A DNA stretch of 34,048 nucleotides from contig JAGWZI010000007.1 in NCBI GenBank assembly GCA_018968925.1, positions 1 through 34,048 on the forward strand, written 5' to 3'. Both the position numbers and the translations under genes were made by a program. Numbering within the stretch: the first letter of the stretch is position 1; each line of letters starts with the position of its first letter. Below the pieces are notes generated by a model. It was not told where the DNA came from, made no database searches, and was given only the letters and a program-made list of their open reading frames with translations. This DNA is from Patescibacteria group bacterium. GTDB taxonomy: Bacteria > Patescibacteriota > Minisyncoccia > Phycocordibacterales > GWA1-40-21. Shown one piece after another: positions 1 to 34,048 of this stretch.

Positions 1-1260
1 CATTTCGCCGAAGCGTATATCGAAAAAAGGCTCGACAATCTCCTCCACGAGCAGGTTTTGAAACATGAAAAAAGGGCGGACGGCAGGAAGCTCGACGAGT
101 TGCGGCCCCTCGATGCCGTTACGGGCGGCATCTCGCCGGTGCTCCACGGTTCGGGCGTTTTCTACCGCGGCGGCACGCATATCCTTTCGGTACTCACCCT
201 TGGCGGACCGAAGGACGCGCTCCTCGTCGAAGGCATGGAAAACATGCCGGCGAAGCGCTTCATGCACCACTACAACTTCCCGCCGTTCTCGACCGGTGAA
301 ACGGGCAGGATGGGCGGCACGAACCGCCGCATGATCGGCCACGGCGCACTTGCGGAAAAAGCCTTGCTGCCGATGATCCCGAAACAGGATGTCTTCCCGT
401 ACACGATCCGCATCGTTTCCGAAGCGCTGTCTTCAAACGGCTCGACCTCGATGGGTTCGGTCTGCGCCTCGACGCTCGCCCTGATGGACGGCGGCGTGCC
501 GATGAAAAAGCCGGTCGCCGGCATCGCAAGCGGCCTCATGTCGGACGACAAGGGGAATTACAAAATACTGACCGACATCCAGGGACCGGAGGATCATTTC
601 GGCGACATGGATTTCAAGGTCGCGGGAACGCGCGACGGCATCACGGCGATCCAGATGGACATCAAAGTCGGCGGCATTCCGATCCCGGTGCTTACAAAAG
701 CGTTCGAGAAAGCGAAAGCGGCCCGTTTGCAAATTCTCGATGTCCTTGCGAAAGCGATTGCCAAACCGCGTGAAAAGATCTCCGACAGCGCGCCGGAAAT
801 CCTCGTGACGAAAATTCGAGAGGACAAGATCGGCGAGCTCATCGGCCCGGGCGGCAAGGTGATCAAAGGCATCAAGGAAAAATCCGGCGCCGAAGTGGAC
901 GTCGATGACGACGGCACGGTATATCTGACCGGCAAAGGCGGCGCGGCCGGCCGCGCGAAAGCGATCGTCGAGGCGCTCATGCACGAATACAAGGTCGGCG
1001 AGAAATTCGAAGGCATCGTCGTGCGCGTGGAGCCGTTCGGCGCATTCGTCGAGATCGGCCCGGACACGGACGGCCTCGTGCATGTCTCCGAGATCGCGCC
1101 GTTCCGCGTCGACAAGGTTTCTGATTATCTGAAAGTCGGCGACAAAGTGCCCGTCGTCATCCGCGAGATCGACGAGCGGCACCGCATCAATCTTTCCATC
1201 AAGGCCGTCGCGCCGGACTTTGCAAAGCCGAAAGCTCCGCTGACATCCTCGGCACAATAG
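1..1260 (+). CDS. pnp: Polyribonucleotide nucleotidyltransferase (PNPase), C-terminal part
   Basis: PNPase is a phosphorolytic 3'-5' exoribonuclease of RNA turnover. The frame is open from base 1, so the start lies outside the window; 419 codons are visible. It begins in the linker before the second RNase PH domain (about residues 24-250), which keeps the family blocks PYTIRIVSEALSSNGS and GPEDHFGDMDFKVAGT, with the acidic residues expected at the catalytic site. A KH domain follows (about 270-317, loop GELIGPGGK at 278), then an S1 domain (about 333-403, with GAFVEI and GLVHVSEI). The tail after S1 is short. The stop TAG at 1258-1260 is followed 30 bases later by the -10 box of the next gene. 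Assignment is secure. Confidence 0.97.
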   Translation, partial: HFAEAYIEKRLDNLLHEQVLKHEKRADGRKLDELRPLDAVTGGISPVLHGSGVFYRGGTHILSVLTLGGPKDALLVEGMENMPAKRFMHHYNFPPFSTGETGRMGGTNRRMIGHGALAEKALLPMIPKQDVFPYTIRIVSEALSSNGSTSMGSVCASTLALMDGGVPMKKPVAGIASGLMSDDKGNYKILTDIQGPEDHFGDMDFKVAGTRDGITAIQMDIKVGGIPIPVLTKAFEKAKAARLQILDVLAKAIAKPREKISDSAPEILVTKIREDKIGELIGPGGKVIKGIKEKSGAEVDVDDDGTVYLTGKGGAAGRAKAIVEALMHEYKVGEKFEGIVVRVEPFGAFVEIGPDTDGLVHVSEIAPFRVDKVSDYLKVGDKVPVVIREIDERHRINLSIKAVAPDFAKPKAPLTSSAQ

Positions 1261-1290
1261 CGACACGCGGACAAAACCGCCCGTTTTTTG

Positions 1291-1296
1291 TATAAT
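1291..1296 (+). promoter_or_regulatory. -10 box for the gene at 1309
   Basis: A perfect TATAAT ends 12 nt before the ATG at 1309. CGGACA sits 17 nt upstream as a possible -35. No Shine-Dalgarno sequence lies between. The transcript would start at or within a few bases of the ATG. Confidence 0.65.
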
Positions 1297-1308
1297 GACG
1301 GAAATTCC

Positions 1309-2397
1309 ATGGACGAAAATTCCGTGCCACAACAGAATGTCGACGAAAAACTGCGGGAAACCGTGGCGAAAGAGCTTGGCGCCTTTACAAATCCGAAGGG
1401 CATCGGCAATCCGCCGCCTGCGCCGTCATCCACCGATATCCGTTCGAATGTGCCGCCCACCGCGATGCCGGCACCTGCCGCGCCGAAACCAGCGGCACAT
1501 CCCGCACAGCCGATCATCCGGACCTACAAGAGCGATATGGAAGAGACGATCGAAGCGGGACATCTTTCTTCGATCAACATTGCGGCAAGCGAGCAGGGCC
1601 GCATGATGCGGCGGTCGGGACAAGGAATCCTGGAAGAAAGAAAACCCGCCGGAAGCAAGAGCATCCTCATGGTCGTTTTCCTTCTGCTTCTCGGTGGTGC
1701 GGCGGCGATCGCCGTGCCGTATTTCCTCGTCAAGAAACAAACCGCCCCGGCCGTCGCGACAAGCACGGTTGCATCGGAAACGGCCGTCATGCCGGTCGAC
1801 AACGAGGAGGATATCAATACGGCAAGCGTGAATCTCTCGGGCATCGATTCGACGCTCGAAAGCCGCGTGACGCAGTCGTCGATCCCGCTCGGCCAGGTCA
1901 AGGATTTCGTCCTCGTGTCCGGCGCCGGTTCGACGACCACGCCGATTTCCGCAAGCCAGTTCCTCTCGCTCGTCGGAGCGAACGTGCCAGCCGGCATTTC
2001 GCGGAACCTCCTGCCGAATTACATGTTCGGCATGTACGAATACAACGGCAGCCAGGAATTCCTCATCTTGCAGGTCAGCGATTACGACACGGCGTTTGCC
2101 GGCATGCTGTCATGGGAGGGAAACGGCCTGTGGGACAACTTCAAGAATCTCTTCGGTTTGCCGGATGTTGGAGCGCAGAACGCGAGCTCGACGCCCAGTG
2201 CGACGGCCATTTCGACGGTAAATTTCCAGGACGCCCAATATTCCAATCAGAACGTCCGCGTCGTGAAAAATGACGCCGGCGCGGTCGTCTTTCTGTATTC
2301 CATCATCAACCAGAATACGATCGTCATGGCAACGAGTCCCGATACCCTGCGCGAGATCGTCTCGCGGATCGCGAGCGCCCGCACCGTCACGCAATAG
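1309..2397 (+). CDS. Single-pass membrane protein of unknown function
   Basis: The 362-residue protein has a Pro/Ala-rich cytoplasmic N-terminal half. This half contains a segment around residues 65-105 (IIRTYKSDMEE, then SINIAASEQGRMMRR) of the kind seen in conserved Parcubacteria membrane proteins. One hydrophobic helix follows at about 118-141, after a Lys/Arg-rich stretch. The remaining roughly 220 residues are probably extracytoplasmic, starting with a Thr/Ser/Val-rich linker and then a folded region with FLILQVSDYDTAFAGML. I chose ATG 1309 because an in-frame TTG at 1288 lies upstream of the TATAAT, so it would be outside the transcript. I recognise no catalytic motif. It is monocistronic between pnp and a DksA-like gene. 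Function unknown. Confidence 0.85.
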   Translation: MDENSVPQQNVDEKLRETVAKELGAFTNPKGIGNPPPAPSSTDIRSNVPPTAMPAPAAPKPAAHPAQPIIRTYKSDMEETIEAGHLSSINIAASEQGRMMRRSGQGILEERKPAGSKSILMVVFLLLLGGAAAIAVPYFLVKKQTAPAVATSTVASETAVMPVDNEEDINTASVNLSGIDSTLESRVTQSSIPLGQVKDFVLVSGAGSTTTPISASQFLSLVGANVPAGISRNLLPNYMFGMYEYNGSQEFLILQVSDYDTAFAGMLSWEGNGLWDNFKNLFGLPDVGAQNASSTPSATAISTVNFQDAQYSNQNVRVVKNDAGAVVFLYSIINQNTIVMATSPDTLREIVSRIASARTVTQ

Positions 2398-2420
2398 CTT
2401 GTTCCCGCCGGACGATTTGC

Positions 2421-2426
2421 TACAAT
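2421..2426 (+). promoter_or_regulatory. -10 box for the DksA/TraR-like gene
   Basis: TACAAT ends 6 nt before the ATG at 2433, the spacing expected of a leaderless transcript. A weak TTGTTC lies 16 nt upstream. Confidence 0.6.
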
Positions 2427-2432
2427 ACTCGC

Positions 2433-2786
2433 ATGAAAAACACTGCAGCGTTCAAGAAAAAATTGGAAAACGAATTGAAGACGCTCGAGGCCGAGCTCGG
2501 CGAGATTGCCGAGAAAGACGCCCGCGGCAACTGGGTCGCCATCGAAACCGAAATCGACGAGATCTACGCGGACGACAATGACGTGGCCGACAATCTGGAA
2601 AGTTTCGACGAGAACCGCTCCCTCGTCCCGAAGCTTGCCGCCCAACATGCGGACGTCGTCCTCGCGCTCGAAAAAATCCGGAAGGGAACCTACGGCACCT
2701 GCGAAGTTGGTGGCGAAGCGATCGATGCGGCGCGCCTCGAGGCGAATCCGGCCGCAAAAACCTGCCTGAAGCACGCGAAGAAATAA
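2433..2786 (+). CDS. DksA/TraR-family protein with an incomplete zinc finger
   Basis: A 117-residue protein with a long charged coiled-coil N-terminal part (about 1-85). It then has the TraR/DksA-type C-terminal block (GTYGTCEVGGEAIDAARLEA, then NPAAKTCLKH). DksA proteins insert their coiled coil into the RNA polymerase secondary channel and modulate initiation together with ppGpp. Here the four-Cys zinc site is altered: Cys90 is followed by Gly93 where the second Cys should be, and the second pair is Cys111-x2-His114. Zinc binding may therefore be lost or use three ligands. The acidic coiled-coil tip region is present (ETEIDEIYADDNDVADN). It has its own promoter and two hairpins downstream. 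Family call is good; exact role is uncertain. Confidence 0.85.
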   Translation: MKNTAAFKKKLENELKTLEAELGEIAEKDARGNWVAIETEIDEIYADDNDVADNLESFDENRSLVPKLAAQHADVVLALEKIRKGTYGTCEVGGEAIDAARLEANPAAKTCLKHAKK

Positions 2787-2820
2787 TCGCGCGGCAACAC
2801 GATCGAAAAGCCTTGCGGAG

Positions 2821-2844
2821 CGAAATTTTCAGCAGAAAATTTCG
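2821..2844 (+). repeat. Perfect 10-bp hairpin
   Basis: CGAAATTTTC and its exact complement GAAAATTTCG flank an AGCA loop. It lies in the 3' region of the DksA-like gene, directly before the terminator hairpin. No T-run follows, so it may protect the 3' end or act as a binding site. Confidence 0.6.
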
Positions 2845-2854
2845 TGAGCAGTGA

Positions 2855-2880
2855 AAAATCCCCGCGACGGCGGGGATTTT
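2855..2880 (+). terminator. Intrinsic terminator after the DksA-like gene
   Basis: AAAATCCCCGC pairs with GCGGGGATTTT around a GACG loop, an 11-bp stem whose right arm ends in TTTT. It lies about 70 bases after the DksA-like stop codon and before the comM promoter. Confidence 0.8.
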
Positions 2881-2916
2881 ATCGTGCTTTTCAAGCGCGT
2901 TGCCGCGCACGTATGG

Positions 2917-2922
2917 TATACT
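2917..2922 (+). promoter_or_regulatory. -10 box for comM
   Basis: TATACT preceded by TGG (extended -10) ends 10 nt before the ATG at 2933. Confidence 0.6.
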
Positions 2923-2932
2923 CTTCTCCGAA

Positions 2933-4492
2933 ATGAGCTTTGCGAAAACATATGCCGCGCAGACGGTCGGTCTTGGCGCGGAAATCGTCGACGTGGAAGT
3001 CGACCTCTCGAAAGGCTTGCACGCCTTCGCCGTCGTCGGCCTGCCGGACAAGAATGTGGAAGAATCGCGCGACCGCGTCTCGGCGGCGATCAAAAATTCC
3101 GGTCTTGCCTCGCCGAAGAGCCAGAACCAGAAGGTCGTCGTCTCGCTCGCGCCCGCCGACCTGAAGAAGGAAGGTCCCGTCTTCGACCTCGCCATCGCGC
3201 TCGCATACCTCCTCGCGCACGACGATATCGGTTTCGATCCGGAGAAAAAATTGTTCTTGGGCGAATTGTCACTCGACGGCCTCGTGCGCGGCATAAGCGG
3301 CGCCCTGCCGATCGCGGCCGAAGCGAAGAAAAAGGGGTTCACGGAAATTTTCGTGCCGAAGGAGAATGCCCGCGAAGCGGCGCTCATCTCGGGCATCGCG
3401 GTCTACGGCGTCTCGACCTTGGCGGAAATTCTCGAACACCTGAACGAAAAGAAACCGGCAGCAAAGGAAAAAGAAAAACCGCGTAAGAAAATTTCCCGAG
3501 CGCCCGAAACGAACATCGTTCCGGAAAGTGCCGACATGTTTGCCGTGGATTTCTCGGAAATAAAGGGCCAGGAAACGGCCAAGCGCGGCATGGAGATCGC
3601 CGCGGCCGGCGGCCACAACATCGCCATGTACGGTCCGCCCGGCACGGGAAAGACCATGCTCGCCAAAGCGTTCTCCGGCATCTTGCCGCCCTTGTCGAGC
3701 GCGGAGATTCTTGAAATAACGGCCATTCATTCCATTGCTGGCACGCTCAAAGACGATATCGTCGCGCGCTCGCCCGTGCGCAGTCCGCATCACACCGCGT
3801 CATACGTCTCGATCGTGGGCGGCGGCGTCATTCCGAAACCGGGAGAGGTGACGCTTGCGCACCGCGGCGTGCTGTTCCTCGACGAATTCCCGGAGTTCGA
3901 CAGAAAAGTGATCGATACCTTGCGCGAGCCGCTCGAAGAAGGCGAGATCTCCATTTCGCGCGCCCGCGGCACGCACACCTTCCCAGCGAATTTCATCCTC
4001 ATCGCCGCCATGAACCCGTGCCCGTGCGGCAACGCCGGCTCGAAGACGAAATCCTGCATCTGCAAGCCGCACGATCTCGCCCGCTACGAGCGCAAGATCT
4101 CGGGACCGATCATCGACCGCATCGACCTCTGGACCGAAGTCTCGCAGATCGATTATGAAAAACTTTCCGCAGGCGGCGCAGTGGCATCCGAAAGCAAGTA
4201 CATCAAATCCCGCGTCGCGGCGGCGAGAAAAATACAGGCGGAACGCTTCGCAAAGGCCGGCCGCAATATCAAAACGAATTCCGAGATGGCGGCGAAAGAC
4301 ATCGAAAAGCTCATACCGCTGTCTCCGGCAGTGAAAGAGATTTTGAACGCGTCGGCCAAAAAGCTGAACCTCTCCGCCCGCGCCTACCACCGCGTCATCA
4401 AGCTCGCCCGCACCATCGCCGATCTGGAACATGAAAACGAGATCGCCGTTCCGCACATTTTGGAAGCATTGCAATATAGACCAAAGAGATAA
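2933..4492 (+). CDS. comM: YifB/ComM-family Mg-chelatase-like AAA+ ATPase
   Basis: The 519-residue protein has the three-part ComM layout. An N-terminal ChlI-type domain (about 1-170, GLPDKNVEESRDRVSAAIKNSG) is followed by an AAA+ domain with Walker A GPPGTGKT at about 233-240 and Walker B LFLDEF near 313-318. The C-terminal Mg-chelatase domain ends with RAYHRVIKLARTIADLE. A Cys cluster (NPCPCGNAG, then SCIC, about 361-377) is typical of the family. ComM is known as a hexameric helicase that drives branch migration during integration of transforming DNA, so it points to DNA uptake. The start at 2933 is chosen because the in-frame TTG at 2900 lies upstream of the -10 box. A shared terminator follows. 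Confidence 0.95.
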   Translation: MSFAKTYAAQTVGLGAEIVDVEVDLSKGLHAFAVVGLPDKNVEESRDRVSAAIKNSGLASPKSQNQKVVVSLAPADLKKEGPVFDLAIALAYLLAHDDIGFDPEKKLFLGELSLDGLVRGISGALPIAAEAKKKGFTEIFVPKENAREAALISGIAVYGVSTLAEILEHLNEKKPAAKEKEKPRKKISRAPETNIVPESADMFAVDFSEIKGQETAKRGMEIAAAGGHNIAMYGPPGTGKTMLAKAFSGILPPLSSAEILEITAIHSIAGTLKDDIVARSPVRSPHHTASYVSIVGGGVIPKPGEVTLAHRGVLFLDEFPEFDRKVIDTLREPLEEGEISISRARGTHTFPANFILIAAMNPCPCGNAGSKTKSCICKPHDLARYERKISGPIIDRIDLWTEVSQIDYEKLSAGGAVASESKYIKSRVAAARKIQAERFAKAGRNIKTNSEMAAKDIEKLIPLSPAVKEILNASAKKLNLSARAYHRVIKLARTIADLEHENEIAVPHILEALQYRPKR

Positions 4493-4493
4493 G

Positions 4494-4517
4494 AAAAAGC
4501 CCCGAACGGGGCTTTTT
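4494..4517. terminator. Bidirectional intrinsic terminator between convergent genes
   Basis: AAAAAGCCCC and GGGGCTTTTT flank a GAAC loop. T-runs on both strands suit termination of comM (+) and of the LysM-M23 gene (-), which converge here. Confidence 0.88.
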
Positions 4518-4537
4518 ACAATCGAGCAATCGGATTT

Positions 4538-5605
4538 TTAATACTCGCTTGCGTCGTTCATGAAATTGTACGCGCCGCGGACTTCGAAGTGGAGGTGCGG
4601 GCCGGTCGAGTTGCCGGTGTTGCCCGAGAGTCCGATCTGCTCGCCCTGGTAGACTTCCTCGCCGACCGAAACATAGTTCGCGCTCAGATGGCCGTAGACC
4701 GTTTCCGTGCCGTTGGGATGGGCGATGGCGATGTAGTGGCCGTAGCCGCCGTTCCAGCCGGACGAACGGGAAATGATGATTTCGCCACCCGCCGCCGCAT
4801 AGACCCGAGTGCCTACCGGCGTGCCGATATCGACGGCATTATACCCATGCAACCCTTGCGTCTTCACGCCGCCTGCGAGCGGCCGGACATAATAGCCGTC
4901 AAGCCGCGGCCCGCCGTCGCCTAGATATGGCTCGACGGAAGAGCCTCGCGAGGAACCGGACAATGCGCTTGACGGAATATACGTGCCTTCGCCGTCCGGA
5001 ATGATGATCGAATCGCCGACAGCGAGCGGCGAAGACTGGTCGATACCGTTGAACTGCGCGATTTCAGCCGCATCCGCCTTGTACTTTTTGGCGATGCTTG
5101 CGAGCGTGTCGCCATTCGCCACCGTATGCATCGTGCCGGAAACTGGCAGGATGACGAGCGTCATGCCCGGCTGGATGCTCCGCGCGGTCACGTTGTTGGC
5201 CCAGATGATCGTGTTCACCGACACGCCGAACATCTTGGCGATGCTTGCGAGCGTGTCACCTTTGCGCACGACGTATTTGCTGATCTGGCCAGTATCGGCA
5301 GAATCGCCGACGTCCGCAAGCGTGCCGGACGGACCGGTATTTGAGACAAGGGCGGTGTTGTCGCCGGATACCAGGATGTCGCCGCCGCCGACCGCTCCCG
5401 AAGCGCTGAAGTTGGTCAGATTCTGCAGGAGCGGAACGTTCTGGGAATTGAATCCGGCGGATTGGCCGGCACTTGCTGAAATCGTTTGGTCGCCGGAAAA
5501 CATGACGGAAATGGCCGAAAACAGCCCGGCACTTGCCGAAAATGGAGCGGCAAAGGAAAGAAACGCCACACCAAGAGCAAGGAGCCGTTTTGAAAAAACG
5601 GCCAA
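4538..5605 (-). CDS. Secreted LysM-LysM-M23 peptidoglycan endopeptidase
   Basis: A 355-residue protein with a signal peptide (about 1-26, cut after SASA), a low-complexity linker, and two LysM peptidoglycan-binding modules (about 110-154 and 159-203). Both modules contain GDTLASIAK, encoded by near-identical DNA. A C-terminal M23 lysostaphin-type domain follows from about 237. Zinc ligands are visible as His253, Asp259 and the H-x-H at 337/339 (GPHLHFEVR). The first motif reads HGYNAVD, with five residues between His and Asp rather than the usual three. It probably cleaves cross-links in the wall during growth or appendage insertion. The start is a TTG, 10 nt after a TATAAA box; no in-frame ATG exists upstream or before the signal peptide. 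Confidence 0.92.
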   Translation of the reverse strand: MAVFSKRLLALGVAFLSFAAPFSASAGLFSAISVMFSGDQTISASAGQSAGFNSQNVPLLQNLTNFSASGAVGGGDILVSGDNTALVSNTGPSGTLADVGDSADTGQISKYVVRKGDTLASIAKMFGVSVNTIIWANNVTARSIQPGMTLVILPVSGTMHTVANGDTLASIAKKYKADAAEIAQFNGIDQSSPLAVGDSIIIPDGEGTYIPSSALSGSSRGSSVEPYLGDGGPRLDGYYVRPLAGGVKTQGLHGYNAVDIGTPVGTRVYAAAGGEIIISRSSGWNGGYGHYIAIAHPNGTETVYGHLSANYVSVGEEVYQGEQIGLSGNTGNSTGPHLHFEVRGAYNFMNDASEY

Positions 5606-5615
5606 GAATAAGGAC

Positions 5616-5621
5616 TTTATA
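5616..5621 (-). promoter_or_regulatory. -10 box for the LysM-M23 gene
   Basis: On the minus strand TATAAA ends 10 nt before the TTG start at 5605. There is no Shine-Dalgarno sequence. Confidence 0.5.
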
Positions 5622-5808
5622 GAGCGGCCGAGCGATGCAAAAACACTTTTCTGGCCGCGGATTGAGTTTTTTCCTAAAATAAGCCTATTTCTTAAGGGAT
5701 TTCTGCCGTCCTGTCGTTCACATGGCTCTGTTGAGCCATATTTTCAGTCTTTGCTTTCCGTTGCGGAACCTATTCATGATACCGCCGGGAGTACCATAGT
5801 CAACAGGG

Positions 5809-5817
5809 TTATCCACA
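5809..5817 (+). promoter_or_regulatory. DnaA-box sequence outside the origin
   Basis: TTATCCACA, an exact match to the bacterial DnaA-box consensus, in a non-coding spacer about 19 kb from dnaA. A chance match is possible. Confidence 0.45.
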
Positions 5818-5821
5818 TCAA

Positions 5822-5853
5822 TAAAAAGCCCGTCACAGTTACCGTGACGGGCT
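5822..5853 (-). terminator. Intrinsic terminator of the unknown gene at 5873-6910
   Basis: On the minus strand AGCCCGTCAC and GTGACGGGCT form a 10-bp stem with a 7-nt loop, followed by TTTTTATTG. It starts 20 bases after the stop codon. Confidence 0.82.
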
Positions 5854-5872
5854 CATACAGCTAAACTTATTT

Positions 5873-6910
5873 TTATCTTGAGGCCTTCGTCCTTTCATTT
5901 AGCCTCTTATAGGCAAGATCAAACACGGCTCGAGGACTTTCGGCAAAAAGTGTTGCTGAACCGCTCCATGGACAAGCACTGCTCTCTTCACCACTTTTCC
6001 AGGAAAACCTAACCATATCACCGCGGTAATCAAAATAAACTCCGCGATGTTTATGGGTATCTGGCCAGGGATAGAGTTCATCCCCGGCGCAGTCGATACC
6101 AAGGTTATCCTGATTGATGAGCCGTTCCGGATGCGTCAGGAGCATGCATCCGATCTCGAATGCTCCGAGCCCGAATTCTCCATTACTGAGCCCAAAACGG
6201 AGCGCCCGCTTGTTCGACTCGCCGCGATGGCAAATGCCGAACTGCGCCGGAAACAGCAGGATGCTCGGATATTGCTGACGAGCAACGAGATCGATCATCA
6301 GCGTTTCCTTAAGGATATTCTCACGCAGGTACTGGAAACCCGGACCGATCGGCTTGAACGAAAGCAGGGAATGCAGCCATGTCTTTCGAGACGCCCGCTT
6401 TTCCTTGTCTTTCTTCTCCTTCAAATATTCGCAGTCGGCATCGAATCCGCTTTTGAAAATCTGCGGAATGACCGAGAACACTTTTTCCGCTGCCTGATCA
6501 TACCGCTCGCCGAATATTTCCGAATATGCCCGCCAGTTCGGCACGGCAAACCATCCTTCGGCCCCATCGGGAAGATCAAACGGCCTACTCTTCACCCGGA
6601 ACGAGAGCCGCGGATCGGTATCGTCCGCAATGCCCGGAAACAGTTTCCGCAACCGCTTGATCTGCTCTTCGACCGGCTTTGCAAACCGGTAACCGGCAGG
6701 GTAGCCGTATTCGGATTTCATCTCCTCGTCGAAACCGGACATCCCGTCTATCGTTTCTCGCACGGCGTTCTCGAATTTGTTCCTGTTCTTCAGAAACTCC
6801 GCGGCGTTGTGGCTTGTGTATCTGTCTTCAGCCTGTGCGACAATCGTTTTTGCGATGCGTCCGGCGAGTGTTTCAATGCGTGCGCGTTGCGACGGATTCA
6901 TAAGATCCAT
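5873..6910 (-). CDS. Soluble protein of unknown function
   Basis: A 345-residue protein with no signal peptide or membrane segment. I do not recognise it. The N-terminal part (1-110) is charged and helical. A middle segment holds a highly basic stretch (YLKEKKDKEKRASRKTW). The C-terminal half has a patterned block, FGICHRGESNKRALRF, then EFGLGAFEIGCMLLTHPERL and GIDCAGDEL, that reads like a conserved core. ATG 6910 is chosen because GGAGGG lies 5 nt upstream; the minus-strand frame is open far upstream into the helicase gene, but only as an antisense artefact. It has its own promoter and terminator. It is the only full-length gene here with a strong Shine-Dalgarno sequence, so it may be horizontally acquired or specially translated. 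Confidence 0.85.
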   Translation of the reverse strand: MDLMNPSQRARIETLAGRIAKTIVAQAEDRYTSHNAAEFLKNRNKFENAVRETIDGMSGFDEEMKSEYGYPAGYRFAKPVEEQIKRLRKLFPGIADDTDPRLSFRVKSRPFDLPDGAEGWFAVPNWRAYSEIFGERYDQAAEKVFSVIPQIFKSGFDADCEYLKEKKDKEKRASRKTWLHSLLSFKPIGPGFQYLRENILKETLMIDLVARQQYPSILLFPAQFGICHRGESNKRALRFGLSNGEFGLGAFEIGCMLLTHPERLINQDNLGIDCAGDELYPWPDTHKHRGVYFDYRGDMVRFSWKSGEESSACPWSGSATLFAESPRAVFDLAYKRLNERTKASR

Positions 6911-6915
6911 GTGAT

Positions 6916-6921
6916 CCCTCC
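6916..6921 (-). promoter_or_regulatory. Strong Shine-Dalgarno sequence deciding the start at 6910
   Basis: GGAGGG on the minus strand, 5 nt before ATG. This is exceptional in the window, where most starts have no such site. Confidence 0.75.
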
Positions 6922-6938
6922 ATTTTGAAATAACTTCT

Positions 6939-6967
6939 GCTGACACTCTATGCTTTGAAGCCGCGGA
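6939..6967 (-). promoter_or_regulatory. Promoter of the unknown gene at 5873-6910
   Basis: On the minus strand a consensus TTGACA is followed after 17 nt by TAGAGT, giving a leader of roughly 20 nt that includes the GGAGGG. It differs from the leaderless -10-only promoters of the neighbours. End positions are accurate to a few bases. Confidence 0.55.
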
Positions 6968-6991
6968 TGTCAAAGCAAACGAAGCCTGTGC

Positions 6992-6997
6992 TATAGT
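6992..6997 (+). promoter_or_regulatory. -10 box for the UvrD/PcrA-like gene
   Basis: TATAGT, in the context TGTGC-TATAGT (extended -10), ends 6 nt before the ATG at 7004. Confidence 0.65.
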
Positions 6998-7003
6998 AGC
7001 AAA

Positions 7004-8947
7004 ATGAACGAGTTGGAAGGGCTCAATGAGCGGCAAAAAGAGGCGGTGATGCAAACAAACGGCCCGGTTTTGATCATTGCCGGGGCGGGAGCGGGCAAGA
7101 CGAAGACGATCGTCCATCGGATTTTGCATTTGATCAAAGAAGGCGTGGCGCCGGAGGCGATTCTCGCCATCACGTTCACGAACAAAGCGGCAAAAGAGAT
7201 GCGCGAACGCGTGGAAAAAGCCCTGGCAAGCGACAAAACCCTGAATCTGCCGACGCATTTCCCGGGCAAGCCGTTCGTCAGCACGTTCCACTCGCTCGGC
7301 GTGCGTATCATCAAGGAAAACGCGCAAGCGATCGGCCTCACCCGCCATTTCGCCATCCTCGATCGGAGCGATTCTTCGAAAATCGTGAAAGAATGCCTTG
7401 CCGAGCTTTCCATCGATCCGAAACAGTTCGAGCCGGCGAAAATCCTGAATCGCATTTCGCGGGAAAAAGGGAATCTCACGACGGCCGAAGAATTTTCGCG
7501 CGACGCCGACCGCGGCTACACGGTTCCTGGCGTGACGGCTCGCGTCTGGCCAATGTACGAAGCGAAGCTCGCGAAAGACAAATCGCTCGACTTCGACGAT
7601 CTGCTTTTGAAAACGTACGAAATCCTGCGCGATCATCCGCGCGTGCTCGAACACTACCAGGAGCTCTGGAAATACATCCATATCGACGAGTACCAGGACA
7701 CGAACAAGGTGCAATACGCGATCGCGAAACTTCTCGCCGCAAAATACAAAAATATGACGGTCGTCGGCGACATCGACCAGTCCATCTACAGCTGGCGCGG
7801 CGCGGACATTCAGAACATTCTGGATTTTGAAAAAGATTATCCCGATGCCAAGACGATTCTGCTCGAGGAAAATTACCGCTCGACGCAGACGATCCTTGCC
7901 GCCGCGAACGAAGTGATCAAAAAGAACGCGCAGCGTCGCGAGAAAAACCTCTTCACGAAAAATGCGAAGGGGGAGAAGATCTCCTATTTCCGCGGCACGA
8001 ATGAAACGGAAGAAGCGCGCTTCATCGCGCGCAAGGCTTCCGAGCTCACCGGAAAAGGCGTCCCGGCGCGCGAGATCGCGGTCCTGTACCGCGCAAATTT
8101 TCAATCGCGCGCGCTTGAGGAAGCGATGCTCGCCGAAAGCGTGCCGTACCAGGTGCTCGGCACGAAATTTTTCGAGCGCAGGGAAGTGCGCGACATCCTC
8201 GCGTACCTCGGCGCCGCGCTCGATCCGGAGCAGCTTGCAAGCGTCAAGCGCATCATCAATATCCCGGCGCGCGGCATCGGCAAAGTCACCATGTTGAAAA
8301 TTTTCGAAGGAAACAGAAACAGTTTGCCGAGCGCGGTCGGCGAAAAAGTGAATCATTTTTACCGTCTTCTCGAAAGAATAAAGAAAGAAACTGAAACGAA
8401 AAAACCGTCGGAAGTGCTGCGTTTTATCATCAAAGAAAGCGGGCTTGAGCTTGAATTACAGAAAGGAACAGAGGAGGACAAAGAGCGGCTCGAAAACATG
8501 CGCGAGCTTGCGACCCTCGCCACGAAATACGATTACTTGCCGAAACCGGAAGGCATCGAGAAGCTTCTCGAGGAAGCGGCGCTGGCGACCGACCAGGATT
8601 CGATGGAGAAAAACGAGAATGCGGTCAAGCTCATGACCGTGCATGCATCGAAAGGCTTGGAATTTGATTATGTTTTTATCACCGGGCTCGAGCAAGACCT
8701 CTTCCCGCATCAAGCAATCGGCAAGGACGAGAAGACTCCCGAAGAAATGGAAGAAGAGCGGCGGCTTTTCTATGTTGCGCTCACCCGCGCCCGGAAAAAA
8801 TTATTCCTCACGCACGCCGAAATGCGCACGATCTTCGGCTCGACGCAGGTGAACCTGCCGTCCGAATTTTTCGCCGACTTTGACAGCGATCTTTTGGAGG
8901 AGGAAAAATTCGAGTTTCGGGATAAAATAATTTATCTTGACTGGTAA
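7004..8947 (+). CDS. UvrD/PcrA-type superfamily 1 DNA helicase
   Basis: A 647-residue 3'-5' DNA helicase used in repair and replication restart. All SF1A motifs are present: Q motif GLNERQKEAV, Walker A AGAGAGKTKT (about 26-35), TFTNKAAKEM, Walker B IDEYQDT (about 227-233), GDIDQSIYSWRGA, LEENYRST, VKLMTVHASKGLEFDYVF and ERRLFYVALTRARKKL. It is some 70-90 residues shorter than typical UvrD/PcrA. It stops soon after motif VI, so the C-terminal tail that binds RNA polymerase is absent or minimal. The stop codon overlaps the rsmA start by one base (TAATG), so the two genes form an operon. Whether it is the PcrA, UvrD or Rep equivalent cannot be decided from sequence. Confidence 0.95.
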   Translation: MNELEGLNERQKEAVMQTNGPVLIIAGAGAGKTKTIVHRILHLIKEGVAPEAILAITFTNKAAKEMRERVEKALASDKTLNLPTHFPGKPFVSTFHSLGVRIIKENAQAIGLTRHFAILDRSDSSKIVKECLAELSIDPKQFEPAKILNRISREKGNLTTAEEFSRDADRGYTVPGVTARVWPMYEAKLAKDKSLDFDDLLLKTYEILRDHPRVLEHYQELWKYIHIDEYQDTNKVQYAIAKLLAAKYKNMTVVGDIDQSIYSWRGADIQNILDFEKDYPDAKTILLEENYRSTQTILAAANEVIKKNAQRREKNLFTKNAKGEKISYFRGTNETEEARFIARKASELTGKGVPAREIAVLYRANFQSRALEEAMLAESVPYQVLGTKFFERREVRDILAYLGAALDPEQLASVKRIINIPARGIGKVTMLKIFEGNRNSLPSAVGEKVNHFYRLLERIKKETETKKPSEVLRFIIKESGLELELQKGTEEDKERLENMRELATLATKYDYLPKPEGIEKLLEEAALATDQDSMEKNENAVKLMTVHASKGLEFDYVFITGLEQDLFPHQAIGKDEKTPEEMEEERRLFYVALTRARKKLFLTHAEMRTIFGSTQVNLPSEFFADFDSDLLEEEKFEFRDKIIYLDW

Positions 8948-9747
8948 TGGAAAACATCCGCGCGAAAAAATCGTTGGGGCAGAATTTTTTGAAATCGAGG
9001 AAGGCGCTCGAAGCGATGGTGGCTGCCGGGGGCGTTTCCGCCGGAGACACCGTGCTTGAGATCGGCCCGGGACAGGGAGCGCTCACGGAAAAATTATTGG
9101 AAACCGGCGCAGACGTGATCGCCATTGAAAAGGACGATCGGCTCATCGCGGTCCTTGAGGAAAAATTTGCCGAAGCGATGCGAGACGGCGCATTGCGGCT
9201 TGTCCATGCGGATGTACTCGAGGAAGATATCGCCGCGCTCGGACTGAAAAATCACGGATACAAGCTCATCGCAAACATTCCGTACTACATTACCGGCCAG
9301 ATATTTCGGAAATTCCTCTCGGGAAATATCCAGCCGACAAAACTCGTCATGATGGTGCAGAAGGAGATCGCGGACAGGATCGTCGCCCGCGACGGCAAGG
9401 AAAGCCTGCTCTCGCTTTCCGTCAAAGCATACGGCACGCCGAAAAAGATCATGAAAGTGGAGAAGGAAAACTTCAGCCCGCAGCCGAAGGTGGACTCGGC
9501 GATCTTGCTCGTGGACGATATTTCAAAGGATTTTTTCGATGATCTGGACGAAAAACGGTTTTTTGGAATTTTGAAAGCCGGATTTGCGCATAAAAGGAAA
9601 ATTTTGGCTGCCAATCTGAAGGAAATGGCGGAAAAAAGGGGCGGAAAAAATCTTTCCGTGATTTTTTCCGCCCTTCCTCTTGCGGCAAAAGCCCGCGCCG
9701 AAGAGCTTTCCCTTGATGATTGGAAAAAACTGGCGGTTGTTCTATAA
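8947..9747 (+). CDS. rsmA: 16S rRNA (adenine-N6,N6) dimethyltransferase RsmA/KsgA
   Basis: A 266-residue enzyme that dimethylates the two adjacent adenines in helix 45 of 16S rRNA during late small-subunit maturation. Family signatures are KKSLGQNFL at the N-terminus, the SAM-binding EIGPGQGALT and VIAIEKDDRL, the catalytic NIPYYIT block near residue 112, and FSPQPKVDSAIL. Length is normal. It is translationally linked to the helicase by the TAATG overlap and has no Shine-Dalgarno sequence. The last codons contain the -10 box of the downstream gene, so the next cluster can be transcribed independently. Confidence 0.97.
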   Translation: MENIRAKKSLGQNFLKSRKALEAMVAAGGVSAGDTVLEIGPGQGALTEKLLETGADVIAIEKDDRLIAVLEEKFAEAMRDGALRLVHADVLEEDIAALGLKNHGYKLIANIPYYITGQIFRKFLSGNIQPTKLVMMVQKEIADRIVARDGKESLLSLSVKAYGTPKKIMKVEKENFSPQPKVDSAILLVDDISKDFFDDLDEKRFFGILKAGFAHKRKILAANLKEMAEKRGGKNLSVIFSALPLAAKARAEELSLDDWKKLAVVL

Positions 9748-9748
9748 T
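9720..9748 (+). promoter_or_regulatory. Promoter of the secretion cluster (gene at 9767)
   Basis: TTGGAA, a 17-nt spacer, then a perfect TATAAT (9743-9748), lying inside and across the rsmA stop codon. The ATG is 18 nt downstream, so a leader of about 10 nt is expected. Confidence 0.7.
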
Positions 9749-9766
9749 AGGGACACAGAAACCTCT

Positions 9767-11311
9767 ATGAAAAAATTCGAATTCAACGCGTTTCTCGTCA
9801 TCGCGCTCATCACTCTCTTCTCAGTCTCGGCGTATGCGGCGCAATTCATCCTCTCGCCGGGCACGACGCAGGCTCCGGCAACGACCACGGTGCCGGTCTT
9901 CACCCGCAATCTCATCACGGGCATGCAGGGTTCCGACGTCTCGGCACTGAACGCTATCCTCGACATCGAATTCAACACGACGGTCCCGGACCAGGGAACG
10001 TTCACCGCAAGCACCGAATCGTATCTCATCAAACTGCAGCAGCGATACGACCTCACACCTTCCGGCACCGTTTCGGGCAGTGACATGATCGCGAAATTGA
10101 ACGCCCTCGCGCAGGCCTACAACATCACGCTCGCCCAATTCCCGGTCTCGACGGGACCGTCCGTGCCGCAGGTGTTCACGCAGGACCTCTCACTCGGTTC
10201 GGTGAGCGACCAGGTGACACTCCTGAAAACCGTCCTGAATTCCGATCCCGACACTGCTCTTGCCTATACGACCGCGCCGTCAAATGTGTTCGACGCGGCG
10301 ACCCAGGCGGCGGTCATCAAGTTTCAGAACAAATACGCTTCGATCATTCTCATTCCGAACGGTCTGTCGCAAGGTACCGGTTCGGTCGGCGCCGCCACGC
10401 GCGACAAGCTCAATCGCATCATTGCGGCGATGAATCTCGGAACGGTCGCGCAAACCGGCACGTCCTCGAGCGTATCAACGACATACACGCCGGCCGGAAC
10501 GACGCAAGCCGGGGCGTCCTGCACGTCCGATACCTGGACCTGCAGCGACTGGAGCTCGTGTACGCCGTATGTAAAAACAACGACCACTACACCGCCACCC
10601 GTCACCATCAGCCGGCCGTCAGGCCTTTCGTGCACGCCGGGAACAAGCGGCACGGCTGGAGGTTGCTATGTCGACTGCTATGGATTCGGCGGGCAGCCGA
10701 GCGTTTTCAACGAATCGGGAGAGCAGGTCAGCAAAGCATCGGTATCATCTGACGGTTTCGGCGGTTGGCTCGTCAACCCGAACGGCATCACGAACGGAAC
10801 ATATTTCATAGAAAGCGGCAGCCAGAGCGTCACGCATTCCTTCTCTTACGGCAGCGCATGCTTCACGCCGCCCGTTCAGTCTCAGCCGATAACGCAGACG
10901 GCGACCATAACGCCGACGACCCAGACAAGGACCTGCACGATCGCGACCGTCTGTTCCGCGCCCGGGGCGAATCATACGCTGAACCTTCCTACATCGCAGG
11001 CGTGTCCGGCGACGCCAAATCCGTCCTCGAACGGCGCAAATGCGGGCCAGCCCTCCTCTTCTGCCTGCAACCCGGCGAACCTGACCACGCTTCAGCGCGC
11101 CGGCATCGTAGCGCCTCCCGCCGGCTGCAGCATACAGCCTTCGACAAGCGGTGGATCGGCATCAGGCGGTTGTAATGCACTTGAGGTGGTTTCCGGCATC
11201 TGCGTCGCCCAAGCGGTCGTGAGCGGAGTCGGAAGCGTCGTCGGTGGCGTCGTGAATGCGGTCGGCAGCGCGATAGGCGGCGTCGTCAATTTTATCGGCG
11301 GCCTTTTCTAA
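9767..11311 (+). CDS. Secreted peptidoglycan-binding protein with Cys-rich middle and glycine-zipper C-terminus
   Basis: A 514-residue protein. A signal peptide (1-25, cut after AYA) is followed by two PG_binding_1-like repeats (about 44-115 and 136-224; FTRNLITGMQGSDVSALNAIL and the parallel FTQDLSLGSVSDQVTLLKTVL). Next comes a Cys-rich stretch that includes a thrombospondin-1-like WTCSDWSSC near 256-264. A Thr/Ser/Pro-rich region with several Cys pairs follows. The last 32 residues form a Gly/Val repeat (VSGVGSVVGGVVNAVGSAIGG, then VVNFIGGLF), a glycine-zipper-like helix that could insert in a membrane. It is the first gene of the type IV-like cluster. ATG 9767 is chosen over the in-frame upstream start in rsmA because it begins the signal peptide. 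Role in wall anchoring or attachment is inferred. Confidence 0.88.
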   Translation: MKKFEFNAFLVIALITLFSVSAYAAQFILSPGTTQAPATTTVPVFTRNLITGMQGSDVSALNAILDIEFNTTVPDQGTFTASTESYLIKLQQRYDLTPSGTVSGSDMIAKLNALAQAYNITLAQFPVSTGPSVPQVFTQDLSLGSVSDQVTLLKTVLNSDPDTALAYTTAPSNVFDAATQAAVIKFQNKYASIILIPNGLSQGTGSVGAATRDKLNRIIAAMNLGTVAQTGTSSSVSTTYTPAGTTQAGASCTSDTWTCSDWSSCTPYVKTTTTTPPPVTISRPSGLSCTPGTSGTAGGCYVDCYGFGGQPSVFNESGEQVSKASVSSDGFGGWLVNPNGITNGTYFIESGSQSVTHSFSYGSACFTPPVQSQPITQTATITPTTQTRTCTIATVCSAPGANHTLNLPTSQACPATPNPSSNGANAGQPSSSACNPANLTTLQRAGIVAPPAGCSIQPSTSGGSASGGCNALEVVSGICVAQAVVSGVGSVVGGVVNAVGSAIGGVVNFIGGLF

Positions 11312-11315
11312 CCAG

Positions 11316-12305
11316 ATGATCGATTCGAAGTATCTTCCGTCAAGAAAATTCGTCACGGCGCTCGGCATCGCCGCCTTTCTCATCCTCGCCGCATGGGGCA
11401 TCTCTCTCATCAAGCCGGGTACGCCGCACGCAAAGATCGTCACCATAAACAATCCGGCGTCTTCCATTCAGGTTGACACGGATACGGACGGCTTGCCTGA
11501 CTGGGAAGAAGCGCTCTACGGTACCGATCCGCACAATCCCGACACAGCAGGTGACGGCATGACGGACGGGGAGAAAATACAAGAGAGCCGCGATCCGACC
11601 CTGCCGAATACGGCGGCAATCGGCATGGCGCCAACGAACCTCTTCAGCACGACGACCGTCGCCGAAAGCAACGCGATCGCGGCGGCGAACGACAACTTGA
11701 ACGCTACCGAGAAATTGGCTCACGATCTTTTTTCGAACATCATCGCCGCCCAGCCGGTTGGCGGCTCGCTTGATCAGAACACCGTGAACATGCTCGCCGA
11801 TCAGGCGATCGGCAATCTGCCGCAGAAGAACTTCATCGGCACGACCACCATGACCGGTCTGCATTTCATTCCGATCGATCAAGCCAACATTCATGCCCAG
11901 ATCACCGCATACCGGAGCGCGTTTTACCTGGCGACCGACGGAATCAAAGCGCTGCTCGGCCAAGACGCCGCGGCATTCAACGCAAACAGCGCAAGCGGCG
12001 ATATGAGCGGTGCACAAACCGCCGTACTAAAAATAATAGCTTCGTATCAGGCCATCGCCCAAACGCTCATCCGCATGCCCTTGCCGGCAATCCCCGAATC
12101 GCTTGGAGCTGAAACGCATCTCGCCATCGTGAACGATCTTCAAGGTTTGGCCGCTCTTGACCGTGATATACTTGCTTCGAACAAGAACAACGACAGCGCG
12201 TCGATATACGCCGACCTGCAGAACTATATCGGACTTACGTCGAATCTCGTCGCATCGCTGTACTTGATGGATACGAACCTCGGTATCGCCAGATCGAACA
12301 ACTAA
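11316..12305 (+). CDS. Membrane-anchored protein with a thrombospondin type 3-like calcium-binding repeat
   Basis: A 329-residue protein with an N-terminal transmembrane helix (about 12-32) and little cytoplasmic sequence. A TSP3-like repeat follows at about 53-85 (DTDTDGLPDWEEALYGTDPH, then DTAGDGMTDGE). The Asp-rich loops are typical calcium ligands. The remaining roughly 230 residues are Ala/Asn-rich and helical, with no motif that I recognise. It follows the previous gene by 4 nt and precedes the next by 1 nt, so it belongs to one operon. It has no Shine-Dalgarno sequence. Probably an extracytoplasmic subunit of the cluster; its function is unknown. Confidence 0.85.
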   Translation: MIDSKYLPSRKFVTALGIAAFLILAAWGISLIKPGTPHAKIVTINNPASSIQVDTDTDGLPDWEEALYGTDPHNPDTAGDGMTDGEKIQESRDPTLPNTAAIGMAPTNLFSTTTVAESNAIAAANDNLNATEKLAHDLFSNIIAAQPVGGSLDQNTVNMLADQAIGNLPQKNFIGTTTMTGLHFIPIDQANIHAQITAYRSAFYLATDGIKALLGQDAAAFNANSASGDMSGAQTAVLKIIASYQAIAQTLIRMPLPAIPESLGAETHLAIVNDLQGLAALDRDILASNKNNDSASIYADLQNYIGLTSNLVASLYLMDTNLGIARSNN

Positions 12306-12306
12306 C

Positions 12307-14139
12307 ATGAAAAACCGGCGCATTATTCCCATACTTTTCATCGTTCTGTTCTTTTTCGGCGTCGGATATCATCCGAGGCGAGCGCATGCGCAAATCCCGG
12401 TGACCGATGCCGGCGCCATCACCTTTCTGACCCAGATAGCCGCATCGGCAGGGGCGACGGCTGGATCGACCGCCGGCATCGCAACGGAACAAACCGGGCA
12501 GGACATCTGGACGCAAGCGTGGAACAAAGTCGTCCTGCCGGCCGCCGAAGGCGCCGCAAAACAGTTCGCGCTCCAACTCATCCAGAACCTGACGGAGGCA
12601 ACGGTAAAATGGATCAACAGCGGCTTCAACGGCCAGCCGACCTATGTCGCCGATATTGGCGGTTTCCTCGCCAATACCGCGGACCAGACCGTAGGCAACA
12701 TGCTTTTCAACGACCCGTCGCTCAATTTTCTCTGCGCGCCGTTCCAACTCCAGGTCAAGCTCGCGCTCGGCCTCTCGTATTCGCAACCGTTCTACAAGCA
12801 GATCAACTGTACGCTCTCGGGTGCGATCAACAATGCGACGAATGCCGTGAACAATTTCACCAATACCGTCAATACCGATTTCCGCACCCCGGGAGGATGG
12901 CAGAACTGGCTCTCGATCACGACGCAACCGCAGAATAACGCCATCGGCGCATTCCTGGTCGCCCGCTCGAACCTCGACAGCCAGATTTCCGCAAAACAGG
13001 CGGCCGCTTCCACAGAACTCACCCTCGGCCAAGGCGCGCTTTCCTACATGCAATGCGATCTCAATACCTATACGCCGAACGGCAATCTCGTTTCTACGAA
13101 GCACATCACCACCTCGCCGAATTACGGCTCGAGCTTTAAAAGCACGACGGATCAGGGCGGATATTACACGCAGCTCGATAACTGCGAGGTAAAGACGCCC
13201 GGTTCGGTCATCACCCAAATGCTTGGCTTCCAAGCAACCGGCGACGCGCGAACGCTTGAGCTTGAAGCTGCTCTGTCGAACGGCATCGATACCATATTTC
13301 AGGCGCTTGCGAACGAACTCGTCAAATCGGCAGCCGACCAGTTGGCCAACGGCCTGATCGGCAGCGGGGCGGGGCAGTATCAATCGAACTTTGGCCAATT
13401 GAGCCAGTTGAACGTTTCAAATTACAATGCCGCGCTCACAAACACGTTCAACAATCCGGGCGCCCTTGATTTCACCGGACAGTTGAATCAGTATGCAAGC
13501 GGCTTTTCCACCGGTCCGGCAAGTGCGACATCATCGACATCCTCGATGGCGGCAGCGGCCGGTATCAGTCCGGACGATCCGTTCTACTCACAGAAGACGA
13601 ACGGCGTCGTGATCATCGACAATATTCTCAACTTTGAAGGCCAATACCAGGCGGCGTTCGCCACCGCGCAGAACGCGCTTGCGGCCGGTAGGTTCGTCTT
13701 CGCGAATGCGGTCGCATGCAATATGAAGCTCGGCGACGGCGTATCGTACTCGCGGGCCATCTTGATCAATGCAAACGTCGTATCGAACATCGACGGGGCC
13801 ACGAATCCGTCGCGCACAGTGCAGCAGATCCCGTGGAACCTTTCTTATATAAACAACTCCATCGCCTTGTCGAACACGCACATTTCCTTCCTGAATGCCG
13901 CCTCGAGCGCAATCGCCGCGGCGACATCGACCGATCAGATAGCCGCCATCATGACCCAGGTGAACGGCACGTCCTTCGGCAGCGACCAGCCGCTCGCCAA
14001 CATGCCGGCGAACATCGCAAACTGGCTCTCCCAGATGCAAATCGCCTATACCACGAGCCAATGCCCGATCGATCTCTCCGCTCCGGCGCCTTCGCCGACG
14101 ACCGCTACGGCGTCCACTTCCGCATCGAGCACGCCATAA
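12307..14139 (+). CDS. Large secreted protein of the type IV-like cluster, unknown function
   Basis: A 610-residue protein with a signal peptide (hydrophobic 5-18, probable cut after RAHA). The mature part is rich in Asn, Thr, Ala and Ser. It carries a patterned region (AWNKVVLPAAEGAAKQFALQ, then WINSGFNGQPTYVADIGGFL) and a later KTPGSVITQML with an amphipathic helix before NELVKSAADQL. These blocks read like a conserved Patescibacteria family found next to VirB6/PrgI/VirB4 genes, but I cannot name it. A few scattered Cys (for example FLCAPFQ, INCTL) could form disulfides. The C-terminus is a Thr/Ser/Pro tail. It could serve the VirB5-like or surface-exposed role, which is a guess from context only. 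Confidence 0.82.
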   Translation: MKNRRIIPILFIVLFFFGVGYHPRRAHAQIPVTDAGAITFLTQIAASAGATAGSTAGIATEQTGQDIWTQAWNKVVLPAAEGAAKQFALQLIQNLTEATVKWINSGFNGQPTYVADIGGFLANTADQTVGNMLFNDPSLNFLCAPFQLQVKLALGLSYSQPFYKQINCTLSGAINNATNAVNNFTNTVNTDFRTPGGWQNWLSITTQPQNNAIGAFLVARSNLDSQISAKQAAASTELTLGQGALSYMQCDLNTYTPNGNLVSTKHITTSPNYGSSFKSTTDQGGYYTQLDNCEVKTPGSVITQMLGFQATGDARTLELEAALSNGIDTIFQALANELVKSAADQLANGLIGSGAGQYQSNFGQLSQLNVSNYNAALTNTFNNPGALDFTGQLNQYASGFSTGPASATSSTSSMAAAAGISPDDPFYSQKTNGVVIIDNILNFEGQYQAAFATAQNALAAGRFVFANAVACNMKLGDGVSYSRAILINANVVSNIDGATNPSRTVQQIPWNLSYINNSIALSNTHISFLNAASSAIAAATSTDQIAAIMTQVNGTSFGSDQPLANMPANIANWLSQMQIAYTTSQCPIDLSAPAPSPTTATASTSASSTP

Positions 14140-14149
14140 TAGGAGAGTT

Positions 14150-14176
14150 ATGCACATTTCGGTCCGGAAAGCCTAG
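14150..14176 (+). CDS. Possible 8-residue leader peptide with a Shine-Dalgarno sequence
   Basis: AGGAG lies 4 nt before an ATG that opens an 8-codon frame (MHISVRKA). Its TAG stop falls exactly in the loop of the hairpin at 14161-14188. The arrangement resembles a translated leader that could disrupt the hairpin. The frame is so short that chance is a serious alternative. Confidence 0.2.
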   Translation: MHISVRKA

Positions 14177-14188
14177 GCTTTCCGGACC
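14161..14188 (+). terminator. 12-bp perfect hairpin between cluster genes
   Basis: GGTCCGGAAAGC and GCTTTCCGGACC pair around a CTAG loop, followed by only TTTG. It lies 21 bases after the stop of the 610-residue protein and just before the TATAAT of the VirB6-like gene. It probably is a weak terminator or attenuator splitting the cluster into transcription units. Confidence 0.6.
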
Positions 14189-14195
14189 TTTGTGG

Positions 14196-14201
14196 TATAA
14201 T
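14196..14201 (+). promoter_or_regulatory. Extended -10 for the VirB6-like gene
   Basis: TGTGG-TATAAT; the hexamer ends 8 nt before ATG 14210. No convincing -35 lies upstream, since that position is in the hairpin. Confidence 0.68.
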
Positions 14202-14209
14202 TTTTCCCA

Positions 14210-16741
14210 ATGAAGCGATTTTTCACAAAATCGGTTGCGCTTTTTCTGCTATGCGCGGCTGTTTTGGGTGCTTTTTCGAGCGAAGCGATAGCGCAGACAA
14301 CGCAAAATTCGCAGGTTCCAACAAAAGCTGTGACATACAGCTATACATCAACCGGCCTGGCGAACGAACAAGTCGTATCATCATTCACTTATATCGGCAG
14401 CGGAAATTGGTCTGCAAGCAGCGGTGGAAGCGCCGTACAGTCCGGTCAGCATATAACGAATGATACGCTGGCCATCTATTATCACTTTGACCCGTCGGCA
14501 ATCGATCCGGGTACCGGTACGACCTATCAGGCGGCCGAACAAGCATGGGACGCCGCAAATCCCGGTGCCGCTCAGGCCAACAATGCGAACAACGGCGGCG
14601 GCCAAGGGACGTCGGCGAGCGATATTCTTGATTTCGGGTTTGGCATCGGCAACCTTGTCGTAAACGGCGTTTCACTCCTCGCCATCGGCACAATCCTCCT
14701 GATCATCTACGGTTTTGTGAGCACGGTCATGGTCATCGCCGGCGCCATCCTTGACTTGACGCTTCATGCGACACTGTTCAACATGTCGAATTTTTTCAGC
14801 AGTCTTGGCACGCTCACAAATGTCTGGACGATTATGCGGGATGCGGCGAACATTACCTTCATCTTCATCCTCCTCTTCATCGCCATCACCATGATCGTGA
14901 AGGGACTCGGTCTTCAATCGAAAGCGACGATTACCGGCGTAATCGTCAGCGCCATTTTTATTAATTTCAGCCTGTTCTTTACCGAGCTCATGATCGACGC
15001 TGGCAATATCATCGCAGTGGCAATCTTCAACAAAATCCCCAACATCACGTTCTACGGCAGCACGGTGACAAACAGCGCCACGAACATCGGCTCATCGATC
15101 TCCGGCTTGCTCATCAACAGCTTCACCAACTCAAACCATTCGCTCCTGAGCCTTGCCACGGTCAGCGGCCAGGCCGGCGTCATCACGAATCTCGTCCTGC
15201 ATATCATCCTTGTCGCGATCGTCTGCTGGGCGTTGTTCTATGCCGGCGCGATGTTCACCGGTAGGCTTGTCATCCTCATCATCCTCGCGGTCACGTCACC
15301 GTTCGGCTTCATCGGCGGCGCATTGCCGTGGCTCGATAGCGTACGCAAGGACTGGTGGGGCATGCTGACGGAACAGATTCTCGTCGCGCCGCTTTTTATG
15401 GTTGTCATACTTATCCTCGTAACCTTCCTGCAGAGCCTCGGCGGGGCGCTCCAGTCGGCGACAGTGTCATCGCTCTGGAACAATTTCACGAGCACCAACG
15501 GATCAAGTGGATTTGATTGGCAGAGCTATCTCTATTTCGCTATCACCATTTTCTTCTTCTGGAAAGGCATGCAGCTTGTCAGGAAATGGAGCGGCGAGGT
15601 TGGCAAAGTGGCGATGGCGGTGATGAATACGGTCACGATCGCCGGTTTAACTGCCATTACCGGAGGTTTGGCGGGTGGCGGCATGCTCACCGGCATGTTC
15701 GGAGCGGAAGCGGCAGGCGCAGCAGAAGCGGCGGCGGCAGGGAAACGGGGTGTCAGCGCGATCACGGCTCGCATGGGCGCCCGGCTGAACGCAGGTCTCA
15801 AGGCGGAAAATTTTGGAACGAACGCCGGCAAGACGGCATACAAGTTCGCGACCGGCGGTTTCAATGAAAAACCGGGCGTTCTCGGCGACATAGGAAGAAC
15901 CGTGAGAAAAACAGCGTTTTCGGAAATAACGAAAGCGACCGGCGGTCTCGTCAACCCCGCAAAGATAGAAACGGCAATCAAGAAACGCAGCGCCGAAAAC
16001 GAAAAACTCGTGATGAAGGAAAAAGAGAGCGTCGGCGGACAAAAACAGATCGACGAGCAGAAGCAGCTTTCCGAGATCGAGAAGAACATCAACGCCCAGG
16101 TCGATCAGCGGCTGGCGATCGAGGACCCGACGCTGAAATCGAAGCTTGAGCACATCGAGAACGACAAGGCGAATGCGGAAAAAGAGATAAACAAGAAACA
16201 GGAAGAGCTCAACAAGACGAATGAAACCCTGAAAAAAGCCCAGGACAACCTCGATCGCATGAACGTATACGTGCCGGCCGCCGACCGCGCGCAGGCGACA
16301 AAAGCGGTCGAAGAAGCGAGGACTTCTCAGGTGAAGGCACAGGAAAGCCTGAATGAAACGAACAAGAAGCTCGGGGAAATCAAAGAGCTCATGGGTAAAC
16401 GCGAAGCGGTGGCGGACAAGGTCGCCGGCGAGCTCGGCGTGAACTGGACGGAAATGAAGGAACGCCAGGAAACACTGAACAAAACGATCGCGGAAAAGGC
16501 GGTTGAAGCGAACAAGTTCATCAGGAGGACCGCCGAGGCCGGGCCGGTCGCCGGATTCTTCAATACCGGCATACTTTTCACGAAAGAACGCCAAAAGGTC
16601 GTCCAGAAAATGCGCGCGCAGAAAGGGAAGTATAATAATATCGATTTCAAGAAGGCCATCGCGGACCTTCAGAAAAATCTCGGCGTGTCCGAAGAAGGCG
16701 GCGGCGACAAACCGAAGGAACAGAAAAAAGAAGAAAAATAA
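14210..16741 (+). CDS. VirB6/TrbL-like polytopic membrane protein with coiled-coil tail
   Basis: An 843-residue protein with a signal peptide (1-29) and an N-terminal extracytoplasmic region to about 145. A set of hydrophobic helices spans about 155-455, including LAIGTILLIIYGFVSTVMVI, FIFILLFIAITMIV and LVILIILAVTSPFGFIGG. A Gly/Ala-rich amphipathic zone follows. From about 590 to 755 there is a long Lys/Glu/Gln-rich coiled coil, then a lysine/glutamate C-terminus. VirB6-type proteins form part of the inner-membrane translocation channel of type IV secretion. The very long charged tail is not usual in VirB6 and presumably faces the cytoplasm. It begins a second transcription unit running into the MDNF, PrgI and VirB4 genes. 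Confidence 0.82.
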   Translation: MKRFFTKSVALFLLCAAVLGAFSSEAIAQTTQNSQVPTKAVTYSYTSTGLANEQVVSSFTYIGSGNWSASSGGSAVQSGQHITNDTLAIYYHFDPSAIDPGTGTTYQAAEQAWDAANPGAAQANNANNGGGQGTSASDILDFGFGIGNLVVNGVSLLAIGTILLIIYGFVSTVMVIAGAILDLTLHATLFNMSNFFSSLGTLTNVWTIMRDAANITFIFILLFIAITMIVKGLGLQSKATITGVIVSAIFINFSLFFTELMIDAGNIIAVAIFNKIPNITFYGSTVTNSATNIGSSISGLLINSFTNSNHSLLSLATVSGQAGVITNLVLHIILVAIVCWALFYAGAMFTGRLVILIILAVTSPFGFIGGALPWLDSVRKDWWGMLTEQILVAPLFMVVILILVTFLQSLGGALQSATVSSLWNNFTSTNGSSGFDWQSYLYFAITIFFFWKGMQLVRKWSGEVGKVAMAVMNTVTIAGLTAITGGLAGGGMLTGMFGAEAAGAAEAAAAGKRGVSAITARMGARLNAGLKAENFGTNAGKTAYKFATGGFNEKPGVLGDIGRTVRKTAFSEITKATGGLVNPAKIETAIKKRSAENEKLVMKEKESVGGQKQIDEQKQLSEIEKNINAQVDQRLAIEDPTLKSKLEHIENDKANAEKEINKKQEELNKTNETLKKAQDNLDRMNVYVPAADRAQATKAVEEARTSQVKAQESLNETNKKLGEIKELMGKREAVADKVAGELGVNWTEMKERQETLNKTIAEKAVEANKFIRRTAEAGPVAGFFNTGILFTKERQKVVQKMRAQKGKYNNIDFKKAIADLQKNLGVSEEGGGDKPKEQKKEEK

Positions 16742-16745
16742 ACCT

Positions 16746-17477
16746 ATGGACAATTTTCTGCCGGATGAATTGAAACAGCAATATGCGGCCCTGCCGCGGG
16801 AACTTCAGGCGGCCATCGCCGCCGCTGATCTGCCGGACAAGCTCCAGACGATCGCAATGGACAACAAGCTCCTGCTCGATCAGGCCGGCGGCGTGCAGAT
16901 GGAAACACTGTTGGTTCTTTTCGGGCTCGAATCGCTCGATGACTATATCGACAACCTCGTAAAAAACGCCGGACTTTCGCGCGGCCAGGCGATCGCATGT
17001 GCCAAAGAAGCGGATGACCTGATCTTCAAAAACATCCGCGAAACACTGCAAAAGCTTGATGAAGCGGAAAAAACCGCGGAAGACGAGGAAAACAAAAAAA
17101 CGGTCATGCCTTCCCGCGAGGAAATCCTCGCGGGCATCGAGAATCCGAAAAGCATCGGCGCGGCGCCTGTTGCTGCGGCGCCGGCGGCAAGTCCGGCGAC
17201 TGCTCCGATGCAGCCGGCGGGGAAGAGTGCCGAGGAAAATCTCCTGCCGGAAATTCCGCCTGCACCCGGCATGCCGGCGGTCACCGCATTCGCGCCGGAA
17301 GAGAAACCGTACCATGCGAATATTTCTCCGGCCGCCGACATCGTCGCGGCGAAGATGTCCGCACCGGTCATCGTGCCGGCGCAAACGGTCGTCGTTGAGG
17401 AAAAATCGAAACTGCCTGAGGCGAAACCCGCGTCGTCCGCGGCGGGCGCCGATCCGTATCGCGAAGCCATTTCATAA
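16746..17477 (+). CDS. Soluble Ala/Pro-rich protein of the cluster, unknown function
   Basis: A 243-residue acidic protein without signal peptide or membrane helix. The first roughly 115 residues are helical (LPRELQAAIAAADLPDKLQT, then METLLVLFGLESLDDYIDNL and IFKNIRETLQ). The rest is a low-complexity Ala/Pro/Glu linker ending in DPYREAIS. It starts 4 nt after the VirB6-like gene and ends 1 nt before prgI, so it is in the same operon. The start ATG 16746 is chosen because the longer in-frame extension overlaps the VirB6-like gene entirely. It may be a cytoplasmic adaptor or regulator of the machine; I do not recognise the fold. Confidence 0.8.
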   Translation: MDNFLPDELKQQYAALPRELQAAIAAADLPDKLQTIAMDNKLLLDQAGGVQMETLLVLFGLESLDDYIDNLVKNAGLSRGQAIACAKEADDLIFKNIRETLQKLDEAEKTAEDEENKKTVMPSREEILAGIENPKSIGAAPVAAAPAASPATAPMQPAGKSAEENLLPEIPPAPGMPAVTAFAPEEKPYHANISPAADIVAAKMSAPVIVPAQTVVVEEKSKLPEAKPASSAAGADPYREAIS

Positions 17478-17478
17478 C

Positions 17479-17910
17479 ATGCAATTCCAGGTCCCCCAAT
17501 TCATCGAAGTGGAAGACAAGATCTTTGGACCGCTCACCATCAAGCAGTTCCTCTATCTCGCGGGCGGCATCGGCATGGGCATCATCATCTGGCTCTACGT
17601 GCCGTCGAAGGTCATCGCCGTGATCCTCATCCTGCCGATCGCCGCGTTCGCCCTCGCACTTGCCTTCTATCGGATGAACGGCAAACCGTTCATCGATGTC
17701 GTCGAATCCGCCTTCTATTACTGGATCGGCGACAAGCTCTATATATGGAAAAAGGCCGACAAACAGCCAGAGCACACCTTGTCAAAAGACGTGGCGCAGG
17801 CAAAAGCGATCGTGAACGTGCCGAAAATGTCCGAATCGAAGCTCAAAGACCTCACCTGGTCGCTCGACATCAAGGAATCGCTCAACCCGGTGACGCATGA
17901 CGAGACATAA
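17479..17910 (+). CDS. PrgI-family membrane protein
   Basis: A 143-residue protein with the PrgI-type beginning (QVPQFIEVEDKIFGPLTIKQ) and two closely spaced transmembrane helices (about 22-44 and 45-66). A cytoplasmic tail follows (FIDVVESAFYYWIGDKLYIW). PrgI proteins of Gram-positive conjugation systems are small inner-membrane subunits, equivalent to VirB3, that sit beside the VirB4 ATPase. Here, too, it directly precedes the VirB4-like genes. It begins 1 nt after the previous stop. The start matches the conserved N-terminus. The stop is followed after 6 bases by the -10 of the TraC-like gene. Confidence 0.9.
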   Translation: MQFQVPQFIEVEDKIFGPLTIKQFLYLAGGIGMGIIIWLYVPSKVIAVILILPIAAFALALAFYRMNGKPFIDVVESAFYYWIGDKLYIWKKADKQPEHTLSKDVAQAKAIVNVPKMSESKLKDLTWSLDIKESLNPVTHDET

Positions 17911-17916
17911 ATAGTG

Positions 17917-17922
17917 TATACT
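17917..17922 (+). promoter_or_regulatory. -10 box for the TraC-like gene
   Basis: TATACT, preceded by TGTG, ends 8 nt before ATG 17931. Confidence 0.55.
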
Positions 17923-17930
17923 TACCGCAT

Positions 17931-18578
17931 ATGCCAGTCTCGAAAGCAGCGCAAGATTTCGTCCCGGTGAAGGAGATCCGCGACGGCATCGTCGTCCTCA
18001 AGGACGGCTCGCTCCGCGCGATCCTGCTCGCGTCATCCGTCAACTTCGCGCTCAAATCCGCCGACGAACAGCAGGCGATCATCCTCCAGTTCCAGAGCTT
18101 TCTGAACGCGCTCGATTTTTCTATTGAGATCTCCATCCAGTCGCGAGAGCTCGACATCCGGCCGTACATCGCCATGCTTGAAGGCCGCTACAAGAACGAG
18201 CTCGGCGACCTCATGAAAGTGCAGATCCGCGAATACATCCAGTTCGTCAAATCGTTCGTCGAACAGACGAGCATCATGACGAAGACCTTCTTCGTCGTCG
18301 TGCCGTTCTCGCCGACCATCGCGACCTCGTCGAATCCGCTCGCGACCATTACCGGCAAGAAAAAAGGCGCGGAAGCGGCGAAGAACGACCTTGCCGAATT
18401 CGAGGAGAACCGCACCCAGCTCGAGGAACGCCTCGGCGCGGTATCGCAAGGCCTCGTGCGCTGCGGCATCCGCTCGGTCCAGCTCGGCACCGAGGAGATC
18501 GTCGAGCTCTTCTACAAGACGTTCAACCCTGGCGACCTCGAAAAGCCGATGGTGCCGACGCCGGCCGCGGCCCAATAA
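17931..18578 (+). CDS. TraC-like domain protein, partner of the VirB4 ATPase
   Basis: A 215-residue protein with no signal peptide. The N-terminal block (FVPVKEIRDGIVVLKDGSLR, then SVNFALKSADEQQAII) and the region QFQSFLNALDFSIEISIQSR resemble the TraC/VirB4 N-terminal domain that docks on the membrane complex. A small charged region and a helical C-terminal part follow. It has no Walker motifs. It ends 6 nt before the ATPase gene, so the two are surely co-translated partners. In classical systems these modules are parts of one VirB4/TraC chain, so the gene looks like a detached N-terminal module. The tail ends in a short Pro/Ala segment. Confidence 0.85.
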   Translation: MPVSKAAQDFVPVKEIRDGIVVLKDGSLRAILLASSVNFALKSADEQQAIILQFQSFLNALDFSIEISIQSRELDIRPYIAMLEGRYKNELGDLMKVQIREYIQFVKSFVEQTSIMTKTFFVVVPFSPTIATSSNPLATITGKKKGAEAAKNDLAEFEENRTQLEERLGAVSQGLVRCGIRSVQLGTEEIVELFYKTFNPGDLEKPMVPTPAAAQ

Positions 18579-18584
18579 AAAACC

Positions 18585-20411
18585 ATGGCATTCCTCGATA
18601 TTTTCAAAAAGAAAGACGACAAACAGAACGAACTGACCTCGTTCCTGCCGCAGGAAATCTACGAATCCGGCGTCCTTGAACTGCAGGACGTCATCGCACC
18701 GTCCGCGCTCAAGATCTCTTCGAAAGAGCTGTCGCTCGGCGAGAAGATCGTCCGGACGTTCTTCGTCATCTCGTATCCGCGCTTCCTGACCGAAAGCTGG
18801 TTCTCGCCGATCATCAACCTCGACAAGATCTTCAACATCGCGGTCTTCATCCATCCGATCGACACGGCGAAGGTCCTGCGCCAGTTCGAGAAGAAAGTCG
18901 CCGAAGTGCAGAGCCAGATCAACGCCCGCGAGCGCAAAGGTCTCGTGCGCGACCCGATGCTCGACACCGCGTACCAGGACCTCGAAACGCTCCGCGACCA
19001 GCTCCAGCAGGCGCAGGAGAAGCTCTTCGACGTCGGCCTGTACATCAGCGTCTACGGCGATTCGGAGGACGAGCTCGACAAGATGGAAGCGGAGATCAAA
19101 TCGATCCTCGAATCGCGTCTCATCTACATCAAGCCGGCACTTTTCCAAGAGGAGCAGGGCTTCAAGAGCGTCCTGCCGATCGCGACCGACCTGCTCGCCG
19201 TCCATTCAAAGCTCAATTCCTCGCCGCTTTCCTCATTGTTCCCGTTCGTTTCCTTTGATCTGACGTCCGACAAAGGCATCCTGTACGGCATCAACCGGCA
19301 CAACTCGTCGCTCGTTCTCTTCGACCGCTTCTCGCTCGAGAACTACAACTCGATCACCTTCGCGAAATCCGGCTCCGGCAAATCCTACTGCACGAAGCTC
19401 GAGATCATCCGCTCTCTCATGTTCGATATTGACGTCATGGTCATCGATCCCGAACGGGAATACGAATCGCTCGCCGAGGCGACGGGCGGCAAGTCGTTCA
19501 ATATCTCGCTGAACTCGTCGAGCCATATCAACCCGTTCGACCTGCCCGCGCCAAAGGAAGACGAATCGCCGGCGGACGTCTTGCGGAGCAACATCATCAA
19601 CCTCGTCGGCCTCTTCCGCATCATGCTCGGCGGCCTCTCGCCCGAAGAGGACGCGATCGTCGACCGCGCCATCACCGAAACGTACGCGCTCAAGGACATC
19701 ACGCCGGATTCCGATTTCGCCGACATCGAGCCGCCGCTTCTTTCCGACTTCGAGCTCGTCCTCTCCGGCATGAAAGGCGCCGAATCGATCGTCGAACGGC
19801 TTTCGAAATACACCCGCGGCACCTGGTCTGGATTCCTGAACCGTCCGACGAACATCGACATCAACTACAAGTTCGTCGTCTTCTCGATCCGCGACATGGA
19901 AGACGAGCTCAAGCCCGTCGCCATGTACATCATCACGCACTACATCTGGAACGCTATCCGCCGCGTGCAGAAGAAGCGCCTCATGGTCATCGACGAGGCG
20001 TGGTGGATGATGAAATCGGACGACACGGCATCTTTCCTCTATTCGCTCGCCAAGCGCGGACGCAAATACTATCTCGGTCTTGCCACCATTACCCAGGACG
20101 TCGAGGACTTCCTGAAATCACCGTACGGCCTGCCGATCGTCACGAACTCGTCCATCCAGATCCTCCTGAAACAATCGCCGACCGTCGTCGACAACCTCCA
20201 GAAAGTCTTCAATCTCACCGACGAGGAAAAATACCTCCTTCTCGAATCCGACGTCGGTGAAGGCATTTTCTTCGTCGGCCTCAAGCACGTGGCCATCAAG
20301 ATCATCGCTTCCTATACCGAGGACCAGATCATCACCTCCGATCCGTCCCAATTGCTCGCCATCCGCAAGGCGAAAGAGGAGCTTGCCGCGGGCGTATCCG
20401 CGCAAAAATAG
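18585..20411 (+). CDS. VirB4/TraC-type secretion ATPase
   Basis: A 608-residue cytoplasmic ATPase that energises assembly or transport in type IV secretion. The N-terminal third is mixed alpha/beta, with a coiled-coil insert (about 95-150). Walker A is FAKSGSGKSYCTK (about 260-270) and Walker B is MVIDEAWWMM (about 466-475). Downstream are the family blocks SLAKRGRKYYLGLATITQD and VTNSSIQILLKQSP. No transmembrane segment is seen. It follows the TraC-like gene by 6 nt without a Shine-Dalgarno sequence. No VirD4-type coupling ATPase or VirB11 is seen nearby, so this appears to be the only motor of the cluster in the window. Confidence 0.93.
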   Translation: MAFLDIFKKKDDKQNELTSFLPQEIYESGVLELQDVIAPSALKISSKELSLGEKIVRTFFVISYPRFLTESWFSPIINLDKIFNIAVFIHPIDTAKVLRQFEKKVAEVQSQINARERKGLVRDPMLDTAYQDLETLRDQLQQAQEKLFDVGLYISVYGDSEDELDKMEAEIKSILESRLIYIKPALFQEEQGFKSVLPIATDLLAVHSKLNSSPLSSLFPFVSFDLTSDKGILYGINRHNSSLVLFDRFSLENYNSITFAKSGSGKSYCTKLEIIRSLMFDIDVMVIDPEREYESLAEATGGKSFNISLNSSSHINPFDLPAPKEDESPADVLRSNIINLVGLFRIMLGGLSPEEDAIVDRAITETYALKDITPDSDFADIEPPLLSDFELVLSGMKGAESIVERLSKYTRGTWSGFLNRPTNIDINYKFVVFSIRDMEDELKPVAMYIITHYIWNAIRRVQKKRLMVIDEAWWMMKSDDTASFLYSLAKRGRKYYLGLATITQDVEDFLKSPYGLPIVTNSSIQILLKQSPTVVDNLQKVFNLTDEEKYLLLESDVGEGIFFVGLKHVAIKIIASYTEDQIITSDPSQLLAIRKAKEELAAGVSAQK

Positions 20412-20418
20412 CCTGTGC

Positions 20419-20424
20419 TATAAT
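20419..20424 (+). promoter_or_regulatory. Extended -10 for the gene at 20434
   Basis: TGTGC-TATAAT; the hexamer ends 9 nt before ATG 20434. It begins 8 bases after the ATPase stop. Confidence 0.68.
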
Positions 20425-20433
20425 GATATCGGC

Positions 20434-21180
20434 ATGAAATTCGCCGGAACAATATTCTCCCTCTTCATTCTCGCCGTCCCGTCGCTCGCGTTCGCGCAAA
20501 CGGCGAGTTCGACCGTTGCCGTCTCCGGAAGCGTCGATCTGGTCGTCGAGTCGACGTCTTTGGTGCCGCCGTTTTACACGGGCAAGGCGATATTCGCGAC
20601 ACAGGGTACCGCGCGGATCATCGCCCTGCCGAATGTCATGGAAAACGGCTCGGCCCTTTCGGCAAACGATCTCGTCTTCACCTGGCAACGAGATGGTCAG
20701 ACATTGTCCGCCGAATCCGGGGCGGGCAAGGATGCGATCACCGTCTCGGGTACGGTGCCGATCCGCGATATCAGCGTGTCAGTGAGCGTATCGGACGCGT
20801 CCGGCAACGTTCTCGCGACCGCCTCGAAGATCCTCTCACCGGCCGATCCGAAGGTCCTTGTCTACGAGGACAATCCGCTCTACGGCATCCTGTTCAACAA
20901 AGCGATGTCGGGAAATTATTATCTCGGCCAGCGGAGCGAGCTCGATCTTGTCGCCGAACCGTATTTCTTCAATCTCGCAAGCATCGACGGCCAGGACTCG
21001 ACGTACAAATGGTTCGTCAACGGGAATTATGCGAGCCCTTCGGGCGCGTCAAACGAGCTCATCCTCAAGCAGGCCGGGAACAATCTTTCGGGCACGGCCG
21101 CCGTAACCCTCGACGCGAACAACAACGACCGCATCTTCCAATACGCGAGCACGAACTTTAACGTCAACTTCGGCATATGA
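20434..21180 (+). CDS. Secreted protein of unknown function, probably two Ig-like domains
   Basis: A 248-residue protein with a clear signal peptide (1-22, cut after AFA). The mature chain is beta-rich. It has one segment with LVFTWQRDGQTL, then a hinge LVYEDNPLYGILFNKAM, then a second segment with TYKWFVNGNYA. The two Trp-containing strands and alternating polar/hydrophobic pattern suggest two immunoglobulin-like folds. There are no Cys residues or catalytic motifs. Its TGA overlaps the ATG of the pilin-like gene (ATGA), so the two products are translated together and probably act together outside the membrane. The specific function is unknown. Confidence 0.82.
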   Translation: MKFAGTIFSLFILAVPSLAFAQTASSTVAVSGSVDLVVESTSLVPPFYTGKAIFATQGTARIIALPNVMENGSALSANDLVFTWQRDGQTLSAESGAGKDAITVSGTVPIRDISVSVSVSDASGNVLATASKILSPADPKVLVYEDNPLYGILFNKAMSGNYYLGQRSELDLVAEPYFFNLASIDGQDSTYKWFVNGNYASPSGASNELILKQAGNNLSGTAAVTLDANNNDRIFQYASTNFNVNFGI

Positions 21181-22097
21181 AAAAACTGGTCATGACATTC
21201 GGCATCGTTTTCGTCCTCCTTGCATCCGCGGGGATGACGGCGCGCGCCCAGAGCAACCAGAACAATGTCATCTGTTCGCCGACCACCAATACGACGGCGT
21301 CCGGACAGAACTGCTATACGCCGCTCCAGCCGGCGGCCTTTGCCGGCATCACGGGCAACACGACCGACCTCGGCTCATTCCTCGGTTCCGTCTTCAATTG
21401 GGGCATCGCCGTCGCCGTGGCGCTCGCGCTCATCATGATCATCTGGGGCGGCATCGAAAAGATGACGACCGATTCCTGGCAGAAAAAAGATGAGGGGCAA
21501 AAAAGGATCGAGAATGCGCTCTGGGGGCTCGGTCTCGCGCTCGTATCATGGCTCATTCTTTATATCATCAATCCGACGCTCGTCACCTTCAGCGGCAATA
21601 CCCTGCTCAATTCGAGCGTCATACCCGTTCCGCAGACGAGCACGAATTCCTCGCTCCTCAATACGGCAGGGCAGACAACGAACGCATCGTCACCGTCGGG
21701 CAATGCCGCCGGATGCTCAAGCTGCGTGCCGGCGTCCCAGGAAGGCCTGACCTGCAAAACGACCGGTTGCGAGCTCAACCAAACGCTTGCCACGGAACTC
21801 GCCCAAGCATTTTCGCAACCGGGCGTACCGGCGGCACAAGTGACGGAAGGGTATCCGCCGACGGTCGACCATATATCCGCTTGCCATCAGAACGGCACCT
21901 GCGCCGACGTGAACCTCGTCAGCAAATCGACGAGCGTAAGCGACGTCGGCCAGCTCTATAACGCCATGATCGGCGCCGGGCTCAATCCGGCATACGAGAC
22001 GGCAAGCGCGGCCGCATGCCAACCGTATATCACCGCAAACATCAAATGCATCGTCGCGTCAGACAACACCGCCCCGTCATTTCATGTAAATATGTAA
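21177..22097 (+). CDS. Type IV secretion pilin-like membrane protein with a DD-peptidase-like C-terminal domain
   Basis: A 306-residue protein with a signal peptide (1-25). A VirB2-type core follows with two hydrophobic helices (about 64-90, NWGIAVAVALALIMIIWGGI; about 112-135, LWGLGLALVSWLILYIINP) joined by a polar loop rich in Lys/Glu/Gln. Such TM-loop-TM proteins in Patescibacteria are usually called T4SS pilins. After a Ser/Thr linker comes an extra domain (about 180-306) with VTEGYPPTVDH, then His237-x2-Gly240-x3-Asp244 (CHQNGTCAD), and His303 near the end (SFHV). This spacing matches the zinc site of M15/Hedgehog-type D-Ala-D-Ala peptidases. The usual acidic residue just before the last His is not evident, so activity is uncertain. 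The gene overlaps the preceding one by 4 nt. Confidence 0.8.
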   Translation: MKKLVMTFGIVFVLLASAGMTARAQSNQNNVICSPTTNTTASGQNCYTPLQPAAFAGITGNTTDLGSFLGSVFNWGIAVAVALALIMIIWGGIEKMTTDSWQKKDEGQKRIENALWGLGLALVSWLILYIINPTLVTFSGNTLLNSSVIPVPQTSTNSSLLNTAGQTTNASSPSGNAAGCSSCVPASQEGLTCKTTGCELNQTLATELAQAFSQPGVPAAQVTEGYPPTVDHISACHQNGTCADVNLVSKSTSVSDVGQLYNAMIGAGLNPAYETASAAACQPYITANIKCIVASDNTAPSFHVNM

Positions 22098-22101
22098 AAA
22101 C

Positions 22102-23334
22102 ATGTCGAGACGCACCGCCATTATTGCCATCATAGCCGTAGCGATCCTCATCATCGGGGGACTGTATCTTTGGTATTCCGGCTCGAGCGGGAACAAACAG
22201 GCGTCGGCAACGGCGACATCGACGGCGAATCCGTTCGGTGCCGCGCCGGGGAACGCCGCGGGAACGGGCGCGAACAACGCGGGCATAAGCGGAGGAAATG
22301 CCGGAACCGCAAAAGGAAGGCTCGTCGAACTTTCCGCGAATCCGACGTCCGGCTCGGTCTTCTTCGCGACATCGAGCAACCAGGACGTTCTCGAATACGT
22401 CGACCGGGCCACCGGCAACGTGTATCAGTACGTCGCACAAACGCGGACCGGACAGCCGGTACGCCTGACGAACACGACCATACCCAAAATCCAGCAAACG
22501 GTCTGGTCGGCCGCCGGCCAGAGCGCCATCTACCGATATTTGAACGACGCCGGCGAGATCGTCAGTTTTTCGGGAACGATGCAGTTCGCTTCGTCGAGCG
22601 GCGGACTCGGATCGATCGGCGGCGTATTTCTTGTCCGGAATCTTGTTTCGCTTGCGGCCGACCCGGCAGGGAAACAGGTGTTCGGCATTCTTGAAAAAGA
22701 CGACGGTTCGGGCAGTTACGGCATTGTCTCAAACTTCGACGGTACGAAACGCAAGGAGATCGTCGCTTCGCCCGTTTCTTTCTGGAACGTCGCCTGGCCG
22801 GCGGAAAACACGATCACCATGACGACGAAGCCTGCGTCCGAAGAATACGGCTATCTGTACTTCCTCAATCCGCAGACATCCGCATTCACGAGGATCCTCG
22901 GCGGCATCGCCGGCCTTTCGACCCGTGTGAACAGCGACGCGAGCAAGGTCGCCTATTCGGCAAGTGCGAACGGTTCGGTCGAACTTTCCATCTACACCGT
23001 TGCGAACGGCACGATGCAAGATACCGGCCTCGCAACGCTCGCCGACAAATGCGTGTGGAGCGCGAAGAGCAAGAATATTTTGTATTGCGCCGTACCGCAG
23101 ATAATCGCCTCGGATTCGTATCCGGATGCGTGGTACCAGGGCACGGAGAGTTTTTCCGACAATATCTGGACAATCGACACGGACACCGGCGCGACGACCG
23201 AACTGTATCAGATAGGCAAAAATGAAAATGCGAGCATTGATGCGATGAACCTGGTGGTCAGCCCCGACGGAAACTATCTCGCCTTCCAGAACAAGAACGA
23301 TCTCAGCGAGTGGGTCCTCGATATCAACCAATAG
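22102..23334 (+). CDS. Membrane-anchored beta-propeller-like protein of unknown function
   Basis: A 410-residue protein with an N-terminal signal anchor (about 5-24, AIIAIIAVAILIIGGLYLWY) and a Gly/Ala/Asn-rich linker to about 75. It then has a long beta-rich extracytoplasmic region. Repeating pieces such as VFFATSSNQDVLEYVDRATG, VAYSASANGSVELSIYTVAN and VVSPDGNYLAFQNKN look like TolB/PD40-type propeller blades. It is the last plus-strand gene of the cluster, 4 nt after the pilin-like gene. Its stop codon directly abuts the stop of the convergent jag gene, so no terminator spacer is present. It may be a scaffold or ligand-binding subunit, which is inferred. Confidence 0.82.
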   Translation: MSRRTAIIAIIAVAILIIGGLYLWYSGSSGNKQASATATSTANPFGAAPGNAAGTGANNAGISGGNAGTAKGRLVELSANPTSGSVFFATSSNQDVLEYVDRATGNVYQYVAQTRTGQPVRLTNTTIPKIQQTVWSAAGQSAIYRYLNDAGEIVSFSGTMQFASSSGGLGSIGGVFLVRNLVSLAADPAGKQVFGILEKDDGSGSYGIVSNFDGTKRKEIVASPVSFWNVAWPAENTITMTTKPASEEYGYLYFLNPQTSAFTRILGGIAGLSTRVNSDASKVAYSASANGSVELSIYTVANGTMQDTGLATLADKCVWSAKSKNILYCAVPQIIASDSYPDAWYQGTESFSDNIWTIDTDTGATTELYQIGKNENASIDAMNLVVSPDGNYLAFQNKNDLSEWVLDINQ

Positions 23335-23787
23335 CTATTCGCCGACGTATTTGATGACGACACGGCGGTTCTTGCCTTCGCCGATCGATTCGGTTTTCAC
23401 GCCGGGCGCGCCGGCAAGGGTGCCGTGGACGACGAGCCGTTCGTAGGAGGACATCGGTTCGAGCTCGACGTCCGCGCGCATGCCGCGCGACCGTTCAGCG
23501 AGCATGTTCGCCTTTATTTTGAGTTTATCGATCATGCCGGCCTTGTAGTCGTTCACATCGAGCGAGAATTCAACGTCGCCGTGGGTGCCATTTTTTTCGG
23601 TGATCCGCCGGACAATATGGGAGAGGGCTGAAAGGGTCTCGCCGGCCTCACCGATGAGGACACCCGAGTCTTTCGTCCTGATCACATAGGTCGTACCGAG
23701 TTCGTTCGTCCGCATCTCGACCGAATCGAAACCGACGCCGAGATGGCCGAGAATGTCTTTGATGAGGGTGATGATTTCCTGTTCCAT
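23335..23787 (-). CDS. jag: Jag/KhpB RNA-binding protein (KH and R3H domains)
   Basis: A 150-residue protein that combines a KH domain (about 30-75, TKDSGVLIGEAGETLSALSHIVR) with an R3H domain (about 90-150, LEPMSSYERLVVHGTL, then GVKTESIGEGKNRRVVI). Jag/KhpB proteins bind RNA and influence cell elongation and division. The gene usually lies beside yidC, as here. The N-terminal Jag-N extension found in Firmicutes is missing. It starts 3 nt after the yidC stop and is translated in the same direction, so it is the last gene of the rpmH-side block. Confidence 0.93.
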   Translation of the reverse strand: MEQEIITLIKDILGHLGVGFDSVEMRTNELGTTYVIRTKDSGVLIGEAGETLSALSHIVRRITEKNGTHGDVEFSLDVNDYKAGMIDKLKIKANMLAERSRGMRADVELEPMSSYERLVVHGTLAGAPGVKTESIGEGKNRRVVIKYVGE

Positions 23788-23790
23788 GCC

Positions 23791-24534
23791 TTATTTGTTA
23801 TATGCTGCGACGCCCGGTTGCGGCGCGGCTTTCCGCCTCACGTACATCTCCTGCCCGATGGCGAACAGGCTCGAGGTGATGAGGTAGAGCGAGACGACGA
23901 CGGCAAAATTGCGGGCGATGACGAAGATGATGACCGGCATGACGTATTTCATCTGGGTGTTCATGCTGCGCGACAGTTCGTCAGAAAAATTCGGGGTGCC
24001 GGCGGCTTTCTTCGGCTGTTTCGGCAGCATGAACTGCATCTGGAAGAATTGGGCGACCGCCGCAAGGAGCGCGAACACGGTGCTTTTCGCGGCCACATCG
24101 ACGCCGAAAAGCGTCGAACTCACATGCGCAGGCACGAGCGTGAATGAATACAGGTTCGCATGGTTCACCGCCGGCAATCCGCCGTGCAGAAACATGTAAT
24201 AGAGCGCCATGAGGATGGGGAACTGGATAAGGAGGAGCAGGATGCCGGAGAACGGGTTGATGCCGCGTTCCTGGTAGAGCGCCATGACCTTTTCCGCCTG
24301 CAACTGCTTGTTGTCTTTGTATTTTTCCTTGAGCGCGTTCAGTTCCGGTTCGACCTGCTTCATGGCGAATTGGGTTTTCACCGACTTCTGAGAGAGCGGG
24401 AAAAGAATGACCTTGATGAGGATCGTAAAGAGGATTACCGCCACGCCGACGTTATGGAAGGGGATGACGGCGATAAAAAAAATAAGCGCGTTGTAGAGCG
24501 GCTTGTAGATGAGCGCTTTCAGGATCGCATGCAT
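23791..24534 (-). CDS. yidC: YidC/Oxa1/SpoIIIJ membrane protein insertase
   Basis: A 247-residue insertase that integrates membrane proteins alone or with SecYEG. The core has the expected five-helix pattern: a first helix after LIYKPLYNALIFFIAVIP, then the VILFTILIKVILFPLSQKSV helix carrying the conserved hydrophilic-groove lysine/serine area. A charged hairpin follows (VEPELNALKEKYKDNKQLQ), then three more hydrophobic segments. It lacks the large periplasmic P1 domain of Proteobacteria and is short. Unusually for this locus, yidD is absent from the 31 nt between rnpA and yidC. A TAGAAT lies 6 nt before the start, so yidC can be expressed on its own. Confidence 0.96.
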   Translation of the reverse strand: MHAILKALIYKPLYNALIFFIAVIPFHNVGVAVILFTILIKVILFPLSQKSVKTQFAMKQVEPELNALKEKYKDNKQLQAEKVMALYQERGINPFSGILLLLIQFPILMALYYMFLHGGLPAVNHANLYSFTLVPAHVSSTLFGVDVAAKSTVFALLAAVAQFFQMQFMLPKQPKKAAGTPNFSDELSRSMNTQMKYVMPVIIFVIARNFAVVVSLYLITSSLFAIGQEMYVRRKAAPQPGVAAYNK

Positions 24535-24540
24535 GGAGCC

Positions 24541-24546
24541 ATTCTA
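24541..24546 (-). promoter_or_regulatory. -10 box for yidC
   Basis: On the minus strand TAGAAT ends 6 nt before the ATG at 24534, within the 31-nt rnpA-yidC spacer. Confidence 0.5.
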
Positions 24547-24565
24547 TACGAAAAACGGGGCTTCT

Positions 24566-24901
24566 TCAACGTGCGGCTGAACGAAAAATCGCGCCAACAT
24601 CCTTCTCGATATCGGCGTATGTGGTGACGGCGTCGCTCTTTTTCGCGAAGAAAACCATGGTTTTCTTGAAATCCGGCATGGTTTTAAGCGTTTTTTCCGC
24701 GGCAGCGCTGATCCGGCGCTTGATCCGGTGCCTGCCGACCGACGTTTTTTCCGTCTTTTTCGATACGACGACGGCAAAGAGCGGGGAAATACCGCTCTCA
24801 CGGGAAATTTTCGCGTAGACGAACTCGCCCGGCGCAGTTCTGCCCGTCTTGATCGTTTGTTCTATTTCCGCGCGGCTCGGCCGCTTCCGTTTGGGCATCA
24901 T
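24566..24901 (-). CDS. rnpA: Ribonuclease P protein component
   Basis: A small basic protein (111 residues from the first of two consecutive ATGs, 110 from the second) that assists the RNase P ribozyme in 5' maturation of tRNA. It shows the N-terminal basic start (MPKRKRPSRAEIEQT), FVYAKISRESGISPLFAVVVSKK, and the RNA-binding motif block SVGRHRIKRRISAA, a variant of the family's RNR motif. It lies between rpmH and yidC, as is usual. The first ATG is preferred because it is exactly 6 nt after a TACAAT box, but either is possible. Confidence 0.94.
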   Translation of the reverse strand: MMPKRKRPSRAEIEQTIKTGRTAPGEFVYAKISRESGISPLFAVVVSKKTEKTSVGRHRIKRRISAAAEKTLKTMPDFKKTMVFFAKKSDAVTTYADIEKDVGAIFRSAAR

Positions 24902-24907
24902 GGTGTG

Positions 24908-24913
24908 ATTGTA
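24908..24913 (-). promoter_or_regulatory. -10 box for rnpA
   Basis: On the minus strand TACAAT ends 6 nt before the ATG at 24901. Confidence 0.55.
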
Positions 24914-24932
24914 TCCTACCTGCGGGGACGAG

Positions 24933-24955
24933 AAAAGGAGCTTTCGCTCCTTTTT
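24933..24955. terminator. Hairpin terminator between rpmH and rnpA
   Basis: GGAGC and GCTCC around a 4-nt loop, with A-run and T-run on opposite sides (AAAA and TTTTT). On the minus strand it follows the rpmH stop by about 5 bases and ends in TTTTCTC. It would give rpmH a separate short transcript. Confidence 0.65.
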
Positions 24956-24959
24956 CCAT

Positions 24960-25109
24960 TTACTTCCTGTTTTTGCTGACAACGAGGCGCTTGCGGCCTT
25001 TCTGGCGGCGGCGTTTCAGGGTATTCCTGCCGTACGCGGTCTTCGACCGGACGAGGAATCCGTGGGTCTTTGCGCGCTTGCGCTTGTTCGGCTTGTATGT
25101 GAATGACAT
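24960..25109 (-). CDS. rpmH: 50S ribosomal protein L34
   Basis: A 49-residue, strongly basic protein with the L34 pattern: [20 protein letters not shown], then [20 protein letters not shown]. It is a structural protein of the large subunit. The start ATG at 25109 gives the family N-terminus; longer frames upstream are antisense to dnaA. It is divergent from dnaA and is followed by its own terminator. Confidence 0.97.
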
Positions 25110-25115
25110 GCGGCG

Positions 25116-25121
25116 AGCATA
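25116..25121 (-). promoter_or_regulatory. -10 box for rpmH
   Basis: On the minus strand TATGCT ends 6 nt before the ATG at 25109; TTTACT lies 17 nt upstream as a possible -35. Confidence 0.5.
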
Positions 25122-25174
25122 CCCCAGAAAAAGAAAAAAGTAAAGTTCACCGGAAAAAATTTTCGGGCATAATA

Positions 25175-25183
25175 TTATCCACA
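25175..25183 (+). promoter_or_regulatory. DnaA box upstream of dnaA
   Basis: Exact TTATCCACA consensus, 76 nt before the dnaA start. It may serve in origin recognition, in dnaA autoregulation, or in both. Confidence 0.7.
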
Positions 25184-25238
25184 CATTGTGCGCAACATGT
25201 GAACAAACGGATCGTTTTTGCGAAAAACCCGCAGAGCA

Positions 25239-25244
25239 TATAAT
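25239..25244 (+). promoter_or_regulatory. -10 box for dnaA
   Basis: TATAAT ends 7 nt before ATG 25252; TTTTTG lies 18 nt upstream. Confidence 0.7.
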
Positions 25245-25251
25245 AACGACC

Positions 25252-26583
25252 ATGATCGAAAACAAAACTCTCTGGAACAACGTCCTTGCCCAGATAGAGC
25301 TTGCCGTCTCCAAAGCGAATTTCAGCATGTGGTTCAAGGATACCCACGTCGTCAAACAGGAGGACGGCACGGTGTATATCGGCGTGCCGAATATCTTCGT
25401 CAAGGATTGGCTCATGAACAAGTACCACAAGGACATCATGCGGAGTTTGCGGGCTTTCGGTGAGAACGTCCGGGGCGCCGAATACGTCGTCTCGAAAGGG
25501 GAAACGAAGCGGCAGGAAAAAGAGGTCCCTAACGCAAACGAATTGCCGCTCGCCGACCTCTACATCAACAAAGAGGACAATCTGAACCCGAAATACACCT
25601 TCAAGACGTTCGTTGTCGGTCCGTTCAACGAGCTTGCCTACGCCGCGTCGCAGGCAATCCTGAAACGCACCGCCGCCTACAATCCGCTCTTCATCTTCGG
25701 CTCGACCGGTCACGGCAAAACACACCTCATCCAGGCGATCGGCAACCAATTCAAGGAGGATTATCCCGAGAAGAAAGTGTACTACCTGTCCTCGGAATCG
25801 TTCGTGAACGATTATTTGAATTCGCTGAACTCGGGCGATATCAACCGGTTCAAGGAGAAATACAAGAAATACGACACGCTCATCATCGACGACATCCAAT
25901 TCCTTTCGGCGAAGAACAAGACGCAGGAGGAATTCTTCCACCTCTTCAACCATTTCCATGAGGCGAACAAACAACTCATCTTCTCGTCCGACAAGCATCC
26001 GAATTTCATCCCCGACCTCGAGGATCGCATCAAGTCGCGCTTCAACGCTGGCATGATCCTTGAGATCGTCAAGCCGGATTTCGAGTCCCGCATCCAGATT
26101 TTCAAGAAAAAATCGTCGCTTGCAAACCTTACCCTTTCGAACGAGATGATCGAATTCCTCGCCTCGTCGATCGAGGGAAATATCCGGGAACTCGAGGGTA
26201 TTCTCAACCTCATCCGCTGCCAGACCGATCTGAAGGGTCGGGAGCTCAACATCAATGAAGTGAAGGATTTGATCAAAAACACCTCGAAACCGAAGAAAAA
26301 CACCTCGGTCACCGACGTGATCCGCATCGTATCCGACTTTTACGGCATTGAGAAGGAGCATATCGCCGAAAAAGGCCGGAAAAAGGAGGTGATCAAACCA
26401 CGGCAGGTGATCATGTACCTGCTGCGGGAGGATTTTGACATATCATTCCCGTCGATCGGCGAGAAAGTCGGTGGCCGGGACCACTCGACGGTCATCCATT
26501 CGTATGAGAAGGTGAAGAACGACCTGAAGACCGATCCGGAGCTTGTTCAGGAAATAGAACGGATACGCTCGATGTTAAAATGA
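25252..26583 (+). CDS. dnaA: Chromosomal replication initiator DnaA
   Basis: A 443-residue AAA+ initiator that melts the origin and loads the replicative helicase. Domain I is at the N-terminus ([20 protein letters not shown]) and the linker is short. The AAA+ domain has Walker A GSTGHGKT (about 151-158), Walker [10 protein letters not shown] and sensor-1 FSSDKHP. The C-terminal DNA-binding domain carries the DnaA signature [16 protein letters not shown]. The ATG at 25252 is chosen because the upstream in-frame start at 25186 precedes the TATAAT and would put the DnaA box inside the gene. Divergent from rpmH; dnaN follows after 176 nt. Confidence 0.98.
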
Positions 26584-26759
26584 TGGGGAAAAGGTATGTA
26601 CAGACGGTCTGAAAATGTATTGAAAAATTGTGGAGAAGACGGCGGAGAAAAAATTCTCAACAAAACGATACGGTCATGTGAGTTTGAAAAATCAGATGAT
26701 ATCAGAAAAACAAACGATATTCCTTCCAATACACATATCAACAGTATAATAATAAATAT
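26584..26759 (+). other. AT-rich dnaA-dnaN spacer
   Basis: A 176-bp non-coding region much more AT-rich than its surroundings, ending in an AT-only stretch before dnaN. It has a one-mismatch DnaA box (TGTGGAGAA, 26629-26637) but no perfect one. It is a candidate DNA-unwinding part of the origin and also holds the dnaN promoter. Confidence 0.5.
26745..26750 (+). promoter_or_regulatory. -10 box for dnaN
   Basis: TATAAT ends 9 nt before ATG 26760. Confidence 0.65.
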
Positions 26760-27860
26760 ATGAAAATAGAGTGTGTAAAAGAAAAATTCCAGATAGCGGT
26801 TGCTAAAGCGGAAAAAATCACCGGAAAAAATCCGACACTCCCCATCCTTTCCTGCATTCTTTTTGAAACAAAAAACAACAACCTTGTCATAAAAACAACC
26901 AATCTCGATCTCGGATTCGAACTATCTGTCCCGGTGAAGGTCATCGAACCGGGATCGGTCGCGGTTCCCGCCACCATCATATCGAATTTTCTCAATACCA
27001 CCACAAACAACAAAAACATCGTTCTTGAAACGAAGGAAAATGTTTTGAATATCAAGACAGAAAACAACAATGTGAACATCAAGACACTGTCACCAGATGA
27101 TTTTCCGACCATTCCCACCATCCATGACGGTAAAACGAGCAAGATACAATCAAAAGACCTCACCAACGGCATCAAATCGGTCGTCTACAGCGCATCGGTC
27201 TCATCGGTGAAACCGGAACTTGCGAGCGTTTACCTGTATTCCAACGAAGACCAGCTCGTGTTCGTATCGACCGATTCGTTCCGTCTCGCCGAAAAGACGA
27301 TCAAAATGAAAAAACCGGCCCTGGTGCCCGGAATTCTCATTCCGTTCAAGAATGCCGCCGATATCGTCAAGATCATCGACACAGTTGACGAGGAAATCAC
27401 CCTGACGGCGGCAAAAAACCAGATCTCATTCTCATTTTCCGGCGCCTATCTCGTCTCGCGGGCGATCGACGGCGTCTTTCCGGATTACAAACAGATCGTG
27501 CCGAAGGAAGAAAAGACGAAAGTGACGCTCCTCAAACAGGATCTCGCGAATTCGCTCAAAACTTCCGGCATTTTCTCCGACTCATTCAGTCAGATCAACG
27601 TTGCCGCCGAATCAGGCGCAAAATCAATACTCTTGAAAACCCGAAACGCGAATGTGGGCGAAAGCACGGTCACGGTCGACGCGACGGTCGATGGTGAAAG
27701 CATCGCGATCAATTTCAACGAACGGTACATCGCCGACTGCTTGCCGTCGATCGCGTCCGACAGCGTCAACCTTTTCTTCAACGGCGCGAACCGGGCGCTC
27801 GTCATCCGCGGCACGTCCGACAAATCCTTCATGTATCTCGTCATGCCGATGAACCGCTAG
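26760..27860 (+). CDS. dnaN: DNA polymerase III beta sliding clamp
   Basis: A 366-residue processivity clamp; two copies form a ring around DNA and hold polymerase and repair factors. The three repeated clamp domains are evident, starting with KIECVKEKFQIAVAKAEKIT and NPTLPILSCILFE, then VYLYSNEDQLVFVSTDSFRL, and ending with the usual YLVMPMNR. Length is normal. The first roughly 400 bases are AT-rich with many AAA/AAC codons, unlike the GC-rich rest of the gene, which continues the composition of the origin spacer. The next gene starts 1 nt after its stop. Confidence 0.97.
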   Translation: MKIECVKEKFQIAVAKAEKITGKNPTLPILSCILFETKNNNLVIKTTNLDLGFELSVPVKVIEPGSVAVPATIISNFLNTTTNNKNIVLETKENVLNIKTENNNVNIKTLSPDDFPTIPTIHDGKTSKIQSKDLTNGIKSVVYSASVSSVKPELASVYLYSNEDQLVFVSTDSFRLAEKTIKMKKPALVPGILIPFKNAADIVKIIDTVDEEITLTAAKNQISFSFSGAYLVSRAIDGVFPDYKQIVPKEEKTKVTLLKQDLANSLKTSGIFSDSFSQINVAAESGAKSILLKTRNANVGESTVTVDATVDGESIAINFNERYIADCLPSIASDSVNLFFNGANRALVIRGTSDKSFMYLVMPMNR

Positions 27861-27861
27861 T

Positions 27862-28116
27862 ATGTTTGATATCGGCCGCTATCTCGAAAGGTTCAAAAAA
27901 ATTTCGCAATCGCGCGACGCTCTGCGTACCGCGGTGGCGGAAGCGGTGCAAGAGATCTGCAGTATCACAATCAATCCGAAACAGGTGGACGTGCGGGACG
28001 GCAAGGTTGTCATCTCCTGCCGTCCGGCCGTCAAAACGGAAATCTTCCTGAAAAAAGAGAAAATACTCGCCAATCTTTCCGAAAAAACCGGAAAAAAAAT
28101 AACGGATATCCGCTAA
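27862..28116 (+). CDS. DUF721/DciA-like small protein
   Basis: An 84-residue protein that follows dnaN by 1 nt, so the two are coupled. A helical start (FKKISQSRDALRTAVAEAVQ) is followed by a beta-alpha part (VDVRDGKVVISCRPAVKTEI, then FLKKEKILANLSEKTGK, ending KKITDIR). The pattern (a short strand, then a residue set that packs on a helix, then IxxIR) resembles the core of the DUF721 family, which includes the helicase-loading factor DciA. This similarity is by eye and weak. DciA would fit next to dnaA and dnaN. It overlaps the convergent penicillin-binding protein gene by 4 bases at the stops. Confidence 0.75.
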   Translation: MFDIGRYLERFKKISQSRDALRTAVAEAVQEICSITINPKQVDVRDGKVVISCRPAVKTEIFLKKEKILANLSEKTGKKITDIR

Positions 28117-30662
28117 TCGCCGATCGTGACCGGCACTGTCACATCCCCCTCATTGTAGACGCTGTCGTAGACGGATATGGTGAGCTGGCTCGTGCCCGTG
28201 GCGATATTCATGGACGACGGCACAAAGCTGAAGAAATAGGGCGGCGTATCGGATGTGCCGACAAGCTCTTCGTTTACCGAGAAATTCACGCTCGCAACAG
28301 GGTATTTTGCGCTGACCGCAAAGGAGACGGGAATGCGGTCGTTCTCGCCATATGTCTTGCCGGGAAGCGGAGAGGCGACCATGACAGTCGGCCTGTTCGC
28401 GGCGGTGTGCACGTCGTCGTATTCGATCGGCTTTGCGGTTGCCGGTTGCGGGTGGGTAAGAAGCCATTGCTGGATGGGATATTCCCACAAATTATATTGC
28501 GAATCGACCGTCGGATCGACAGGCGCGGGTCCCGTCGGGTCCGATTTGTCGACCCAGTAGAGGATCGAATGGATATTCGGCACCGCCACCTCCTTTTTCG
28601 TCTCGGGCGGCGTCAAATCGGTGGCAAGTTTGCCGGAAACCGTATCGATGAAATACGTATCATCGCCCTGCCAGATGCCGCGCAGGACGGGTTTCAGCGT
28701 CGGATCTTCCGGCAAGGGTTTTATGAAATCATCGACCGATGTCGAAGCGAGCGCCGCGGCCATGAGCTGCCGCCAGAGCGGCGCAACGATCAGTCCGGCG
28801 ATATTCTTCACCATCGGCGTATTGTCGTTGTTGCCGGCCCAGGTGCCGACGACGACGTCCGGCGTATAGCCGATGGACCAGACATCGCGGTAATCGTTCG
28901 TCGTGCCGGTCTTTGCGGCGACTTCGCGGCCGGGGAACATGAAGACGGAGTTCGCCGAGCCGTATTCAGGCGCTTTGGCCACATTGTCCGAGAGCACATC
29001 GTTCATGAGATCGGCGATGTTCTGCGGCAGGACCTGGCGGCCCGACGTCGCGTATTGCTCGAGCGTGTCGCCGGTTGCGTCGGTGACGGAAATGATGCCG
29101 GTATACGGATTTCTCACACCTTCGTTCGCGAAGACGCCGTATGCTGACGTCATGTCGAGAAGCGACACTTCGCCGCCGCCGAGGACGAGCGTGAGGCCGT
29201 ACTGGTTCGGATCGTCCGACAGGGAGGTGATGCCCATCGCTTTTGCCGTGTCGAGCGAATCCTTCTGTCCGGCGAGATAGAAGAGCTGGACGGACGGAAT
29301 GTTGAGCGACAAAGCGAGCGCCGAGCGCAGGGATACCGGTCCGCGGTACAAACCGTCGAAGTCGGACGGCATGTAGCAGGCGGTCGAAGAAGATACGGGC
29401 GCGTTCGGATCGATCGGTTGTCCCTGCGGCGTGCAGGTGGTCTGGAATTCGGTCGGCAGGTCGAAGAGGATGGTGTCCGGCGTATAGCCTTTTTCGAAGG
29501 CGGTCGCGTAAATGAACGGCTTGAAGGTCGATCCCGGCTGGCGCAGCGCCAAGGCGACATTGTATTGCCCGTCAGTTGTCGTCGAGAAATAGTTTTCGGA
29601 GCCGACCATGGCGAGGATGCCGCCGGTCTTCGGGTCTATGGCGACTGCCGCGGCGTTCGAGGCGTTGAAATTCGTCTGGAGCGTCGGCGCATAATTGGCG
29701 ATGATCGTTTCCATCTCGGACTGCAGACTTGCGTCAAGAGTGGTGATGACCTTGAGTCCGCCGCTCGACACCATGTCTTCGCCGTATTTATTGACAAGGT
29801 ATTGTTTGATGAACTCGACGAAGTGCGGCGCCTGGATTCCGGTCGGTGACGGCGGCAGGAAGTTCACTTTTTCCTTCACCGCGGCGTCATGCTGTTCCTG
29901 GGTGATGAACTTGTTCTCAAGCATCTTGTCGAGCACGAGGTTTTTCCTCGCGTCGAGCGCCGCCCTGTTCGGTCCGTAGGGCGAATAGAAGGTCGGCGCG
30001 TTCGCGATCGCGGCGACGTATGCCGCCTCGGCGAGATCGACGGAGGCCGAACTCGTGCCGAAGAATTTCTGGCTCGCTTCTTCGACGCCGTAGGTGTTGC
30101 CGCCGTACGGATTGCCGTTCAGGTAGAGCGCGAGGATATCGTCCTTGCTCATGGCCCGTTCGAGTTCGAGTGACAGGACGAGTTCTTTCAGCTTGCGGCT
30201 GATGCTTTTTTCGTTCGTCAGCACCGAATTCTTCACCACCTGCTGGGTGATCGTCGATCCGCCCTGACTGAAGGAGCCGGAAAAGATGTCGACAAGGAGC
30301 GAGCGGATGATCGACGTCACCTTGATCGCGCCGTGCTCGTAGAAGGTCGGGTCCTCGATGGCGATCGTCGCGTTCTTGATGTAGTCGCTGATCGCGGAAA
30401 ACGGCACGACCGTGCGGTTTTGGTCCTGGTGGATCTCGTAGAGCAGGATGGTGCCGGTGCGGTCGTAGATGCGCGTCGATTGGGCGACCTTGACGCTTGA
30501 GAGGGATGAGAGATCGGGCAGTTTGAAGGTTGCCATCCACAGCGCGAGCATGCCGAAAAGCGCAAGAACGACCGCGAGCATGCCGAGCAAGATGCCTTTT
30601 TTATTGTGCTTGATATCGTGCCGGACGGCATGGACGATATGATCGATATGCGGTTTTTTCAC
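28113..30662 (-). CDS. Class A penicillin-binding protein (glycosyltransferase-transpeptidase)
   Basis: An 849-residue bifunctional peptidoglycan synthase. A short basic cytoplasmic tail and a transmembrane helix (about 23-45) lead to a GT51 glycosyltransferase domain with IEDPTFYEHGA (catalytic Glu near 102) and GGSTITQQVVKN. The transpeptidase domain has the active-site serine in GSTFKPF (about 378), a SLN triad element and the KTG motif in AAKTGTTND (about 580). A C-terminal extension of about 100 residues (750-849) is beta-rich and Ig-like (VMVASPLPGKTYGENDRIPV). The start is GTG, 6 nt after TATAAT. It is probably the PBP1A equivalent. It is convergent with and overlaps the DciA-like gene. 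Confidence 0.95.
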   Translation of the reverse strand: MKKPHIDHIVHAVRHDIKHNKKGILLGMLAVVLALFGMLALWMATFKLPDLSSLSSVKVAQSTRIYDRTGTILLYEIHQDQNRTVVPFSAISDYIKNATIAIEDPTFYEHGAIKVTSIIRSLLVDIFSGSFSQGGSTITQQVVKNSVLTNEKSISRKLKELVLSLELERAMSKDDILALYLNGNPYGGNTYGVEEASQKFFGTSSASVDLAEAAYVAAIANAPTFYSPYGPNRAALDARKNLVLDKMLENKFITQEQHDAAVKEKVNFLPPSPTGIQAPHFVEFIKQYLVNKYGEDMVSSGGLKVITTLDASLQSEMETIIANYAPTLQTNFNASNAAAVAIDPKTGGILAMVGSENYFSTTTDGQYNVALALRQPGSTFKPFIYATAFEKGYTPDTILFDLPTEFQTTCTPQGQPIDPNAPVSSSTACYMPSDFDGLYRGPVSLRSALALSLNIPSVQLFYLAGQKDSLDTAKAMGITSLSDDPNQYGLTLVLGGGEVSLLDMTSAYGVFANEGVRNPYTGIISVTDATGDTLEQYATSGRQVLPQNIADLMNDVLSDNVAKAPEYGSANSVFMFPGREVAAKTGTTNDYRDVWSIGYTPDVVVGTWAGNNDNTPMVKNIAGLIVAPLWRQLMAAALASTSVDDFIKPLPEDPTLKPVLRGIWQGDDTYFIDTVSGKLATDLTPPETKKEVAVPNIHSILYWVDKSDPTGPAPVDPTVDSQYNLWEYPIQQWLLTHPQPATAKPIEYDDVHTAANRPTVMVASPLPGKTYGENDRIPVSFAVSAKYPVASVNFSVNEELVGTSDTPPYFFSFVPSSMNIATGTSQLTISVYDSVYNEGDVTVPVTIGD

Positions 30663-30668
30663 GAGGAA

Positions 30669-30674
30669 ATTATA
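30669..30674 (-). promoter_or_regulatory. Extended -10 for the penicillin-binding protein gene
   Basis: On the minus strand TGG-TATAAT ends 6 nt before the GTG start at 30662, giving a leaderless GTG transcript. Confidence 0.68.
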
Positions 30675-30717
30675 CCACGCGCGGCCGTCTTGCGGTGCAA
30701 AAAAGGCCAGATTGTGC

Positions 30718-30723
30718 TACATT
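30718..30723 (+). promoter_or_regulatory. Extended -10 for tyrS
   Basis: TGTGC-TACATT; the hexamer ends 6 nt before ATG 30730. It is back to back with the penicillin-binding protein promoter. Confidence 0.58.
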
Positions 30724-30729
30724 TTGGGA

Positions 30730-31941
30730 ATGGTAAACACTGATTCGGAGAAAATAGAGGAAATTTTGACTCGGAGCATCCAAACAATTTTACCGTCAAA
30801 AGATGCATTCAAAAAAGAACTTTTGAGTGGCAAGAGATTGAGAATATATGTCGGTGCCGATGCTACCGGTTCAAAACTGCATATCGGACATGCTACGAAT
30901 TTTATGATCCTTGAACGGCTGCGGCAGCTCGGGCATGAGGTCATAATCCTCTTTGGAGATTTTACCGCAATGATCGGCGACCCGACAGGAAAGGACAAAG
31001 AAAGAAGGACCTTGACCAAAAAAGAGGTGGAAAGCAATTTGAAAACCTGGAAAAACCAAGTAAGCAAGATCGTGAAAATAGGGAATTTCAATAATGGAGC
31101 GAAAATCGTCAGGAACAGCTCATGGTTCTCGAAAATGAATTTTGCCGATGTTGTCGGCCTCGCTTCCCATTTTACCCTTCAACAGATGGTGGAAAGGGAT
31201 ATGTTCCAAAAAAGGCTTGAGGAAAAAAAACCGATCTTTTTGCATGAGTTTTTTTATCCGCTCATGCAGGGGTATGACAGCGTTGTTCTCGATGTTGATG
31301 TGGAGATCGGAGGCAACGACCAGACATTCAATATGCTGGCCGGGAGGACTCTACAGAAAATCAAGAGAAATAAGGAAAAATTCGTTGTCGCGACGACACT
31401 TTTGATAAATCCAAAAACAGGCAAGAAACTGATGAATAAAAGCGAGGGGATCATCATTGGTCTCGATGACGAATACAATGACATGTTTGGAAAGGTCATG
31501 GCTCTTCCGGACGAGACGATCATTTCAGTGTTCATTGATTGCACGTATGTTTCTCTCAATGAAATTGAAAAAATCAGGAAGGCTCTGGAGAGCGGAGCAA
31601 ATCCCCGCGATGCAAAGATGCGATTGGCGAAAGAAATCGTGACGATCTATCACGGAGAAGAAAAGGGAGAAAAGGCGGAGCAAAATTTCATTGAAACCTT
31701 CAAAAAAGGCGGCGTGCCGGAAGGTATGCAGGAAGTGAAAGCAGAAAACGAAAAACCGCTTTCGGAAATTCTCCTCGGCGCAAAAATCGTCGAATCAAAA
31801 TCCGATTTTCGCCGGCTCGTCCTTGAAGGCGCGGTTTCCGATGCAGTATCAGGTGAAAAAATCACCGATCCGAATTACAAGATCTCGAAAAATATTACCC
31901 TAAAAATCGGGAAAAAACGGTTCGTGAAAATAGTTTTGTAA
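30730..31941 (+). CDS. tyrS: Tyrosyl-tRNA synthetase
   Basis: A 403-residue class I synthetase that charges tRNA-Tyr. It shows the HIGH motif (SKLHIGHATNF), GDFTAMIGDPTGK, HEFFYPLMQGYDSVVLDVD and DQTFNMLAGRTLQ. The KMSKS loop is replaced by KLMNKSEG, which keeps the Lys-Ser pair. A C-terminal S4 RNA-binding domain ends the protein (DFRRLVLEGAVSD, then ITLKIGKKRFVKIVL). ATG 30730 is chosen over the in-frame TTG 30712, which lies upstream of the -10 box. The gene is more AT-rich and uses more AAA/AAT/ATA codons than its neighbours. ruvC starts 3 nt later, so the two form an operon. Confidence 0.95.
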   Translation: MVNTDSEKIEEILTRSIQTILPSKDAFKKELLSGKRLRIYVGADATGSKLHIGHATNFMILERLRQLGHEVIILFGDFTAMIGDPTGKDKERRTLTKKEVESNLKTWKNQVSKIVKIGNFNNGAKIVRNSSWFSKMNFADVVGLASHFTLQQMVERDMFQKRLEEKKPIFLHEFFYPLMQGYDSVVLDVDVEIGGNDQTFNMLAGRTLQKIKRNKEKFVVATTLLINPKTGKKLMNKSEGIIIGLDDEYNDMFGKVMALPDETIISVFIDCTYVSLNEIEKIRKALESGANPRDAKMRLAKEIVTIYHGEEKGEKAEQNFIETFKKGGVPEGMQEVKAENEKPLSEILLGAKIVESKSDFRRLVLEGAVSDAVSGEKITDPNYKISKNITLKIGKKRFVKIVL

Positions 31942-31944
31942 TCT

Positions 31945-32427
31945 ATGCGGATCCTCGCCATCGATCCGGGATACGAGCGCATGGGCGTCGCGGTGCTCGA
32001 GAAAAATTCCGGCAAAGAGAACCTGATTTTTTCCGAATGCTTCCGCACATCGGCGAAATTGCCGCATGCGGAGCGTCTCGTGCTTGTCGGCCGTGAAGTC
32101 CGTGCGCTCGTGAAAAAATACCGGCCGGACGCGGTCGCGCTCGAAACCTTGTTCTTTGAAAAGAACCAGAAGACCGCCATGCATGTCGCCGAGGCGCGGG
32201 GCGTCCTGCTTTTCATCGCGGCGGAAGCGGGTTTGCCGGCCGCCGAATTCACGCCGATGGAGATCAAGGTGGCGGTGACCGGCTACGGCAAAAGCGACAA
32301 GTGGCAAGTGACCAGCATGGTAGAGCGTCTCGTGAACATAAAAAAAGCCATCAAATATGATGACGAATACGACGCGATCGCGGTCGGCCTCACGTATTTT
32401 GCCACTCACCACTCCGCCGGATCGTAA
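31945..32427 (+). CDS. ruvC: Holliday junction resolvase RuvC
   Basis: A 160-residue endonuclease that cuts four-way DNA junctions during recombination. The acidic catalytic set is visible: Asp7 in LAIDPGYERMG, Glu in ALETLFFEKN near residue 69, and the Asp residues in KYDDEYDAIAVGLTYF near the C-terminus. The KNQKTAMHVAEARGVLL helix and the ITG-like block (VAVTGYGKSDKWQV) are also family features. It is in an operon with tyrS and overlaps the convergent acidic gene by 22 bases. No ruvA or ruvB is in view. Confidence 0.96.
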   Translation: MRILAIDPGYERMGVAVLEKNSGKENLIFSECFRTSAKLPHAERLVLVGREVRALVKKYRPDAVALETLFFEKNQKTAMHVAEARGVLLFIAAEAGLPAAEFTPMEIKVAVTGYGKSDKWQVTSMVERLVNIKKAIKYDDEYDAIAVGLTYFATHHSAGS

Positions 32428-32654
32428 TCGAGCTCGTCCTCGTCTTCGCTGGTTTCTGTTTCTTCCTCGCCGGGCGTTTCGTCCGATCCGGATTCCTCAA
32501 AGGCATCAAGCACACCGTCGGATATGACGCCACCTTCCTTGTGCTCTTCCTCCTCTTCCTGCGGCTCCGTCGCCTGCGGTGCTTCCGCCGGTTTCGTTTC
32601 CTTGGCTTTCTTTTCCGGCTTGGGAGCGGTTTTCGGTTTCGGTTTAGTTGTCAT
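32406..32654 (-). CDS. Small low-complexity acidic protein, unknown function
   Basis: An 82-residue frame with a Lys/Pro-rich basic start (MTTKPKPKTAPKPEKKAKET) and a strongly acidic second half (EPQEEEEEHKEGG, then ESGSDETPGEEETETSEDED) ending LDYDPAEW. It is probably disordered. It overlaps the 3' end of ruvC by 22 bases on the opposite strand. The bias toward sensible codons and the intact ATG support a real gene, but there is no clear promoter or Shine-Dalgarno sequence. The low complexity makes the frame hard to judge. It could be a histone- or ribosome-associated tail protein; there is no evidence for either. Confidence 0.6.
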   Translation of the reverse strand: MTTKPKPKTAPKPEKKAKETKPAEAPQATEPQEEEEEHKEGGVISDGVLDAFEESGSDETPGEEETETSEDEDELDYDPAEW

Positions 32655-32711
32655 ATTTTATTGACGAAGAGTATTTTCCAAAATCATTGGAATTTTGCAA
32701 AGGGCGGAAAC

Positions 32712-32720
32712 TGTGGATAA
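32712..32720 (-). promoter_or_regulatory. DnaA-box sequence outside the origin
   Basis: An exact DnaA box (TTATCCACA on the minus strand), 10 bases before the long inverted repeat at 32730-32791. Confidence 0.4.
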
Positions 32721-32729
32721 CTGCCGGGG

Positions 32730-32791
32730 CGGCGGCAAGTCATTTTTGCGAGGCGGGGCAAGGTCTGGTCAGCAAAAATGACTTGCCGCCG
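32730..32791. repeat. Perfect 20-bp inverted repeat with 22-nt loop
   Basis: The arm 32730-32749 (beginning CGGCGGCAAGTC) is exactly complementary to 32772-32791 (ending GACTTGCCGCCG). The spacer is GC-rich and unrelated. It lies 3' of yebC without a T-run on either strand, so it is not a simple intrinsic terminator. It could form a very stable RNA or DNA hairpin. Confidence 0.85.
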
Positions 32792-32812
32792 TCTTGACCC
32801 GCTTGCTATGAA

Positions 32813-33343
32813 CTATTCCGCGTTCGTATAGACGTCCTGAACGTCCTCATTTTCCTCAAGATCGCCGATAAGCTTTTCGAGCGCCGGTGTGTCGGCTTCG
32901 GAGACGGGCACGGTCGTTTTCGGCATCCAGCCTTCCGGCGTCTTCTCGAACGCCCACGAGGCGGAACCGGACGCGGCGAGCGACGTGCCGTTCTCGGAAA
33001 GGATATGCTTGATCTCGGCGGCGGCTTTGTTGCGGTTCGTGGTGAGTACTTCGATGATGAGCGCCACGCCGCCCGGACCGTATGCTTCATAGGTCGTTTC
33101 TTCCATCTGTTCCGCTCCTGCGCCCGACGCTTTCTTGATCGCGCGGTCGATATTGTCGGCCGGCATGTTCACTTCTTTCGCTTTTTCTATCGCGGCGCGC
33201 AAGGACGGCGATGACATATTGCCATTCGCTTTTTTCGCTTCGATCTGGAGCATCTTCGCCATCTTGCCGAAGATCTTGCTCTTCTCGGCATCGGTTTTCG
33301 CCTTCAGCCGTTTTATTTTCGAGAATTTATTGTGTCCGGACAT
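32813..33343 (-). CDS. yebC: YebC/PmpR/TACO1-family translation factor, compact form
   Basis: A 176-residue protein of the YebC family, known for a role in translation of proline-rich stretches and formerly described as a transcription regulator. The N-terminal domain has GHNKFSKIKRLKAKTDAEKS, then AAIEKAKEVNMPADNIDRAI. The YEAYGPGGVALIIEVLTTNR and SWAFEKTPEG blocks and the C-terminal DLEENEDVQDVYTNAE are all present. About 60 residues usually found between the last two blocks are absent, so this is a shortened version (the family is about 240). A TATAAT ends 10 nt before the ATG. Confidence 0.93.
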   Translation of the reverse strand: MSGHNKFSKIKRLKAKTDAEKSKIFGKMAKMLQIEAKKANGNMSSPSLRAAIEKAKEVNMPADNIDRAIKKASGAGAEQMEETTYEAYGPGGVALIIEVLTTNRNKAAAEIKHILSENGTSLAASGSASWAFEKTPEGWMPKTTVPVSEADTPALEKLIGDLEENEDVQDVYTNAE

Positions 33344-33353
33344 AATGTTAAAA

Positions 33354-33359
33354 ATTATA
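33354..33359 (-). promoter_or_regulatory. -10 box for yebC
   Basis: On the minus strand TATAAT ends 10 nt before the ATG at 33343. A second TATAGT lies 6 nt further upstream. Confidence 0.6.
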
Positions 33360-33452
33360 GGCCGACTATAGCACCAGGAAAAGAAAAATGAAAGCTAATT
33401 TATTACACCGTATTCATAAAATCAATCAAAGCATCGGTATTTGAAGATAGAA

Positions 33453-33461
33453 TTATCCACA
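33453..33461 (+). promoter_or_regulatory. DnaA-box sequence in the yebC-higB spacer
   Basis: An exact TTATCCACA in an AT-rich 213-bp spacer that otherwise holds the yebC and higB promoters. Confidence 0.4.
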
Positions 33462-33494
33462 CCAACCTGTATTGTGCCAATTAAGCATTTCTGG

Positions 33495-33521
33495 TATATT
33501 CTGGTTTACCAGTATGGTAAA
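33495..33521 (+). promoter_or_regulatory. Promoter and operator of the HigBA-like operon
   Basis: An extended -10 (TGG-TATATT, hexamer 33495-33500) is followed at once by a perfect palindrome, TTTACC-AGTAT-GGTAAA (33505-33521). The palindrome would cover the start of transcription. Such sites are where HigA-type antitoxins repress their own operon. The leader before the ATG would be about 50 nt. Confidence 0.55.
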
Positions 33522-33556
33522 TTTAATTTCTACGTCTCTCGTGGCAAGATGGTATT

Positions 33557-33895
33557 ATGAAAATAACTTTCAGCAAGCCGAAACACGAATCTCTAGTAAA
33601 CGACCATGATGCTCTTTGCAAAAAATTCAATAAGAAAGGGCAATCAATTGCCGATAATATTATCCTTACCATGGATGCTCTTATCGCCGCAGATTCTCTG
33701 GCTGATCTTCCACCATCGTTTCGCCCGCATCCTTTAAAGGGCGAATACAAAGGATGTTTTGCCGCCGATGTTACCAATACGCATAGAGTTATTTTTCAAC
33801 CCAATCACGACAAAGATCCAAATTTTAGAATCGATAATCCCAAGACCATTAAATCAATATTGATCCTCGAAATTTTTGAAGACTATCACAAATAA
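33557..33895 (+). CDS. HigB/RelE-family toxin (mRNA interferase)
   Basis: A 112-residue protein with the HigB-type pattern: an N-terminal helix pair (ESLVNDHDALCKKFNKKGQS), then DLPPSFRPHPLKGEYKGCFA, VTNTHRVIFQPNH and a last strand/helix ILILEIFEDYHK. The conserved HPLKG, RVIF and DYHK segments are typical of ribosome-dependent RelE/HigB toxins. It precedes its antitoxin by 2 nt, in the toxin-first order of higBA. The gene is markedly AT-rich compared with the chromosome around it, suggesting acquisition. No Shine-Dalgarno sequence is evident. Confidence 0.88.
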   Translation: MKITFSKPKHESLVNDHDALCKKFNKKGQSIADNIILTMDALIAADSLADLPPSFRPHPLKGEYKGCFAADVTNTHRVIFQPNHDKDPNFRIDNPKTIKSILILEIFEDYHK

Positions 33896-33897
33896 AA

Positions 33898-34048
33898 ATG
33901 GGATATCAACCGAACAAAATCATACATCCAGGACAGTTCATTTCTAAAGTCTTAGAAAGGGAGGGAATGACACAGAAAAATCTAAGCGATCGTACTGGAC
34001 TCACCGAAAAGCATCTCAGCCAAATCATTAACGGAGAAGCTTCAATTA
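33898..34048 (+). CDS. HigA-family antitoxin (XRE helix-turn-helix), 5' part
   Basis: Fifty codons are visible before the window ends, so the 3' part is missing. The protein begins MGYQPNKIIHPGQFISKVLE and continues into a Cro/CI-type helix-turn-helix (MTQKNLSDRTGLTEKHLSQI, then INGEASI). The HPG start and the HTH match HigA antitoxins, which bind and neutralise HigB and repress the operon. It starts 2 nt after the toxin stop. It is AT-rich like the toxin. Confidence 0.9.
   Translation, partial: MGYQPNKIIHPGQFISKVLEREGMTQKNLSDRTGLTEKHLSQIINGEASI

Follow-up and report, generated by a model that had tools for sequence, protein, structure and literature searches.

Patescibacteria are thought to live on other cells, and T4SS pilins are already known from this group. 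As far as the sections of a 2025 survey considered here go, VirB2-like pilins are present in 1,948 assemblies, most of them without VirB1, pilus biogenesis was concluded to be VirB1-independent, and dnaA is found near the T4SS cluster (PMC12102498). Hedgehog domains of bacteria are known as well; namely, BacHh has been described from about a dozen bacteria/species with zinc- and calcium-binding residues identical to those of Shh, and pilin is not mentioned in that description (Roelink 2018, PMC6027127). In Shh, the zinc ion is bound by H141, D148, and H183, E177 is catalytic with H135 and H181 assisting, and the calcium ligands are E90, E91, D96, E127, D130, and D132 (PMC8052667). Here, the window under analysis is the whole stretch of 34,048 nucleotides that represents contig 7 of a 579 kb genome, and its ORF for the protein P0001 joins a T4SS pilin to a C-terminal domain that is predicted to be Hedgehog-like (Table 1).

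P0001 shares with the Patescibacteria VirB2/T4SS pilins of the survey sections mentioned above (PF18895; PMC12102498) a signal peptide, a two-helix pilin, and a virB4 neighbourhood near dnaA; those sections make no mention of enzymatic C-terminal tails or of their turnover. The assignment of P0001 to T4SS pilins (PF18895) is based on a match of residues 67-131 above the Pfam cut-off of 26.6 (E 1.1e-7, 32.2 bits), on the hairpin that follows the signal peptide, and on PrgI and VirB4 being encoded upstream. In the full-length model, indeed, the N-terminal helix and the hairpin are followed by a linker modelled with very low confidence and by a C-terminal domain modelled confidently, and two claims of an earlier sequence-only reading of this DNA are thereby borne out: that there are two pilin-type helices, and that the protein runs for about 170 residues past them. 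The ORF is intact, starts with ATG, and overlaps by 4 nt with the stop of the upstream ORF. A frame artefact as the origin of the C-terminus was excluded, since the ORF is intact and the domain is conserved. That the C-terminal domain is more than a chance extension is also indicated by its presence in 39 of the 397 genomes of the order (searched with a profile built from P0001 plus one relative) together with the invariance of Asp244 in 60 copies.

Table 1. Features of P0001 and its neighbours, in positions of the window (Shh, residue numbering of Shh; conservation as copies with the residue among non-redundant domain copies)
Feature	Positions	Strand	Basis or conservation
ORF with PrgI/VirB3-like protein (PrgI part ~17503-17736)	17056..17910	+	PF12666, E 1.6e-11
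Probable N-terminal part of VirB4, separate ORF	17931..18578	+	Inferred from position and sequence; no Pfam match
VirB4 ATPase	18585..20411	+	TraG P-loop, E 2e-25; AAA_10
Conserved secreted protein, upstream neighbour of the pilin slot	20434..21180	+	Syntenic in most loci; no Pfam match
P0001, T4SS pilin with Hedgehog-like (LAS/M15 superfamily) domain	21177..22097	+	306 aa
Signal-peptide-like helix, aa 1-24	21177..21248	+	Sequence; helix 2-23 in full-length model
T4SS_pilin domain, two-helix hairpin, aa 67-131	21375..21569	+	PF18895; helices 65-97 and 101-131 in model
Disordered linker, aa 140-176	21594..21704	+	pLDDT < 50 in full-length model
Hedgehog-like domain, 127 residues, aa 180-306	21714..22094	+	AlphaFold2 model; PDB profile and fold matches
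Glu224 (Shh Ca ligand Glu127)	21846..21848	+	58/60; gapless VTEG[YW] match
His232 (Shh His135)	21870..21872	+	58/60
Cys236-Cys242 pair bracketing the metal motif	21882..21902	+	58/60 and 59/60
His237 (Shh Zn ligand His141)	21885..21887	+	57/60
Asp244 (Shh Zn ligand Asp148)	21906..21908	+	60/60
Glu274 (catalytic Shh Glu177)	21996..21998	+	58/60; aligned with Shh
Ser301-Phe-His303, third-ligand pair	22077..22085	+	Family: HxS, HxH, or [SAN]xH
Conserved membrane-anchored beta-propeller-like protein, downstream neighbour	22102..23334	+	Syntenic in most loci; weak DPPIV_N/S9_N

The order of virB4, secreted protein, pilin, and propeller is kept among order-level relatives, and the pilin therefore occupies a conserved slot. 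A peptidoglycan-binding protein is encoded further upstream of PrgI/VirB4, and KH/Jag genes, which were named from reading the sequence, follow the propeller-like gene on the opposite strand. VirB4 is divided into two in-frame ORFs with a stop and six bases between them, which reflects either a natural split or a feature of the assembly or sequence. We also noticed a dnaA-like gene (25186-26583) that follows the T4SS cluster at a distance of a few kb and, as a further wall enzyme of the same cell, a secreted LysM + M23 peptidase at 4538-5605 on the minus strand. On contig 15 of the same genome, away from virB4, short pilins without tails are encoded in a tandem array (L002), and such arrays were also found in relatives of the genus and family (L081-L087).

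When P0001 alone was compared with PDB and Pfam, its C-terminus had no match, and a match of a two-sequence profile to CdiA was judged to be chance. With the profile of an alignment of 43 sequences of the domain (A5), the top 23 matches in PDB were all Hedgehog N-terminal domains (best E 2.7e-5), and only Hedgehogs were hit at E < 0.1; an alignment of 17 sequences gave the identical ranking with an E of 5.9e-4, and hhalign of the domain family against Shh, one-to-one, gave 91.9%. AlphaFold2 supplied with A5 modelled residues 180-306 with a pLDDT of 95.7 and a pTM of 0.88, and in a Foldseek search of PDB with this model, ranks 1-36 were all Hedgehog (prob 0.96-1.00, TMq 0.52-0.63), after which VanY, MepA, and then VanX (rank 45) appeared. 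Among viral models, phage cell-wall hydrolases and M15 peptidases were the best matches. All Foldseek E-values were above 0.001, and the weight of the fold matches thus lies in their consistent ranking and in their agreement with the independent sequence profile. Taken together, the profile matches in PDB and the fold matches of the AlphaFold2 model uphold the proposal of the sequence-only reading that the pilin is fused to a domain of predicted Hedgehog/DD-peptidase-like fold.

The domain resembles the Hedgehog N-domain (PF01085) and BacHh in its predicted fold, in the TEG[YW] motif, and in the equivalents of H135, H141, D148, and E177, but differs from Hedgehog in that the identity is 13-23% in fold alignments, a Cys pair is located at the metal site, and most residues of the calcium site are missing. 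Indeed, none of 34 genomes exceeded the cut-off of PF01085, with two domain loci matched weakly, and no Hint autoprocessing domain is present, P0001 being terminated by the Hedgehog-like domain at residue 306. With M15/LAS peptidases such as VanX, VanY, and MepA, the domain has in common the superfamily, the H-x(6)-D motif (H237-x6-D244), and the next-best fold matches; nonetheless, neither P0001 nor the domain family has a Pfam match to M15, and the E/D-x-x-H motif is absent, with no acidic residue at -3 of either 301 or 303 and with Glu274 sitting 27 residues before position 301. Plain M15 membership was dropped for the lack of a Pfam match and of ExxH. In its proposed role, namely opening the wall for T4SS, P0001 is comparable to the wall hydrolases of the VirB1/PrgK/TraG type; these are separate SLT/CHAP proteins, however, whereas the domain of P0001 is of the LAS type and resides on a pilin. 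As Pfam detected no SLT or CHAP domain in P0001, its identity as SLT/VirB1 was also dropped, and the likeness to VirB1 is a functional proposal only.

The metal motif of P0001 reads C236-H237-x2-G240-x-C242-x-D244, and its C-terminus reads P-S301-F-H303-V-N-M; C236, G240, C242, D244, and E274 are invariant in the 43 sequences of A5. The stretch VTEGYPPTVDH matches VTEGWDEDGHH of Shh without a gap (VTEG[YW] as the family motif), by which Glu224 is recognised as the only equivalent of the Shh calcium ligands: D130 and D132 correspond to Pro227 and Thr229, and equivalents of Glu90/91 and Asp96 are not recognisable in the domain. Cys236 and Cys242 probably form a disulfide, and conserved Cys pairs fit export.

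The sequence-only reading had placed His237, Gly240, Asp244, and His303 correctly, including the H-x(6)-D spacing, and its expectation of conserved ligands holds for His237 and Asp244 in the 60 non-redundant copies (Table 1) but not for His303, which is present in 24 of the 57 copies alignable in the last motif, His301 being commoner (52/57). It had also described the acidic residue as not evident and had taken the domain as possibly inactive for that reason. Glu274 is aligned with Shh Glu177, however, so that the general base is present in P0001 and inactivity does not follow from a missing acid, while Ser301 is a separate reason for doubt. Among the 57 copies, the third-ligand motif is H-x-S in 33, H-x-H in 19, and [S/A/N]-x-H in five, and no copy lacks both His residues. 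P0001, with Ser301 and His303 only, is one of these five copies, all of which keep the second His (chance of ~0.01 by the hypergeometric distribution with phylogeny ignored). The register relative to Shh H183 is ambiguous, as MAFFT pairs it with H303 and global hhalign with position 301; the Hedgehog zinc triad thus has H237 and D244 in place, and depending on the alignment, its third member is either lost (S301) or kept (H303). Either the third ligand can be provided from 301 or 303, or P0001 may have lost it.

A DNA-pattern scan of genome contigs revealed 44 loci with the Hedgehog-like domain, and 380 genomes spread over the phylum yielded 12. Apart from two viral contigs, all records with the family bear the name of a Patescibacteria lineage or plain "bacterium"; together with the T4SS genes of the window, this occurrence assigns the genome to the Patescibacteria. 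Fusion with a pilin is the prevailing state (59/67 non-redundant domains, ~88%); among the remainder, some are anchored by a single TM beside a pilin-fused copy (L120, L122), and one is a phage protein (L132). In the IMG/VR contigs L132 and L133, one of which is 257 kb, this 466-aa protein terminates in a related domain that lacks the Cys pair and contains HFTGNAIDL, NEY, and TGDHLHLDM.

At the slot downstream of virB4, the pilin has no tail or has a Hedgehog-like, M15-like, lysozyme-type, or coiled tail. In a sample of 42 slot pilins from relatives, 16 had no tail, 12 a long tail without assignment, eight a tail that we call A2, two a Hedgehog-like tail, one each M15_4 and glucosaminidase, and two other tails; even within the genus of P0001, the slot pilin has a Hedgehog-like, A2, unassigned, or no tail. 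A2 tails (VTAGTE...HWHV) are M15/Hedgehog-like by motif, and while hhalign did not join them with the Hedgehog-like group, L129 matches both profiles, from which homology of the two tail types appears likely. Mapped on a tree built from the two flanking genes, the tail state requires at least 26 changes over 67 loci and the Hedgehog-like tail alone 13, at least six of which are forced by well-supported branches; many branches are long or weak, and the exact number is hence soft, but the repeated turnover at the slot is not. SLT, SLT_3, and M23 are borne by pilins encoded elsewhere than at the slot. Given the enzyme domains on pilins other than P0001, which comprise SLT (2.6e-14), SLT_3 (1.1e-9), M15_4 (7.7e-13), M23, and glucosaminidase, wall hydrolysis is a recurring theme of the tails.

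Several individual pilins are also worth describing. In a 568-aa pilin (L141:170-1873), a second M15-like stretch (HGFGFAVDL) comes after a Hedgehog-like domain, a 683-aa slot pilin (L038:843-2891) has a long tail resembling a right-handed beta-helix and matches Pfam in its pilin part only, and a 907-aa slot pilin (L036:1545-4265) has its pilin part between fibronectin/phosphatase-like domains on the N-terminal side and an M15_4 peptidase on the C-terminal side.

Based on these results, we consider it probable that P0001 is a specialised subunit of a chromosomal virB4-linked T4SS and that its domain, located in the wall zone, binds and/or trims stem peptides. VirB2-type pilins have both termini outside the membrane; the signal peptide and VirB2-type hairpin would insert P0001 into the membrane or the pilus so that its C-terminus faces outward, and the flexible linker of 35-40 residues would carry the disulfide-stabilised Hedgehog-like domain to the wall zone. 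There, the domain may bind and/or trim stem peptides of the peptidoglycan, either of its own cell or of the host cell, where the channel or pilus passes, and the tailed pilin would thereby do in cis the job that a separate VirB1 does elsewhere. Because the same genome has an array of untailed pilins, the tailed subunit may enter the pilus as a minor component or as one of its tip or base. The system can in general do without a wall domain, given that the slot pilins surveyed are often untailed or have a long unassigned tail.

What speaks against this reading is Ser301 at a position occupied by His in 52 of 57 relatives, and a less probable alternative is that the metal site is degenerate and the domain is a binding module that docks the pilin to peptidoglycan or the host surface, in analogy to the "pseudo-active" site with which animal Hedgehog binds receptors and matrix. 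The Hedgehog fold is indeed known for binding proteins and matrix (PMC8052667), and the loss of the commonest His is confined to five of the 57 copies. Nevertheless, P0001 retains His232, His237, Asp244, and Glu274, and the lack of any copy without both His residues suggests that the third ligand is still under selection, with the statistical reservation on phylogeny given above. To our knowledge, Hedgehog itself is no proven peptidase.

The preferred reading of P0001 as a T4SS subunit also has to be compared with two others in which the tail or the hairpin plays a different part. It is somewhat unlikely that the hairpin is an anchor or export signal only and never enters the pilus, leaving P0001 as a membrane-anchored, VirB1-like hydrolase at the channel base: the short pilins of L002 could then supply the pilus, and a few domains are held by a single TM without any pilin beside a pilin-fused copy (L120, L122), but across the order, conservation is highest in the pilin part, and proteins without a tail retain it as well, which argues for a function of the pilin itself. 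The fast turnover of tails at a single slot, as is expected of a host-range determinant, and the coiled or repeat-like appearance of some tails would fit an adhesin-like tip, in which folds of wall enzymes have been recruited as binding scaffolds for choosing the host. This reading is quite unlikely, however, as the active-site residues of the Hedgehog-like domain stand out from its remainder by much higher conservation, and tails of the SLT, M23, and M15_4 types are canonical wall hydrolases.

Our searches of the open-access literature turned up no account of wall-active tails on pilins and none of this Hedgehog-like domain family, and both the pilin-tail architecture and the domain family appear to be undescribed. 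Tentatively, the pilin could be regarded as a modular platform, where one syntenic gene repeatedly acquires, sheds, and exchanges wall-active domains at its C-terminal end, including the new Hedgehog-like family, and where the pilus subunit carries the wall-opening activity of the missing VirB1 and perhaps an activity in host choice. For part of the VirB1-less genomes, we thus offer the alternative reading that the function of VirB1 sits on a tailed pilin.

In conclusion, a pilin with its own LAS-type domain and with interchangeable tails offers a concrete, testable answer to the question of T4SS wall passage in Patescibacteria, and tailed pilins may explain how these bacteria get their T4SS through cell walls. 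Bacterial Hedgehog-like domains can furthermore be placed in the genomic setting of a machine that crosses walls, and this is relevant to how the Hedgehog fold of animals originated.

Follow-up and report, generated by a model that had tools for sequence, protein, structure and literature searches.

What is the long, perfect inverted repeat that lies just beyond the end of yebC in this genome? The stretch of DNA analysed here (34,048 nt; the window) is contig C7 of a draft Patescibacteria genome of 579 kb in 31 contigs, 92.9% complete (G000). A first-pass annotation had described two exact 20-bp arms, 22 nt apart, between the end of yebC and the gene for an acidic protein. The arms are where it placed them, 100% complementary over 20 nt each with a spacing of 22 nt, and the two genes flank them, both on the reverse strand. 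The features of the locus, in window coordinates, are as follows.

32406 to 32654, reverse strand: small acidic-protein gene (an ORF), the next gene after the hairpin and about 75 nt from it
32725 to 32729, forward strand: 5' half of an outer extension in the predicted fold (five pairs, G-T pairs among them; partner 32792-32796)
32730 to 32749, forward strand: 5' arm of the perfect 20-bp inverted repeat, whose inner 16 nt (32734-32749) form the family stem
32734 to 32787, forward strand: family unit of 54 nt (16-bp stem plus loop), matched by covariance model R2 with an E value of 1.5e-17
32750 to 32771, forward strand: apical loop GAGGCGGGGCAAGGTCTGGTCA, 22 nt, near-invariant across 14 copies in G000 and two in a second genome, G159
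32772 to 32791, forward strand: 3' arm of the inverted repeat, whose inner 16 nt (32772-32787) form the family stem
32792 to 32796, forward strand: 3' half of the outer extension, from the predicted fold and pairing
32813 to 33343, reverse strand: yebC (TACO1/YebC family), with about 20 nt between its stop codon and the hairpin

The acidic-protein gene has short matches between ruvC and yebC in two congeners. At the far end of the window (33557-34047), two adjacent small genes resemble, from their sequences, a toxin of the HigB/RelE type and a helix-turn-helix antitoxin of the HigA type; the latter is truncated by the end of the window.

A DnaA-type 9-mer, TGTGGATAA, lies at 32712-32720, and the first-pass annotation was right that a perfect box adjoins the repeat, 9 nt separating the two. 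It is one of four exact boxes (TTATCCACA or its complement) in the 34-kb window (5809, 25175, 32712 and 33453). A connection between box and hairpin does not hold up. Only the window copy, among 16 copies of the hairpin described below, has an exact box within 90 nt (the copy at L018 has a box with one mismatch), and two congeners without the hairpin (L073, L074) keep a box of this kind, TGTGGACAA, in the corresponding spacer. We therefore rejected the link.

Within the window, the repeat at 32730-32791 is the sole pair of perfect arms of at least 15 nt with a spacing within 200 nt. A DNA search of the genome, using 121 bases around the repeat as query, returned 16 rows corresponding to 14 distinct places, and a covariance model built from ten of the copies recovered exactly those 14 places along with 12 reverse-strand echoes. 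Each copy stands alone, and together they are spread over ten contigs. Of the eight perfect-arm hairpins of at least 17 bp in a 208.6-kb genome sample, six belong to this family, which puts the window repeat well beyond chance, as had been proposed from its length and exactness alone. The search for further copies, whose absence would have spoken against the repeat, thus shows it to be a real feature, and it cannot be a lone structure or a lone terminator: there are 14 copies, and a terminator scan does not call the 20-bp hairpin. An assembly artefact is highly unlikely, since although the draft is in 31 contigs and one copy (L019) sits at a contig end, the 14 copies have differing arms and flanks on ten contigs and two more occur in the independently obtained G159.

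We aligned all 14 copies on the loop. It is 22 nt long in 11 copies and 24 nt in three (L019-L021), the longer form having an extra T on the left and an extra A on the right, equivalent to one added U/A pair of the inner helix. Across the 13 loops that are 22 nt long, 11 from G000 and two from G159, pairwise identity averages 0.91. The inner stem, TTTTTGC/GCAAAAA, is also near-invariant, with a single letter accounting for 93-100% of the copies at stem positions 1-6 counted from the loop. Pairwise identity then falls from 1.0 near the loop to about 0.4-0.6 from position 7 outward, where a consensus, GGCAARTCA, is nonetheless retained. Pairing does not fall with it. Counting position by position across all 14 copies, with one bulged base removed in L015 and in L018, standard pairs occupy 223 of the 224 cells at positions 1-16. 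At positions 17 and 18, pairing is seen in only ten and nine of the 14 copies, respectively, and identity is about 0.35. This loss of pairing defines the family unit as 16 bp, loop and 16 bp, or 54-56 nt.

The stem covaries. In the ten gap-free copies of the first alignment (A2, the basis of model R1; 10 of 14 copies, those with indels left out), 14 pairs are changed on both sides, compared to 7.4 in shuffles. None of 500 shuffles scored as high, and alignments slid out of register gave 5-6. The signal holds after the G159 copies are added (A3, the basis of model R2; 11 of 16 copies, again without those containing indels). The hairpin family is real, multi-copy and covarying. Wobble pairs favour one strand: positions 1-16 contain seven G-T cells and no A-C cells (two-sided P = 0.016), an excess that points to the strand with the G-rich loop as the one that folds. 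One caveat is that this test depends on the handling of indels, the count becoming 5 versus 0 (P = 0.06) if the two bulged copies are cut short. When the count is carried outward to the first true mismatch it is 9 versus 6, because the asymmetry does not reach the outer arms. Within the loop, a short GGC/GUC helix probably forms above a GA/A internal loop. GG doublets are present in the loop of every copy; as the copies are related, these are weak evidence for a G-quadruplex.

Beyond the 16-bp unit, each copy has arms of its own. These outer arms are locus-specific, in that the flanks of one copy do not pair with those of others, and they pair within their own copy: the best outer stems average 6.7 bp, versus 3.3 bp with shuffled partners, and none of 2000 shuffles gave a mean as high. 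The test covers 13 of the 14 copies, L019 being at a contig end, and a shuffled copy that drew its own partner was assigned a fixed 4 bp. In L009 and L015, a short internal loop (such as CGA / GAGAT) is followed by a second stem, which reaches 16 bp in L015. In L011, L012, L017, L018 and L021, the stem continues, or nearly so, into GC stems flanked by A/T that resemble the ordinary terminators of this genome; the outer stem of L012, AAAACCGCTC..GAGCGGTTTTTTT, can be compared to the ordinary terminator AAAAACCGCTCCGA[tctcgg]TCGGAGCGGTTTTT. Terminator-like outer stems occur in at least six of the 13 testable copies. The simplest picture is that a small unit sits on the tip of local hairpins. In G159, however, the outer stems of the two copies are related and, as judged by eye, differ in a compensatory manner, so that in this genome the element may include the outer stem.

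A second repeated structure was noticed among the terminators. It consists of GGGCGGCCGC, a loop of 3-4 nt and GCGGCCGCCC, and is found in G000 at L083 (11892-11932), L084 (16856-16886) and L088 (16184-16212), as well as at two gene ends (L050 and L063) of a genus-mate, G001.

Where do the copies lie relative to genes? Neighbouring genes were assigned from ORF tables and Pfam; several were named by reading their sequences, and we take these to encode RNase Y, FtsX, RuvA, FtsH, RpoD, ParB, RelA/SpoT, IF2 and GyrA. For 13 of the 14 copies, a plausible gene 3' end lies no more than about 35 nt away; the exception, L018, is separated by about 85 nt from a convergent gene and by 20 nt from a small ORF of doubtful status. 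Convergent gene pairs flank five copies (L011, L012, L015, L016, L017). For another five (L009, L010, L014, L020, L021), the sole gene that they follow is encoded on the strand carrying the G-rich loop. For the window copy and L013, that gene is on the opposite strand, as is probably the case for L018 and L019 too. The hairpin has no fixed orientation relative to genes. Of the copies in G159, one is between the genes for an ABC-transporter ATPase and permease, likely inside an operon, and the other is just before prfB. At the latter locus (L091), an ORF (1435-2457) reads through the reverse strand of the hairpin into the prfB frame. The element could here extend the N-terminus of the prfB product, in the way that Rickettsia palindromic elements (RPEs) act inside genes. 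We do not claim a coding role of this kind for the reverse strand, because L013 has a stop codon in that frame (by eye).

To see how widely the family occurs, we ran about 1,300 genome-searches over overlapping sets of genomes. True copies outside G000 were found only in G159 (two copies, matched by model R1 with E values of 2e-14 and 5e-11), a genome of a different family in the same order. There is no copy in five genus-mates, and among 60 relatives including G000, true copies are confined to G000 itself; model hits in G001 and G004 are plain terminators with unrelated loops. Allowing up to three mismatches, the loop pattern is present in G000 and G159 only among 397 genomes of the order. 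Model R2 found, among 383 genomes of the class, G000 and a single hairpin with an unrelated loop (G499); the pattern found, among 379 genomes of the phylum, G000 and a single armless match (G987); and 41 genomes around G159 yielded G159 and one hairpin whose loop is unrelated (G015). The weak model hits in G499 and G015 were discarded on account of these loops. The two (L116, 1450-1625, in G499; L134, 1460-1600, in G015) are very long multi-tier hairpins with TTTTTG/CAAAAA inner stems; possibly they represent other families of like kind, or else chance hits of the model.

Farther afield, the exact loop pattern occurs in eight stretches of a named genome collection, none with arms adjoining the loop. 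A viral collection has three such stretches, or eight (including the same three) with a looser pattern, all of them armless. These armless stretches, in named genomes and viruses alike, are chance matches. Named phages and plasmids gave no match to the hairpin. In relatives, the spacers downstream of yebC, rny and ftsH contain other sequence or short-loop terminators. The order ruvC, acidic gene, yebC is kept without the hairpin in two congeners, and ruvC-yebC order is kept, again without it, in a third relative.

Does the family correspond to a known system? The window has no match in Rfam, and in the copy-bearing loci searched (seven of the 16 copies), only sub-threshold microRNA and sRNA hits overlap the copies. 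The literature searched, which lay outside subscription journals, describes no such hairpin family. Apparently, then, a covarying, multi-copy hairpin family of this type is undescribed in that literature and in Rfam.

The first-pass annotation had offered a REP-like element, a MITE remnant and a small structured RNA among its candidates. All three point in the right direction, the first two because this is a dispersed palindromic family of 14 copies and the third because of the strong covariation in the stem; the family itself, its conserved loop and its placement at gene ends were absent from that account. Like REP elements (repetitive extragenic palindromes), the hairpins are short, extragenic, palindromic, present in many copies and mostly near gene 3' ends. 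REP copies are defined, in the available text of PMC12306157, as highly similar sequences of 14-40 nt with a common motif. In the present family, by contrast, it is the loop that is conserved while the stem varies but covaries, the unit measures 54-56 nt, and G000 has no RAYT/Y1 transposase. The family also resembles RPEs and MITE-like hairpins (Correia/NEMIS, RUP, ERIC) in being dispersed, non-autonomous, patchy and built as a single long stem-loop. MITEs, according to PMC2229807, carry terminal repeats whose sequence is fixed and, in many cases, a TA duplication; here, the terminal stem pairs but varies, and neither fixed terminal repeats nor a clear TA duplication are seen. RPEs are 105-146 bp, compared to 54-56 nt for the hairpin unit, and a search of the named genome collection with the loop pattern yielded nothing with arms that would relate the two.

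Hairpins of mitochondrial genomes (sponge repetitive hairpin elements, RHEs, and fungal double-hairpin elements) offer another likeness, being tiny, mobile, without a known enzyme and found in compact genomes. According to PMC2800124, sponge RHEs have conserved stems and variable loops, unlike introns and other structured RNAs; here the pattern is the reverse, that of a structured RNA, with the loop fixed and the stem free. TIGR arrays (TIGR-Tas; phage and parasitic bacteria) are likewise reported to be small RNA elements with constant loops in reduced bacteria, though they form tandem arrays, whereas the hairpin copies are single and dispersed over ten contigs.

We favour, with moderate confidence, a non-autonomous, REP/RPE-like mobile element of 54-56 nt that is recognised through its loop and sits at the tips of 3'-end hairpins. 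The 16-bp stem, free in sequence save for the inner TTTTTGC/GCAAAAA, would serve to display the near-invariant loop of 22-24 nt; a trans-acting factor would recognise the folded strand by its loop and inner stem, and the remaining stem positions would need only to pair. The unit would insert into terminator tips, where it may be tolerated because the outer stem still folds and ends the transcript, and its effect on transcript ends would be neutral or mildly useful. The patchy presence, the many unrelated sites and the lack of a fixed orientation fit a mobile element, and a loop more strongly conserved than its stem is consistent with a folded strand being recognised. In favour of mobility are the 14 copies in a 579-kb genome, with none in five genus-mates and two in a genome of another family. 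Against it, no mobilising enzyme was found among those sought: the RAYT Y1_Tnp domain (PF01797) has no match in G000 (92.9% complete; controls match in 5 of 14), and the TnpB domain is absent from G000 and 11 relatives. No clear target-site duplication is seen either; the GA that flanks the unit on each side in L009, L014 and L015, and in no other copy, is a weak sign. Orthologous spacers of congeners hold unrelated sequence or ordinary terminators, rather than the empty sites of near relatives. Conservation of the loop above the stem also counts against mobility, as it is the pattern of a host-functional RNA and the opposite of that in typical mobile palindromes. A more specific form of the idea, which we advance tentatively, is a previously undescribed kind of minimal mobile element that, recognised by its invariant loop, would travel in the form of a folded single strand and insert into terminator tips, so that its own stem and that of the host terminator fuse into one hairpin.

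The alternative to be weighed most carefully is that the hairpin is an immobile RNA motif of 3'-UTRs or terminators that serves the host, its copies having spread by duplication and been retained by selection. The invariant loop would then be bound by a protein or RNA of the host that controls termination or mRNA decay of 14 transcripts, those of ftsH, ruvA, rny, rpoD, parB, a relA/spoT-like gene and others. The degree to which the loop is conserved above the stem, the stem covariation, the strand bias of wobble pairs, the placement at 3' ends and the conservation of the loop between members of different families (G000 and G159) all accord with such a role. However, the motif is missing from all five genus-mates and nearly all other genomes searched; its G-rich strand is sense to the sole adjacent gene end in about five copies and antisense in at least two (the window copy and L013); the adjoining genes have no obvious common theme; and one G159 copy is inside a likely operon. 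A purely host-functional 3'-end motif is thus possible but doubtful, and the two fits noted above, to mobility and to recognition of a folded strand, lead us to prefer the mobile, structure-recognised element.

Fold-back copying could instead have made the arms. On this model, insertion of a short conserved core (TTTTTGC-loop-GCAAAAA) is followed by folding back of its 3' end, which primes copying of the flanking host DNA, so that every pair of arms consists of fresh host sequence and an inverted copy of it. This would explain how perfect arms of unrelated sequence come to lie beside a constant loop. We consider it unlikely, however, given that stem similarity fades gradually with no sharp edge, the outer part of the 16-bp stem keeping its GGCAARTCA consensus (identity 0.4-0.6), and that G-T pairs mark stems that have mutated, not fresh copies.

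Could the copies simply be intrinsic terminators that share a loop by descent? They follow stop codons, and at least six of the 13 testable copies, L012 among them, have GC outer stems flanked by A/T that are like the genome's terminators. L012 and L017 in fact have the GC-rich hairpin followed by a U-run that defines an intrinsic terminator; the window copy does not. On neither strand does the latter have a U-run (two and three T residues in the 8 nt on its two sides), just as the first-pass annotation had it, and the terminator scan does not call its 20-bp hairpin. Moreover, ordinary terminators in the 208.6-kb sample have loops mostly of 3-8 nt and no large loop in common, whereas this family has a large invariant loop on a stem of at least 16 bp. 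These data make the ordinary-terminator explanation quite improbable. The statement that the repeat is not a standard terminator consequently applies to the window copy and needs amending for the family, in view of the copies that extend into terminator-like stems.

Very improbable, too, is a DNA-level site, that is, a double-stranded palindrome or cruciform bound by a protein and used in site-specific recombination or in organising the chromosome, its arms being maintained as perfect matches through template-switch repair. Quasi-palindrome correction is an established mechanism that can keep perfect palindromes perfect, and the inconsistent orientation relative to genes would suit such a site. 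Yet most of the stem sequence is not conserved, which makes recognition of double-stranded DNA unlikely, and the asymmetry of G-T versus A-C favours one folded strand.

Dispersed palindromes of bacteria normally have the stem, or the whole sequence, in common. A fixed loop on a stem that is free in sequence and always paired points instead to a trans-acting factor that reads the loop of the folded strand. Fourteen copies at the ends of core genes in about 0.58 Mb amount to a noticeable load, and in so compact a genome the tips of terminators would be a safe harbour for insertions. If mobility is shown, the mobile, structure-recognised element favoured here would provide a simple system for asking how hairpins without an enzyme of their own spread.
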